A stretch of DNA of 64,000 nt, taken from assembly GCA_003583745.1 (NCBI GenBank), contig QXPY01000007.1:124001-188000 (forward strand), given 5' to 3'. This document shows, piece after piece, positions 1-64,000 of the stretch (position 1 is the stretch's first letter; each line of letters opens with the position of its first letter). The position numbers were made by a program, and so were the translations under genes. The notes beneath the pieces were generated by a model. It was not told the DNA's origin and ran no database searches. It worked only from the letters and a program-made list of their open reading frames with translations. This stretch comes from Rhodocyclales bacterium GT-UBC (GTDB lineage Bacteria > Pseudomonadota > Gammaproteobacteria > Burkholderiales > Rhodocyclaceae).

Positions 1-368
1 TTGGCCTTTTCCAAAAGCGGAGCCAGACGCTCTACGGCATAAACCTCACTCGTCAATTGCGCCAGGACTGCTGCCTGATAACCACACCCAGCCCCAACTT
101 CAAGCGTTCTGCCCAGCGAAGCACGCCCATTGAGCAGCAATTCGACCATCCTGGCAACAACATACGGCTGAGAAATGGTTTGCCCCATCCCCAGAGGCAG
201 CGCCGTATCCTCATAAGCACGCGACGCCAAGGCCTCCTCGACGAATACGTGTCGAGGAACCGCCGCCATCGCCTGCAACACGGCATCGTTGCGAATACCT
301 TTTTCACGCAGGCGCTCAACCATCCGCGCCCGCGTTCTCTGGGAGGTCATGCCAATACCGTGCAACAC
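1..368 (-). CDS. pcm: Protein-L-isoaspartate O-methyltransferase, 3' end cut by window edge
   Basis: Pcm repairs L-isoaspartyl residues in aged proteins using S-adenosylmethionine. The minus-strand reading begins near 350-368 and leaves the window at base 1. It shows the family's N-terminal part ([36 protein letters not shown]) and then the SAM-binding motif [10 protein letters not shown]. Two starts are possible: a GTG at 366-368, which begins 8 bases after the surE stop, or an ATG at 348-350. I give the longer one because relatives often carry a short extension before MTSQR. The surE-pcm order is classic for proteobacteria. Only the first 120 or so residues are visible. Confidence 0.9.
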
Positions 369-375
369 CGCCGAC

Positions 376-1116
376 TCACTTTATCCAACGACGAATTTCA
401 GGCAACTGCGCTGAATGCGTCAAATCAATTTGTAGGGGAGTTATCGACACGTAGCCCCGTTCGACAGCATTGAAATCCGTGCCCGGCCCCGCATCGGCAG
501 CCGCACCCGCAGCACCGATCCAATAAACGGTTTCATTTCGCGGGGAACGCATCTTTACGACCGGCTCGGCCTTGTGGCGCCGACCAAGCCGAGTAATCTC
601 CATGCCGCGAATTTGGTCGTAAGGAATATCGGGAACGTTAACATTGAGCAACACCGGCTCATCTATTGGCGATTCGACATAACGCATCACCAATTCACGA
701 GCAATACGTCCTGCTGCCTCGAAATTCTTCCCGTCAAAACTAGTCAATGAAACAGCGATTGAAGGAATGCCAAGCAAATACCCTTCCGTAGCCGCGGCGA
801 CGGTACCGGAATATATGGTGTCATCCCCCATATTGGCACCGAGATTTACTCCGGAAACAATAATATCGGGCAATGCATCGAGCATCCCGGTTACCGCCAA
901 ATGAACACAGTCTGTGGGAGTGCCGTTTACAAAATGAAAACCATTTGCTGCCTGTTTCAGAAAAAGCGGCCGATCAAGGGTCAACGAATTACTCGCCCCA
1001 CTTCGATTCTGCTCCGGAGCGACAACCACAATTTCGCCCAAACCGGCCATCGCGTCGGCCAGTGCTGACAACCCCGGCGCAAAATAGCCGTCATCATTAC
1101 TCAGCAGAATCCGCAT
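376..1116 (-). CDS. surE: 5'/3'-nucleotidase SurE
   Basis: SurE is a metal-dependent phosphatase that removes phosphate from nucleoside 5'- and 3'-monophosphates and acts in survival under stress. The 246-residue protein has the usual family length. It begins [10 protein letters not shown], placing the metal-binding Asp8 and Asp9 exactly as in the family. It continues with the conserved Ser/Asn region ([10 protein letters not shown]) and [13 protein letters not shown] with the metal-binding Asn. It lies directly upstream of pcm (8 bases or less apart) and 3 bases downstream of the H-NS-like gene, so all three may be cotranscribed. Confidence 0.97.
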
Positions 1117-1119
1117 CGA

Positions 1120-1437
1120 TCAAACCAGCAAATTATCAAGTGACAAGCCACTTTCTACCCAGGCTTCAACCCATTTCGGCTTTCGTCCCCTACCGGTCCA
1201 TTCAAGACTGCTATTTTCAGGATGCCGATACTTGACCTTCACCTTGGTACCGGAAGATGCCTTTACCTTTACATCCTTGGCAATCAAATCTTCGATGGCA
1301 TAACCACGCGCTTTGGCGAAGGCACGCACCTCGTTCAGAATATTGATTTTTTCTTGAGCTTCCCTTCGCTTAATCTCGACGGGAATTTGCTGTTGCAAAT
1401 CGCGCAACTCGGCGACAGATAGATTAGATAAATCCAT
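1120..1437 (-). CDS. H-NS family nucleoid-associated protein
   Basis: This 105-residue protein has the two-part H-NS layout. The N-terminal half is a helical oligomerisation region (residues 1-50, ending in a charged stretch). The C-terminal DNA-binding domain carries the signature TGRGRKPKWVEAWVESG, close to the H-NS/BpH3 core TWTGRGRKP. Such proteins bind curved AT-rich DNA and silence or organise it. An AGGT-type ribosome site (GGAGG, 1442-1446) lies 5 bases before the ATG. The gene precedes surE with a 3-base gap. Betaproteobacteria usually carry several paralogues, so I give no symbol. Confidence 0.93.
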   Translation of the reverse strand: MDLSNLSVAELRDLQQQIPVEIKRREAQEKINILNEVRAFAKARGYAIEDLIAKDVKVKASSGTKVKVKYRHPENSSLEWTGRGRKPKWVEAWVESGLSLDNLLV

Positions 1438-1506
1438 ATTTACCTCCAGTAATTAAATCAGTAAGCACAATTTAATTTGCCTGAGGTTTTTTTTCAATCC
1501 AGAAAT

Positions 1507-1528
1507 TAAAAAACCGGCTTACGCCGGT
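1507..1528 (-). terminator. Rho-independent terminator after tRNA-Pro
   Basis: Read on the minus strand, a 6-bp stem (ACCGGC/GCCGGT) with a 4-base loop is followed by a run of six T. It lies 10 bases beyond the CCA end of tRNA-Pro and would end that transcript, and with it the long thrS-pheT operon if the two are joined. Confidence 0.85.
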
Positions 1529-1537
1529 CTTCTAATT

Positions 1538-1615
<78 letters not shown>

Positions 1616-1648
1616 CAAGCCAAACATTATACCTGAAATATCCGGAAT

Positions 1649-2044
1649 TCAAAGCCTCAACATTTCAATAATGCTCTGTATTTCCCCGCGTAATCCGCTT
1701 TGCATTTTGAGAATCTCCGATTTATCGGTAACGCCCGACTCTTCATTGCTCCCATCATCCAGCCGATTACGCGCACCACTAATTGTAAAACCCTGATTAT
1801 AAAGAAGCTCACGTATTCTACGCACCAACAAAACTTCGTGATGCTGATAATAACGACGATTCCCCCGGCGCTTTACTGGCTTGAGTTGATTAAACTCCTG
1901 CTCCCAATAACGCAGCACGTGTGGCTTTACGCCGCATAACTCGCTAACTTCCCCAATCGTAAAATAACGTTTGGCGGGAATAGGCGGAAGCTCTTCTGCC
2001 CCTGGAGTTTTAGGTCGCTGTTCCATCGCAGGCGAGTTCGACAT
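1649..2044 (-). CDS. MerR-type transcriptional regulator downstream of ihfA
   Basis: A 131-residue protein with an N-terminal MerR winged helix (about residues 26-95: [25 protein letters not shown], then [20 protein letters not shown]). The short C-terminal tail (about 35 residues) has no cysteine cluster or drug-binding domain, so it is a small MerR_1-type regulator, probably not a metal sensor. In many proteobacteria such a gene directly follows ihfA. Here it overlaps the ihfA 3' end by about 35 bases when started at 2044. A second ATG at 2026 (MEQRPKT) would shorten the overlap. Its target is unknown. Confidence 0.85.
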
Positions 2045-2312
2045 CGGACTTCAGTTTCTGACTAGCATGAAAAGTCACGACGCGACGCGCCGTGATGGGA
2101 ATTTCCTGACCTGTTTTCGGATTACGGCCAGGGCGTTGCGGCTTGTCGCGCAATTGGAAATTACCAAAACCGGATAGCTTTACACCATCTCCTGTTTCGA
2201 GAGCATTCCGAATTTCCTCGAAGAATGCTTCAACCATATCCTTGGCCTCACGCTTATTAAGGCCGACTTTCTCAAAGAGCAAATCAGCGAGCTCGGCTTT
2301 GGTGAGCGTCAT
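2010..2312 (-). CDS. ihfA: Integration host factor subunit alpha
   Basis: IhfA pairs with IhfB to bend DNA at specific sites, for example between enhancer and sigma-54 promoter. Started at 2312 the protein is 100 residues and aligns from its first residues with known IhfA ([23 protein letters not shown]). It carries the DNA-intercalating arm [20 protein letters not shown]. An upstream in-frame ATG at 2327 (MEKTT) overlaps the pheT stop as TGATG and is a real alternative that would give translational coupling. The position after pheT matches the thrS-infC-rpmI-rplT-pheST-ihfA order known from enterobacteria. Confidence 0.95.
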
Positions 2313-2326
2313 TGTTGTTTTTTCCA

Positions 2327-5754
<3,428 letters not shown>

Positions 5755-5772
5755 TCAACTAATACCACCAAC

Positions 5773-5801
5773 AAAAAAGGAGGCTTGCGCCTCCTTTTTT
5801 T
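5773..5801 (-). terminator. Terminator-type hairpin between rplT and pheS
   Basis: A 6-bp GC stem (GGAGGC/GCCTCC, loop TTGC) is extended by A-T pairs and flanked by runs of six A and seven T. It would therefore terminate on either strand. It sits 15 bases after the rplT stop and about 25 bases before pheS, so it probably reduces or conditions read-through into pheST. Confidence 0.85.
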
Positions 5802-5815
5802 AATTACGCTTTCGC

Positions 5816-6175
5816 TCAGGCGCCGAGCTGTGCTTTGGCCTGTGCGGCCAGAGCTGCAAATGCCGGCTGATCAAAAACAGCCAGATCGGCGAGAACCTTG
5901 CGGTCGACTTCGATGTTGGCCTTTTTCAGACCGTTCATGAAGGTGCTGTACTTCATACCCAGTTCGCGAGCTGCTGCGTTGATACGGGCGATCCACAGGG
6001 AACGGAACTGGCGCTTGCGTTGACGACGGTCACGATACTGATATTGACCGGCCTTCATCACCGCCTGTTTGGCGATGCGATATACATTCTTCCGACGACC
6101 GCGGTAACCCTTGGCCTGAACGAGAATCTTCTTGTGACGAGCGCGAGCCGTTACACCACGTTTAACTCTAGGCAT
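5816..6175 (-). CDS. rplT: 50S ribosomal protein L20
   Basis: L20 binds 23S rRNA early in 50S assembly and, in enterobacteria, represses its own operon. The 119 residues match the family throughout: [33 protein letters not shown] at the start (basic N-terminal arm), then [18 protein letters not shown] and the C-terminal globular domain [22 protein letters not shown]. It lies 11 bases downstream of rpmI. Confidence 0.99.
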
Positions 6176-6186
6176 CTTCTATCTCC

Positions 6187-6384
6187 TTATGCGTAGGGCA
6201 TCATGGCGCGGACGGATGCGACGTCGCGCTCGTTAACGGCAGCAGCACCACGAAGGTGACGCTTAACCTTGGTCGTCTTCTTGGTCAGGATGTGACGCTT
6301 GAAGGCTTGACCGCGCTTGATGGAACCACCGGCGCGGACCGAAAAGCGCTTTTTGGCGCTGCTCTTGGTCTTCATTTTGGGCAT
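6187..6384 (-). CDS. rpmI: 50S ribosomal protein L35
   Basis: A 65-residue, very basic protein with the L35 pattern [28 protein letters not shown] and [11 protein letters not shown]. It is part of the 50S subunit. It lies between infC and rplT, with an 83-base gap to infC that in other bacteria holds regulatory RNA structure; I did not resolve a specific L20-binding fold here. Confidence 0.98.
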
Positions 6385-6467
6385 TTAGATGCTCCTTAAT
6401 GACATGTATTCAGGTGGTTCCCGACGGGAACACTTCACTTACCCGAAAACACTTATAAAAACTCTTT

Positions 6468-6992
6468 TTACGGCTTTTTCTTGGCCGGTGCGATGATCAT
6501 AATCATCTGACGACCTTCCATCTTGGGCATCTGTTCGACTTGCCCTACGGCCTCGAGGTCTGCCTTGATACGTTCCAGCTGACGCATACCAAATTCTTGA
6601 TGCGCCATTTCGCGACCACGGAAGCGAAGGGTCACTTTGACCTTATCCTCTTCTTCCAGGAATCGCGTCATATTCCGGAGCTTGATCTGGTAATCGTTTT
6701 CGTCGGTACCCGGGCGCAGTTTGATTTCCTTCACCTGCACCTGCTTTTGTTTCAGCTTGGCTTCATGGGCACGCTTCTGTTCCTGATATTTGAACTTGCC
6801 GTAATCCATGATGCGGCACACTGGCGGCTTGGCAACTGGCGCAATTTCAACCAGATCGACTCCAGCCTCTTCTGCCAGTTGCAACGCAGCCCGGATACTC
6901 ATGATGCCGAGCTGCTCACCTTCCAACCCCTGGAGACGAATCTCCGGTACCGTGATTTCTTCGTTGAGGCGATGCGCCTTGTTCTGAGCTAT
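6468..6992 (-). CDS. infC: Translation initiation factor IF-3, AUA start codon
   Basis: IF-3 keeps 30S subunits free and checks the start codon-anticodon pair. The first ATG in frame (6926) would remove 22 conserved residues. Reading upstream restores the normal IF-3 N terminus ([21 protein letters not shown]) back to an ATA at 6990-6992, preceded by a GGGGG ribosome site at 7001-7005. That gives 174 residues, the usual length. The N domain contains [25 protein letters not shown] and the C domain [13 protein letters not shown] and [14 protein letters not shown]. Rare AUU/AUC/AUA starts are a known autoregulation device of infC. The gene begins 26 bases after the thrS stop. Confidence 0.97.
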
Positions 6993-7000
6993 GGTGAAAC

Positions 7001-7005
7001 CCCCG
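7001..7005 (-). promoter_or_regulatory. Ribosome binding site deciding the AUA start of infC
   Basis: A run of five G on the minus strand is centred about 10 bases upstream of the ATA at 6992. No comparable site precedes the downstream ATG at 6926, which supports ATA as the real start. Confidence 0.75.
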
Positions 7006-7018
7006 AAAACTACAATAA

Positions 7019-8935
7019 TTAAGCCGTGCCACTTCGCGCAGCGACCTCTTCACGAAGTCGCTTGATCAGATCATCCAAGGACAACTGCCCAAGATCCTGA
7101 CCACCACGAGTACGCACGGCTACCAGTCCGTCCGCCTTTTCTTTATCGCCCACAACGAGCTGATAAGGCAGCCGGTTCAAGCTATGTTCCCGAATTTTAT
7201 AGGTAATTTTCTCGTTACGCAAATCAGCCTCAGCCCGGAAACCAGACTGGTGTAGCTTTTTCGCCACTTCAGCCGCGTAATCCGCCTGTTTTTCTGAAAT
7301 ATTCAGCACAACCGCCTGTGTTGGCGCCAACCAAAGCGGCAAGGCACCTGCAAAGTTTTCGATCAAAATCCCGATAAAGCGCTCCAGCGACCCCAGAATC
7401 GCCCGGTGCAACATAACCGGAACCTTGCGCGTATCGTCCGCCCCGACATACTCGGCACCAAGACGGCCCGGCATCGAAAAGTCGACCTGCATCGTGCCGC
7501 ACTGCCACGAGCGACCAATCGCATCCTTGATATGGAATTCGATCTTCGGGCCATAAAACGCACCCTCACCGGGCAACTCGGTCCACTCAAGCCCCGACGC
7601 CCGCAGCCCTTGACGCAGCGCATCCTCAGCCTTATCCCAGACCTCATCGGAACCGACACGACTATCCGGACGCAAAGCCAGCTTGACGGCCACATCATTG
7701 AACCCAAAGTCGGCATACACCTTCTTCACCAAGGCATTGAAGGCCGTCACCTCAGACTCGATCTGATCTTCCGTACAGAAAATGTGGCCATCATCCTGCA
7801 CAAAACCACGCACGCGCATCAAGCCGTGCAAGGCACCCGCCGGCTCGTTGCGATGACAGGAACCAAACTCACCATAGCGCAACGGCAGCTCACGATAAGA
7901 ACGAAGGCCCGCATTGAACACCTGGACATGCCCAGGGCAATTCATCGGCTTCACGGCGTAATCGCGATTTTCGGAAGACGTCGTGAACATATTGTCCTGA
8001 TAATGCTCCCAGTGTCCCGACTTCTCCCACAAGGACTTATCGAGAATCTGCGGACACCGCACCTCCTGATAGCCGTTATCGCGATAAACGGCGCGCATGT
8101 ATTGTTCGATTTCCTGCCAGATCGCCCAGCCCTTGGGATGCCAAAAAACCAACCCTGGCGCCTCATCCTGCATGTGAAAGAGATCAAACTGCTTGCCGAG
8201 ACGACGGTGATCGCGCTTTTCCGCCTCTTCAAGCATATGGAGATAGGCATCCAAATCTTCTTTTTTGGCCCAAGCCGTCCCGTAAATGCGCTGCAGCATT
8301 TCGTTCTTCGAATCGCCGCGCCAATAGGCGCCAGCCACTTTCATCAGCTTGAAAACCTTCAGCTTGGCAGTCGTCGGCACGTGCGGACCACGACAAAGAT
8401 CGATGAAATCGCCTTCGCGATAAAGCGACACCTCCTGATCCGCCGGAATCGCACCAATCAACTCGGCCTTGTACTTCTCACCCAGCCCCAGGAAGAAATT
8501 AACGGCATCGTCACGCCCCCAAACTTCACGACTGACCGGGATATCCTTCTTGGCCAACTCAGCCATGCGCTTCTCGATTGCAAGCAGATCCTCCGGTGTA
8601 AACGGACGCTTGTAGGCAAAATCATAGTAGAAGCCATTTTCAATCACCGGACCGATCGTTACCTGGGCGTCAGGAAACAATTCCTTGACCGCAAAAGCCA
8701 GCAAGTGGGCCGTCGAGTGGCGAATCACTTCCAACCCTTCGGCATCGCGGTCGGTAATAATCGCCAGATCAACGTCCTTCTCGATCAAAAACGAAGTATC
8801 AACCAGAACACCATCGACCTTGCCCGCCAGTGCCGCACGAGCCAATCCAGCGCCAATGCTGGCCGCAACCTCGGCAATCGTTACCGGCTGCTCAAAAGAA
8901 CGAATGGAGCCGTCAGGCAGTTTGATATTGGGCAT
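7019..8935 (-). CDS. thrS: Threonyl-tRNA synthetase
   Basis: ThrRS charges tRNA-Thr. Started at 8935 ([10 protein letters not shown]) it has 638 residues, the usual length. Visible are the N-terminal TGS domain (1-60), the editing domain with the [17 protein letters not shown] signature (about 70-225), the class II core with [15 protein letters not shown] and FRNEPAGA-type motif 2 ([18 protein letters not shown]), and the anticodon-binding domain from about 535. The SD AGAGG lies 7 bases upstream of the ATG, and a terminator-like hairpin lies immediately beyond that SD. Confidence 0.98.
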
Positions 8936-8952
8936 GGCAAAACCTCTAGGCG

Positions 8953-8984
8953 AAAAAAAAGTGCGGGGCGAGCCGCACTTTTTT
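8953..8984 (-). terminator. Strong terminator hairpin directly before thrS
   Basis: The stem GTGCGG/CCGCAC with a 6-base loop is extended by A-T pairs and followed on the minus strand by eight T. The T run ends only 17 bases before the thrS ATG. It would end the tRNA-Val transcript, yet it leaves no room for a thrS promoter after it, so it may act as an attenuator. Confidence 0.85.
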
Positions 8985-9067
8985 GGTCGAACGAAAGCTG
9001 ACTCGATTAGTGTTTCTGAACTGCAAAGCAAGTTCGGAAAATCATCAATTCAGCTCCGTCAGGAATT

Positions 9068-9144
9068 TGGTAGGCGGTATTGGAATCGAACCAACGACCT
9101 CCACGATGTCAACGTGGCGCTCTAACCAACTGAGCTAACCGCCT
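9068..9144 (-). tRNA. tRNA-Val (anticodon GAC)
   Basis: A 77-base cloverleaf on the minus strand has acceptor AGGCGGT paired with ACCGCCT, discriminator A and encoded CCA. The D arm is AGCTC...GAGCG. The anticodon stem CCACG/CGTGG holds loop TTGACAT, and the T arm has GGTTCGATTCC. GAC decodes GUC valine. It lies upstream of thrS on the same strand. Confidence 0.96.
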
Positions 9145-9262
9145 AAAGAAGGCCCGCATTATAGACTCAATTCAGGCCTTGTCAACAATTTCCGACAAAA
9201 TTTGTGAAGCAAAGTACACTACCTCCAGCAAGCCAATGAATTTTAAGGAAACAGGCACAACA

Positions 9263-9463
9263 ATGGAATCACGAATTATCGAACTGGAGATCAAGGCAAG
9301 CTTCGCCGAAGACATGCTCGACGAACTTAACCGGACCATATTTCGGCAGCAACAGCAAATCGACCTGCTGGCTAGCGAAATCAAGGCCCTCCGCGATCAA
9401 GTTCGCAACACCCAACCCGGCGAGCAGCGCAGCCTGCGCGACGAAATTCCGCCGCATTATTAA
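9263..9463 (+). CDS. slyX: SlyX family protein
   Basis: A 66-residue coiled-coil protein, MESRIIELEIKASFAEDMLDELNRTIFRQQQQIDLLASEI, ending DEIPPHY. Both the heptad core and the short proline-rich end (PPHY) are typical of SlyX. The biochemical role of SlyX is not established. I start at the ATG at 9263, 12 bases after an AAGGAA site; a longer reading from 9179 would add an unrelated N terminus. It is followed after 6 bases by the DHH phosphoesterase gene. Confidence 0.88.
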   Translation: MESRIIELEIKASFAEDMLDELNRTIFRQQQQIDLLASEIKALRDQVRNTQPGEQRSLRDEIPPHY

Positions 9464-9469
9464 TCCGCA

Positions 9470-10447
9470 ATGCCCGTTACCGTCATTTATCACGCCGATT
9501 GCCTGGACGGCTTCGGCGCGGCCTATGCCGCATGGAGCCAGCTTGGCGACTCCGCCAGATACCTGCCGCTGCATCACGGCGAAACATGGCGAATCGAGGA
9601 GATCGAAGGGCACCGGGTTTACATCCTCGATTTTTCCTTCCCACCCGAGGCGCTCGAAAAGATCGCCCACTTGGCCGCATCGGTCATCCAGCTCGATCAC
9701 CACCTCTCCGCCCGCAAACCATGGCTCGGCAAGCTCCTGACATTGCCTGACGGCACGCAGGAGCATACGCATTCCGCACATCCCCTGCAGGTCATATTCA
9801 ATCTGGACAAATCGGGTGCTCGCCTGGCTTGGGAACATTTTCAGCCGACCCAGGCACTCCCCAGGCTGCTCTGGCATATCGAAGATCAGGACCTATGGCG
9901 TTTTGCCGATCCCGATACACGGGTATTTTGCCGCGCCCTGCGCCTGCATCCCTTCTCATTTAAAGGCTGGCGCCACCTCATCGCCGACACCGAATCAGCC
10001 AGCGCTCCAACCTATCAGCGCATGCTTGCCGATGGAGCCGCGATCGACCGCTTTTTCCAGAACGAGGTTGCCCATCTGGCCCAAGGCCAATTGCCAACCT
10101 CCGCCCTGTTGCGCGGCGAACCGATCGATGCCCTGCAGGCCGTACGCCACCACCAGCCTTGCATTTCCGATGGCGTAGCCAGTTGGCAGGCGATCAAGGG
10201 ACTGGCCATCAATGCCAGCGCCCTGTTCAGCTCCGAACTGGGGCACCAACTGGCCGTCGCCAGCGGCAGTTTCGGCCTGATCTGGCAACTGGCCAACGAT
10301 GGTGAGATCAAGGCTTCGCTGCGCTCGGAAGGCGATTTTGATGTCGCCAGCATCGCCACCCGCTACGGCGGCGGCGGACATAGAAACGCGGCCGGTTTCC
10401 GCATGCCGGCCCAAGCCTTCCTGAAAGAAGTCCTGGGACTTGCCTGA
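9470..10447 (+). CDS. DHH/DHHA1 family phosphoesterase
   Basis: A 325-residue member of the DHH superfamily (RecJ/NrnA-like metal phosphoesterases). Catalytic-type motifs are YHADCLDGFGAAYA (residues 6-19), ILDFSFP, the DHH motif in IQLDHH (about residue 75), and IEDQDLWRF. The C-terminal DHHA1 domain ends in RYGGGGHRNAAGFRMP, the substrate-binding glycine motif. Small stand-alone members often degrade short oligonucleotides or cyclic dinucleotide products, but the substrate cannot be read here. It follows slyX closely and is convergent with the bestrophin gene. Confidence 0.88.
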   Translation: MPVTVIYHADCLDGFGAAYAAWSQLGDSARYLPLHHGETWRIEEIEGHRVYILDFSFPPEALEKIAHLAASVIQLDHHLSARKPWLGKLLTLPDGTQEHTHSAHPLQVIFNLDKSGARLAWEHFQPTQALPRLLWHIEDQDLWRFADPDTRVFCRALRLHPFSFKGWRHLIADTESASAPTYQRMLADGAAIDRFFQNEVAHLAQGQLPTSALLRGEPIDALQAVRHHQPCISDGVASWQAIKGLAINASALFSSELGHQLAVASGSFGLIWQLANDGEIKASLRSEGDFDVASIATRYGGGGHRNAAGFRMPAQAFLKEVLGLA

Positions 10448-10453
10448 AACGAC

Positions 10454-11380
10454 TCAGGTCAGGACGAAATCGACCGGCTGCGGCGCCTGGCCCAAAGGCT
10501 GCAGATCGACCATTTCAAAGACCGACGTCTCGATGGTGTGGCACAAGGCATCCAGTGCCAGATCATTGGCTTCGGTCCCGAACGGCTCCTCGATCTGCTC
10601 ACCGATCATTTCCAGGGCCAGAAAGGTATAGGCCACAAAAGTGGCGATCAGCGGCGTCAGCCAGCCAATGCTGGTTGCCAGACCGATCGGCAGCAGCAGG
10701 CAATACACCATCACCGTACGATTCATCAGGACACGATAGGTATAGGGAATCGGCGTGCCGGCGATCCGCTCGCACGCGCCTGAGGTATCCCCCAGCATAC
10801 CGATGCTCTTGTCCAGCGCCAGCCACTGGATCTCGGAAATCTGGCCTTGCCGCTGGCGCGCCGACAAAAGACGGGTCAGTTCGAGCAGCACGATTTGCGG
10901 CTTGAAGCGCGCCGCCCCGACTACCGAGAAAGTCGGCTCATCCAGACGCAGGGCCAGATCCTGGCTGGCATCGCTCTGCCGCAACTGATGTTTCAACGCA
11001 TAGGCAAAAGCCGAAACATAGCGCGCCGCACGCTGCCGCACCTCGACATATTCATCACCCGGCAAGGCCGCCGCCACCTGACGAACCAGCGCACGCGCCG
11101 CAATCAACACCCCGCCCCATTGCTTGCGCGCCTCCCAGAAGCGGTCGTAACTGACCGAGTTGCGGAAGCCAAGAAAGATCGCCAGCGCCACGCCCATCAA
11201 GGTAAAGGGCGGAATACTGAGTGCCGAATGGGCGTGCACGCTCATCCACCACTCCCGACTCAGCACACTGATCACCGATACCACCAGCACGAGCGCCAAG
11301 CGACCAATGATTTCCGGCAACACCGAACCACGCCAGACGAACAACAAGCGAAACCAGTGATGACGAGGACGAACGATCAT
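10454..11380 (-). CDS. Bestrophin family membrane channel
   Basis: A 308-residue membrane protein of the bacterial bestrophin (YneE/RFP-TM) family. An N-terminal MIVRPRHHWFRLLFVWRGSVLP is followed by hydrophobic segments (about 25-45 and 60-80). The hallmark LGFRNSVSYDRFWEARKQWGG follows the second of these segments. Two more segments lie near 215-255 (IPYTYRVLMNRTVMVYCLLLP, SIGWLTPLIATFVAYTFLAL), and the acidic motif EMIGEQIEEPFG is the family's Ca-clasp-like region. Bacterial members conduct ions; selectivity is not predictable. The start at 11380 has AGAGG 8 bases upstream. Confidence 0.9.
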   Translation of the reverse strand: MIVRPRHHWFRLLFVWRGSVLPEIIGRLALVLVVSVISVLSREWWMSVHAHSALSIPPFTLMGVALAIFLGFRNSVSYDRFWEARKQWGGVLIAARALVRQVAAALPGDEYVEVRQRAARYVSAFAYALKHQLRQSDASQDLALRLDEPTFSVVGAARFKPQIVLLELTRLLSARQRQGQISEIQWLALDKSIGMLGDTSGACERIAGTPIPYTYRVLMNRTVMVYCLLLPIGLATSIGWLTPLIATFVAYTFLALEMIGEQIEEPFGTEANDLALDALCHTIETSVFEMVDLQPLGQAPQPVDFVLT

Positions 11381-11403
11381 GAACAAAACCTCTGAAACAA
11401 TAG

Positions 11404-11438
11404 AAAAAAGCCGCCAATCATTCGATTAAAGCGGCTTT
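11404..11438 (-). terminator. Terminator after tRNA-Leu
   Basis: Stem AAGCCGC/GCGGCTT with a 16-base loop and six T on the minus strand, 15 bases beyond the tRNA-Leu CCA end. Confidence 0.75.
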
Positions 11439-11452
11439 CAGCTAAACCAACG

Positions 11453-11537
11453 TGGTGCCCAGGAAGGGACTCGAACCCCCACACCTTTCGGCGCCAGAAC
11501 CTAAATCTGGTGCGTCTACCAATTTCGCCACCTGGGC
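11453..11537 (-). tRNA. tRNA-Leu (anticodon TAG)
   Basis: An 85-base class II tRNA with a long variable arm. The acceptor GCCCAGG pairs with CCTGGGC, with discriminator A and encoded CCA. The anticodon stem CCAGA/TCTGG holds loop TTTAGGT, so the anticodon is TAG (CUA leucine). The T arm has GGTTCGAGTCC. Confidence 0.96.
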
Positions 11538-11591
11538 AGGCGGCGCGCATTCTAACACTGTCCACGCCATCACCACTATACTTCCGGCCCC

Positions 11592-12401
11592 ATGCCCGTC
11601 GACCACTACGAAAACTTCCCTGTCGCTTCACTGCTCGTCCCGACTCGCCTGCGCCGCCCGATCGAGGTGATTTATCGCTTCGCCCGCAGCGCCGACGACA
11701 TTGCCGATGAAGGCGATGCACCTGCCGCCGAACGGCTGGCCGGGCTGGAAGCCTACCAGGATGAACTGGACCGAATAGCCGCCGGTCAAACACCGCACAT
11801 CGCCCTGTTCATCGCGCTGGCCGAAGTCATACGGCAACACGCCCTGCCGATCCAGCTCTTTCGCGACCTGCTCGATGCCTTCGCCCAGGACGTAGTCAAG
11901 AAGCGCTACGCCGATTACCCGCAACTGCAGGATTACTGCCGACGTTCGGCCAATCCGGTCGGCCGCCTGGTGCTTCACCTGTTCGGACGCATCGAGCCGG
12001 AACACCTGGAGCAATCCGACTGCATCTGCACCGCCCTGCAATTGATCAACTTCTGGCAGGACGTTGCCATCGACTGGCAAAAGGATCGCGTCTACATCCC
12101 GCAGACCGATTTCCCGCACTTCAAGCTGAGCGAGGCGGCAATTGCCGCCGGACAATGGTCGCCCCAATGGGCGGCTTTGATGGATTTCGAGATCGACCGC
12201 GCCGAAGCCTTGATGCGGCGAGGTATGCCGCTGATTCACGTTCTGCCCGGCCGGCTCGGCTGGGAAATCCGCCTGACCATTCTCGGCGGCCTGCGCATCC
12301 TGGAAAAACTGCGCCAGGTCCGCGGCGATGTCTTCAACCGCCGGCCCAAGCTCGGCAAGCTGGACTGGCTCGTGCTCATCGGCCGTTCCTTTAGAATGTA
12401 G
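11592..12401 (+). CDS. hpnC: Hydroxysqualene synthase HpnC
   Basis: HpnC converts presqualene diphosphate to hydroxysqualene in the bacterial three-step route to squalene. The 269-residue trans-isoprenyl synthase fold shows RFARSADDIADEGD (first Asp-rich motif) and INFWQDVAIDWQKDRVYIP (second motif). It begins hpnC-hpnD-hpnE, with 3 bases to hpnD, so the set is clearly an operon. Assignment as HpnC and not HpnD rests on the DDIADE/QDVAIDW variants and the gene order. Confidence 0.93.
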   Translation: MPVDHYENFPVASLLVPTRLRRPIEVIYRFARSADDIADEGDAPAAERLAGLEAYQDELDRIAAGQTPHIALFIALAEVIRQHALPIQLFRDLLDAFAQDVVKKRYADYPQLQDYCRRSANPVGRLVLHLFGRIEPEHLEQSDCICTALQLINFWQDVAIDWQKDRVYIPQTDFPHFKLSEAAIAAGQWSPQWAALMDFEIDRAEALMRRGMPLIHVLPGRLGWEIRLTILGGLRILEKLRQVRGDVFNRRPKLGKLDWLVLIGRSFRM

Positions 12402-12404
12402 GCC

Positions 12405-13238
12405 ATGAGTCCCGAACAATATTGCCAAGAAAAGTGTGCCGCCAGCGGCTCGTCCTTCTATTACAGCTTCCTCTTCCTGCCCCAGGATCGGCGCCGCGCC
12501 ATCATGGCGCTTTACGCCTTCTGCCGCGAAGTCGATGACGTAGTCGATGAATGCAACGATATTTCGATCGCCTCGACCAAACTCACCTGGTGGCGCCAAG
12601 AGGTCGAGCGGATCGCCGATGGTACGCCCCAGCATCCGGTCGGCCACGCCCTGAAGGCGGTTAGCGGCCAGTTCAACCTGCCCAAGGAACAACTGCTCGA
12701 AATCATCGACGGCATGGAGATGGACCTGCAGCAGTCGCGCTATCTCGACTTCAAGGGGCTGTCCCTCTACTGCTACCGGGTCGCCAGCGTGGTCGGCCTG
12801 CTCGCCGCCGAAATATTCGGCTTCCAGGACCGGCAGACCCAGAAATACGCCCACGACCTGGGCATGGCCTTCCAGCTCACCAACATCATCCGCGATATTG
12901 GCGAAGACGCCCGTCGCGGCCGCATCTACATCCCAATGGATGAGTTGAAGCAGTTCAACGTGCCGGCCGCCGACATCCTCAACGCCAAATACTCGGACAA
13001 TTTCACCGCCTTGATGCAGTTCCAGACCGAGCGGGCCGAAAAATATTACGCCCAGGCCTTTGAGCAGTTACCGGCTATCGACCGCAAGAGCCAGCGCCCA
13101 GGCCTGATCATGGCGGCGATTTACCGCACCCTGCTCGATGAAATCAAGCGCGAGAACTATCAGGTGCTGCATCAGCGCATCGCCCTGACGCCGGTACGCA
13201 AAATCTGGATCGCCTGGAAGACCTGGGCCTTTGCATGA
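12405..13238 (+). CDS. hpnD: Presqualene diphosphate synthase HpnD
   Basis: HpnD joins two farnesyl diphosphates to presqualene diphosphate. The 277-residue protein has YAFCREVDDVVDEC (first Asp-rich motif, about residue 45) and LTNIIRDIGEDARRGRIYIP (second, about 160), plus SGSSFYYSFLFLPQ at the N terminus as usual for the family. Its stop overlaps the hpnE start by 4 bases (ATGA). Confidence 0.95.
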   Translation: MSPEQYCQEKCAASGSSFYYSFLFLPQDRRRAIMALYAFCREVDDVVDECNDISIASTKLTWWRQEVERIADGTPQHPVGHALKAVSGQFNLPKEQLLEIIDGMEMDLQQSRYLDFKGLSLYCYRVASVVGLLAAEIFGFQDRQTQKYAHDLGMAFQLTNIIRDIGEDARRGRIYIPMDELKQFNVPAADILNAKYSDNFTALMQFQTERAEKYYAQAFEQLPAIDRKSQRPGLIMAAIYRTLLDEIKRENYQVLHQRIALTPVRKIWIAWKTWAFA

Positions 13239-14467
13239 AAACGGCCGTCATCGGCGGCGGCTGGGCAGGCCTTGCCGCCGCCGTTGAACTGACGGCAGCC
13301 GGCCATCAAACAACGCTGTTCGAAGCCGGCCGTGTTGCCGGCGGCCGCGCCCGCAGCGTGGATATCGATGGCCGCCGGCTCGACAACGGGCAGCACATCC
13401 TGCTCGGCGCCTATCGCGAAACCCTCGGCCTGATGCGCCGGGTCGGGGCCGATCCGGACCGGCTTTTCGACCGTCGCCCGCTGCAAATCATCGACCGCAA
13501 CGGATTCCACCTCGCCCTGCCCCGCCTGCCGGCGCCGTTCCATGTCGCCTGGGGGCTGTTTGCGGCCAGAGGCATCACCCTGGCGGAAAAACTGCGTACC
13601 GCCTGGTGGATGGAGGGCATCAAGGCGCGGCGCTTTCAATTGGATGCCGACGTTACGGTCAGCCAGTGGCTCGACGCCGCCGGCCAGACCGGCCGCTTGC
13701 GCCGGCATCTCTGGGAACCCCTCTGCCTGGCGGCACTCAACACCCCGGCTCATCTCGCCTCGGCACAGCATTTCGCCAACGTGCTGCGCGACAGCCTGGG
13801 CAGTCCGCGTCGCGCCGACACCGACCTGCTGATACCCAAGGTTAATTTCGGCCAGTTGCTGCCCGAACCGGCCCTCGTCTGGCTGTCGGCACACGGCGCA
13901 GAAATACGCCTCGGTCGGCGGGTTGAAAAACTGCGGCCGACACCATCCGGCGTCGACATCGATGGCCAGCCGTTCGACGCAGCGGTCATCGCCACCGCGC
14001 CACAACACGCCACACGACTCTGGCCGGACATGTCGGCAAGCTACGACTTCGAACCGATTGCCACGGTATACCTGCAGTTCGATCGGCACACCCGGCTCGA
14101 CTTCCCCCTGCTCAATCTCGACAGCCGCATCGGCCAATGGGTGGTAGATCGTGGCAACGGTCTGCTCGCCTGCGTCCTGAGCGGCCACGGGGAGTGGGAA
14201 GCGCTCGACGATACCGGGCTGGCCGATATCCTGCAAAAAGATCTCGGCCTTTCAGGCCAAGCCAATTGGCACAAGGTTATTCGCGAAAAACGGGCGACCT
14301 TCTCCTGTCGTCCCGGCATCGCCCGACCCGGCGAAACCACGACCCACCCACGGATCAGATTGGCTGGCGATTATACCTTTGCCGAGTACCCGGCCACTCT
14401 GGAGGGAGCCGTGCGCAGCGGCTTGCGGGCAGCACGCTCGCTCGGCACGGCCGCTCCGACTTGGTGA
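13235..14467 (+). CDS. hpnE: Hydroxysqualene dehydroxylase HpnE
   Basis: HpnE is the FAD-dependent enzyme that reduces hydroxysqualene to squalene. The 410-residue amine-oxidase-fold protein starts with the dinucleotide motif GGGWAGLAAAVEL (residues 7-19), then GGRARSVDIDGRRLDNGQHI. It ends with a C-terminal FAD segment around LAGDYTFAEYPATLEGAVRSG. It completes the hpnCDE operon. No squalene-hopene cyclase lies within the window. Confidence 0.93.
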   Translation: MKTAVIGGGWAGLAAAVELTAAGHQTTLFEAGRVAGGRARSVDIDGRRLDNGQHILLGAYRETLGLMRRVGADPDRLFDRRPLQIIDRNGFHLALPRLPAPFHVAWGLFAARGITLAEKLRTAWWMEGIKARRFQLDADVTVSQWLDAAGQTGRLRRHLWEPLCLAALNTPAHLASAQHFANVLRDSLGSPRRADTDLLIPKVNFGQLLPEPALVWLSAHGAEIRLGRRVEKLRPTPSGVDIDGQPFDAAVIATAPQHATRLWPDMSASYDFEPIATVYLQFDRHTRLDFPLLNLDSRIGQWVVDRGNGLLACVLSGHGEWEALDDTGLADILQKDLGLSGQANWHKVIREKRATFSCRPGIARPGETTTHPRIRLAGDYTFAEYPATLEGAVRSGLRAARSLGTAAPTW

Positions 14468-14529
14468 AACCCCTTATATCCTTCGACAGTTAGGCCGTTT
14501 AGTGTCCTGAGACAAAAACAGGGAGACAC

Positions 14530-15732
14530 ATGATGACACCTCGCCTTCTCGCACTCGGCCTGCTCACCGCATCCTGCCTGAGTGCTATCGGCGCCGAACC
14601 GATTCGCATCGCCGTCACCGGCCCATTTACCGGCCCCTCGGCCCCCATGGGGCTGTCGATGCGCGCCGGCGTGCGTATCGCCGCCGATGAAATCAACCTG
14701 GGCGGCGGCATTTTCGGCCGTCGCATCGAACTGCTTGAACGGGACGATAAAGCCGATCCGGAAACCGGCAAGCAAGCAGTCCAACAGTTGATCACCAAGG
14801 ACAAAGTGGCCGCCGGCCTCGGTTTCATCAACACCGGCGTCGCCCTGGCGGCCCAACGCCTTTATCAGGATGCACGGATTCCCGTCATCAACAACGTTGC
14901 AACAGGCGCCCACATCGTTGATCAGTTCAAAGCACCGCAATTCAGCGAAAGCTATTTGTTCCGCAATTCAGCCAGCGACATCATTCAGTCGGCCATGATC
15001 GTTCGGGAAGCAAGCGAACGCCGTCATTTCACCAAGCTGGCCATCTTTCATGACACAACGCCATACGGTGAGCAGGGGCGCGAACAATTGATCGCGCAAC
15101 TGGCACAACGCAATCTGAAGCCGGTTGCGATCGAAGGCTTCAAGCTCGGCACCACCGATCTCTCCGCCGCGCTGAAACGAGCCAAGGATGCCGGTGCCGA
15201 AGCGATCCTGACCTATGCCATCGGCCCCGAACTGGCGAGCATCGCCAACGGCCGGGCCAAGCTGGGCTGGACCGTGCCGATGATTGGTAGCTGGCCGCTG
15301 TCGCTCCCCAACTTTATCGAAGCCGCCGGCAAGAATGCAGAAGGCGCCCGCATGCCGCAAACCTTCATCGAAGAGGCCAACAACTCCCGCCGTACTGGCT
15401 TCATCGTCGCCTACCATCAAGCCAACCAGACCAAGCGGATTCCCTCGGCCGTCTCCGCCGCACAAGGCTACGACTCGCTATACCTGTTGGTCGGCGCAAT
15501 GATCCAGGCCGGCGGCACGGACGGTCCCAAAGTGCGACAAGCCCTGGAAAACCTGAACAAGCCGGTATACGGGGTCATCACCACCTACGACCATCCTTTC
15601 AGCAGCACCGACCACGAAGCCTTGTCCGAGAACATGGTCGTCATGGGCGAGGTCAAGAATGGCCGAATCGCCTATGCCTACGCCGATGACGAACGACGCA
15701 GCCTGCTGATTCAGAAAAAGCCGAAAAAATAA
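14530..15732 (+). CDS. Liv-type ABC transporter substrate-binding protein
   Basis: A 400-residue periplasmic binding protein of the branched-chain amino acid (LivK/Peripla_BP_6) family. An N-terminal signal peptide (about 1-22, cleavage after SAIGA) is followed by EPIRIAVTGPFTGPSAPMG, the usual opening of the mature fold. Internal landmarks are VAAGLGFINTGVALAAQRLYQD and the hinge region near 240-270. A GGGAGA site lies a few bases before the ATG. No permease or ATPase of this class is adjacent, so it is an orphan receptor here; the ligand is unknown. Convergent with the LolD-like gene, 3 bases apart. Confidence 0.88.
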   Translation: MMTPRLLALGLLTASCLSAIGAEPIRIAVTGPFTGPSAPMGLSMRAGVRIAADEINLGGGIFGRRIELLERDDKADPETGKQAVQQLITKDKVAAGLGFINTGVALAAQRLYQDARIPVINNVATGAHIVDQFKAPQFSESYLFRNSASDIIQSAMIVREASERRHFTKLAIFHDTTPYGEQGREQLIAQLAQRNLKPVAIEGFKLGTTDLSAALKRAKDAGAEAILTYAIGPELASIANGRAKLGWTVPMIGSWPLSLPNFIEAAGKNAEGARMPQTFIEEANNSRRTGFIVAYHQANQTKRIPSAVSAAQGYDSLYLLVGAMIQAGGTDGPKVRQALENLNKPVYGVITTYDHPFSSTDHEALSENMVVMGEVKNGRIAYAYADDERRSLLIQKKPKK

Positions 15733-15735
15733 ACC

Positions 15736-16410
15736 TCAGACAGCCAGCTGCCCGCCGTGAATGCGCAACTCGCGGCTGCAGCGGGCGGCGATGGCGGGAT
15801 CGTGCGTCACCAGCACCAGGGTCGTTCCTTGCGTCGCATTGAGCTCGAACATCAACTCGATGATCTGGCTGCCGGTGGCGGCATCGAGATTGCCGGTCGG
15901 TTCGTCGGCCAGTACCAGGCGCGGCGCCGGGGCAAAGGCACGGGCCAGCGCGACGCGCTGCTGCTCGCCGCCGGAAAGATGTTTCGGATAATGTTTGAGC
16001 CGGTGCGCCAGACCGACACGTTCCAGCCACTCTCCGGCCGTCGCCGCAGCGCCCTTGGCACCGGCCAGTTCCAGCGGCAGCATGACGTTCTCCAGAGCAT
16101 TGAGCGAGGGCAGCAACTGGAAGGACTGGAAGACGAAGCCAAGCAAACGGCCGCGCTGGCGCGCCCGCTCATCCTCATCGAGCGCTGCCAGGGAAATGCC
16201 ATCGAGGCGGATTTCGCCGGCCGTCGGCAGATCCAGCCCGGCCAGCAAGCCAAGCAGCGTCGATTTACCTGAGCCGGAAGCGCCGACAATGGCCACGGTT
16301 TCGCCCGGCATGACCGAAAAGGAAATATCCTGCAGAATCGTTAGCGGCGACCCGCCATTTTCAACGGTCTTGCCCAACCCCGTCACCTCAACCACCGGTT
16401 TATCTGCCAT
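15736..16410 (-). CDS. LolD/YbbA-like ABC transporter ATP-binding protein
   Basis: A 224-residue ATPase of the MacB/LolD/YbbA group: Walker A GASGSGKS (about residue 45), Q loop VFQSFQLLP, signature LSGGEQQRVALARA, Walker B LVLADEPTGNLD, and switch VTHD. Starting at the ATG at 16410 (MADKPVVEV) puts the start codon inside the palindrome CATG, whose other strand starts tesA. In enterobacteria the same head-to-head partner of tesA is ybbA, which is followed by the permease ybbP. Here no FtsX-type permease follows; the next gene is a convergent binding protein. Confidence 0.9.
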   Translation of the reverse strand: MADKPVVEVTGLGKTVENGGSPLTILQDISFSVMPGETVAIVGASGSGKSTLLGLLAGLDLPTAGEIRLDGISLAALDEDERARQRGRLLGFVFQSFQLLPSLNALENVMLPLELAGAKGAAATAGEWLERVGLAHRLKHYPKHLSGGEQQRVALARAFAPAPRLVLADEPTGNLDAATGSQIIELMFELNATQGTTLVLVTHDPAIAARCSRELRIHGGQLAV

Positions 16411-17011
16411 GCGGCTTGTCCTCTTTCTGTTTGCCCTGCTCTGCACCGGCACGCCAGCCCTGGCGGCCAAGACCATCCTGGTGATGGGCGATTCGCTTTC
16501 CGCCGGCTACGGCATCCGGCCGGAACAAGCCTGGCCGTCGCTGATCGACCGCCAGCTGGCGGAAAAGCGGCTCGATTATAGCGTCGCCAACCTGTCGATC
16601 TCCGGCGAGACCTCGGCCGGCGGCCGCAGCCGGCTGTTGCCGGCGCTCCGTCAGTACAAGCCGGCGGTAGTGATCATTGCGCTGGGCGCCAACGACGGCC
16701 TGCGCGGCCTGCCGCTGGCGCAGATGCGCGACAACCTGAACGCCATGGCCGAAGCCGCCCGCGGTGTCGGCGCCAAGATCCTGTTCGCCGGCATGCGCCT
16801 GCCGCCCAACTACGGCCCGTACGCCAGCGATTTCCAGAACAGCTTTGTCGAGGTCGCGCGCGCCCGCAAGGCGGCGCTGCTGCCCTTCCTGCTCGAACCA
16901 GTCGCCATCCGCCAAAGCTATTTCCAGGCCGACAACCTGCACCCGACCGCCGAAGCGCAGCCGCTGATCGCCGATCATGTCTGGGGCGCCTTGTTGCCCT
17001 TGTTAAAATAG
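16409..17011 (+). CDS. tesA: GDSL lysophospholipase/arylesterase TesA
   Basis: TesA is a periplasmic multifunctional esterase (acyl-CoA thioesterase I, lysophospholipase, arylesterase). The 200-residue protein has a signal peptide (MRLVLFLFALLCTGTPALAA). The mature part has the SGNH set: block I GDSLSAGYG, block II Gly in SGETSAGG, block III GANDGLRG and block V DNLHP (Asp/His of the triad). The start codon shares two bases with that of the divergent ATPase. selU follows 4 bases later. Confidence 0.94.
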   Translation: MRLVLFLFALLCTGTPALAAKTILVMGDSLSAGYGIRPEQAWPSLIDRQLAEKRLDYSVANLSISGETSAGGRSRLLPALRQYKPAVVIIALGANDGLRGLPLAQMRDNLNAMAEAARGVGAKILFAGMRLPPNYGPYASDFQNSFVEVARARKAALLPFLLEPVAIRQSYFQADNLHPTAEAQPLIADHVWGALLPLLK

Positions 17012-17015
17012 CCGG

Positions 17016-18077
17016 ATGAAACATCATCGCCCGACCCTGGCCGACATTGCCGGCTATTCCGAGATCATCGACGTCCGTTCGCCCGCCGAGTTTGCCGAAG
17101 ACCACATTCCCGGCGCCCGCAACTTTCCGGTTCTCGACGATGCACAACGCGCCCAGGTCGGCACCCTCTACAAACAGGTCTCGCCTTTCGAAGCCAAGAA
17201 AATCGGCGCGGCGCTGGTCTCCGAGAACATTGCCCGGCATTTGCGCCAGAGCTTCCTCGACCGGCCGAAAAGCTGGAAGCCCTTGATCTATTGCTGGCGC
17301 GGCGGCGAACGCAGCGGTGCGATGACCACCATTTTCCGCTCGATCGGCTGGAACGCCGGACAACTCGACGGCGGCTACAAGACCTATCGCGGCCATGTCG
17401 TCGAACGCCTGGCCGAACTGCCGAAGCAGTTCAGTTTCCGCATCATCAGCGGCCCGACCGGCAGTGCCAAGACACGCGTCCTGCAAGCCATCGGCCGGCA
17501 AGGCGGCCAGGTGCTCGACCTGGAGAACCTGGCCTGTCACAAGGGTTCGGTATTGGGCGTCCTGCCCGGTCAGCCGCAACCGGCGCAAAAATGGTTCGAA
17601 ACCCTGCTACTGCAGGAATTTTCCCGATTTGACCCAACTCGCCCGGTCTTCGTCGAAGCCGAATCCCGGAAAATCGGCCGCCTGCACGTGCCGGATACGC
17701 TGATCGAATGCATGCGCCTCGGCCAGTGCCTGAGTATCGACGCTTCGCTCGCATCCCGGGTCGATTTCCTGCTGCAGGATTACGACTATTTCCTGAAAAG
17801 CCCCGAGCTCCTGATCCAGAAACTCGATGCCCTGCAGGGCCTGCAAAGCCGGGAGACCCTCGGCCGCTGGCATGCGCTGGCCAGTGCAGCCGAATGGCCG
17901 GAACTGGTCCGCGAACTGCTGGAACAGCATTACGACCCGCTATATCGCCGCTCGCAGGAAAGACATTTCACCCCGACCCAACATTTGGGCCATTTCGCCA
18001 GCGACGATCTTTCCGCAGCCGGCATCGAACGCCTGGCCAACGCGCTCCTTCACCACCGTCCGGCACAGATCGCCTGA
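17016..18077 (+). CDS. selU: tRNA 2-selenouridine synthase
   Basis: SelU (MnmH) swaps sulfur for selenium in 2-thiouridine at the tRNA wobble base, going through a geranylated intermediate. The 353-residue protein has an N-terminal rhodanese domain (EIIDVRSPAEFAEDHIPGA, catalytic Cys in LIYCWRGGERSG near residue 92). The C-terminal P-loop domain has a Walker-like GPTGSAKTRVLQAI near residue 150. The Ala before Lys replaces the usual Gly of the P loop. Family members are often about 360-370 residues. selD is not nearby. The 3' end overlaps the convergent methyltransferase by 28 bases. Confidence 0.94.
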   Translation: MKHHRPTLADIAGYSEIIDVRSPAEFAEDHIPGARNFPVLDDAQRAQVGTLYKQVSPFEAKKIGAALVSENIARHLRQSFLDRPKSWKPLIYCWRGGERSGAMTTIFRSIGWNAGQLDGGYKTYRGHVVERLAELPKQFSFRIISGPTGSAKTRVLQAIGRQGGQVLDLENLACHKGSVLGVLPGQPQPAQKWFETLLLQEFSRFDPTRPVFVEAESRKIGRLHVPDTLIECMRLGQCLSIDASLASRVDFLLQDYDYFLKSPELLIQKLDALQGLQSRETLGRWHALASAAEWPELVRELLEQHYDPLYRRSQERHFTPTQHLGHFASDDLSAAGIERLANALLHHRPAQIA

Positions 18078-18607
18078 CGCATGGCCGGCTTCGGGCTATC
18101 CGTATAGCCCTCCTCGAAGGCGATTTCGTGCCAGCCGGCGGCGGCGATCCTTGCCCGCAGCTCGCCGGGTTCTAGCAGGAAGTCGGGGCTCGACGGCTTG
18201 CCGTACTGCGCATTGCCCTGCATGAAGGTTTCGTAGATCAGGATGCCGCCCGGTTGCACCAGCGCCAGTACATCGCCGAAACGCGGCCGCCACAGGTAGT
18301 TGGTCACCACCACACCGGCGAATTGACGCCCGGCCAACGGCCAGGTTTCACCTTCGAGATCGGCCACCATCGACTCGACTCCGGCCACATCGCCAAGCCC
18401 GGCCACATCGCCAAGCCCGGCCAGCGCCTCGACATTGCGGTCCACTGCCAGGACGGCGTACCCCAGGCCAGCCAACAGTCGGCTATGGCGCCCGCTGCCG
18501 CAAGCCAGATCGAGCACGCCACCGTTTGCCGGAATGCGCCCGGCGTATGCCGCCACCCAGGGCGAAGGCGGTATGATTTGCGCCATTTGAAGCGAGGAGT
18601 CTGTCAT
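18050..18607 (-). CDS. Class I SAM-dependent methyltransferase
   Basis: A 185-residue small methyltransferase with motif I VLDLACGSGRHSRLLAGLGY (about 31-50), motif II AVDRN, and motif IV region VVVTNYLWRP. The substrate is unknown; the layout resembles TehB-like small methyltransferases. It carries an in-frame 18-bp tandem duplication giving GLGDVA twice near residue 66. The ATG at 18607 overlaps the start codon of the divergent osmC gene (CATG); an alternative start at 18586 (MAQIIPP) would avoid that. Neither has a convincing ribosome site. Confidence 0.82.
   Translation of the reverse strand: MTDSSLQMAQIIPPSPWVAAYAGRIPANGGVLDLACGSGRHSRLLAGLGYAVLAVDRNVEALAGLGDVAGLGDVAGVESMVADLEGETWPLAGRQFAGVVVTNYLWRPRFGDVLALVQPGGILIYETFMQGNAQYGKPSSPDFLLEPGELRARIAAAGWHEIAFEEGYTDSPKPAMRQAICAGRW
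18383..18418. repeat. 18-bp perfect tandem duplication inside the methyltransferase gene
   Basis: GGCCACATCGCCAAGCCC occurs at 18383-18400 and again at 18401-18418. It keeps the frame and duplicates the residues GLGDVA in the protein, between motif II and motif III, a surface-loop position in this fold. Confidence 0.95.
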
Positions 18608-19013
18608 GTCCGATAAGGTCGTCGTAGCCGAGAATGGTCAAGGAAGATACCAGCAGGAGGTCCATGTCGGCCAGCACCGTCTGGTTGCCGACGAGCCGGT
18701 CGAGGTAGGCGGCAACGACGCCGGCCCGGCGCCATTCGATTTCGTAATGAGCGGACTGGGAGCCTGCACCTCGATGACGCTGCGCATGTATGCCGAACGC
18801 AAGGGCCTGCCACTAACCCGGATTTCCGTGGCCCTGCGTCATGACAAAACAGAAGTCGATGGCAAGCCGCGCGACCGGATTCACCGCGAAATCACGCTGG
18901 AAGGAAATCTCTCCGTCGAGGAGCGGCAGCGGCTGATGGAAATCGCCAACAAATGCCCGGTTCATCGCGCCCTTTCGGCGTCAATGGTTCTCGACAGCAG
19001 TTTGGTCGAATGA
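18606..19013 (+). CDS. OsmC family thiol peroxidase-like protein
   Basis: A 135-residue OsmC/Ohr-superfamily protein. The two conserved cysteines are seen in SGLGACTSMTLRMYAERKGLP (about residue 54) and in ANKCPVHRALS (about 119), as needed for peroxide or organic hydroperoxide reduction. The pattern APFDFVMSGLGACTS is closer to the YhfA/OsmC-like group than to Ohr. A GAGGAG site (18594-18599) precedes the ATG by 6 bases and is itself antisense to the methyltransferase start. Confidence 0.92.
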   Translation: MSDKVVVAENGQGRYQQEVHVGQHRLVADEPVEVGGNDAGPAPFDFVMSGLGACTSMTLRMYAERKGLPLTRISVALRHDKTEVDGKPRDRIHREITLEGNLSVEERQRLMEIANKCPVHRALSASMVLDSSLVE

Positions 19014-19100
19014 CCATAACCTGACTGGCTCAATGGCTTTCGGCATGCCTTTGTGCCAGAATCGTGCGATGCACAATAACAGTCTGAATGGGGGCAAGCC

Positions 19101-21791
19101 ATGCTTGAGCAGCACTATCTGACGTCACTTTTCGAGCCTAAATCGGTTGCGGTGATCGGTGCCTCGAACCGGGAAAACTCGGTCGGCAACGTCATTTTCA
19201 AGAACATCCTGAACTCGGGTTACAAAGGCAAGCTCTACGCCATCAATCCGAAGCATGAAACGATTCAGGAACAACCGGCCTACAAGTCGATCGAGGAAAT
19301 CGGCGCCCGCGTCGAAATGGCGATCATCGCCACCCGCCCCCAGACCGTGCCGCACATCATCGAGCAATGCGGGCGCAGCGGCGTCCGCAACGTCATCATC
19401 ATCGCAGCGGGCTTCTCCGAAGCCGGCCATATCGGCGCCGCCCTCGAGCGCAAGGTCCTCGAAATCGCCCGTTCCTACAACGTGCGTATCCTCGGCCCCA
19501 ACTGCCTGGGCATCATCCGCCCCGAACTCGGCCTGAATGCCACCTTTACCAAGATCACCGCCAATCCGGGCAACCTGGCCCTGGTTTCGCAATCCGGCGC
19601 CATGTGTTCGGCCGTGCTCGACTGGGCCAAGTCGAATCAGGTCGGGTTCTCCTCGGTTATTTCTCTGGGCATGACGGCCGACGTCGATTTCGGCGAAATC
19701 CTCGACTACCTGATCTACGACAGCCGCACCCACTACATCCTGATGTACGTCGAGGGCATCCGCAACGCCCGCCGCTTCATGAGCGCGCTGCGTTCCGCCG
19801 CCCGCATCAAGCCGATCATCCTGCTCAAGGCCGGTCGCCATGAAGCCGGTTCGCTGGCTGCCGCTGCCCACTCCGGCATGGCCGCCGTTTCCGATACGGT
19901 GTTCGACGCCGCCGTGCGCCGTGCCGGCGTGGTCCGGGTCAAGAACGTCGGGCAACTATTCTATGCCGCCAAGGCGCTGGCTTCGAAATTCCGGCCGCAG
20001 GGTAATCGCCTGGCCATCATCACCAATGGCGGCGGTCCGGGCGCGATGGCGGCCGACCGTGCCGGCGACCTTGGCATTCCCTTGGCCCAGCTGTCCAACG
20101 AAACGATGGCCGTGCTCAACAAGTGCCTGCCGATCGGCTGGTCGCACGGCAACCCGATCGACATCGCCGGCGACGCCACGCCCGAACGCTACCGCGACAC
20201 CATCCTGGCGGTAACGCAGGACCCGAACGTCGACAGCACGCTGGTCATGCTCTCGCCGCAGGCCATGACCGAGCCAATGGAAGTTGCCAAGGCGATCATC
20301 GAAGTCGCCGACAAGCTGAATCGTTCGCTGATCTGTTGCTGGATGGGCGAAGAACAGGTTGGCGCTGCCCGCAAGGCACTTGAAGATGCCGGCATCCCGG
20401 CCTTCCGCATGCCTGAAACCGCGATCGAGCTGTTCCACCATATTTCGAAGTACTACAGCAACCAGAAACTGCTGCTGCAGACGCCGGAACCAACCCGCCA
20501 GCAGCGCCCGGAAACCGAGGGCGCCAAGATGCTGATCGAGGCCCTGCTCGCCGAACGCCGCAAGGTGCTGTCAGAAATGGAATCGAAAGCCATCCTGCGC
20601 GCCTTCAAGGTGCCGGTGGCTCAGACCATGGTTGCCCGCACTGCCACCGAGGCACTGCTGCTGGCCGAGCAGATCGGCTTCCCGATCGCCATGAAGGTCG
20701 ATTCGCCGGACCTGCCGCACAAGACCGATGCCGGCGGCGTTCGCCTGAACATTACCAACGCGCCCGCCGTGCGCAATGCCTACCACGACATTATCGACAC
20801 GGTCAGCAAGCGACATCCGAACGCCCGAATCAATGGCGTCTCGATCGAACCCTTCCTGTCCCGCCCTAATGGCCGCGAACTGATGATCGGCGTCTTCCGC
20901 GACCCGATCTTCGGGCCGGTCATCACTTTTGGCGCGGGTGGTTTCGATGTCGAAATTTTCAGCGATCGCTCGGTTGCCCTGCCGCCGCTGAACAAATTCC
21001 TGGCCAAGGACCTGATCGACTCGACCCGTGCATCGAAGATTCTCGACCAGTTCCACAACATGCCACCGGTCGACCGAGAAGCCCTCAAGGAAGTCCTGCT
21101 TTGCATCTCGGAAATGGTCTGCGAACTGCCGTGGATCGTCGAACTCGACCTCAATCCGCTGATCGTCGACGAACAAGGTGCCATCGCCGCCGACGCGCGC
21201 ATCGTCATCGATCATGCCACCGGTGCCAGCGGCGACCGTTATTCCCACATGGCGATCTACCCCTACCCGGTCCATCTCATTCAGGAATGGCAGATGAACG
21301 ACGGAAAGGTTGTCACCATCCGCCCGATCCGCCCCGAGGATGCCGAACTGGAACAGGAGTTCGTCAAGAACATGTCCGACGAATCGCGTTACTACCGTTT
21401 CATGGATACGCTGCGCGAACTCACCCAGACCATGCTGGTCCGCTTCACGCAGATCGATTATGACCGCGAAATGGCCTTGGTTGCGACAATGACGGACGAC
21501 GAAGGTAAGGAGTCGCAGATCGGCGTTTCCCGCTACGTGGTCAATCCGGATGGTGAGTCGGTCGAGTTCGCATTGGCGGTCGGTGACGGCTGGCAGAAAT
21601 GCGGTGTCGGCCGCAAGCTGATGACAGCCTTGATCGACTGCGCCCGCATGAAGGGCTACCGCGCCGTGGTGGGCGACGTGCTGTCGACCAATACCAAGAT
21701 GTTCCGCCTGATGACCAGCCTGGGCTTCACCATTCACCCCCATCCGGATGACACCGCCGTCAAGCGCGTCGTCAAGCCGCTGACGGGCTAG
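19101..21791 (+). CDS. Acyl-CoA synthetase (NDP-forming)/GNAT fusion, Pat-type protein lysine acetyltransferase
   Basis: An 896-residue fusion. Order: CoA-binding domain (about 10-135, SVAVIGASNRENSVGN), succinyl-CoA-ligase-like domains (about 150-450, including the phospho-His motif AAAAHSGMAA), ATP-grasp domain (about 485-710), and a GNAT domain (about 735-895, with the acetyl-CoA loop QKCGVGRKLM). This is the architecture of the Pat/Pka protein acetyltransferases that inactivate acyl-CoA synthetases and other enzymes. The active-site His of the ligase part is retained, so some synthetase activity is possible; in several studied homologues that activity is lost. Monocistronic, ended by a terminator at 21837. 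Confidence 0.92.
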   Translation: MLEQHYLTSLFEPKSVAVIGASNRENSVGNVIFKNILNSGYKGKLYAINPKHETIQEQPAYKSIEEIGARVEMAIIATRPQTVPHIIEQCGRSGVRNVIIIAAGFSEAGHIGAALERKVLEIARSYNVRILGPNCLGIIRPELGLNATFTKITANPGNLALVSQSGAMCSAVLDWAKSNQVGFSSVISLGMTADVDFGEILDYLIYDSRTHYILMYVEGIRNARRFMSALRSAARIKPIILLKAGRHEAGSLAAAAHSGMAAVSDTVFDAAVRRAGVVRVKNVGQLFYAAKALASKFRPQGNRLAIITNGGGPGAMAADRAGDLGIPLAQLSNETMAVLNKCLPIGWSHGNPIDIAGDATPERYRDTILAVTQDPNVDSTLVMLSPQAMTEPMEVAKAIIEVADKLNRSLICCWMGEEQVGAARKALEDAGIPAFRMPETAIELFHHISKYYSNQKLLLQTPEPTRQQRPETEGAKMLIEALLAERRKVLSEMESKAILRAFKVPVAQTMVARTATEALLLAEQIGFPIAMKVDSPDLPHKTDAGGVRLNITNAPAVRNAYHDIIDTVSKRHPNARINGVSIEPFLSRPNGRELMIGVFRDPIFGPVITFGAGGFDVEIFSDRSVALPPLNKFLAKDLIDSTRASKILDQFHNMPPVDREALKEVLLCISEMVCELPWIVELDLNPLIVDEQGAIAADARIVIDHATGASGDRYSHMAIYPYPVHLIQEWQMNDGKVVTIRPIRPEDAELEQEFVKNMSDESRYYRFMDTLRELTQTMLVRFTQIDYDREMALVATMTDDEGKESQIGVSRYVVNPDGESVEFALAVGDGWQKCGVGRKLMTALIDCARMKGYRAVVGDVLSTNTKMFRLMTSLGFTIHPHPDDTAVKRVVKPLTG

Positions 21792-21803
21792 GCGCAGTGT
21801 CTT

Positions 21804-21830
21804 GCGGTTCCGCTCTCGGACCGGAACCGC
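21804..21830. other. Inverted repeat between the Pat-type gene and its terminator
   Basis: A 9-bp perfect stem (GCGGTTCCG/CGGAACCGC) with a 9-base loop, 10 bases after the stop codon and 6 bases before the T-tailed terminator. It has no T run itself and probably stabilises the mRNA 3' end. Confidence 0.6.
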
Positions 21831-21836
21831 AGACAA

Positions 21837-21867
21837 CAAAAAAGCCGGTCATCGACCGGCTTTTTTA
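21837..21867. terminator. Bidirectional terminator
   Basis: Stem AGCCGGTC/GACCGGCT with a 3-base loop is flanked by a run of A and a run of six T. It separates the convergent Pat-type gene (+) and DUF3460 gene (-) and can serve both. Confidence 0.9.
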
Positions 21868-21885
21868 CGTCTTGCCTGAAGCGAG

Positions 21886-22095
21886 TTATTCGCCGAGGAA
21901 ATTAACGTCGTACGGATAGGACTTCTGCGCAACTTTCGATTCCGCATTGCGCGCCGTGGTATCGACGTCCTGCTTTTTGTCCCACCACAGGGCACGACCC
22001 GCTTTTTGGTCCTCGGCCCAGGAAGGATTTTTTTCCATTTGCTCGTTCATCCATTTCGTGTGATCGGACACGTAGCCGGTAATAACGTCACCCAT
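21886..22095 (-). CDS. DUF3460 family protein
   Basis: A 69-residue protein, MGDVITGYVSDHTKWMNEQM, with the family's central GRALWWDKKQDV pattern and a C-terminal AQKSYPYD. DUF3460 proteins are small, soluble and of unknown function, found mainly in betaproteobacteria. It may share a transcript with the DUF3567 gene 49 bases upstream. Confidence 0.8.
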   Translation of the reverse strand: MGDVITGYVSDHTKWMNEQMEKNPSWAEDQKAGRALWWDKKQDVDTTARNAESKVAQKSYPYDVNFLGE

Positions 22096-22144
22096 TTGGC
22101 TGCTTTCCTCAAGCTAATCAAGACAATGCCGCGATTCTAGCACG

Positions 22145-22378
22145 TCAGTGGAAGACGATGGGGCGAGCGGTACCGGTGCAGTAATCGTCCAGGAAGGCAT
22201 CAATGGTTTCCTCATCGCGTTCGGCCTCGGGAATCTCTTCCATCGCCTGACGAAAATGCGAGGCCAGCGCGCCTTGCAGAAAGACCGTCCGCAACGAATC
22301 CTTGTCGAACAATTCGAATCCCTGTTGGGCCGGATAGGCCAAAATCCAGAAGTGCTCACTACTGTAGATGACGTTCAT
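22145..22378 (-). CDS. DUF3567 family protein
   Basis: A 77-residue protein that opens MNVIYSSEHFWIL, has GFELFDKDSLRTVFLQGALASHFR and ends TARPIVFH. These features recall the betaproteobacterial DUF3567 family (start with a Tyr-Ser pair, central FE-x-DK, final P-V/I-x-H). Function unknown. The ribosome site GGAGG lies 6 bases before the ATG. Confidence 0.75.
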   Translation of the reverse strand: MNVIYSSEHFWILAYPAQQGFELFDKDSLRTVFLQGALASHFRQAMEEIPEAERDEETIDAFLDDYCTGTARPIVFH

Positions 22379-22621
22379 CGCACACCTCCAAAAAACGACC
22401 GCCTGAGTGTATTAACGGTTTGTCAAAACTTTCCTGTAGGTTCATGGCGACAAAGTCCCATACGCCCCGTGATCTCAGCTTGGGGCAGCAGGCAATATTT
22501 CAAGACTCACTGCAGCCCCCTGAAATCCCGCAGTCCGGCAGCGCTTGCTTGCTCGTCGGTTATCATCCCCCTCGCTCCCACAGACAGGCGACTTCAGCTA
22601 ACCATCCCACGGTATCCATCA

Positions 22622-23048
22622 ATGCAGATATCCCCCCCTCCCACTCATCTTCGGACTACTTATTAGCACTGGCTCGCCAGCCCAAAACCATGATTTGGTC
22701 GTCAAACTGAACGGCATCCGCAATGGAGCGGGCGATCTGCGAGCCAGTCTGTATCAGGACCCGGAAAGTTTTCGCAAGGAAGAAAAGGCGCTAGCCATCG
22801 TATCGATTCCAGCCAGCCGCAGTGAAACTACCCTGACATTCAAGGAGGTTCCAACCGGCCGCTACGCGATTATGGTTTATCACGATGAAAACTCGGACGG
22901 GCGACTTAATCTCAGGCTCGACATGTTTCCGACCGAAGGCTATGGGCTGTCGAGGAATCCGACTGTTTTCGGTCCTCCACGCTTTGTCGACAGCGCGTTC
23001 GAACATGGCGAACCTGGCCATGTCGAGGAAATCACCCTGAAATACTGA
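22622..23048 (+). CDS. Secreted DUF2141-type protein, frame broken at a C7 tract
   Basis: The body (from 22695) is a beta-sandwich DUF2141-type protein: LVVKLNGIRNGAGDLRASLY, TLTFKEVPTGRYAIMVYHDENSDGRL and the final beta strand. This family is normally exported. In the same frame upstream a hydrophobic signal peptide is readable (LPLIFGLLISTGSPAQN) but it has no start codon. An ATG at 22622 begins MQIS in another frame, and the two frames meet at seven C (22632-22638). Six C would give one intact ORF of about 141 residues. As written, only a TTG at 22695 could start the conserved part, without signal peptide. Confidence 0.7.
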
Positions 23049-23082
23049 TCCCGCCTCCAACCATAAGGCTGGCGCCAGCTAT

Positions 23083-23496
23083 TCACTGAATAATGAAACT
23101 CGTAAAAAACACATCCTTGACCCCGGTTTTTTCGGATTCATGAATGATGTGATTAACGGTATCGATGATATCGATCATCAATTCCTTCTTGCCTTGCAGG
23201 GTAATCAGCTTGTTGGCATCTCCACTGGAAAGCATGAGGATCAATTCGTGCTGGATACGAGGTTTGAGGACGGCAAGTTCATGCCCGACCTCCGGCGTCG
23301 CCGGCTCGAAAACCATCTGAACCTGCAGATACTTCCCGCCGCGCGCCGGATCGCCCAGATTGACCACGAACTTGAGGGGTTCGGGACCGGACGCGCCACC
23401 GCCGTGATCATTGGCAAAAACCGTCTGGCTAGGCCATAACGCAGCCACAAAAAAGGCAAAAACCAGCCTCGACAAGAAGAGGAAAGGAAATTTCAT
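23083..23496 (-). CDS. FliL-type flagellar basal-body-associated protein
   Basis: A 137-residue protein with an N-terminal hydrophobic segment (about 3-25, FLFLSRLVFAFFVAALWP). The periplasmic domain resembles FliL: LKFVVNLGDPARGGKYLQVQ, HELILMLSSGDANKLITLQGKKELMIDIIDTVN and a final VKDVFFTSFIIQ. FliL surrounds the stator of the flagellar motor. No flagellar genes flank it, so it may be a FliL paralogue. I start at the ATG at 23496. Confidence 0.82.
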   Translation of the reverse strand: MKFPFLFLSRLVFAFFVAALWPSQTVFANDHGGGASGPEPLKFVVNLGDPARGGKYLQVQMVFEPATPEVGHELAVLKPRIQHELILMLSSGDANKLITLQGKKELMIDIIDTVNHIIHESEKTGVKDVFFTSFIIQ

Positions 23497-24405
23497 GTTC
23501 AGGCGATCGTTTTTATCGAGCCTCCCTCGGCAATGCCGCAAGTGCGCTCGCATAATATTTTAGGAGGGCTTCGATCATACCCCAGCAAGCCTGCGGCTGT
23601 TAGCACGCCATCAAATCTGGCGAAATTCGGTCAGTGCCCCTGCTTGTCCCACTTCAGTTCGCCAACCGGCACTTCGAATCCAAGCCAATTCTCCGGCGGC
23701 GGCAAGGGACAGGTGGCAAATGGCGTAAAGGCGCAAGGCGGGTTGAAAGCCCGGTTGAAATCCAACACCACCTTACCATCGACCGGTGGCCGGGCCTTGA
23801 GGAAACGGCCGGCACCATAGCTCAGCTTGCCGCTCGTCCGATCGCGAAACACGAAGAACAGCTCCTTGTCACTGACCGACATGGGCAACAGTGCGATCTC
23901 CTGGCCGTCGTGCTGAAAAACGGCGCGATGCGACACCTCGACCTGTTTCAGCTCGCCACTGACATTCGGCACCTCCATCTGCAGTGGCGGCGACAGCGCC
24001 TCCCATCTTGCTTCGATTTGCCAGGCCGGATCGAAGTCGAAGCAATCGATACCGTTGAACGGTGCTTTATCGGCCCAGCCCCGATCGCGCAGGCGGGCCG
24101 CCAGTCGCCCTTCGCGTTCGACGATGAAGAAGGCCAGACTCTCATGCTCGACGATATCGGGCTGACCATTGGCATCGGTCGCCAGTTCGACCGTTTCACC
24201 GGAAGCAGGACGCCAGAAGACCTGCCCGCCCAGCCAGTCAAGCTCCCCGAGAAGGGCTGGTCCAGCCGGCAACAGGACGGTGCAATCCGCCCCGCTACCG
24301 ACCCGGTTGACGCCGGGTTCCAGCCAGAAAAGGCCGACCAGGCCGAGCCAACTGTCCGGCCCGGCCAGTTCCCGTTGGCGGGCCTGCCGCCATTTTTCGT
24401 GGGCG

Positions 24406-26985
<2,580 letters not shown>

Positions 26986-27022
26986 GGCAGTCCTTAGTAG
27001 GAAATTTTTGGATAGCCTGTAG

Positions 27023-27048
27023 ATATGGACGCCGATACAAATTTCAAC
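27023..27048 (-). promoter_or_regulatory. Sigma-32-type heat-shock promoter of clpB
   Basis: On the minus strand GTTGAAA (27042-27048, consensus CTTGAAA) is followed after 12 bases by TCCATAT (27023-27029, consensus CCCCATNT). The distance to the clpB ATG is about 38 bases. The match is good but not perfect. Confidence 0.65.
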
Positions 27049-27167
27049 CGATCCGCCAGAAGTCGATAAAGCGTGTTCAGGTTGAATTAGCGTATTGTCT
27101 ACCCGCGTGTTAAATTAAATCTATTACTTTTTGCATATAAAAATTCGACCTTGTGGGGGGCGAGATC

Positions 27168-28802
27168 ATGCAATCAAAGGGAATGAGCTTACGCGGCAAG
27201 TTGACCGCCATGACACTCGGCACGATTGCCGCATTGATTGTTCTGTTCGCCATCCTGCTCATCAGCGGCAAGAGCCAAATGCTGGGCGACCGGCAGGACA
27301 AGGTCCGCAACCTCGTCGAGGTTGCCCATGCCACCGTCGCGCATTATGAGAAGGCGGCTCGCGATGGGCAGATGTCGGTCGAAGACGCAAAAAAAGCCGC
27401 TGCAGCGGCCGTCCGCGACATGCGTTACGACAAGGTCGAGTATTTCTGGATCAACGACCTCAACGACATGATGGTCATGCATCCGATCAAGCCGGAAATG
27501 AACGGTACCAAGCTGGATCAGCTCAAGGACAAGAACGGCAAGTACTTCTTTGTCGAGTTCAACAGAATGGTGAAGGCCCAGGGTTCCGGCTTTGTCGACT
27601 ACCTCTGGCCCAAGCCCGGCTCCGATCAAGGCGTACCGAAAATCTCCTACGTCAAGGGTTTCGAACCTTGGGGCTGGGTGATCGGCTCTGGCATCTATAT
27701 CGATGACGTCGATGCCAAATTCCGCACCGATGCATTCAAGCTCCTGCTTTGGGGCGTGCTCATCGGCGGCTTTGTTGGCGGCTCGCTGCTTTTCCTCTCC
27801 CGCAACATCATCCGCACCCTGGGCGGCGACCCTGCCGAAGCCACGGCGGTCGTGCGCCGCATTGCAACGGGTGATCTGACCGGACCGATCAGTACCGCAG
27901 CCAGCGATTCGGATAGCCTGCTCGCCAATATTCGCATCATGCAGGACACCCTGCGCAACATGATCGGCACCATCATCGGCAATGCAGCGCAGGTTTCCAC
28001 TGCGGCCGACCAACTCTTGAATGCTTCCGAGGAAGTCGCCGACCGTGCGCGCCAACAGAGCGATGCGGCAGCCTCGATGGCGGCGACCGTCGAAGAAATG
28101 GCGGTCAGCATTGACCAAGTCAAGGAAAACGCTGCGGAAGCCCGCGGCATCTCGCAGGAGGCCGGCGCCATTTCCCAGGAAGGGGCGTCGATCATCCACG
28201 GCGCGGCAACCGAAATGCGCCGGATTTCAGATGCAGTACAAGCCTCTTCAGTGATTGTCGAAGACCTTGGCGTGCAATCGACCCAAATCACCTCGATCGT
28301 CAATACGATCAAGGAAATTGCCGATCAAACCAACCTGCTTGCTTTGAATGCTGCCATCGAGGCCGCCCGTGCCGGCGAACAGGGACGCGGCTTCGCAGTG
28401 GTGGCTGATGAAGTGCGCAAACTGGCCGAGCGTACCAGTTTGTCCACCACGGAAATCGCCGATATGGTCGGAAAAATCCAGGGCGGCACGCGCAGTGCGG
28501 TAAGCAGCATGCAGGCCGGTGTCGAGCAGGTCAGCAACGGCGTCGAACTGGCCAATCAGGCAGGCGAATCGATCAACCGGATTCGCGATGGCGCGCTGCG
28601 CGTCACCGAGGTGGTCAACGGGATTTCGGGAGCCATCGCCGAGCAAAGCATGGCCGGCAACCAGATTGCCCAACAACTGGAGACCATTGCCCAGATGTCG
28701 GAAGAAAGCGCCTTGGCGGTCGGTCACACCGCCACGGCGGCTCGCCACCTGCACGCCTTGTCCGCATCGCTGCACCAGACCGTGGCCCAGTTCCGGACCT
28801 GA
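27168..28802 (+). CDS. Methyl-accepting chemotaxis protein with a Cache sensor
   Basis: A 544-residue chemoreceptor. TM1 lies at about 15-35. The periplasmic single-Cache domain (about 45-180, VEYFWINDLNDMMVMHPIKP and YVKGFEPWGWVIGSGIYIDDV) is of the type that often binds small carboxylates. TM2 lies at about 192-212, followed by a HAMP and the signalling hairpin whose tip is IADQTNLLALNAAIEAARAG. There is no C-terminal CheR/CheB tether pentapeptide. The ATG at 27168 is preceded by GGGGGGCGAG. Divergent from clpB; no che genes nearby. Confidence 0.95.
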   Translation: MQSKGMSLRGKLTAMTLGTIAALIVLFAILLISGKSQMLGDRQDKVRNLVEVAHATVAHYEKAARDGQMSVEDAKKAAAAAVRDMRYDKVEYFWINDLNDMMVMHPIKPEMNGTKLDQLKDKNGKYFFVEFNRMVKAQGSGFVDYLWPKPGSDQGVPKISYVKGFEPWGWVIGSGIYIDDVDAKFRTDAFKLLLWGVLIGGFVGGSLLFLSRNIIRTLGGDPAEATAVVRRIATGDLTGPISTAASDSDSLLANIRIMQDTLRNMIGTIIGNAAQVSTAADQLLNASEEVADRARQQSDAAASMAATVEEMAVSIDQVKENAAEARGISQEAGAISQEGASIIHGAATEMRRISDAVQASSVIVEDLGVQSTQITSIVNTIKEIADQTNLLALNAAIEAARAGEQGRGFAVVADEVRKLAERTSLSTTEIADMVGKIQGGTRSAVSSMQAGVEQVSNGVELANQAGESINRIRDGALRVTEVVNGISGAIAEQSMAGNQIAQQLETIAQMSEESALAVGHTATAARHLHALSASLHQTVAQFRT

Positions 28803-28808
28803 GCGCCG

Positions 28809-29747
28809 TTACGCCGCGCCGGCGAACAAGGTCTGCGCGGCTGCTTCTACCTGATCGGCCACATAGCGGGTGAGCGGATCGGAGTGATCGCGCCGATGAA
28901 TCACCATGCTGACCGGCAACTCCAAGCCGGGCAAGGCAAGCGGCTCGATGCACAGATCGGCGTGAGCCTTGAACAGATTGGCAACCAGGTCAGGCAGGAT
29001 GGCGAGCAGCGGGCTCTGTTTGACGACGAAGGGAATCGACAAGGGCGAAGCGGTCTGTGCCACGACATGGCGACGTAGTCCGGCTTGCTGCAGATAGACA
29101 TCGACCAGTCCGGGGCCATCCCCGGTATAGGTCGTGTGGATGTGCGGATACAGCGCCATGCTCTCCAGGCTCGGCTGGCCGGGCAATTGCAGCAAGGCGG
29201 GGTTATAGACGCAGGAAAACCCTGAACGGTACAAGAGCCTGACCTCGTGCACCTCACGAACTTTGGGGAAATATCCCACGGCAAGTCCGATGGCCCCCTG
29301 ATCGAGTTGCTCGAGCTGTTGAGAGGCCGGAATTGGCCGCACCGCCAGCGTCAGGCTGGGTGAGCGGGCACGCAGACGTGCCATTAATCCGGGCAGCAAG
29401 AGCGCCTCGAGCGGATCGTTGAGGGCAACGCGAAATTCGCCCACGGCCTGTGCCGGGTCAAATGTCTCAGCGCTCTGCGTCACCGCCAGCATTTCGGTGA
29501 GTACTGCACGAATCCTGGGCGCCAAGGCCAATGCGCGCGCCGTCGGGCGCATGCCGCTGCCATCGCGGTAAAGAATATCGTCATCGAACAGTTCGCGCAG
29601 CCGTGCCAAGGCATGGCTCATCGCTGGCTGACCGACACACAAGCGTGCCGCAGCACGGCTTACGCTCGCCTCGGCCAGCAAGGCATCGAATGCGACGAGC
29701 AGGTTTAAATCGAGACGGCGAAAGGAAAGATAAGGTATATCGGCCAT
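28809..29747 (-). CDS. LysR-type transcriptional regulator
   Basis: A 312-residue LTTR. The N-terminal winged helix contains LDLNLLVAFDALLAEASVSRAAARLCVGQPAMSHALARLRELFDD-type sequence, and the rest is an effector-binding PBP2 domain from about residue 95 (EFRVALNDPLEALLLPGL). The opening resembles the NodD/NahR/PcpR-like subgroup. It is divergent from an MFS transporter gene, with an ATCAA-N5-TTGAT inverted repeat between them, so that transporter is its probable target. Confidence 0.92.
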   Translation of the reverse strand: MADIPYLSFRRLDLNLLVAFDALLAEASVSRAAARLCVGQPAMSHALARLRELFDDDILYRDGSGMRPTARALALAPRIRAVLTEMLAVTQSAETFDPAQAVGEFRVALNDPLEALLLPGLMARLRARSPSLTLAVRPIPASQQLEQLDQGAIGLAVGYFPKVREVHEVRLLYRSGFSCVYNPALLQLPGQPSLESMALYPHIHTTYTGDGPGLVDVYLQQAGLRRHVVAQTASPLSIPFVVKQSPLLAILPDLVANLFKAHADLCIEPLALPGLELPVSMVIHRRDHSDPLTRYVADQVEAAAQTLFAGAA

Positions 29748-29760
29748 ATCGATAGTCTAG

Positions 29761-29775
29761 ATCAACTTAATTGAT
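29761..29775. promoter_or_regulatory. LysR-type operator between lysR and MFS genes
   Basis: ATCAACTTAATTGAT is a perfect inverted repeat (ATCAA-N5-TTGAT) that contains the T-N11-A LTTR motif (T at 29762, A at 29774). It lies 14 bases upstream of the lysR start and 55 bases upstream of the MFS start. Confidence 0.7.
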
Positions 29776-29829
29776 TTAACGCATTCGGCTAAACGTTCTA
29801 GACTTCGCCTCCTGATTGATCAAACGCGC

Positions 29830-31290
29830 TTGCCGCCCTTCTCCTTGCCTGTCTCTCGCTCACACCGTCCGATCTGGAGCATCGGTGCCATTACCTGCAT
29901 CGAGTTTTTCGAAACCGGACTGGTCATGTTCTCGGCCAGTCCGATCATGGCCGGGCTCGCCCTCACGCCAAGCGATTTCGCCCTGGTCTACACCCTCTAT
30001 GGCGTCGCTTCCATCTTCATGCTCTACAAGCATCAATGGATGGCCGAACGCCTGGGTTACCGGAACTTCATCCTGACTTCGCTGCTTGTCTTCAGCCTGG
30101 GCAGCCTCTGTTGCGCCAGCGCCCAAGGCATCGGCCAGTTCGCGCTAGGCCGGGTCCTGCAAGGCGCTGGAGGCGCCACGTTCTTTACGGCCGGGCGCAT
30201 GGAAATCAACCGCCTGCCAGCCGATACACGTTTTTACGGACTCCTCGCTTTTATCGGCAGCCTACTCGGGGCTTCAGCCATCGCTCCGCTTGCGGCTGCC
30301 CTGCTCCTGGAAACAGGGGGCTGGCGCAGTATCTTTTGGGCCACCGTGCCGCTGGCCGCGACAATTGCCTGGATTTCCCTCCCTTGCCTGTCCGACAGCA
30401 CGACACCCGCTGCCGAACGTAGCGAGGAGCACTGGGGGTGGCTGGTCTGGCTGGTCCTCGCTATCTTCGGCCTACAGTACAGCATTCAGGAAATTCCCGT
30501 CGGAACGGAATCGCCGCAGAACGGCGTTTTCCTGACCGGCCTGGCCTCGATTGTCGCCCTCAGCGTCTTCGCCTGGCGCCAATGGCAGAAGGATCGTCCG
30601 CTCATCGACTACCGGGGGCTAATGCAATGGCGCTACCTTCTTGGCCTGGCACTCTACTTCACCGGCTACTTCATGATCGGCGCCAGCGGATTCCTGCTGC
30701 CGATCATTTTCCGTGAGGGACTCGGCCTATCGCCTGGCATGACCGCCGCCGTCCTCAGCTTCGGCATGGCGTGCAGCGTCGCCACCGCCTTGTTGCACGT
30801 CGCAGCAGCGCGTCGTTGGCCGTACCACCGCTTCTACATGCTCTCCGGTCTCGCCCTCTTCGCCCTGGGTTGCCTCGGCTTCGGACTGAGCGGCCGACTC
30901 AACGATTGGCGCTGGTTGCTGTTGCCAACATTTCTTTGCGGCATCGCCATTCCGCTGTATATCGGCCCGGTTGCATTCGGTACTTTTTCCGAACTTCCCA
31001 GCCGGGTGTTCTCACATGCTTACCAAGTCAAGAATATCGTTCGCCAGTTGGGCATTTCTTCGAGCATCGCCCTGGCCACAACATGCCTGCAAAGCCAGTA
31101 CAGCCAACACCTTGCCCTGCAACCGGAAGGTCTCTACCCGGAATGGGCGCAAGCCTTGCATGGTCTGGCCGGTGTCAGTGCCGGCCTGATCAGCCCCCTG
31201 ACCTTGGCCGCTGCCGACGTCTTTACCTGGCTTGCCGCCTGCATGCTGCCCATGGCCGTGATCATCGCCAGGCAACGCACCTTCCGGTAG
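29830..31290 (+). CDS. MFS transporter (EmrB/DHA2-like), probable TTG start
   Basis: A 486-residue major facilitator protein with about 14 hydrophobic segments, matching the DHA2 drug:proton antiporter layout. The motif GRVLQGAGGATFFTAGRME is the family's conserved loop/TM region. No ATG or GTG is available before the first membrane segment; the frame opens after a stop at 29758, so TTG at 29830 (or 29845) is the likely start, without a clear ribosome site. It is divergent from the LysR gene that probably controls it. The substrate is unknown. Confidence 0.87.
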   Translation: MPPFSLPVSRSHRPIWSIGAITCIEFFETGLVMFSASPIMAGLALTPSDFALVYTLYGVASIFMLYKHQWMAERLGYRNFILTSLLVFSLGSLCCASAQGIGQFALGRVLQGAGGATFFTAGRMEINRLPADTRFYGLLAFIGSLLGASAIAPLAAALLLETGGWRSIFWATVPLAATIAWISLPCLSDSTTPAAERSEEHWGWLVWLVLAIFGLQYSIQEIPVGTESPQNGVFLTGLASIVALSVFAWRQWQKDRPLIDYRGLMQWRYLLGLALYFTGYFMIGASGFLLPIIFREGLGLSPGMTAAVLSFGMACSVATALLHVAAARRWPYHRFYMLSGLALFALGCLGFGLSGRLNDWRWLLLPTFLCGIAIPLYIGPVAFGTFSELPSRVFSHAYQVKNIVRQLGISSSIALATTCLQSQYSQHLALQPEGLYPEWAQALHGLAGVSAGLISPLTLAAADVFTWLAACMLPMAVIIARQRTFR

Positions 31291-31312
31291 CCCCGGATGG
31301 CCAATTGCCCCC

Positions 31313-31768
31313 TTAACGCGATTGCCAGCGCGCTGCCGCGCTATCGTCACTTTCCCGGGCATCGACCCAATGAGCACCTTGCGGGGTCGCTTCGCGCTTC
31401 CAGAAGGGCGCACGGGTTTTCAGGTAATCCATGATGAATTCGCAGGCGGCGAACGCCTCACCACGGTGCGCACTGGTCACGGCGACCAGCACGATCTGGT
31501 CGCAAGGCTTGAGCGGCCCGACCCGATGGATCACCAGCGCGTCGTAGATATCCCAGCGCCCCTTGGCTTCGGCAACGATCTCGGCCAAAGCCTTCTCGGT
31601 CATACCGGGATAATGCTCCAGCGTCATCTCAGATACCGCGGCACCGTCGTTCAGGTCGCGTACCAGGCCAAGGAAGCTGGCCTGCGCCCCGACCCGGGCG
31701 TCGCCGGCACGCATCGCCGCCAGTTCGGCACCCAGATCGAAATCGGCTTCCTGAACCCTGACCGTCAT
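31313..31768 (-). CDS. moaE: Molybdopterin synthase catalytic subunit
   Basis: MoaE, with the thiocarboxylated MoaD, inserts the dithiolene sulfurs into molybdopterin. The 151-residue protein shows MTLEHYPGMTEKAL, VIHRVGPLKPCDQIVLVAV, TSAHRGEAFAACEFIMDYLK and the catalytic-lysine region TRAPFWKREATPQGAHWV. It starts 2 bases after the prfC stop. moaD, moaA and moaC are not in the window. Confidence 0.95.
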   Translation of the reverse strand: MTVRVQEADFDLGAELAAMRAGDARVGAQASFLGLVRDLNDGAAVSEMTLEHYPGMTEKALAEIVAEAKGRWDIYDALVIHRVGPLKPCDQIVLVAVTSAHRGEAFAACEFIMDYLKTRAPFWKREATPQGAHWVDARESDDSAAARWQSR

Positions 31769-31770
31769 GA

Positions 31771-33357
<1,587 letters not shown>

Positions 33358-33410
33358 AAAGCGGAAAGGTCGCGATTATACCCGCGCCGGGCGGCACCAA
33401 GCCGGGCTGC

Positions 33411-34136
33411 TCAGCAGGGCAGGACTTCGCGATACAAGGCTCGGCTCGAAAAAGCCAGCCAGGACAAGGTCAAGGGCAGGATAGGCAGCAACAGCACGCT
33501 GGAAATCGTGACACAGGACAGCAGGCAGGCCCAGATCATCGCAGGAACGAAGCTTGAAAAAACGACACGCACGCTGATCACCACCGACTCGACCAAGCCA
33601 GCCCGGCGTTCGCATAGCAACGGTACGGAAAACGCGGTGACCCCGTAAAGCAGAAATGCGATAAACGCACCCGACACACCTGACCATGCAATAAATCGAA
33701 GCGGATGACCGCCATCCAGCAAGGCGCCCAATTCGACAAGGGGGCCGCCCACCATGTAGGCATACAAAATTGCTGCATCTGTCAGAAAGATCATCAGGAG
33801 CAAGCAGCAAACCAGGGCCAACGCTCCCAGGGATGGCGCGGCATGGGCGTAGCCGTTTCGGATGGCGCGCCAATCGACCGGCCTTCCTTCCTGGCTGGCC
33901 GAAGCGATACCGAAGTAGCCTGCCAGCAGCAAGGGGCCGACCAACATGAAAGAGCCGGCCGCAGGAATAAGAAAGGGCACCCAGCCCTGGCGCAGCAGCA
34001 TTCCCATGATAAGAGCACCAGCCAGCACAAAGATCGAGGCATAGCCAACACTGATGCGCCAGGCCTTGTGCAGTTGCGACCAGCCGGCTCGTAAAGCCCG
34101 AAACAGCGTCGCGATCGAGAAAGGAAGAATCCGCAT
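33411..34136 (-). CDS. DUF2189 family integral membrane protein
   Basis: A 241-residue protein with about six hydrophobic segments (near 30-50, 55-75, 105-130, 150-175, 190-215, 215-235), opening MRILPFSIATLFRALRAGWSQLHKAW. The pattern WRISVGYASIFVLAGAL followed by PLLLAGYFGIASASQEGRPVDW recalls DUF2189 membrane proteins. No function is established. It lies 53 bases upstream of prfC on the same strand. Confidence 0.75.
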   Translation of the reverse strand: MRILPFSIATLFRALRAGWSQLHKAWRISVGYASIFVLAGALIMGMLLRQGWVPFLIPAAGSFMLVGPLLLAGYFGIASASQEGRPVDWRAIRNGYAHAAPSLGALALVCCLLLMIFLTDAAILYAYMVGGPLVELGALLDGGHPLRFIAWSGVSGAFIAFLLYGVTAFSVPLLCERRAGLVESVVISVRVVFSSFVPAMIWACLLSCVTISSVLLLPILPLTLSWLAFSSRALYREVLPC

Positions 34137-34382
34137 GCAGCCACCGCAAAATTCAGAGCCATCAAGGCTAGCGCCAAGCGACAGCGATTACTCGGATACA
34201 CATCAAATCGGCCGCAATCCGGCATGTCTGCCTAACCAACGGAACAACGCCCAATCCAGGTTGCCATACGACAGTGTCACAAATGGATATAGCCTGATAG
34301 AATCCACCAAAAAATATAAATACGGCAAAAATGCAAAACCTGCTCTACAACTAGCGAAGTGCCGCCCGACCGAGGAACACCC

Positions 34383-37300
34383 ATGCATGCTTCACCCTCT
34401 TTGCTGGCACGACTGAAAGCTCGGACTGATGGATTGCCCTTGAAAATCAAGGCCAGTCTGGCTTCTGCCTTCGTTTTCATTCTCGGAATCGGCATCCTCG
34501 CGCTTTACGTTGCAGATGGCCTGCGCCGGGACTTTCAGGCCCTCATTGCTCAGGAACAAACGACCGCCGCCACCTTTGTCGCCCGGACGCTGGAGGGCGA
34601 AGTCAAATTGCGTTTGGACATGCTGGGCAGCCTGCACGAACAGGTGGCGGCATTGATGACGCAACCCAATCGAGCGGCCCCGCTGAATAATCTGCTGAAC
34701 GAGCAGAAAGCCTTGGCCAAGCTCTTCAACCGGGACATCTACATTCTCGCCAAAGATGGAACCCGAATCGCCGAAAGCCCCTCTCGCGGCTACCTTGGTA
34801 CCGCTTATGCCGACAGCCAGTATTTTATCGACGTCATGGCCAGCGGGACGCCGATCATTCGCGTGTGGTTCGGTCGCTTTGCCAAGCAGCCTGTGCTGCT
34901 CGTTGCCTTGCCGATCAAGAATGCTGAAGGCGAGATACTCGGCGCCTTGTGTGCAACAGAAATCATCGGTCCGGGCAGCCATTTCCACCTGAACGACGAA
35001 GTCCGCAACGGGCAGACCGGCGGCTTCCATGTTTACGCTCTGAACCAGGGCATTTTCGCGGCAAGCACCGATCCGAGCCGGGTCCTGCAAAAACTTCCGG
35101 CGCCAGGCGTTAACCCATTGCTTGACCGCAGGCTCGACGGTTACCTTGGCCCAGGCATCGTTGTTGATTCGAAAGGTGTCGAAATCATCAGCGCTGCCGC
35201 CCGCATACAGCAACCAAACTGGATGGTGGTCGCCTACCTCCCTACCGCCGAGGCTTTTGCCCCTCTCAAGGCCGCGATCAGCCAGGTTTACGTAGGCGCC
35301 CTGGCAATCGCCGGTCTCTGCGGCCTGCTCACCTGGTTTGGACTCAAGCGCGCGCTCGCCCCGCTTGAAAAAGCGGCATGGCAAATCGGTCGATCCGGCA
35401 GCGGCGAGCAGGGCCCGGAGCCGGTCACGGTCGAAGGCAGTGGCGAAATCCGTCTGCTTCTCGACAACTTCAATCGTATGCAAACGCATGTCGCACAACA
35501 AAATGCGCTCGTTCGCCAGGAACGCGACCAACTGGAAGCAATGGTTGAAGCGCGCACCCGCGAGCTACAAGCGTCGAACAGCGAACTCCGGGCACAGGCC
35601 GCCGAGATCGCCGACCTTTATGCACACGCGCCCTGCGGCTACCACACGCTCGATGCCAATGGCGTTTTCCAGCGCATCAACGACACCGAACTCGACTGGC
35701 TCGGCTATGCCCGCGAAGAACTGATCGGCCGACTCCGTTTGGCAGACATCGTGACACCCGAATATACGGCCTTGTTCGACAATCACCTCGACCTGTTCAA
35801 AGAGTCCGGTTCAATTCGCGAACTCGAATGCGACCTCAAGTGCAAGGATGGCGGCATCATGCCGGTCATTCTCAGTTCGAGCGTGGTTCGCGACGAACAG
35901 GGGAATATCGTCTCGGCACGCTCGACCTTGTTCGACAACGGCCAGCGCAAGTCCCTCGAATCGGCGCTACGCAAGAGCGAGGCACTGCTGCATGGCGTAC
36001 TCGACAATACGCCGGCATTGATCGCGTACTGGAACCGCCACCTCATCAACGAATTTGCCAACCATACTTTCGAACAACTTTACGGCCTGCGAGCTTCCGA
36101 AGTTGTCGGCCGCCACCTGCGCGATGTCATCGGCGAAGACGCCTTCACCGTCAGTCAGCCCTATATTGCCGGAGTATTGAACGGTCAGGCGCAATCCTTC
36201 GAGCGTGCGCTCATCGATCAACACGGCAATCCGCTATGGACCCAGGTGAAATACATACCGGACAAGGAATGCGAAGCCATCCGCGGCTATTTCGCCCTGG
36301 TTTCCGACATCACGCCGCTGAAGGAAAAGGAAAGGCAAATTGCGGCCCTCAATGCAGAACTAGCCGAGCGGGCCGAACAGGCGGAACTGGCGACACGCGC
36401 CAAAAGCGTCTTCCTCGCCAACATGAGCCACGAAATCCGGACACCGATGAATGCCATCGTCGGCCTGACCCATGCCTTGCGGCGCACTCCGCAGACCCCC
36501 GATCAAACCGACAAGCTGGGCAAAATCTCCGGCGCAGCAAACCACCTGCTCGGCTTGATCAACGACATCCTCGACATTTCGAAAATCGAAGCCAACAAAG
36601 TCGTCCTGGAAAAAGCCGACTTCGAATTGGATGCCGTCCTGTCGCGCATCTCATCGATGATCATCGAACGGGTCCGGGAAAAAGGCCTCGAATTCATCAT
36701 CGATACTGCCCCGGATATCGGCCTGATCAATGGCGATTCAACCCGCCTCGGCCAATGCCTGCTCAACTACCTGAGCAATGCCGTCAAGTTCACCGAGCAG
36801 GGTTCGATCAAACTGCAGGTCAGGATTGCCGAGTCCACCCCGGACAACGTGTTGTTGCGCTTCGAGGTAGAAGATAGCGGCATCGGCATCGCAGCCCAGG
36901 CGCTCCCCCGTCTTTTCCACAGTTTCGAGCAGGCTGACGACTCGACCAACCGTCGCTTCGGCGGCAGCGGCCTGGGCTTGGCGATCACGCGCAGCCTCGC
37001 CGAGTTGATGGGGGGTGAAGTGGGTGTGAGCAGCACGCCGGGTCAAGGCAGCCGCTTCTGGATGACCGCCCGCTTCGGGCGCCCCGACCCGGCCCAACAA
37101 GCTTCGAATCGCCCCATGCAGCAAGGCTTGCGTGCCTTGGTCGTAGACGATACGCCGCTGAGCCGCCTCTCCCATGGCCAGATCCTCCGGGTCGCGGGAC
37201 TCGACAGCGACAGCGTCGATACCGGCCATGCCGCTCTTCAGGCGATCGTCGATGCAGACCGCCGCGGCCATCCCTATGCCCTGCTACTGATCGATCTGCT

Positions 37301-37946
37301 GATGCCTGACATCGATGGCATCGAAACCTTGAACCGGATTCGCCGCCAGTCGCTGGGTCGGCAACCGCAAGCGCTGCTCATCACCGCATCGGCAACCCCG
37401 TTGATCATCGAAGAAGCCAAAGCGGCCGGCTACGCCGATGTAATCATCAAACCGCTATCAGCCAGTGCCCTGCTTCAGGCCTGCACCCCGCTGGCCCTGC
37501 TCGCTGCGCCGGCTGCCGCCCCCCAGGACTTCAGCTCTCAAACGCCCGAGTTAACACTGCGGCAACGCTACTCACACAGCCGTATCCTGTTGGTCGAGGA
37601 TGATCCGATCAATCAGGAAGTCGCCCTGTTCCTGCTTGAGGATGCCGGGCTGAAAGCCAGTGTCGTGGGTGACGGTCAGGCCGCTGTCGATCAAGTCAGG
37701 CGCGAACACTTCGATCTCGTCTTGATGGATATGCAAATGCCCATCATGGATGGCCTTGAAGCAACCCGCCAAATCCGTCGCTTGCCGGGTCGCGAACACC
37801 TGCCCATTCTGGCCATGACGGCAAACGCCTTCGCCGAAGACAAATCGGCCTGCCTGGCTGCCGGCATGAACGACTTTCTGAGCAAACCGGTCGATCCCGA
37901 CTTGTTGTTCTCGTTACTGCTTAAATGGCTCGCACAGAAAAGCTGA
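34383..37946 (+). CDS. Hybrid sensor histidine kinase, Cache-HAMP-PAS-PAS-HisKA-HATPase-REC-REC
   Basis: A 1187-residue membrane kinase. TM1 is at about 21-46, a periplasmic double-Cache-type sensor at 50-298, TM2 at about 301-321, HAMP to about 375 and a coiled coil. PAS domains lie at about 412-520 and 535-650. HisKA has the phosphorylated His683 ([11 protein letters not shown]), and the HATPase is at about 785-900 (N box [11 protein letters not shown] boxes). Two receiver domains follow, with acceptors Asp971 ([11 protein letters not shown]) and Asp1116 ([11 protein letters not shown]). No Hpt domain or adjacent response regulator is seen. The stop abuts the cowN stop without a spacer base. 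Confidence 0.93.
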
Positions 37947-38261
37947 TCAACAGCACTCTTCCTCAAGCTGCATCAAGAGTTCAAGGGCATCCGCGTCATC
38001 GCAGTCCTCGAAGAACTCCCGAATCTGGTTGATATGGCAATGCACCAGGAACAAATCGTCCGGTACAGGCCCGCTCTTGGGTTGCCGTTTGGCCATGAAG
38101 TACTCCCAGAAACCGTTGCCGTGACCGGCCGCGATATTACGTTCGATATACTCCATTACGCGGCGGGCGTTGCCGTCGCAATCGATCCCGTTGAAGCTTT
38201 CGTAACGGTCGGTCTTGCTACGGCAGCCACACGCGGCCGGGCGGGTTTGTGTCGTATCCAT
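37947..38261 (-). CDS. cowN: CowN, protector of nitrogenase against carbon monoxide
   Basis: CowN is a small cytoplasmic protein that lets nitrogenase keep fixing N2 when CO is present. The 104-residue protein matches the family along its length: DRYESFNGIDCDGNARRVM, GFWEYFMAKRQP, PVPDDLFLVHCHINQIREFF and the invariant acidic-dicysteine end EEECC. The N-terminal 18 residues (with CGC) are less conserved. The SD AGGAG lies 7 bases before the ATG, inside a small hairpin. The gene directly follows a CooA-like regulator, and a CooA-type operator and -10 box lie in the gap, so CO-dependent induction is the likely control. Confidence 0.93.
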   Translation of the reverse strand: MDTTQTRPAACGCRSKTDRYESFNGIDCDGNARRVMEYIERNIAAGHGNGFWEYFMAKRQPKSGPVPDDLFLVHCHINQIREFFEDCDDADALELLMQLEEECC

Positions 38262-38291
38262 GCTGGGCTCCTGAAATATCTTCAGGAACCG

Positions 38292-38334
38292 ATTCTAGGG
38301 ACAAGCCGATTTTGATTCCGTCGGCTGGCCGACA
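38292..38334 (-). promoter_or_regulatory. Predicted CooA-type class II promoter of cowN
   Basis: Read on the minus strand, TGTCG-N6-CGACG (38319-38334) fits the CooA operator pattern TGTCR-N6-YGACA. A -10 box TAGAAT lies at 38297-38292. With +1 at 38285 the operator centre falls at -41.5, the exact class II activator position. No -35 box is needed in that arrangement. The cowN leader would be about 24 bases. Confidence 0.65.
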
Positions 38335-38340
38335 GTTTTG

Positions 38341-39033
38341 CTAATTCGCGCTAACGCGACACCTTTCGGATAGCGCCTCTAGCGACTTGACCAGCAAGCT
38401 GCGCCGACTCTGCCGGACCAGGATGCCTTCGCGCTCCCACTGGTTGATCAGTGAAGAAACTGTCTGCCGGGTCGAACCGAGCAGGCTGGCAATATCTTCG
38501 GTACCCAGATCGAGCGGCACCAGCCAACCGGCATCCGTCACCTGACCGCGTCGATTGGCCACACCGAGGAGAAAACGCGCCAACCGGGCCGGCACTTCGC
38601 GAAAGGCCAGGTCCTCGATGAGATTGACGGCATTGACCAACATCCTTCCCAGTACGCGCATCATCACCGGCGTCACCGTCGGATCAGTCGACAGCTTGCG
38701 GGCGAAAGCCGCCGTTTCCATCATCCACAAAACACTTGGGGCTACGGCCTCGACATAAGTCGGGGTATGCGTGGTGTAGATATCGCCGGCATCAAGAAAG
38801 CTCAGGGTCAGTTCGCGATTCTCGCCAGCCAGATAGACCCGTAAGCGCCCCGATTGGACGAGAAAGACCTGATTGTTTGGTCCAGTCGGCGTCGACAACA
38901 GCTCGCCCTTGCCCAGATTGCGCCGCTCGAAACCAGCTGCGATGCCCTCGCCACGATCCGCCTGTGCCAGTGCCTGCAGCCAATGTTCAGCCGCACCGCC
39001 AATCTTTCCGGGAAGGTGATGAGCAAGGTCCAT
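38341..39033 (-). CDS. CooA-like Crp/Fnr family regulator (probable CO sensor)
   Basis: A 230-residue Crp/Fnr protein: cyclic-nucleotide-binding-like sensor fold (about 15-125), long C helix (about 125-160) and winged helix. The segment RELTLSFLDAGDIYTTHTP lines up with the heme site of CooA, keeping the His ligand (His89 here, His77 in R. rubrum CooA) but with Thr87 in place of the redox-exchanged Cys75. The recognition helix STRQTVSSLINQW resembles the CooA SSRQTTSTALN. The next gene is cowN, with a CooA-type site between. I use the ATG at 39033; a TTG at 39045 is also possible. Confidence 0.85.
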   Translation of the reverse strand: MDLAHHLPGKIGGAAEHWLQALAQADRGEGIAAGFERRNLGKGELLSTPTGPNNQVFLVQSGRLRVYLAGENRELTLSFLDAGDIYTTHTPTYVEAVAPSVLWMMETAAFARKLSTDPTVTPVMMRVLGRMLVNAVNLIEDLAFREVPARLARFLLGVANRRGQVTDAGWLVPLDLGTEDIASLLGSTRQTVSSLINQWEREGILVRQSRRSLLVKSLEALSERCRVSAN

Positions 39034-39116
39034 GTCGCAAGCCAAGCAAGAGCAAGGCCAACGACGATCTCACGAAAAATCAGGCAATTGGATAAGCGAA
39101 GTCCAGAAATTGGCTG

Positions 39117-39132
39117 ACTTGCGACAGCAAGT
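39117..39132. other. 16-bp palindrome upstream of the CooA-like gene
   Basis: ACTTGC-GACA-GCAAGT lies in the 109-base gap between the mutarotase stop and the regulator start. It could be an operator or a weak hairpin ending the mutarotase transcript; there is no T run. Confidence 0.45.
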
Positions 39133-39142
39133 TGGGGAGCAA

Positions 39143-39991
39143 TCAAACAATTACCAGCGTCTGCCGCCCATACCACTCCTCGCCAGCCGGCAACTGTACC
39201 GGTTCCCGGACAATGGCCGCCTCGACACAAAGCATTTGCCGCCAGCCATCAGCCGGCATGTCCTTGAGCTCGGCGCAACGCTCGACCCAGGGATTCCAGA
39301 CCACGACATCGGGGAAGCCCTGGCTTTGAATCCCCAGGCTGTAATTCCCCGCCTTCAGGTATTGCGGCCGGCGCACGTTGAAGTAGGCGCGATCCATCTC
39401 GCCTTCGACCACCAGTTCCGTTCCCGTATCGCGCTTGATTTCGTTGCCCCGCACGGCATCGCGATAATCGTGGCCATAGAACCCTTCCAGTGCCGCATCC
39501 TCGACCTGGACCAGGCGCAGGTAAGAATGCAGGGCACCGGTAAACTCGAAGGGCGCGCTACCGGTATTGGTAATACTCAGTTCGATATCGATGCGGTCGG
39601 CTTCGATCATCAGTGTCAGTTCCGCCTGAAACGGATGCGGCCAGACTGCGCGGCTTGCATCGTCATCGCTGACCGCTAAAGTTAACAAGGCAAAATCACT
39701 GCCGCAACGTTCCGTATTCAACGCCCAGCGCCGTGTTCTGAGAAATCCATGGCGGGGCAGTTCGCCCTCTTTGCCGAATTGCGGAAAACAAACCGGCACA
39801 CCGCCACGGACTGGCATGCTGCCATCGAACACGGCCTGCTCGGAGAGATAAAGCCGCTCCCTGCCATCCTGCGTTTTCCAGGATAACACCTGGCCGCCCA
39901 GGGTGCTGATGATGGCGCTGGCACCGTTCGGGCCGTTCAGCCGGAATGCCTCGATACCGTGGAAGTCGATTTTTTCAATGGAGGGTGTCAT
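39143..39991 (-). CDS. D-hexose-6-phosphate mutarotase
   Basis: A 282-residue galactose-mutarotase-fold protein of the YeaD group that interconverts alpha and beta glucose 6-phosphate. Typical features are ISTLGGQVLSWKTQDGRERL, SMPVRGGVPVCFPQFG, LPRHGFLRTRRWAL (catalytic-type His), FTGALHSYLRL with the second His, and VVVWNPWVE plus the C-terminal CVEAAIVREPVQLPAGEEW. I use the ATG at 39991 (MTPSIEKIDFHG), which overlaps the end of the DUF3301 gene by 17 bases. Confidence 0.92.
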   Translation of the reverse strand: MTPSIEKIDFHGIEAFRLNGPNGASAIISTLGGQVLSWKTQDGRERLYLSEQAVFDGSMPVRGGVPVCFPQFGKEGELPRHGFLRTRRWALNTERCGSDFALLTLAVSDDDASRAVWPHPFQAELTLMIEADRIDIELSITNTGSAPFEFTGALHSYLRLVQVEDAALEGFYGHDYRDAVRGNEIKRDTGTELVVEGEMDRAYFNVRRPQYLKAGNYSLGIQSQGFPDVVVWNPWVERCAELKDMPADGWRQMLCVEAAIVREPVQLPAGEEWYGRQTLVIV

Positions 39992-40334
39992 CGTGATTCT
40001 GAAGAGTTGTGGTTTTGGGAACCACGTAGAGGTTGGGGCGGACATGCAGCATTTCCACTACATGGCCGACTAGGGTCACACTGCCGGCACGGCGATTGTC
40101 GCCGTTATCGCTATATTCGAAGCCGTAAACCCGACGCAAGCGGAGTTGTCCCGCATCGTCACGGGCTGGACGCAAGGCGCGGATGACGACCGTTTCATCG
40201 AGCAGTTGCAAGCCTTCTTCGGCACATGCCTGTTGCGCCGCCGCAACGCCGATTTCGCGCGCCTTGAGACTGTCCAGCCACAGCCAGGCAGCCGCCAGCA
40301 GGCCGACGAAGACAAGTAGTTCAAGCAGATCCAT
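39975..40334 (-). CDS. DUF3301 family membrane-anchored protein
   Basis: A 119-residue protein with one N-terminal membrane helix (MDLLELLVFVGLLAAAWLWL) then DSLKAREIGVAAAQQACAEE, and a soluble domain with LRRVYGFEYSDNGDNRRAGSV-type sequence. These are the DUF3301 features. Function unknown. The ATG at 40334 puts the membrane helix first; an upstream ATG at 40352 exists. The stop overlaps the mutarotase gene. Confidence 0.82.
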   Translation of the reverse strand: MDLLELLVFVGLLAAAWLWLDSLKAREIGVAAAQQACAEEGLQLLDETVVIRALRPARDDAGQLRLRRVYGFEYSDNGDNRRAGSVTLVGHVVEMLHVRPNLYVVPKTTTLQNHDDTLH

Positions 40335-40424
40335 CCGGTCAAGTATACGCAATTGACCTTACGGACTACAGAAATCGGTCACGAATTACCGGATAATGCA
40401 CATGTCACATATTCCAAACCAATC

Positions 40425-41945
40425 ATGAACTCGCCTTTGCAGTTGTTTCGCGACTTGCTTCCCTTCAATCCGCCCCCGCCCGAACAGCGGGCAGCAAGCA
40501 AGGTCCGCGTCCTGCTCGAAGCGAATGCCGACAGCTCGGCCAGCGAAATGGCGGTAACCCTGTTCAGCGAAGTGATCCCGGTCATCACTCGTCAGCCGAA
40601 CCTGAACATGCGCTTCAAGTTGCTCGAGGAAACCCGTCACGAGGCCGAACGGATACTCCCGGTCCTGGAAAGTCAAATCAGCCAGTCCGCGCTCCCCTTG
40701 CCGAAAAAGACGGCACAAATGGCCCTCGATGCCGACAACCTGCTCAAAGCGCTGGCCATGGCCTATCACGGCATCAGTCGCGATGCCGGCAAATTGCAAA
40801 ACGACAATACGCTGACTCCCCTCTTCCATCGTTCGATCCAGCGCGCCATGTCTGCAATTTGCCGCCGTCAGCAATTGGCCTACCGCGCCTACGCCAGCCC
40901 CTCCGCGCCCTCCTGGACCTTGCTGCATGAGTTGTACCAAATGGCATGCAGCCCCTCGGCCAAACCGCTCAACGGCGAAACTGCCCCTGTCGAACTGCAA
41001 TACCTGAGCGCACTTCTTCTTGCCTACGTTGATCCGAACAAATTGCCCCGCAGCGAATTCAACGCCGTTGTCGAAACCACCCAACAGCTCGCAGCCTACG
41101 CGTTGATCGCGCCTTACCAGGAGGACCTTGAAACGACCAACAAGGAGTTCTCTTTTCTGGTTCGACCAAAAGAAGGTTGCCCCGGTCTGCCCTTGCGCCG
41201 CTTGCCGGATAAGCCGACCGCACTGGGCGCGCTACTGATCGACTGCCAGCCGGTCGTCGCCGTGATCGACCGCAACCTGTCGCGCTGCACAGGGAAAAGC
41301 AGTCACCCCGACCTGGAAATCCCGCCCGCCGTACTGCAAAACCTGCGCATCGCACTGGGCGGCAAAGGGACGCGCCGTTTCAGTCGAACCCGCTTCCGGC
41401 CACGCGGCGATCTGGTAGGCGGACTGGACTCGGTCATGGAATTCATCGATGGCAACGCGTTCACTCGCCGGGCCGTCGATGCCGAGTGCCGCAACGCCGC
41501 TCGCTTTTCCCCTAGCGAATGGTCGCTGGTTGATGAAAGCCCGGATGGCTTTCGCGTCCGCTTCATCAAGGGAGACAAGTGGAAGGCAGGCGCCGGCGAT
41601 ATCGTCGCGTTGCAACCAAGAGAGTCGAGCCGGATTCATGTTTGCCTGGTTCGCCGTATTGCCAATGGCGGCAGTCGCCTCGAACTCGGCCTGCAAATGC
41701 TGTCACCCCAAGTCAGCGTCGTCGAGATATCGAGCGAAGGGAGCATGGCGCAACGTGCGATCTTCCTCCACAGCCTGCCTGCCTACGGGAAGTTTTCCGG
41801 CCTCGTCAGCCATGCCGGGCAACTGGCAAGTGGACAGGAAATCGAATTGAAATGGACCGGTCGGACGCTACGCCGACAAATTGGGCAATGCATTGAGGCC
41901 AATGAAGGACTAGAATTCTTCGCCTTGGACCCGCTTCCCAACTAA
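40425..41945 (+). CDS. Uncharacterised 506-residue protein with a PilZ-like C-terminal part
   Basis: I do not recognise this protein with certainty. The start at 40425 (MNSPLQLFRDLLPFNPPPPEQ) removes an unrelated 24-residue extension. The first 300 residues look all-helical and TPR-like without clear repeats. The C-terminal third has RRFSRTRFRPRGDLVGG and a beta-rich stretch VCLVRRIANGGSRLELGLQMLSP, which resembles beta-barrel wording in PilZ-type proteins. The canonical PilZ D/N-x-S-x-x-G motif is not evident, so c-di-GMP binding is only a possibility. rlmJ follows 12 bases later. Confidence 0.7.
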   Translation: MNSPLQLFRDLLPFNPPPPEQRAASKVRVLLEANADSSASEMAVTLFSEVIPVITRQPNLNMRFKLLEETRHEAERILPVLESQISQSALPLPKKTAQMALDADNLLKALAMAYHGISRDAGKLQNDNTLTPLFHRSIQRAMSAICRRQQLAYRAYASPSAPSWTLLHELYQMACSPSAKPLNGETAPVELQYLSALLLAYVDPNKLPRSEFNAVVETTQQLAAYALIAPYQEDLETTNKEFSFLVRPKEGCPGLPLRRLPDKPTALGALLIDCQPVVAVIDRNLSRCTGKSSHPDLEIPPAVLQNLRIALGGKGTRRFSRTRFRPRGDLVGGLDSVMEFIDGNAFTRRAVDAECRNAARFSPSEWSLVDESPDGFRVRFIKGDKWKAGAGDIVALQPRESSRIHVCLVRRIANGGSRLELGLQMLSPQVSVVEISSEGSMAQRAIFLHSLPAYGKFSGLVSHAGQLASGQEIELKWTGRTLRRQIGQCIEANEGLEFFALDPLPN

Positions 41946-41957
41946 ATTCCCCACCCG

Positions 41958-42803
41958 ATGCTCAGCTACCGTCATGCCTTTCACGCCGGCAATCATGCCG
42001 ACGTGCTGAAACACCTCATCCTGATCCAGATCGCCGAATACATGGGCGCCAAGCCTGCCCCGTACTGGATCATCGATACCCATGCCGGTGCTGGGCGTTA
42101 CGCACTGGAATCGGCCCACGCCACCAAGCTCGGCGAATACCGTGACGGGGTCGGCCGCCTGTGGGAGGCCAAGGGGCTGCCGCCGGCGGCGGCAACCTAC
42201 CTCGACTACGTCAAGATGCTCAATCCGGACGGCCAGCTACGCTATTACCCCGGTTCCCCCTGGCTGGCCAGCCAGTTGCTGCGCGAAAGCGATCGCCTGC
42301 GCCTTTACGAATTGCACAGCACCGACGTCAAGTTGCTGCAGGACTGCTTCAAGAGTGCCGGGCGCCAGGTGGCGATCACGGCCGGCGATGGTTTTGCCGG
42401 CCTCAAGGCCATCCTGCCCCCGCCACCGCGGCGCGGCCTGGTCCTGATCGACCCATCCTACGAGACCAAGGACGACTACAGCAACGTCATCAAGGGCCTG
42501 CAGGAAGCGCTCAAGCGCTTTGCCACCGGCACCTATGCACTGTGGTACCCGATGCTCTCCAAGATCGAGTCGCGCAAGCTGCCGACCAAGCTCAAAGGAC
42601 TGGGGGCCAACAACTGGCTGCATGCAACGCTGGAAGTCACAGCCCCCTCGAAGGACGGTTTCGGCATGAACGGCAGCGGCATGTTCATCATCAATCCGCC
42701 CTGGACACTGGAAAAGACGCTGCACGAGACGCTGCCCACGCTGACCCGCCTGCTGGCCCAGGGTGAAGGCGCCAAATACACGCTGGAAAGCCAGTCGACC
42801 TGA
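41958..42803 (+). CDS. rlmJ: 23S rRNA (adenine2030-N6)-methyltransferase
   Basis: RlmJ methylates A2030 of 23S rRNA. The 281-residue protein starts MLSYRHAFHAGNHADVLKH, the highly conserved N terminus. It continues with WIIDTHAGAGRY (SAM site), the catalytic LVLIDPSYE (N6-adenine DPPY-like motif), LWYPMLSKIESRKLP and a C-terminal GMFIINPPWTL. A terminator follows at 42827. Confidence 0.96.
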   Translation: MLSYRHAFHAGNHADVLKHLILIQIAEYMGAKPAPYWIIDTHAGAGRYALESAHATKLGEYRDGVGRLWEAKGLPPAAATYLDYVKMLNPDGQLRYYPGSPWLASQLLRESDRLRLYELHSTDVKLLQDCFKSAGRQVAITAGDGFAGLKAILPPPPRRGLVLIDPSYETKDDYSNVIKGLQEALKRFATGTYALWYPMLSKIESRKLPTKLKGLGANNWLHATLEVTAPSKDGFGMNGSGMFIINPPWTLEKTLHETLPTLTRLLAQGEGAKYTLESQST

Positions 42804-42826
42804 GCAAGACTGCGCTACACCTCGCC

Positions 42827-42853
42827 AAAATGCCCGCGGTTGCGGGCATTTTT
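42827..42853. terminator. Bidirectional terminator between rlmJ and the MazG-like gene
   Basis: Stem TGCCCGC/GCGGGCA with a 4-base loop is flanked by four A and five T. It lies between convergent genes and reaches the stop codon of the minus-strand gene. Confidence 0.88.
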
Positions 42854-43230
42854 CATCGTGGCGCGTCGCCGGTCAGTTCGGTGTACTTCGCCCGCGAGCC
42901 GTAAGCCTTGTCCACCGGATACTTGGCAGCATTTTTTTCCAGCTTTTTCCGCGCCGCCGTCGCCAGATCGATGCCGGCAACGTCGGCAATCAGCAGCAGG
43001 TAAAGCAGGATATCGGCGCACTCGTCACGCAGGGCCTCGCCGCTCACCGGATCGCCCGGCAAGGCGTCGATCTCGGCGTCGCTTTTCCATTGCGTCAGCT
43101 CGAGCAATTCGGCCGCTTCGAGATTGAGCGAGGTGATCAGGTTGCGCAGGGAATGAAACTGCCGCCAGTTACGGGCATCGCGAAATTCGCGCACGGCGGC
43201 AGTCAGGGTTTCGATATCGCTCAAGGCCAT
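42853..43230 (-). CDS. MazG-like nucleotide pyrophosphohydrolase
   Basis: A 125-residue all-alpha NTP pyrophosphatase. The metal-binding EEX-type motifs are seen in NLEAAELLELTQW (about 40-52) and DECADILLYLLLIADVAGIDL (about 75-95), followed by KLEKNAAKYPVDKAYG. This is the dCTP pyrophosphatase/RS21-C6-like group that cleans the nucleotide pool. The ATG at 43230 (MALSDIETL) gives the family's N terminus. Confidence 0.9.
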   Translation of the reverse strand: MALSDIETLTAAVREFRDARNWRQFHSLRNLITSLNLEAAELLELTQWKSDAEIDALPGDPVSGEALRDECADILLYLLLIADVAGIDLATAARKKLEKNAAKYPVDKAYGSRAKYTELTGDAPR

Positions 43231-43330
43231 ACTCCATAGCAAAGTCAGCGGATGATGCCAGCCACGCCGACCTGCTGCAACGCAGCATCAGACGATAGAA
43301 TAGGCCGCCCACCGCTTACGGAACCTCGTC

Positions 43331-44584
43331 ATGCCAAGAATCTCCCTCAACAGCCAGATCGCTGTCGGCTGCCTGATCGGCATTGCCGGCGGTTTCCTGC
43401 TCAACCTGAACGAGGCCGCGGGCATTCGCCAGGACAGCTTGTACGGTGCCAAACTGGTCGGCACCTTGTTTCTCGACCTGTTGCGGATGGTCCTGGTGCC
43501 GCTGGTTTTCGCCTCCATCGTCGTCGGCGTCGCCAATCTGCGCGCCAACCAGAAAATGCACCGTGTGTGGATCACCACCCTGAGCTTTTTTGCCCTGTCG
43601 ATGGCGCTGGCCATCGTCATCGGCTTCGGTGCCGCGCACCTCTTCGAGCCGGGCAAGGGGCTGCATCTGGAGATGTTCGCCGAAGCGACGAAAAACTATC
43701 AGGCGCGGCAAATGCCGTTGCCCGAGTACATCGCCCAGTTCCTTCACGGCCTTTTCCAGAACCCGTTCAAGGCGCTGGCCCAGGGCGACATTCTCGCCGT
43801 CGTCATCATTGCGCTGTTTCTCGGCATCGCGCTGGTCGTCGGTGGCGAACGCTATCGCAACCTGCGCCAGTTGATCGAGGAACTACAGGAACTCTGCCTG
43901 ATGATCGTCGGCTGGATCATGCGCCTCGCCCCGTTCGGCCTAGCGGCCTTGCTCCTGCAACTGGTTGCCAGCCAGAATGCGGCCCTGCTCGCCAGTTTGC
44001 TGCAGTTCATCGCGGTGATCATCGGCAGCACGCTGTTCCACGGCGCCATCGTGCTGCCGCTGCTGCTCTACCTCGTCACCCGGGTGACGCCGCTGCAATT
44101 CTGGCGAGGCGCACGCGATGCCCTGATCACCGCCTTCGCCACCAGTTCGAGCGCAGCCACCCTACCGATCACGCTGCGCTGTACCGAGCAGCACCTGCAT
44201 GTCAAAAAGGACATTGCCAATTTCGTCGTCCCGCTCGGCGCCACCGTCAACATGGATGGCACTGCCTTGTACGAAGCCGCCGCGGCGCTCTTCGTCGCCC
44301 GTCTGGCCGGCATCGATCTCGACCTGGCCAGCCAGTGCATCATCTTCTTCGTGGCCATGCTCGGCGCCATCGGCGCCCCCGGCATTCCCAGCGTCGGCAT
44401 GCTGAGCATGGTACTGGTGCTCGAATCGGTCGGTCTGCCGACCGAAGCCATCGCCATTCTGCTGCCGATCGACCGCATCCTCGACACCGTCCGCACGGCG
44501 GTCAATGTCGAGGGTGACATGATCGGCAGCCTCATCGTGCAGGAGTTGACTGCGCCCCCCGGCGAATCGACAGCCGTTTCATAA
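43331..44584 (+). CDS. Dicarboxylate/amino acid:cation symporter (DAACS family)
   Basis: A 417-residue membrane transporter of the GltP/DctA family. The signature region is clear: serine-rich FATSSSAATLPITL (about 278-291), the VNMDGTALYEAAAALFVARL helix (about 312-331), GIPSVGMLSMVLVLESVGLP, and PIDRILDTVRTAVNVEGD near the C terminus. It imports glutamate or C4-dicarboxylates with Na+ or H+; the exact substrate cannot be told. The 3' end overlaps the GH19 gene by 6 bases. Confidence 0.93.
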   Translation: MPRISLNSQIAVGCLIGIAGGFLLNLNEAAGIRQDSLYGAKLVGTLFLDLLRMVLVPLVFASIVVGVANLRANQKMHRVWITTLSFFALSMALAIVIGFGAAHLFEPGKGLHLEMFAEATKNYQARQMPLPEYIAQFLHGLFQNPFKALAQGDILAVVIIALFLGIALVVGGERYRNLRQLIEELQELCLMIVGWIMRLAPFGLAALLLQLVASQNAALLASLLQFIAVIIGSTLFHGAIVLPLLLYLVTRVTPLQFWRGARDALITAFATSSSAATLPITLRCTEQHLHVKKDIANFVVPLGATVNMDGTALYEAAAALFVARLAGIDLDLASQCIIFFVAMLGAIGAPGIPSVGMLSMVLVLESVGLPTEAIAILLPIDRILDTVRTAVNVEGDMIGSLIVQELTAPPGESTAVS

Positions 44585-45208
44585 AAAACTTTCAACACGG
44601 CGCAGCAAGGCCAGGCGCTCCTGCAGGCCTTGCGTTCCACCATTGATGGCACGGGTAATCGCCGTGAAGTCCTCAAGATCGTCGTCGCCGGTCTGATCGT
44701 CGGCCAGCGCATTGAGGCCGCGCGAATGCCAGAACCAGGCCGCACTAAGTGCGGCATTGGCAGGATCGACCAGCAAATCGGGCTGATTGAGCAGATCCAG
44801 GCCCAAGGCCTGACCACAGGCGGCGTAGTTGCTGCGCCCGGTGATCTGGATCAGGCCGCGACCGCGAAAACGAAAGCCATCACCGGAATCGGTATTGCCA
44901 TTGCCCATCCGGTTTGCGTAGACGTAATTGGCCAGTCTGGACTCGTTCTTCACATAGGGCGCAGCGATCGCCTCGGTCGGAAAGCGTTTGGGCCAGACCC
45001 GCATCAAGCGTTGCGGCGTCGAATAGATCAGGCTTTCGACCAGGCGATTGAATTGCCCTGACTCGTGCCCGACCTGGGCAATGAAGCTTGCCATCCGATC
45101 ACGCGAATCGATCTCGTAGCGAGCCATGGCGGCAGAGAGCACGGGCGCCCAGCGGGCGGGCTCGCGGCACAGCGGCAAGGCCAGCCTGATTGTCTGTTCG
45201 GTCAACAT
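44579..45208 (-). CDS. Glycoside hydrolase family 19 protein (endolysin/chitinase-like)
   Basis: A 209-residue GH19-fold hydrolase. FIAQVGHESGQFNRLVESLIYS contains the family's catalytic Glu (HES). RFRGRGLIQITGRSNYAACG is the substrate-binding signature, and WFWHSRGLNALAD lies near the end. Bacterial stand-alone GH19 proteins act on chitin or peptidoglycan and are common as phage endolysins. No signal peptide and no phage genes are visible. GAGGAG lies 6 bases before the ATG at 45208, which decides that start over one two codons upstream. Confidence 0.9.
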   Translation of the reverse strand: MLTEQTIRLALPLCREPARWAPVLSAAMARYEIDSRDRMASFIAQVGHESGQFNRLVESLIYSTPQRLMRVWPKRFPTEAIAAPYVKNESRLANYVYANRMGNGNTDSGDGFRFRGRGLIQITGRSNYAACGQALGLDLLNQPDLLVDPANAALSAAWFWHSRGLNALADDQTGDDDLEDFTAITRAINGGTQGLQERLALLRRVESFL

Positions 45209-45230
45209 CGGCATCTCCTCGGTAGATGGA

Positions 45231-45629
45231 TTACAGGCCCAATTCCCGGAGCAGTTCGGCATATTCAGCCGGGCTGCGCCTCTTCAAACGTTTGATATCG
45301 GCCGCGAGTTCACGGGCGGTAACGGCCGCCTCGCTCTGCTTGATCAATTCGATGTCTTGACGAATCTGCCGCAATTGCTTGAGCGCGACCTCCCCCTGCT
45401 CTGCCTGCAGCTTGCCGGCATCGGCTTCAGCCAGCAGGATTTCGGTGATCAAACCGAGTTGCTTGCCGTACGACGCCCGCTCAAAAGCCTTTTTCTCGAT
45501 TCTCGCATCGCCGGCATCGGGTTTAATGGCGTCGAAAAACCAGTTGGTATTGGGCTCGATCTGCTGGGCGACGCTGCCGCTCCATGGAAAATGCAGGATT
45601 GGCGACCATATCCAGAACCAGGGAATCAT
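45231..45629 (-). CDS. Hypothetical protein upstream of the GH19 gene
   Basis: A 132-residue protein with a hydrophobic, tryptophan-rich N terminus (MIPWFWIWSPILHFPWSG), then QQIEPNTNWFFDAIKPDAGDARIEKK-type sequence and a helical C-terminal half (charged, ending YAELLRELGL). I cannot assign a family. It ends 22 bases before the GH19 gene on the same strand, so the two are probably cotranscribed and may work together, for example as membrane-associated partner and hydrolase. Confidence 0.72.
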   Translation of the reverse strand: MIPWFWIWSPILHFPWSGSVAQQIEPNTNWFFDAIKPDAGDARIEKKAFERASYGKQLGLITEILLAEADAGKLQAEQGEVALKQLRQIRQDIELIKQSEAAVTARELAADIKRLKRRSPAEYAELLRELGL

Positions 45630-45821
45630 CTTGCCTCCTCATCCGCTTCGCAAACGACAGGTAATGAAACCGGACATCCGAGCCAGTCGCCTCTTTTCAG
45701 CTTAGACAGCTGACCGGACAATGTCCAATGAATAAACCATGACATTTGCACTTATCGGCAAGTTCCCGCAGCCTGCTTCAAATCGTAAAATCGTGGCAAT
45801 GACATTTACCCAGGAGACAAC

Positions 45822-46343
45822 ATGCCCCTCTTCCGCCTTGATGGCAAAACCCCTCAACTCGGCCAGGCCGCCTGGGTTGCCCCGAACGCTACCGTGATCG
45901 GCGATGTCCGCCTTGGCGCAAACAGCTCGATCTGGTGGAATGCCACCTTGCGCGGCGACAACGACCCGATCCATATCGGCGACAACAGCAATATCCAGGA
46001 TGGCTCGGTATTGCACACCGATGAGGGCGTGCCGATGCATATCGGCGACAACGTCACCGTCGGCCACCTGGTCATGCTGCACGGCTGTACGGTGGGCGAC
46101 GGCAGCCTGATCGGCATCGGCTCGGTCATTCTCAACCGGGCCGTGATCGGCAAGCACTGCATCGTCGGCGCCAATACGCTGATCCCGGAAGGCAAGGTCT
46201 TTCCGGACCGGGTACTGATCGTCGGCTCGCCGGGCAAAGTGGTACGGGAATTAAGCGACGAGGACGTCGCCCGCCTGCAAAAATCGGCCGAGCATTATGT
46301 CGAGAATGCCCGCCGCTACAGCGAGACGCTCGCCCCGCTGTAA
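45822..46343 (+). CDS. Gamma-carbonic anhydrase family protein
   Basis: A 173-residue left-handed beta-helix protein (hexapeptide repeats throughout, for example VIGDVRLGANSSIWWNATLR). The three zinc-type histidines are seen in VLHTDEG and GHLVMLHG, and GDN motifs recur. This is the YrdA/CaiE/gamma-CA-like group; catalytic carbonic anhydrase activity is uncertain for YrdA-type members. A CAGGAGAC site precedes the ATG. Confidence 0.92.
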   Translation: MPLFRLDGKTPQLGQAAWVAPNATVIGDVRLGANSSIWWNATLRGDNDPIHIGDNSNIQDGSVLHTDEGVPMHIGDNVTVGHLVMLHGCTVGDGSLIGIGSVILNRAVIGKHCIVGANTLIPEGKVFPDRVLIVGSPGKVVRELSDEDVARLQKSAEHYVENARRYSETLAPL

Positions 46344-46350
46344 ACGACAA

Positions 46351-46370
46351 CGCGGGGCAGAAGCCCCGCG
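46351..46370. terminator. GC-rich hairpin between the gamma-CA and fliW genes
   Basis: Perfect 8-bp stem CGCGGGGC/GCCCCGCG with a 4-base loop between the convergent stops. It has no T run, so it is a weak or Rho-assisted terminator. Confidence 0.6.
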
Positions 46371-46392
46371 TGTCAGCTGATTCCGGCAAGGA

Positions 46393-46836
46393 TCAAAGTG
46401 CGCTGACCAGATTCGACAGCGTAATGTTCGGACGGAAGGTTTCCATCACTTTCTGCAGGCCGACCCGAGCGCGGGTATTGATCACCAGCGGCGCCCGGAG
46501 GCTTGGACTGATCTCCACCTTGCCGCCTTCATCCTTGCGGAACAGGACCTGCATCACGGCGACATCTTCGGCTGCCGGCGACTGCAGAAGCGCATTTTCG
46601 GCATCGCTCAGCACCAGCTCGTAATTGAAGCCGATGGTGGTCGGATCAACAATCTGGAAAGCCAGATTCGGATCGTCGAGCGATTGCAGCGTGTAGCTGG
46701 CCGGCTCTTCGGCCGCATCCTCGTGCACCAGCATGAAGCGCTTGTTGTCTTCGAAGGCGACCAGGCCATTCGGGAAGTTGATGACTTTTTCCGGGCTGAC
46801 TTCAACGGCACCGAACAGATAGGTTTCAACTTTCAT
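46393..46836 (-). CDS. fliW: Flagellar assembly factor FliW
   Basis: FliW binds flagellin and antagonises CsrA, linking flagellin level to translation. The 147 residues show [24 protein letters not shown]-type opening, [26 protein letters not shown] and a C-terminal [22 protein letters not shown] lies 7 bases before the ATG at 46836, which sets this start over longer readings. No csrA or fliC is adjacent. Confidence 0.93.
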
Positions 46837-46958
46837 ATATTTACCCTCCTTGAAAATGGCATGTTTCTCGAAGCATCCTACACCACAAGCGTGCGGTTGT
46901 ATTTTCCGTCTGGATTGCGCATAGTTCACCCCCCTTTTTTTGCTGCACCGCCGCATCC

Positions 46959-49280
46959 ATGCTTGCTCCAATCGAACACCGCATTGCCCTCGAACTTGGC
47001 GTCCGTCCGGCCCAGGTAATCGCTGCCATCAGCCTGCTCGACGAAGGCGCCACGGTGCCCTTCATCGCCCGCTACCGCAAGGAAGTCACCGATGGTCTGG
47101 ACGACACGCAACTGCGCAACCTGGAAGAGCGCCTGACCTATCTGCGCGACCTGGAAGACCGCCGTGCCGCGATCCTCGCCAGCATCGAGGAACAGGGCAA
47201 ACTGACGCCCGCACTGAAAGCCGAGATCGACGATGCCGAAACCAAGCAGCGCCTGGAAGACCTCTATCTCCCCTACAAGCAGAAGCGCCGCACCAAGGCG
47301 CAGATCGCCCGCGAAGCCGGCATCGAGCCGCTCGCCCTGGCACTGCTCGACAATCCCGAGCTGACGCCCGACGAAGAAGCCGAAAAATACCTCAACGCCG
47401 AGGCCGGCTTTGCCGACAGCAAGGCCGTGCTCGACGGCGCCCGTCAGATCCTGATGGAAAAATTCGCCGAGGATGCCCAGTTGCTGCAGACCCTGCGCGA
47501 GTATCTGAACGAACATGGCCACGTCAAATCCACCGTGGTTGAAGGCAAGGAAAGCGAAGGCGCCAAGTTCCGCGACTGGTTCGACTTTGCCGAGCCGATT
47601 GCCGACATGCCCTCGCACCGGGCGCTGGCCCTGCTGCGCGGCCGCAACGAAGGCATGCTCGGCGTGTCGCTGGTCCTCGACAGCGAGCTCGACGAAGAGA
47701 ACGTCCAGCCCGGCCCCAACCCCTGCGAGCAGCGTATCGCCGCCCGTTACGGCATCAAGGCCCAGGGCCGCCCGGCCGACAAATGGCTGCAGGACACCGT
47801 ACGCTGGACCTGGAAGGTCAAGGTCTACACCCATCTCGAACTCGAACTGATGAACGAGCTGCGCGAGCGGGCCGAAGACGAAGCCATCCGCATCTTCGGC
47901 AAGAACCTTAAGGACTTGCTGCTCGCCGCCCCGGCCGGCCAACACGTCACCATGGGCATCGACCCGGGTATCCGCACCGGCTGCAAGATCGCCGTCGTCG
48001 ATGCCACCGGCAAGCTGCTCGATACCGCCACCATCTACCCGCACGAACCGCGCTGCGACTGGGATGGCTCGATGGCAACCATTGCCCGCCTGGCTTCGAA
48101 GCATGGCGTTTCGCTGGTGGCGATCGGCAACGGCACGGCCAGCCGCGAAACCGACAAGCTGGTTCTCGACGTCATGAAGCGCTACCCGGAAGCCCGGCTG
48201 ACCAAGATCGTCGTCTCCGAAGCCGGGGCATCGGTCTATTCAGCCTCCGAATTTGCCGCCCGCGAGTTTCCCGACCTCGACGTCTCGATCCGCGGCGCGG
48301 TGTCGATCGCCCGTCGCCTGCAGGATCCGCTGGCCGAACTGGTCAAGATCGAACCGAAATCGATCGGCGTCGGCCAGTACCAGCACGACGTGTCGCAAAC
48401 CAAGCTGGCGCGCAATCTCGATGCCGTGGTCGAGGACTGCGTCAATGCCGTCGGCGTTGACGTCAATACCGCCTCGGTGCCGCTGCTCACCCGCATTTCG
48501 GGCCTCAACGCCGGCCTGGCCGCCAACATCGTCAGCTACCGCGATGCCAACGGCGCCTTCCGCTCGCGCGACGAACTGAAGAAAGTCCCCCGCCTCGGCG
48601 ACAAGACCTTCGAGCAGGCCGCGGGCTTCCTGCGCGTGCCGAACGGCGACAATCCGCTCGACAGCTCCTCGGTGCACCCGGAAGCCTATCCGGTGGTCGA
48701 GAAGATCATCGTTGACCTGAAAAAGCCGATCAAGGAAATCCTCGGCGACAGCCGTGCCCTCAAGGGGCTGAACCCCTCGAAATACACCGACGAGCGCTTC
48801 GGCTTGCCGACCGTGCAGGACATCTTCAAGGAACTGGAAAAACCCGGTCGCGACCCGCGCCCCGAGTTCAAGACCGCCACCTTCGCCGACGGCGTCGAAA
48901 AGGTCAGCGACCTGCGCCCAGGCATGATCCTCGAAGGGGTTGTCACCAACGTTGCCGCCTTCGGTGCCTTCGTCGACATCGGCGTACACCAGGATGGGCT
49001 GGTCCATGTCTCGGCCCTCTCCAACACCTTCGTCAAGGACCCGCACAGCGTCGTCAAGGCCGGCCAGATCGTCAAGGTCAAGGTACTGGAAGTCGACCTG
49101 CAACGCCAGCGTATCGCGCTGAGCATGCGCATGGGCGATGAGCCGACCCAGGGCAAACGCCACGACAGCGCGCCGGCCAGCCGGGGCGGGCAGCCGCAGG
49201 CACGCCCGCAACAGCGCAGCAGCGGCCCTGCCCCGAGCGGCAACGCGATGGCGGCCGCCTTCGCCAAACTCAAAAAGTAA
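46959..49280 (+). CDS. tex: Tex family RNA-binding transcription accessory protein
   Basis: A 773-residue Tex/YhgF protein: helical N-terminal region ([15 protein letters not shown]-type motif near 30), YqgF/RNase H-like domain ([19 protein letters not shown] near 330), tandem HhH segment (about 500-570, [20 protein letters not shown]) and C-terminal S1 RNA-binding domain (about 650-725, [21 protein letters not shown]). A low-complexity basic tail follows. Tex binds nucleic acids and affects transcription; its exact role is unsettled. Divergent from fliW. Confidence 0.96.
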
Positions 49281-49286
49281 TGCTTT

Positions 49287-49309
49287 GCCGCCCGCCACAA
49301 GCGGGCGGC
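49287..49309 (+). terminator. Hairpin after tex
   Basis: 9-bp stem GCCGCCCGC/GCGGGCGGC with a 5-base loop, 6 bases after the tex stop. There is no T run (CTTC follows), so termination strength is doubtful. Confidence 0.55.
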
Positions 49310-49410
49310 TTCAAGCCTGATATCCGGCGCGATACCCCCACAGAAAAACAGCGTAAATTACGGCCTCCCGAGGCTGTTATGATTACGCAGCTTTTTACCC
49401 CACAAAAAAC

Positions 49411-49755
49411 ATGACTCAGATTTTCGGCATCAAGAACTGCGACACCATGAAAAAAGCCTTTGCCTGGCTGGAAGCCAATGGTGTGGCCTTCGAATTCATC
49501 GACTACAAGAAGGCCGGCGTTGCCGAGGCGCACCTGGCCGACTGGAACCAGCGTGCCACCTGGCAGAAGCTGCTCAACACCCGCGGCCTGATGTGGAAAA
49601 AACTCTCCGAAGACGAACGGGCCGATGTCGATGAAGCCAAGGCCTTGAAATTGATGGCGCAGTATCCGAGCCTGATCAAACGGCCGGTGCTCGACACCGG
49701 TAGCAAGCTGCTGGTCGGCTTCAGCCCGGAAACCTACGCGGCGGAGCTGAAATGA
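49411..49755 (+). CDS. ArsC/Spx-family reductase (YffB-like)
   Basis: A 114-residue thioredoxin-fold protein: MTQIFGIKNCDTMKKAFAWL with the single active-site Cys10, FIDYKKAGV, LNTRGLMWKKL and IKRPVLDTGSKLLVGF, which has the conserved Arg-Pro. This is the YffB-like branch of ArsC proteins, which are not proven arsenate reductases. The stop overlaps the hslO start (ATGA). Confidence 0.92.
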   Translation: MTQIFGIKNCDTMKKAFAWLEANGVAFEFIDYKKAGVAEAHLADWNQRATWQKLLNTRGLMWKKLSEDERADVDEAKALKLMAQYPSLIKRPVLDTGSKLLVGFSPETYAAELK

Positions 49756-50621
49756 GCGGCGGTACCGTACGTCGCTTCCTCTTCGAGGGGCTGGACATCC
49801 GTGGCGCCGTCGTCCATCTTGGCGATGCTTGGCAGCAGATGCAGGCGGGCCGCGATTACCAGCCAACCGTGGCACAACTGCTCGGCGAAACAGCGGCCGT
49901 CACCGCCCTGATTGCCGCCCAGCTCAAGCAGGCCGGTCGCCTGACCTTGCAACTGCGTGGCAACGGGCCGATCCAGCTGCTGGTCATGGACTGCAACGAA
50001 CAATTGCAGATGCGTGGCATGGCGCGCAGCAACCCCGTCGTCCTGCCCGCCCCGGTACCGGAACTGCTCGGCGCCCATCAGGGCGGCCAGTTGATGATGA
50101 GCCTTGACCTGCCGGAGGCTCGCCAACCCTACCAGAGCTACGTGCCGATGGTCGGCGACAGCATCGCTGCCATTTTCGAGCACTACCTCGAACAATCCGA
50201 ACAACAGGCCTCCCGCCTGTTCGCTACGGCTGGCCCCAAGGCCGCTTGCTGTCTCTTCCTGCAAAAGATGCCGGATGCCGATCAACGCGATCCCGATGGC
50301 TGGCACCGCATCACCCAGCTGGCCGCCACCGTCAAGACCGCCGAACTGCTCGAACTGGATGCCGAAACCCTGCTCGGCCGGCTGTTCCACGAAGAAATCG
50401 AGCATCGCGGCATCCGTCTCTACGATCCGCTCGAGGTGGCCTACCACTGCCCGGAGGACTGGAACAAGGTCCGCGACATGATCCGCAGCATCGGTCGTGC
50501 CGATGCCGAAGCCATCCTGGCGGAACATGGCGAAATCCTGATCCGCGACGACATTTGCAACCGGGATTACCGCTTTACGCCCGAAGACGTTGCCCGCCTG
50601 TTCGAAGAAACAGCCCACTAG
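49752..50621 (+). CDS. hslO: Hsp33-type chaperone with a reduced cysteine switch
   Basis: Hsp33 is a chaperone activated by oxidation of a zinc-bound C-x-C/C-x-x-C centre. The 289-residue protein aligns well (LLGETAAVTALIAAQLKQAG, LTLQLRGNGPIQLLVMD, HGEILIRDDICNRDY). The N-terminal fold and the linker are normal. At the C-terminal centre, however, only Cys233 (YHCPED) and Cys269 (RDDICN) remain; the second and third cysteines are Glu and Asp. Zinc binding and redox activation as known from E. coli are therefore doubtful. Coupled to the ArsC-like gene. Confidence 0.93.
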   Translation: MSGGTVRRFLFEGLDIRGAVVHLGDAWQQMQAGRDYQPTVAQLLGETAAVTALIAAQLKQAGRLTLQLRGNGPIQLLVMDCNEQLQMRGMARSNPVVLPAPVPELLGAHQGGQLMMSLDLPEARQPYQSYVPMVGDSIAAIFEHYLEQSEQQASRLFATAGPKAACCLFLQKMPDADQRDPDGWHRITQLAATVKTAELLELDAETLLGRLFHEEIEHRGIRLYDPLEVAYHCPEDWNKVRDMIRSIGRADAEAILAEHGEILIRDDICNRDYRFTPEDVARLFEETAH

Positions 50622-50633
50622 AGCAAACCGACG

Positions 50634-52001
50634 ATGCCATTGAGCAATCTGGATCAGTCGCCTGTCCTGTTGCAGCGCCAGGTTGCCCTGCTCTTTCGCA
50701 ACGTACCGATCGGACAGGCCGTTTCGGTTGCCAACGCCAGCCTGCTGATCTGGATTGCCTACCTGAACATGAACGGTACGGCGCCTCTGCTATGGTGGAT
50801 GCTGGCTTGCGCGGTTGCCGCAATGCGCGTCGCCATCGACCACCAATACAATCGGCTAGGCGACAACGCGGCACCGGATCGCCCCCTGTTCTGGCGCCAG
50901 CGCGCCCGCCTCGGAGCCGGGGCCGGTGGTCTGGCCTGGGCGGTCGGTGCGCTTGTTTTCATGCCGGGCGAAGACAGCATGCTCAAGCTGTTCACCGCAC
51001 TGGTCATGGCGGGCATGGTGGCGGGCGCCATCCCCTTGCTCTCGGCCGACAAGGTTTCATTCCGCCTTTACGCCTGGCCCGTGGGCAGTGCCGTGATTCT
51101 TTGCAGTTTCGGCACAACACCTTTCGACATTGCATTGACGGCAATGGCCGGCATTTTCATGGTGGCAGCCAGTTTGAGCGCCCGTCACTTCAACGACGCG
51201 CTGAGCAGCACCATTCGACTGGAACTGGAAAAGAGCATTCTGGTCGAGCACCTTGAAAAAGCCAGACTGACCGCCGAAACCTCGAATCGTGCCAAAAGCG
51301 AGTTCCTCGCCAATATCAGCCATGAATTGCGCACGCCACTGAACGGCATCATCGGCATGACCGAATTGCTCAAGTTCGAAACGCTGACCGACGATCAGCG
51401 CCTTCTCCTCGATCCGCTGAGCCAGTCGGCCGACGAGATGCTACGCCTGGTAAGCAATCTGATCGAACTGTCCGATCTCGAATCCGGCCGCACGCTTTCA
51501 ACTGATGGCCTGTTCGCAACCCAGGACCTGCTCGGCAACCTGCTGGTCGATTTCCGCAAAACTTGCGCCGCCAAGAGACTGGACCTCAGCATCGACGGCG
51601 AGGCAAACCTGCCGCCCCTGTTGCACGGCAATCTCGATGCCTTGCGCAAGGTTCTGACCCATCTGGTCGGCAACGCCGTCAAATTCACCGACCATGGCAC
51701 GGTCCGGGTTGCCCTGCGGGTCGAAGAACAGGATGCGCAGCGGGCCAGCATCGAATTCAGCATTCGCGACACCGGCCCCGGCATTGCGGAAGACAAGCTT
51801 GCCCTGCTCTCCGGCCTGCTGGTTCAGGCCGACGGCTCAAGCGTTCGCCGCCACGGCGGCATCGGCGTCGGCCTGCCGATTGCCCGCAAGCTGATCGAGC
51901 TGATGGGCGGCAAACTGAACATCAGCAGCAAGCTTGGCGAAGGCAGCTGCTTCAGCTTCACCCTTCCCTTCGCCATCCCCGACATCGAAACCGGCCATTA
52001 G
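50634..52001 (+). CDS. Membrane sensor histidine kinase
   Basis: A 455-residue kinase. The N-terminal 180 residues hold about six hydrophobic segments (MASE-like membrane sensor). HisKA follows with the phosphorylated His230 ([12 protein letters not shown]), then HATPase with N box [14 protein letters not shown]1 [10 protein letters not shown] and G2 [13 protein letters not shown]. No receiver domain or response-regulator gene is adjacent. The stop overlaps the stop of the convergent aminotransferase by 4 bases. Confidence 0.9.
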
Positions 52002-53176
52002 GCTGCCGGCGGCGCTTCTTCCTTCAGGGCTGCCGCGACCAATTCGGCGAGAATCGCCAGACCGCGCCGGGTCTGCTCCGGATCGGCGTGACTGAAATTG
52101 AGGCGCAACTCGCCACAAGCATCCGGCTGCCCGGCATAAAACGCTTCGCCCGGCATGAAGGCGACACCCCGCTGTATGGCTTGCGCCAAGAGCAAGCGGG
52201 TATCGATCCGGCGATTCAGTTTCAGCCAGAAGAACAAGCCGCCCGGCGGCACCTGCCAAGTTCCCAGATCGTTGAAATTGTCAGCCAGGCCTTGGGCAAA
52301 GGCATCGCGTTTGCGCCGGTAAATATCGACGACCTTGGCGATCCTCGCCTGACGCCCCGCATCGCGCAATTGCTCCAGCACGTACCACTGGCTGATCCGG
52401 TTGCTGTGCAGATCGGCCGCCTGCTTCAGGCGCACCAGATAAGGCACCAAATCAGGCGAGGCGACCAGATAGCCGAGGCGTAGACCGGGTGCCAGGCTCT
52501 TCGAAAACGAGCCCTGATACACCCAGGAAACCGTTTTGAGTTGGGCACAGACCGGAGTTCGCTCGCAGTCGTCGTAGACCAGATCGCGATAGGGATCATC
52601 CTCGAACAAAGGCACTTGCAGGGCATCGCAGGCGGCCGCCAGGTTGTGCCGCTGCGCTGCGTCGTAACAATGCCCGGTCGGATTCTGGAAAGTCGGGATG
52701 GCATAGGCCACCGCCGGTTTCGGCCCGACATCCAGCCCCGCCCCCGGCAGACTGGGATCGAGGGTGGAGAATTCGGCGCCGAAATAGCGGAACACCTGCA
52801 AGGCGGCCAGATAAGTCGGCGACTCCACCGCCACCGGCGTGCCGGTATCGACGAACAGCTTGCCGACCAGATCGATCCCCTGCTGCGATCCGGAGAGGAC
52901 CAGTACCTGGTCCGGTGCGCAGTTCAAGCCGATCGTCCGAACTTCTTGCGCAATGCACTGGCGCAATTCGGAATCGCCTTCCGAGGCACCGTATTGCATG
53001 GATTTGGCCGGCACCTTGGCCAGGCTCATTGCGGGAAAGGTTTCGGCCGCCGGCAAACCGCCGGCGAAGGAAATCATGCCCGGACGATCGATCACGGAAA
53101 GGATTTCCCGGATCGGCGAGGCTTCGAGGCGGGCAATGCGGCTGGAAAGACGGGGACTGGCGGAATGGTTTGTCAT
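51998..53176 (-). CDS. PLP-dependent aminotransferase (fold type I, LysN/2-aminoadipate-like)
   Basis: A 392-residue class I/II aminotransferase. Landmarks are MISFAGGLPAAETFP near residue 35, VLVLSGSQQGIDLVGKLFVD (about 90-110), YAIPTFQNPTGHCYD, and the PLP lysine in YQGSFSKSLAPGLRLGY (about residue 227). This layout matches stand-alone relatives of 2-aminoadipate/multi-substrate aminotransferases. It has no GntR domain. It is divergent from a MarR gene and has a GTCAA-N5-TTGAC repeat just upstream of its start, so MarR control is likely. Confidence 0.9.
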   Translation of the reverse strand: MTNHSASPRLSSRIARLEASPIREILSVIDRPGMISFAGGLPAAETFPAMSLAKVPAKSMQYGASEGDSELRQCIAQEVRTIGLNCAPDQVLVLSGSQQGIDLVGKLFVDTGTPVAVESPTYLAALQVFRYFGAEFSTLDPSLPGAGLDVGPKPAVAYAIPTFQNPTGHCYDAAQRHNLAAACDALQVPLFEDDPYRDLVYDDCERTPVCAQLKTVSWVYQGSFSKSLAPGLRLGYLVASPDLVPYLVRLKQAADLHSNRISQWYVLEQLRDAGRQARIAKVVDIYRRKRDAFAQGLADNFNDLGTWQVPPGGLFFWLKLNRRIDTRLLLAQAIQRGVAFMPGEAFYAGQPDACGELRLNFSHADPEQTRRGLAILAELVAAALKEEAPPAA

Positions 53177-53184
53177 GTTTGTAC

Positions 53185-53199
53185 GTCAATAATGTTGAC
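53185..53199. promoter_or_regulatory. Operator 1 of the aminotransferase/marR pair
   Basis: Perfect inverted repeat GTCAA-N5-TTGAC, 8 bases upstream of the aminotransferase ATG. It is a copy of the repeat at 53232-53246. Confidence 0.75.
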
Positions 53200-53202
53200 C
53201 TA

Positions 53203-53231
53203 TCGACAGACTAAGCACCTCAGCCTATTAT
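53203..53231 (+). promoter_or_regulatory. Predicted sigma-70 promoter of marR
   Basis: TCGACA (53203-53208) and TATTAT (53226-53231) with a 17-base spacer are close to the -35 and -10 consensus. The transcript would begin at about 53238, the A of the marR ATG. Confidence 0.65.
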
Positions 53232-53246
53232 GTCAACATGATTGAC
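53232..53246. promoter_or_regulatory. Operator 2, overlapping the marR start codon
   Basis: GTCAACATGATTGAC is a second GTCAA-N5-TTGAC repeat, 47 bases from operator 1. It covers the predicted transcription start and the ATG, so bound repressor would block the marR promoter. Confidence 0.75.
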
Positions 53247-53672
53247 CAAAATAATTCAAAAGAACTTCGTGCTGCGGCCGAACTGTTCTTTTTTGCCTAT
53301 CGCGCCTTTACCTCCCGGCCCGACCAGTTGCTGGCCGAACGCGGCCTGGGTCGGGTCCATCACCGGATTCTTTATTTTGTCGGGCGCCACCCGCGGATTG
53401 CCGTCAGCGCCCTGCTCGGCGTGCTCGGCGTTTCCAAGCAGGCGTTGAATGCGCCGCTGCGCCAGTTGATCGAAATGCAACTGGTGGCGGTCGAAGCCGG
53501 CGAGCACGACCGCCGCGTCAAGCAACTGTCGCTGACCGGGAGCGGTCAGCAGCTTGAAGATGAACTGACCAGCATCCAGACCCAACACCTGGCCGCCGCC
53601 TTCGGCAAAGCCGGCATCGAGGCCGAAGCCGGCTGGCGGCAGGCCATGCAGGCCATCCTCGACACCGCCTGA
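53238..53672 (+). CDS. MarR family transcriptional regulator
   Basis: A 144-residue winged-helix protein: LGRVHHRILYFVGRHPRIAVSALLGVLGVSKQALNAPLRQLIE-type core, wing with VAVEAGEHDRRVKQLSLTGSG (the conserved D-x-R), and C-terminal dimer helix. Ligand unknown. Two copies of its likely operator flank the divergent promoters, one over its own start, so it probably represses itself and the aminotransferase gene. Confidence 0.92.
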   Translation: MIDQNNSKELRAAAELFFFAYRAFTSRPDQLLAERGLGRVHHRILYFVGRHPRIAVSALLGVLGVSKQALNAPLRQLIEMQLVAVEAGEHDRRVKQLSLTGSGQQLEDELTSIQTQHLAAAFGKAGIEAEAGWRQAMQAILDTA

Positions 53673-53705
53673 GCAGACGAAGCGCGCTGCCGGGGGTAGC
53701 CGAAC

Positions 53706-54092
53706 TTAGCCGTCGATCCGCCCCATTTCCTTGAGTACCTCATGGGCCGAACGAAAGGCTTCGATCGCCAACGGCATGCCGCAATACACCGCCGAATGCA
53801 GCAATGTTTCCTGGATCTCCTGCATGCTGGCGCCATTATTGACCGCACCGCGCACGTGGCCCTTGATTTCGTTGGCCCGGCCCAGCGCCGTCAGCATCGA
53901 GATGGTCAGCAGGCTGCGGGTTTTCAGGTCCAGCCCGTCACGGCACCAGGTCGTTCCCCAGGCATTGCGGGTGACGAATTCCTGCAAAGGTTCGGTAAAG
54001 GCATCGAGATTGCTGAAGGCTTTTTCGACAAAGGCTTCGCCCATCACCTGCTGGCGCATCTGCAAGCCCTGTTCGAATTGTTGATCGCGACT
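53706..54092 (-). CDS. Carboxymuconolactone decarboxylase family protein
   Basis: A 128-residue helical CMD-family protein: TRNAWGTTWCRDGLDLKTRSLLTISML, then KGHVRGAVNNGASMQEIQETLLHSAVYCGMP with the family's E...H..YCG pattern. PcaC itself acts in protocatechuate breakdown, but there are no pca genes here. The start at 54092 (MSRDQQFEQG) has GGAG upstream. The oxidase gene ends at 54133, 40 bases upstream on the same strand. Confidence 0.88.
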   Translation of the reverse strand, partial: SRDQQFEQGLQMRQQVMGEAFVEKAFSNLDAFTEPLQEFVTRNAWGTTWCRDGLDLKTRSLLTISMLTALGRANEIKGHVRGAVNNGASMQEIQETLLHSAVYCGMPLAIEAFRSAHEVLKEMGRIDG

Positions 54093-54132
54093 CATCGGGA
54101 CTCCTGAAAATGATTTTGGCAGCACGCTGCCG

Positions 54133-55530
54133 TCAAATGATCTTGCCCGGGTTCATCAGCCCTTGCGGGTCGATCGCCTGTTTCAGGGCGCGCATCAGGG
54201 CCAGTTCGACCGGACTCTTGTAGCGCTGCAATTCTTCGCGCTTCAACTGGCCGATGCCGTGTTCAGCCGAAATCGAGCCGTCCAGCGCATTGACCAGATC
54301 GTGCACGATGCGATTGACCTGCGGCTGGCTGGCGATGAACGCGGTATTTTCCTGCGCATCGGCCTGCGACAGGTTGTAATGCAGGTTGCCATCGCCGACA
54401 TGCCCGAAAGCGACGACGCGAATACCGGGAAAGGCTGCCGCCAGCGCCGCATCGGCCTGGGCCAGGAAGGCCGGAATGGCCGATACCGGCACGGCAATAT
54501 CGTGCTTGATGCTGATGCCCTCGATCTTCTGGGCTTCGGAAATATTCTCCCGTAGCGCCCACAAACGTCTGGCCTGGCTCTCCGAGGCGGCAACCACACC
54601 ATCCGTCACTTCGCCAGCCTCCAGGCGTTCGCTCAGCCAGGCCTCGACAGCCGCCGGCTCGGCGTCGGAAAACTCGGCCAGCACATACCAGGGGCTGACC
54701 TCGCCCGGCCGGCTCATGCCCGGCAGGTTTTTCAGGACCAAGCCCAGCGCCACATCGGAGACCAGCTCGAAGGCCGTCAGGCGGGCATCGAATGTCGCCT
54801 TCGCCGCATTGAGCAGGGCCACCGCAGTGGCCGGCGAGTCGACGTTGAGCCAGCATGTCGTCTGCAGCCGCGGCAAGGGAAAGAGCTTGAGCACGGCCGC
54901 CGTGATGACGCCCAACGTACCTTCGGCACCGATGAACATCTGCTTGAGGTCGTAACCGGTGTTGTCCTTGCGCAGGCCGCGCAAGCCGTTCCAGATCTCG
55001 CCGCTGGGCAGCACGACTTCCAGGCCCAGCGTCAGTTCGCGGCAATTGCCGTAACGCAGCACCTGCACGCCACCTGCATTGGTCGACAAATTGCCGCCAA
55101 TCTGGCAACTGCCTTCGGATGCCAGCGCCAGCGGGAAAAGCCGTCCGGCCGCCCGCGCCGCTTCCTGGACGGCGGCCAGCGTGCAACCGGCCTCGACGGT
55201 GATCGTGTTGTTGTCGGGATCGAGCGCCCGCACCCGGTTCAACCGGCCAAGGCTGAGCACCACCGCCTGGCCGACCATATTCGGTGTCGAGGCGCCGCAC
55301 AGGCTGGTGTTGCCGCCCTGCGGCACGATCGGTACGCCGGCTTCGGCGCAGAGGCCGACCACGGCCGCCACTTCGGCGGTATGGCCGGGCCGCGCGACGC
55401 ACTGCGCCACACCGCGATAGCGCCCGCGCCAATCGGTGACGAATGGCGCGATCTCGTCAGGATCGGTCAGGACGTTGCGCGCCCCGACGATCCTCGCCAG
55501 CCGTTCAGACAGGCTGGGCGTAGAGGTCAT
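54133..55530 (-). CDS. FAD-binding oxidase of the GlcD/D-2-hydroxyacid dehydrogenase family
   Basis: A 465-residue FAD_binding_4 plus FAD-oxidase_C protein. The FAD site shows [15 protein letters not shown] (about 72-86) and [16 protein letters not shown]. The C-terminal part has [14 protein letters not shown], the metal/substrate histidines, and [17 protein letters not shown]. Family members oxidise glycolate, D-lactate or D-2-hydroxyglutarate, often with an Fe-S partner. None is adjacent, though a CCG-type protein is coded at 60854. The start overlaps the rimO end by 26 bases. Confidence 0.92.
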
Positions 55531-56827
55531 GATGGTCGGCGTCGATCACCTTGACTTGCAGGAAGTCGCCCGGCTGGGCATCAAAGAAGCCGTCGAGGTA
55601 AACCAGGCCGTCGATTTCCGGCGCATCGGCCTTGGAACGGGCAATCGTGCCCTCCTCATCCACCGCATCGACCAGCACCTGGATGGTGGTATCGATCTTG
55701 GCTTCCAGCTTGGCGGCGGAGATGTCTTCCTGCACCTGCATCAGCCAGCGCCGACGGTCTTCACGGACATCTTCCGGCGGCAGGCCTTCGAGTTCGTTGG
55801 CCTTGGCGCCTTCGACCGGCGAATAGGCAAACGCCCCGACGCGGTCGAGCTTGGCATCTTCGAGGAACTGGATCAGTTGGTCGAAATCCTCGTCAGTCTC
55901 ACCGGGGAAGCCGGTGATGAAAGTCGAACGGATGACGATTTCCGGGCAGATCTCGCGCCACTTGGCGATGCGCTCCAGCGTATTCTCGGCCGAGGCCGGG
56001 CGCTTCATCGCCTTGAGGATCTTCGGGCTGGCATGCTGGAAAGGCACGTCGAGGTAAGGCAGGATCTTGCCTTCGGCCATCAGCGGGATCACGTCATCGA
56101 CCGACGGATAGGGATAAACGTAGTGCAGGCGAACCCAGATACCGAAGTTGGCCAGCGCCTCGCACAATTCCTTGAGGCGGCTCTTGACCGGCTTGCCGCC
56201 CCAGAAGGCAGTGCGGTACTTGAGATCGACGCCATAAGCACTGGTGTCCTGCGAGATGACCAGGATTTCCTTGACGCCGGCCCGCGCCAGGTTTTCGGCT
56301 TCGGCCAGCACATCGCCGACCGGGCGGGAAACCAGCGGGCCGCGCAGCGACGGGATGATGCAGAAGGTACAGCTGTGGTTGCAGCCTTCGGAAATCTTCA
56401 GGTAGGCAAAGTGATCCGGCGTCAGACGCACGCCCTGCGGCGGCACCAGGTCGGAATACGGATCGTGCGGCTTCGGCAGATGGCTATGCACATAACCCAT
56501 CACTTCGTCGGCAGCATGCGGGCCGGTAACGGCCAGAACCGACGGATGCGTCGATTGCACGATGTCGCCCTTGGCGCCGAGACAGCCGGTAACGATCACC
56601 TTGCCGTTCTCGTTGAGTGCCTCGCCGATGGCGTCGAGCGACTCTTCGACCGCGGCATCGATGAAGCCGCAGGTATTGACGATGACGAGATCGGAATTGT
56701 CGTAGCTCGGCGAAATTTCATAGCCTTCGGCGCGCAGCTTGGTGAGGATGCGCTCGGCGTCCGAAGAAGCCTTGGGGCAACCGAGGCTGACGAAGCCGAC
56801 AGTCGGCACTTTTTGAACAATAGTCAT
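55505..56827 (-). CDS. rimO: Ribosomal protein S12 methylthiotransferase
   Basis: RimO adds a methylthio group to Asp88 of ribosomal protein S12. The 440-residue protein has the N-terminal UPF0004 domain ([19 protein letters not shown], with three cluster cysteines), the radical-SAM motif [17 protein letters not shown] (about 150) and a C-terminal TRAM domain. The SLGCPKA opening is diagnostic of RimO versus MiaB. The GlcD-like gene overlaps its 3' end. Confidence 0.97.
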
Positions 56828-56884
56828 GCGAATAAAACCTTATCCGGACAGGCCGGCAAACAAAGGGCGTATTTTACGGGGGAA

Positions 56885-58258
56885 TCAGGCTGGCAGGCGG
56901 TCAAGTGCCTGTTTCAGCGCAGAAAAACATTGCGGATCGATGGCCGTACCGACATTCTCCGCCATCATCTCCAGGGTTTTCGGGATCGGCACCGCACCCC
57001 GGTAGGGACGCTCGGCGGTAATCGCATCGAAAATATCGGCGGTGGTGATGATGCGGGTTTCGAGGCAGATGGCTTCCGCAGTCACGCCACGCGGATAGCC
57101 CTTGCCATCCAGACGTTCGTGATGAGCTGCCGCCACCCGCGCCAGTTCGGCAAAGGCGTCGATCCGCGACAAGATGGTTTCGGTATACATGGCATGCGCC
57201 TGCACCGCCGCCCACTCTTCCGCATCGAGCTTGCCCGGCTTGTCGAGGACGCTGTTGCTGACGCCGAGCTTGCCGACGTCGTGCAGCAGCGCACCACGCT
57301 TCAACCAGCGCCGACGCTCGAACGACAGGCCAAGCTGTTCGGCGATCAAGTCGGTATAGAGGGCCACCCGGGCGCTATGACCGCTGGTGTAAGGGCTCTT
57401 CGAGTCGACCACCTGACCGAAGGCGGCAGCGATATCGTCGAGGTAATCGTCGTCGAGTGCCACCACCTGCGAGGCCGGCTCCAGGGCCAGCACCGCCGCG
57501 TTGACCTCGGGCGAGGCCAGCGTCGCCCAGAACGCCGGGGCCCCCGCCACCTGCTCGAAGGCCGCCACCAGTTGCGGATCGAACCAGCGACCGGCGCGCA
57601 GCCGGACTTCGTCGAGCGCCGCCAGCTGGCCGCCGGCGGTATGAAATACATCGATCACCTGGGCCAGCAGTGCGATCCGGGCCAGCAAGGGAATGGCTTC
57701 GCCAACCAGGCCTTCCGGTTTGCCCTGGCCGTTGAAATGCTCGTCCAGGCTGTAAATCCCCTGCGATACGCTTTCCGGGAAGCGCAACAGGCGGGCGATT
57801 TCAGCACCGCGCTGGCAACGGGTAGCAATCAACTCATGCGCAATTTCGCTGCCATCGCGCATGATCGTCAGCACGCTGCGAAAGCGCTCGGCCAAGCCGG
57901 CCTTCAGACCGGTATGCTTGAGCACGAATTGCAGCACCCTGGGCAGGCTGTCGCCCACCGTCTTGAAATCGCGTTTGAAGTTCAGATCGTCGGTCAGGTA
58001 CAGTTCGCAGATGCGCGCCGCATTGCTGCTGCAACCAAGATCCTTGAGCAGCAGCGTGTAATAGAGATCCCACTGCGCTTCGTCGGACAAGCCGATATGC
58101 CGGCCGACATGCATGCCGATCCAGCAGCAACGGACGCAATGCCCTTCCGGCTGGCCTTCGGTGATATCCAGCGCGTGACTGAGCGCTGAAATCAATTCGG
58201 CCAGCTTCAGGCCGCCGAGCGGCGAGATCATGGCAGAGGGGGCAAAAGGCAGATTCAT
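56885..58258 (-). CDS. HD-GYP domain protein, probable c-di-GMP phosphodiesterase
   Basis: A 457-residue protein. The C-terminal HD-GYP domain (about 270-450) has GALLHDVGKLGVSNSVLDKPG with the HD pair, and AAHHERLDGKGYPRGV with the GYP motif, so the catalytic set is intact. The N-terminal half contains a degenerate HD-like region (HCVRCCWIGMHVGRHIGL, LLKDLGCSSNAA). No receiver domain. It would lower c-di-GMP; input signal unknown. rimO follows 57 bases later. Confidence 0.9.
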   Translation of the reverse strand: MNLPFAPSAMISPLGGLKLAELISALSHALDITEGQPEGHCVRCCWIGMHVGRHIGLSDEAQWDLYYTLLLKDLGCSSNAARICELYLTDDLNFKRDFKTVGDSLPRVLQFVLKHTGLKAGLAERFRSVLTIMRDGSEIAHELIATRCQRGAEIARLLRFPESVSQGIYSLDEHFNGQGKPEGLVGEAIPLLARIALLAQVIDVFHTAGGQLAALDEVRLRAGRWFDPQLVAAFEQVAGAPAFWATLASPEVNAAVLALEPASQVVALDDDYLDDIAAAFGQVVDSKSPYTSGHSARVALYTDLIAEQLGLSFERRRWLKRGALLHDVGKLGVSNSVLDKPGKLDAEEWAAVQAHAMYTETILSRIDAFAELARVAAAHHERLDGKGYPRGVTAEAICLETRIITTADIFDAITAERPYRGAVPIPKTLEMMAENVGTAIDPQCFSALKQALDRLPA

Positions 58259-58316
58259 CGTCCGTCAGCTTAACCCCAAAACGCCGGGTGGATCACCCGG
58301 TGAATCACCGGTGCAA

Positions 58317-58820
58317 TCAAGCCAGTGCCGCCAGCGCAGCAGCGTAGTCCGGCTCCTGCTTGATTTCCGTCACCAGTTCGCTGTGCAACACACGATTGTT
58401 TTCATCGAGCACGACCACCGCCCGGGCCGCGACACCAGCCAGCGGCCCGCTCTGGATCGCGACGCCATAGGCTTCGAGGAATTCGCGCCCGCGCATGGTC
58501 GACAAAGTCTGCACATTGGCCAGCCCTTCGGCGCCGCAGAAACGGTTCTGGGCAAACGGCAGATCGGCCGAAATGCAGAGCACCACGGTATTCGGCAAAT
58601 CATTCGCCGACTGGTTGAACTTGCGCACCGACATGGCGCAGGTCGGCGTATCGATACTCGGGAAAATATTCAGCACCTTGCGCTTGCCGCCCAGGCTGGC
58701 CAGCGATACGTCGGACAGATCCTTGCCGACCAACGCAAAATCGGGGGCACGCTGACCTTGCAGGGGGAAATGACCGGACACTTGAATTGGATTGCCGGCC
58801 AGCGTAACGGTTTGGGACAT
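58317..58820 (-). CDS. tpx: Thiol peroxidase Tpx
   Basis: Tpx is a 2-Cys peroxiredoxin that reduces lipid and hydrogen peroxides. The 167-residue protein has the peroxidatic Cys in [14 protein letters not shown] (about residue 61), the resolving Cys in NRFCGAEG (about 95), and [14 protein letters not shown] between them. The start at 58820 is set by GAGGAG 6 bases upstream, over a longer reading. Monocistronic by position. Confidence 0.96.
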
Positions 58821-59207
58821 ATCGTTCTCCTCGTTTACAGATTTTTGGAAGCGACTGTGACCACATCTTCGCCAACGAATTCCCAGCCGGATCCGGAATT
58901 TCGAAAAAATAACGAATGTACGAGCGGCAACGCTGTCCAATCACGACTCATTCACGCGGATTTGCGCAAAATGTCGACTACTTCTCGGGCGGCCGCGATT
59001 TCTTGGCCATTCCTCTGCCGTCAAGCCGGCAAGATCGTTAGAATGCGCTCACTTTTCAGGTGCGCGATGCACCACCATGATGCCTGTTAGCCCTCGCCGT
59101 CACCCGGCGACAAGCAACTTGCCCATCTATTCAATAGCTTGATTACCGGCCATTTTCCGCATGCTTCTTGCTTGCCATCTCAGTCAACAATCCATCAGCG
59201 ACATCAG
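58821..59207. other. 387-base intergenic region
   Basis: Lies between the divergent tpx and the unknown gene at 59208. I see no gene, tRNA or strong hairpin. A short reading at 59042 encodes only 15 residues and has no support. It must hold at least the two promoters. Confidence 0.6.
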
Positions 59208-60179
59208 ATGAACAACGTATTCCAGTTGCCGAATAACAGTTGCACGGAAGCCGATCTCCCCGAAGGCACCCGCCGGATGATCGCCGGGCAGGAGCGCGTG
59301 CTTTACGACGGCTACTGGATCAAGACCTATCCGGTACCGGCCGATTCGCTACAAGCCAAGAAACTGCTGATCGAAGCCCTGACCCGACGTTTGTTCAATC
59401 ACACCGAACACGGCCTGAACATCCCCGGCACCCGACTGGCCGAGGCACGTGCCGCCTACGAGGCGGAAACCGATCCGCCACGGCGAAGGGTCAAGGCTGC
59501 GATGCTGGCAGGATCGATGTTCAATCGGGCGACCGACATTTTCCGCAAGCTGGTCGAGTTGCAGGCAGATGGCATCGAAATCCGCAGCGATGATGCCCTG
59601 ATGCGCGAATGCGGCCAATGCCTGCTCGACGCGATGGAACTCGGGCGTTTTGTCCTGCATCGTAGCGGCGAGGAAGGCATTGATGAGCTATGGGGCGAGC
59701 CGTTTCGGGCCTTTTCGATTCCGGTCGAGGATTTCTACGAAAGCCGCTACATCAAAATCGGGCAAAGCATGCGCGACATCGACAAGATCGCCGAAACGAT
59801 GATCAGCACGTTTACGCCGATACCGGGCTTTACCAGCATCGAAGTACCGGTTCGCGAATTTACCGAAGCCGCCAAGCTGAAAACCGAAACGATGCGCACC
59901 GATGCCAATATTTTCGAGGTCTGGTCGCAATTGGTCACCGCAGGCGAGCGCCTGGCCAACTTCTCACCCAGCGCGGTGACAATCCCATCCCACACGACAG
60001 CGCTTTGCCACAGCGTATCGGATGGCTTGCAATTACTGCGAAACGGAAGGGATCTTATTTTTTACATCACGCGGGCACGGACCCCGATGCCCAAAAGCAC
60101 GCGAGAATACATTGAACGTTGCAGCAACTATCTCCTGACCGGCAAAGCCCCCTTCATTCCCGCCCCACTGCCAGGCTAA
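59208..60179 (+). CDS. Hypothetical protein in the nif neighbourhood
   Basis: A 323-residue protein I do not recognise. From the ATG at 59208 it reads MNNVFQLPNNSCTEADLPEG and is mainly helical, with no signal peptide, membrane segment or cofactor motif. Charged, arginine-rich helices occur around 60-130 and a conserved-looking stretch FYESRYIKIGQSMRDIDKIAE-like region around 185-200. The ending PAPLPG is proline-rich. It precedes a hemerythrin gene by about 250 bases on the same strand. Confidence 0.72.
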   Translation: MNNVFQLPNNSCTEADLPEGTRRMIAGQERVLYDGYWIKTYPVPADSLQAKKLLIEALTRRLFNHTEHGLNIPGTRLAEARAAYEAETDPPRRRVKAAMLAGSMFNRATDIFRKLVELQADGIEIRSDDALMRECGQCLLDAMELGRFVLHRSGEEGIDELWGEPFRAFSIPVEDFYESRYIKIGQSMRDIDKIAETMISTFTPIPGFTSIEVPVREFTEAAKLKTETMRTDANIFEVWSQLVTAGERLANFSPSAVTIPSHTTALCHSVSDGLQLLRNGRDLIFYITRARTPMPKSTREYIERCSNYLLTGKAPFIPAPLPG

Positions 60180-60426
60180 ACGAAGCCCCCGCCAGGCACG
60201 CGAATGAACAATCGGATTGAATGCCGCCCCTGACATTAGTCATATAGCATCATTTCAAAAAGAAGCGTATCGTAGGCGACTTCCCTGCTGGCACAAGGAA
60301 TAGCAAGGATTGGAAGTCGAACGAGATTGTCATTTTCCTGGAAAAATCGATTTCGTTCTCTAAACTGAAATCATGGGGCGCCCCTTCCGGAGCAAGCCTC
60401 GATTCCGGAATGAAAGGGGAAACCCG

Positions 60427-60918
60427 ATGAATCGCGATACCGCCGTCTACTTACCCAGTTCGCTGGTGATCGATATCGAAGAAATCGACGAACAGCATGC
60501 CAACCTGTTTTTTCGGCTGGCCGCCCTGAAAATGCAGTGCATCGAAACCAATGAATTTCCCAGTGAGGCCGCTTCAGCCCTGCTGGACATCCTCGAAGAA
60601 CACTGCGCCACCGAAGAACGCCTCGCCGGCATCTCCGGTGTCGATTTCTCTGCGCATGCCGTCAAGCATCAAAAAATGCTGGCGGCGATCAATAAGGCGG
60701 TGGAAGAAATCCACGAACACAAAATCGATGTCTTCAGCGTACTACGCTACATCGAATACTGGTTCGAACGTCACATCGTCGAAGAAGACCTGCACCTCGG
60801 TCAACATCTGCGTCAAACCTCTTCGCGTCAGTTTGTCGCGGAAACCCGCCATGTCAGGCCAGCGCACGCTGCAGCAGGACTGCCACATGCACCGCTTCTC
60901 GCCCCGAGCCATCCTTGA
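60427..60918 (+). CDS. Bacteriohemerythrin
   Basis: A 163-residue O2-binding hemerythrin. The diiron ligands are visible in order: His in IDEQH (about 24), His and Glu in EEHCATEERL (about 58-62), His pair in HAVKHQKML (about 75-79), and His/Asp in RHIVEEDLHL (about 116-121). The start at 60427 has AAGGGG upstream. The C-terminal 35 residues (basic, proline-rich) are not typical and overlap the convergent gene by 65 bases. In a nitrogen-fixing context it may deliver or buffer oxygen. Confidence 0.9.
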   Translation: MNRDTAVYLPSSLVIDIEEIDEQHANLFFRLAALKMQCIETNEFPSEAASALLDILEEHCATEERLAGISGVDFSAHAVKHQKMLAAINKAVEEIHEHKIDVFSVLRYIEYWFERHIVEEDLHLGQHLRQTSSRQFVAETRHVRPAHAAAGLPHAPLLAPSHP

Positions 60919-62194
60919 TCTGATGCCGACAGGAAAAGCCATCGGCAACGATCACCGCATCGGGCGCGGCGGCGCGCACCGCGGGTAACAGGGCAAGCTC
61001 GCCCATTTTGACCGACGCCGCGTAGTGTTCGGCCTCCAGGCCGAAGCTGCCGGACATGCCGCAACAACTGGCATCGACGATCTCGAATTCGAACTCGGGA
61101 ATCCAGCCCAGAACCTTTCTGACCGATTTCATGACACCGAAGGCCTTCTGGTGACAATGCCCGTGCACAACTGCCTTGCCGCCGGGGATCGGCTTCAAGT
61201 TCAGTTTCAAGCCCTTGTTGCCCTCGCGCATCAGGAATTCTTCGAACAGGAAGGCCTGCTTGCCAAGTTGCGCCACATCCGGACCGAGCGACAGGCTGTA
61301 AAACTCGTCGCGCAAAGCAAGCAGGCAGGATGGCTCCAGGCCGACAATCGGCGTCCCTGCAGCCAGGGCTGGTGCCAGGGCCGCCATGACACGGCGACCT
61401 TCAAGCTTGGCCGCATCGACCATACCCTGCGACAGGTAGGTTCGGCCGCAACAGAGCGGTCGCTCGGCTTCCGCGTCATCCGCCGCCGGCTTCAGCACTT
61501 CGACTTCATAACCGGCAGCGGCCAGAACGGCACAGGCGGCCTCAGCCACTTCCGGCGTGTAGTAATGGGTGAAGGTATCGACGAAGAGAATCACTTTGCC
61601 TCTTTCGCCAGCAGGCGTTTCTGTTTTTGCCGCAAAGGGCGACGCTGCCGGCAAGGGAATCGGACGTTGCGCCGAGATGCCCAGCCAGCGCTCGGCCAGC
61701 TTCGCCAACAAACCCGAGGCATTGCGCCAGCGCACGATCCGTTCGAGCGGCCGGCGATAGGAGTGAAGCCAGTCCGGCAGTTGGCCGAATGCCCGCGCCC
61801 GTCGCGACACGCCGAGTTGCTCGTTCTTTTGCGCCAGGTATTCGGTCTTGATCAACGTCATGTCCACCGCGCTCGGGCATTCCTTCTTGCAGCCCTTGCA
61901 TGAAACACAGAGGTCCATGGCTGCAGCCAGATCGGGATGGATGAACGGCTGTTCGCCGTAATCGCCGTTCAGCGCCGCCTTGAAAGCCTTGACCCGGGCG
62001 CCGGTCGAATGCGCCGGATCGCCGGTTACCCGGTAACTCGGACACATCACGCCCTTGCCGTCACGCTGGCACTGATGATTGTTCATGCAAACCGCCACCG
62101 CCTTGGCGTAATTGCCCCCGGTTGCCGGAATGCCGGCATAGGCATCGCCCATGCCGTAAGTGTCGTAAGCCGACCAATCAAGATGCGTTTTCAT
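60854..62194 (-). CDS. Fe-S oxidoreductase with two CCG domains (GlcF/HdrB-like)
   Basis: A 446-residue protein with two 4Fe-4S sites near the N terminus (CMNNHQCQRDGKGVMCPSY and CVSCKGCKKECP) and two cysteine-rich CCG domains (PLCCGRTYLSQG, then DASCCGMSGSFG). This is the electron-transfer half of glycolate/lactate-oxidase-type enzymes; here it stands alone. The GlcD-like FAD subunit at 54133 could be a partner, but distance argues against it. Convergent with the hemerythrin gene; I use the ATG at 62194, with a GTG at 62206 as alternative. Confidence 0.88.
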   Translation of the reverse strand: MKTHLDWSAYDTYGMGDAYAGIPATGGNYAKAVAVCMNNHQCQRDGKGVMCPSYRVTGDPAHSTGARVKAFKAALNGDYGEQPFIHPDLAAAMDLCVSCKGCKKECPSAVDMTLIKTEYLAQKNEQLGVSRRARAFGQLPDWLHSYRRPLERIVRWRNASGLLAKLAERWLGISAQRPIPLPAASPFAAKTETPAGERGKVILFVDTFTHYYTPEVAEAACAVLAAAGYEVEVLKPAADDAEAERPLCCGRTYLSQGMVDAAKLEGRRVMAALAPALAAGTPIVGLEPSCLLALRDEFYSLSLGPDVAQLGKQAFLFEEFLMREGNKGLKLNLKPIPGGKAVVHGHCHQKAFGVMKSVRKVLGWIPEFEFEIVDASCCGMSGSFGLEAEHYAASVKMGELALLPAVRAAAPDAVIVADGFSCRHQIKDGSGREAVHVAVLLQRALA

Positions 62195-62264
62195 GTCAGC
62201 AATCACGCAAAAGCGGTGCCAGAGGAAAATCGATAGGAATCAAAGCGATAGCACTTGGCACCTC

Positions 62265-62280
62265 TGTCGTATTTGCGACA
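62265..62280 (+). promoter_or_regulatory. NifA upstream activator sequence
   Basis: TGT-N10-ACA (TGTCGTATTTGCGACA) lies about 95 bases before the expected nifB transcription start, the usual distance for NifA enhancers. Confidence 0.8.
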
Positions 62281-62343
62281 ATGGCCCGACAGGCCGATTT
62301 TGCACAAAACGCCAAGCTACTGTTTTTTAATAACTTTCACGAC

Positions 62344-62358
62344 TGGCACAGCGATTGC
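62344..62358 (+). promoter_or_regulatory. Sigma-54 promoter of nifB
   Basis: TGGCAC-N5-TTGC is a perfect -24/-12 element. The AT-rich stretch at 62322-62340 between it and the UAS could bind IHF, though I see no exact IHF consensus. Confidence 0.88.
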
Positions 62359-62395
62359 TGAAAAGGCTCCGCACAGCTTTTGAGGAGCCTTCATC

Positions 62396-63904
62396 GTGGA
62401 ACTTCCAGTCATCAGCAATACCGCGCCAGCGTCAGAAGGCGGCGGCTGTTCATCCAGCGGCTGCGGTACGGCCCCGGATGCCCTCGGCCATCTGCCCGAC
62501 CACATTCGCGCCAAGGTCCAGGACCATCCGTGCTATTCGGAAGAAGCGCACCACTACTTCGCCCGCATGCACGTTGCCGTCGCCCCGGCCTGCAACATCC
62601 AGTGCAACTACTGCAATCGCAAATACGACTGCTCGAACGAATCGCGTCCAGGCGTTGTTTCCGAATTGCTGACGCCGGACCAGGCGATCAAGAAGGTTCT
62701 CGCCGTCGCTGCCGAAATCCCGCAGATGACGGTACTCGGCATCGCCGGACCCGGAGACCCCTTGGCCAACCCGGGCCGCACCTTCGAAACCTTCGAACAG
62801 CTGTCCGAGCGCGCCCCGGACATCAAGCTGTGCGTGTCGACCAACGGCCTCAACCTGCCGAAGTATGTCGACGAAATCGCTAAGCACAACATCGACCACG
62901 TGACGATCACCATCAACTGTGTCGATCCGGAAGTCGGTGCCAAGATCTACCCGTGGATCTATTGGGAAAACAAGCGCATCACCGGTGTCGAAGGCGCCCG
63001 CATCCTGATCGAGCAACAGCAGAAGGGTCTGCAGATGCTCACCGACCGCGGCATCCTGGTCAAGGTCAACTCGGTGCTGATCCCTGGCGTCAATGACGAA
63101 CATCTCAAGGAAGTCTCGAAGATCGTCAAGGCCAAGGGAGCCTTCCTGCACAACGTCATGCCGCTGATTGCCGAAGCTGAACACGGCACCTACTACGGCA
63201 TCATGGAGCAGCCCGAACCGACGCCCGAACAGCTGCAGGAACTGCAGGATGCCTGTGCCGGCGACATGGCGATGATGCGCCACTGCCGCCAGTGCCGTGC
63301 CGATGCGGTCGGCCTGCTGGGCGAGGATCGCGGCGACGAGTTCACGCTCGACAAGATCGATGTCATGGATGTCGATTACGAAGCCGCCATGGTCCGCCGC
63401 AAGGAAGTGCACGACTCGATCATCGAGCAGCTCGAAGCCAAGCGCGGCAACGTCAAGCCGAAAGCCGAGGACTTGGGCATTCCGGCCGATTCCCGCCCGG
63501 TGCTGATGGCCGTTGCCGGCAAGAACGGTGTCGTTGCCGAGCACTTCGGTCATGCCAAGGAATTCCTGATCTACGAAGCTTCGCCGGCCGGCGTCCGTTT
63601 CATCAGCCATCGCAAGACCGAGTTGTACTGCGGCGGCATGGACAGCTGCGGCGATGGCGACGTGGTCGGCGAAGGCGCGACGGAATCGCTGCTGGATCGC
63701 AACATCCGCGTCCTCGAAGGCTGCGAAGTCGTCCTCTGCTCCAAGGTTGGCTACGAGCCGTGGGCCAAGCTGGAAGCCGCCGGCATCGCGCCGAATGGCG
63801 AACATGCGATGGAACCGATCGAAGAGGCGGTGATGGCGGTGTACAAGGAAATCGCCGTCACCGGCAAGTTGAGTCCTTCCGCCGATGGCAGAAAGGCAGC
63901 CTGA
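62396..63904 (+). CDS. nifB: Nitrogenase cofactor biosynthesis protein NifB
   Basis: NifB is the radical-SAM enzyme that builds NifB-co, the 8Fe-9S-C core of FeMo-co. The 502-residue protein has the SAM cluster motif CNIQCNYCNRKYDC (about 68-81), MTVLGIAGPGDPLANP, CRQCRADAVGLLGED and a C-terminal NifX-like domain (about 370-480, MAVAGKNGVVAEHFGHAKEF). The start is GTG at 62396, preceded by GAGGAG. It has its own sigma-54/NifA promoter and is followed 2 bases later by a ferredoxin gene. Confidence 0.97.
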   Translation: MELPVISNTAPASEGGGCSSSGCGTAPDALGHLPDHIRAKVQDHPCYSEEAHHYFARMHVAVAPACNIQCNYCNRKYDCSNESRPGVVSELLTPDQAIKKVLAVAAEIPQMTVLGIAGPGDPLANPGRTFETFEQLSERAPDIKLCVSTNGLNLPKYVDEIAKHNIDHVTITINCVDPEVGAKIYPWIYWENKRITGVEGARILIEQQQKGLQMLTDRGILVKVNSVLIPGVNDEHLKEVSKIVKAKGAFLHNVMPLIAEAEHGTYYGIMEQPEPTPEQLQELQDACAGDMAMMRHCRQCRADAVGLLGEDRGDEFTLDKIDVMDVDYEAAMVRRKEVHDSIIEQLEAKRGNVKPKAEDLGIPADSRPVLMAVAGKNGVVAEHFGHAKEFLIYEASPAGVRFISHRKTELYCGGMDSCGDGDVVGEGATESLLDRNIRVLEGCEVVLCSKVGYEPWAKLEAAGIAPNGEHAMEPIEEAVMAVYKEIAVTGKLSPSADGRKAA

Positions 63905-63906
63905 TC

Positions 63907-64000
63907 ATGGCCCTGCAAATCACTGAATCCTGCGTCAACTGCTGGGCCTGCGTCGATGTCTGTCCGAACGACGCGATCTACCAGGACACGCCGCATTTCC
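63907..64000 (+). CDS. 4Fe-4S ferredoxin, 3' end cut by window edge
   Basis: Only 31 residues are visible: after MALQITESC the pattern CVNCWACVDVCPNDAIY gives the C-x2-C-x2-C-x3-CP set of one 4Fe-4S cluster. Ferredoxins of the FdxN type commonly follow nifB and supply electrons to its reaction. The start ATG is 2 bases after the nifB stop. The number of clusters cannot be seen. Confidence 0.9.
   Translation, partial: MALQITESCVNCWACVDVCPNDAIYQDTPHF

Follow-up and report, generated by a model that had tools for sequence, protein, structure and literature searches.

A candidate CooA operator before cowN and a sigma-54-type promoter before cooA suggest a two-step carbon monoxide response in a diazotroph of the Rhodocyclaceae

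The minus strand of the window (the whole stretch of 64,000 nucleotides analysed, from Rhodocyclales bacterium GT-UBC) carries, in the order of transcription, an aldose-epimerase gene, a gene for a CooA-type CRP regulator, a gap of 79 bp and cowN (Table 1). A hybrid histidine kinase gene converges on this row, and its stop at 37946 abuts the cowN stop at 37947. The cowN gene had been recognized in an earlier note on this DNA, and its identity is certain: the product matches PF20543 with an E-value of 3.9e-36 (123.9 bits, cut-off 27) and NF033689 with 120.7 bits (cut-off 48). The regulator, described in the same note as CooA-like, has CooA chains as its closest solved relatives (2fmy, 1.4e-39; 2hkx, 5.1e-38; 1ft9, 1.1e-37); the nearest full-length chain not named CooA scores 1.2e-16, and the alignment with 2fmy is gap-free across 200 residues. 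Among the 11 of 14 candidates scored in its own genome, it is the single regulator match at E <= 1e-25.

Table 1. Features of the cooA-cowN region, in the order of transcription (positions are those of the window).
Feature	Position	Strand	Basis or remark
NifA-type upstream site TGTCGCAAGTCAGCCA, imperfect	39111..39126	-	8/10, shuffle P 0.06
Sigma-54-type (-24/-12) promoter of cooA, TTGGCCTTGCTCTTGCT	39045..39061	-	26.5/31 (own scoring scheme), shuffle P 0.02
cooA homologue, probable start ATG 39033	38341..39033	-	closest solved relatives CooA
Codon of the His aligned with His77 of R. rubrum CooA	38767..38769	-	His in 38/38
Recognition helix STRQTVSSLINQW	38437..38475	-	Arg177 and Gln178 of CooA invariant, 38/38
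Candidate CooA operator TGTCGGCCAGCCGACG	38319..38334	-	motif, conservation, published consensus
Dyad GTCGGC-CA-GCCGAC within the operator	38320-38333	-	sequence read
-10-like box TAGAAT	38292..38297	-	21 bp behind the operator
Predicted +1 of cowN mRNA	38285	-	from the -10 box, arithmetic
cowN, nitrogenase CO-protection protein, 104 aa	37947..38261	-	PF20543, NF033689; ATG preceded by AGGAG

The gap between the two genes holds the 16-mer TGTCGGCCAGCCGACG and a -10-like box, both exactly where the earlier note had placed them. The 16-mer agrees with the published CooA operator consensus TGTCGGCNNGCCGACA, reported for the coo operons of Desulfovibrio and R. rubrum, in 13 of the 14 specified letters (PMC545781). 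If the transcript is taken to start at 38285, a position assumed from the -10 box, the centre of the operator falls at -41.5, and the arithmetic of the earlier note thus holds. A simple sigma-70 promoter scan of the window passes no promoter before cowN, as would be expected if that promoter depended on an activator; the result is consistent with such dependence rather than proof of it. The cowN leader also contains an inverted repeat, CCTGAA-N5-TTCAGG (38270-38286), which covers part of the ribosome-binding site and of which, by eye, the relatives have none.

Motif statistics alone were rejected as evidence for an operator. Across the whole window, TGTCG-N6-CGACR with at most one mismatch finds 12 matches against a shuffle mean of 11.3, and 47 of 100 shuffles reach at least 12. 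For the gap itself, chance was gauged with random 79-bp sequences drawn from a first-order Markov model of the window. P was 0.0042 for GTCR-N6-YGAC and 0.0009 for TGTCR-N6-YGACR in either orientation, and the dyad GTCGGCYRGCCGAC, a form picked after the sequences were seen, turned up in 1 of 50,000 trials. Since the loose motif is common in both window and genome, comparative support is needed.

Such support comes from 58 cowN loci, that of the window among them. Sampling of 249 genomes of the family yielded 46 of these, in 42 genomes; the other 12 were found through the regulator and are thus biased towards having it. In 39 of the 58, the window again among them, cowN is preceded by a cooA homologue in the same orientation. 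The 300 bp ahead of the cowN match contain GTCR-N6-YGAC in all 39 cooA-cowN loci, as against one of the 19 other cowN loci, so that the repeat proposed from the window is conserved in related Rhodocyclales (Azonexus and Dechloromonas records, for example). The lone positive among the 19 is L056 (genome G115), whose cooA lies 2.7 kb upstream while the operator is still found at cowN. Similarly, cooA and cowN are 1.2 kb apart in L031, with the operator 64 bp before cowN; in these two loci, then, the operator goes with cowN and not with cooA. The 39 loci are related and do not amount to 39 independent events. Moreover, the operator overlaps the cooA stop codon in 11 of 38 loci (L002, L003, L005, L006, L008, L010, L012, L013, L014, L018 and L019) and sits inside the cooA frame in 4 of 38, so part of the conservation in these 15 could be coding. 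Locus L007 (genome G174) has a cooA homologue interrupted by one in-frame TGA, although its cowN operator still matches GTCR-N6-YGAC; this locus was kept in the operator count and taken out of the residue counts. Both L007 and L006, which is cut at a contig end, were left out of the upstream and N-terminus analyses, and L059 (100 bases of the own genome) was not used.

The sequence behind the operator is conserved in its spacing. A GAC directly follows the operator in most relatives (G in 36, A in 35 and C in 28 of 39) and would fall at -33 to -31, in the region of a -35 element; in the window it reads GAA. A -10-like box (TACAGT, TAAAGT, TAGCAT or weaker) mostly lies 21-22 bp behind the operator, its columns holding a modest 0.26-0.69 bits over the 39 loci, with poor boxes in L032, L051, L053 and L058. 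The GAC and the spacing of the box suit the needs of a class II activator at -41.5, plus or minus one base, and the site before cowN in the window is likely to be a CooA site at that position, as the earlier note had proposed. Outside the family, cowN was found in at least 5 of 398 genomes of the phylum, with a capped number of candidates scored per genome here as in the other genome searches; the own genome is one of the five. Of the other four, L095, which belongs to a different class, has an adjoining cooA and the site, TGTCAGATGGCTGACA, followed after 21 bp by TATACT, which is the same spacing.

A stricter form of the site, TGTCGGCNNGCCGACR, was searched in 11 of the 28 genomes that have the regulator. 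It occurs in one place each in nine of them, always at cowN, and in the own genome it is likewise found only there; the reversed control has two places, one each in G201 and G232. Judged by this search, the strict site is one with a single target in the nine genomes. It is absent from the remaining two of the 11, G062 and G115, whose operators are CGTCGGCCAGCCGACG and CGTCGTCTACGCGACA, and several of the 17 other regulator genomes carry TGTCGGCTGGCTGACA at cowN, a form that TGTCGGCNNGCCGACR misses.

The genomic distribution ties regulator and target to nitrogen fixation. Among the best candidates scored per genome (up to 11), the regulator (E <= 1e-25) is present in at least 28 of the 249 family genomes, all of them within the 42 that have cowN. 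A nifD match is found in all 42, in 41 above the cut-off, which bears out the link to nitrogen fixation that had been claimed from the window. Of the 18 cowN loci that have no operator, 11 follow nifD in the same orientation at a distance of 3.3-3.6 kb; cowN thus seems to be controlled either by its position among the nitrogenase genes or by CooA. Four genomes have two copies of cowN, of which one follows cooA and has the operator while the other lacks it: G011 (L012, L046), G109 (L018, L055), G156 (L010, L050) and G245 (L011, L043). The second copy lies behind nifD in G011, G156 and G245. The earlier note had seen no CO dehydrogenase genes, and this extends to the genome: the anaerobic enzyme (TIGR01702) has no match in any of the eight members of the genus searched, the own genome included, and matches to the aerobic enzyme (TIGR02416) in the own genome all stay far below the cut-off (best 107.4 vs 991 bits).

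Upstream of cooA, the window contains a candidate sigma-54-type promoter and, further out, an imperfect NifA-type site (Table 1). The mechanically called cooA frame opens at TTG 39045, that is, within this promoter. In several relatives TGTCGCAAANCCGGCA stands equally far before cooA. In 17 of 37 loci (the window and 16 relatives) the last C of the -12 element closely precedes an ATG, by 13 nt in 15 loci and by 14 or 15 nt in the other two. The single-locus shuffle P of the sigma-54 sites before cooA ranges from 0 to 0.21. In the same 17 loci the best match to TGTCG-N6-CGACA starts with TGTC, scores 7-10 of 10 and is centred 36-61 bp before the -26 base; this upstream site is perfect in L017 and L040 and at chance level in L031 (P 0.37). 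In five further loci (L010, L011, L012, L018 and L027) a sigma-54-like site precedes the ATG by 36-42 nt, with no comparable NifA-type site upstream. In 14 of the 37 the search ahead of cooA gave no convincing sigma-54 site, and L005 has a strong one (28.0) which lies 291 nt ahead of the conserved domain, so that 15 of 37 are unconvincing overall. A spacing of 13 nt would put the start codon at about +2, and the mRNA may thus be leaderless and translated from ATG 39033 rather than TTG 39045; accepting this, cooA probably starts at the ATG. Judging from the motif, the activator of the cooA promoter is most likely NifA. With such a promoter and a NifA-like site before cooA, cowN should need both nitrogen-fixing conditions and CO. 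The earlier note had described a self-contained CO-response unit, and regulator, operator, -10-like box and cowN do lie together; the unit nevertheless does not appear to be self-contained, given the candidate sigma-54-type promoter and NifA-like site before cooA.

A two-step, single-purpose CO response that protects nitrogen fixation is, in our view, a highly probable reading of the locus. While nitrogenase genes are being expressed, the sigma-54 promoter would be activated by an enhancer-binding protein, in all likelihood NifA, and CooA would be made. CooA would hold haem through the equivalent of His77, and binding of CO would yield a dimer able to bind TGTCGGCCAGCCGACG. Bound about 41.5 bp before the cowN start, CooA would then recruit sigma-70 RNA polymerase to a promoter whose -10 element is usable but whose -35 element is poor, and the CowN produced would protect nitrogenase.

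The sensor protein itself is consistent with a haem-based regulator of the CooA type but departs from R. rubrum CooA. The equivalent of His77 is present in all 38 homologues with an intact frame, or in 38 of 39 if the broken frame of L007 is counted, and the recognition helix, likened to that of CooA in the earlier note, has kept both residues listed in Table 1. In R. rubrum CooA, Cys75 is reported to be exchanged for His77 on reduction (PMC6955866). Two residues before the His77 equivalent, where Cys75 would stand, the window protein has Thr; over 38 homologues this position is T in 21, S in 14, C in 2 and A in 1. The distal ligand may differ as well. It is given as Pro2 of the partner subunit in R. 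rubrum CooA (PMC12937710), and the window protein, which from ATG 39033 begins MDLAHHLPG, has no Pro2. The N-terminal segment up to a conserved GF measures 35 residues in the window and 9-44 in 37 loci, with a median of 24 that the rule used to choose starts favours. Many relatives have His-rich tails, such as MHAHAHH, and with starts set by the length rule a His falls within the first 12 residues of 32 of 37 N-termini. Behind its tail the window protein has the His77 equivalent as its sole His, and its sensor domain has no Cys. The tails hint at another distal haem ligand, which may be an N-terminal His. However, five of the 37 N-termini (L008, L012, L017, L027 and L040) lack a His among those 12 residues and the His positions do not align, for which reasons a His-tail ligand was not adopted as the main reading. 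That the cowN-linked CooA forms a distinct subclass, with no Cys75, a His-tail distal ligand, a leaderless sigma-54 mRNA and a single operator, is accordingly a doubtful proposition; if it were true, a short His-rich tail would replace the Pro2/Ala2 amine as the displaceable distal ligand.

The alternatives to CooA control of cowN concern the origin of the transcript, the signal, the protein at the site and the nature of the dyad. First, most cowN transcripts might begin at the sigma-54 promoter of cooA and read through into cowN, with the operator as a mere booster. The two genes are collinear and 79 bp apart, and no minus-strand terminator is called between them (one terminator-like match, at 38595-38577, lies inside cooA). 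Against this, the operator stays at cowN in L031 and G115, where the genes are far apart, and a separate -10-like box recurs in the relatives, which makes read-through as the main source improbable.

Second, the regulator, though related to CooA, might respond at its haem to another signal, such as NO or the redox state. The loss of Cys75 in 36 of 38 homologues, which have Thr, Ser or Ala there, and an N-terminus unlike that of R. rubrum CooA, where the distal ligand originates, speak for this. However, C. hydrogenoformans CooA is described as having Ala2 and His82 as ligands and no Cys ligand swap (PMC6955866), so Cys75 is not needed by all CooA proteins. Moreover, His77 is invariant, the operator precedes a CO-protection gene in 39 loci and its core is the same as in the CooA sites reported at CO dehydrogenase operons (PMC545781). 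A different signal is thus quite improbable.

Third, the 16-mer might be an upstream activator site of NifA, with cowN under direct NifA/sigma-54 control. One consensus contains the other: every full TGTCR-N6-YGACA fits TGT-N10-ACA, the form given for NifA sites (PMC8047169), so that finding both before cowN is not in itself a sign of NifA acting on the gene. Perfect TGTCR-N6-YGACA occurs in 13 places in the own genome, against 6 for the control. Seven of the 13 (L082, L085, L087, L088, L089, L090 and L091) are flanked on one or both sides, at no more than about 200 bp, by a sigma-54 promoter scoring at least 26.5/31, and are for that reason read as NifA-type sites. One of them, at 62265-62280 in the window, belongs to nifB (TIGR01290, 639.2 vs a cut-off of 343.65 bits); nifE and nifV appear to stand at others, by our own reading of the proteins. 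The CooA-type motif proposed in the earlier note thus fits the published consensus and is conserved, but in its loose form it is not CooA-specific in this genome. A wider CooA regulon there was also rejected: GTCGGCYRGCCGAC with one mismatch finds 36 places per strand vs 30 for the control, and seven of the 13 loose matches look NifA-type. Two further perfect GTCGGCYRGCCGAC places lie on contigs 2 and 5. The NifA-type site at 62265-62280 lies between divergent sigma-54-type promoters, of which 62343-62359 (plus strand) faces nifB and 62222-62206 (minus strand, by arithmetic) faces the gene for a GlpC-like iron-sulfur protein (below the family cut-off); the likely ATG of that gene, at 62194, keeps the same distance of 13 nt to the -12 C.

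Published work lends the NifA alternative some further weight, as a NifA site has been read over the CooA site before cowN of G. diazotrophicus (PMC8047169). However, no good sigma-54 promoter follows the operator: the best -24/-12 match downstream of it scores 19/31 in the window, on which ground sigma-54 control of cowN was rejected there, and no match exceeds 23.5/31 in the 39 loci. TGT-N10-ACA is complete in 17 of the 39 operators, has lost one end in 13 and both in 9, whereas GTCR-N6-YGAC is intact in all 39; the window operator ends in ACG and is not a perfect TGT-N10-ACA. Finally, the core of the cowN operator is GGC-NN-GCC, unlike the A/T-rich centres of the NifA-type sites, and this core and the type of promoter separate CooA sites from NifA sites. 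There is, then, only a very slight chance that the site before cowN serves NifA. Fourth, a scan calls the dyad a terminator-like hairpin on the plus strand (38320-38333, followed by AGTTTTGC), but this reading was rejected as extremely improbable because the hairpin points away from both cooA and cowN, has five pairs and no T run on the minus strand, lacks the T run (by eye) in many relatives, and would leave the near-constant distances to the -10-like box and to cowN unexplained.

CooA control of cowN has a precedent in another class: Hoffmann and colleagues reportedly found in 2014 that NifA activates cooA in Rhodobacter capsulatus and that CooA with CO activates cowN directly, which is the same order of NifA, CooA and cowN as that proposed here. 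With such control already published for other diazotrophs, the locus may be seen as a well-supported further member; in the collection of papers searched, none dealt with CowN in Dechloromonas or in Azoarcus. As in G. diazotrophicus, where a CooA site tGTCg-N6-tGACa is reported 60 bp upstream of cowN in algH-cooA-cowN and cooA is called likely RpoN-dependent, cooA adjoins cowN; unlike there, its neighbour is an aldose-epimerase gene instead of algH, the site is not also a perfect TGT-N10-ACA and the core is a full GGC-NN-GCC (PMC8047169). Adjacency of cooA and cowN is likewise described for Rubrivivax gelatinosus, and also for relatives without anaerobic CO metabolism genes (PMC4257681). In Desulfovibrio and R. 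rubrum the reported coo targets are CO oxidation operons, whereas here the target would be a nitrogenase-protection gene; still, the D. vulgaris cooSC site TGTCGGCTAGCCGACA is identical to the operators of L012, L018 and L019 (PMC545781). The present loci would carry CooA control of nitrogenase protection, so far published for a small number of diazotrophs, into a betaproteobacterial family, where the strict site seems to serve one gene; the own genome has no match to the anaerobic CO dehydrogenase. The loci also indicate that in a diazotroph the loose CooA motif is indistinguishable from NifA sites unless core and promoter type are considered, and this nesting of motifs bears on the overlapping NifA site published before cowN of G. 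diazotrophicus.
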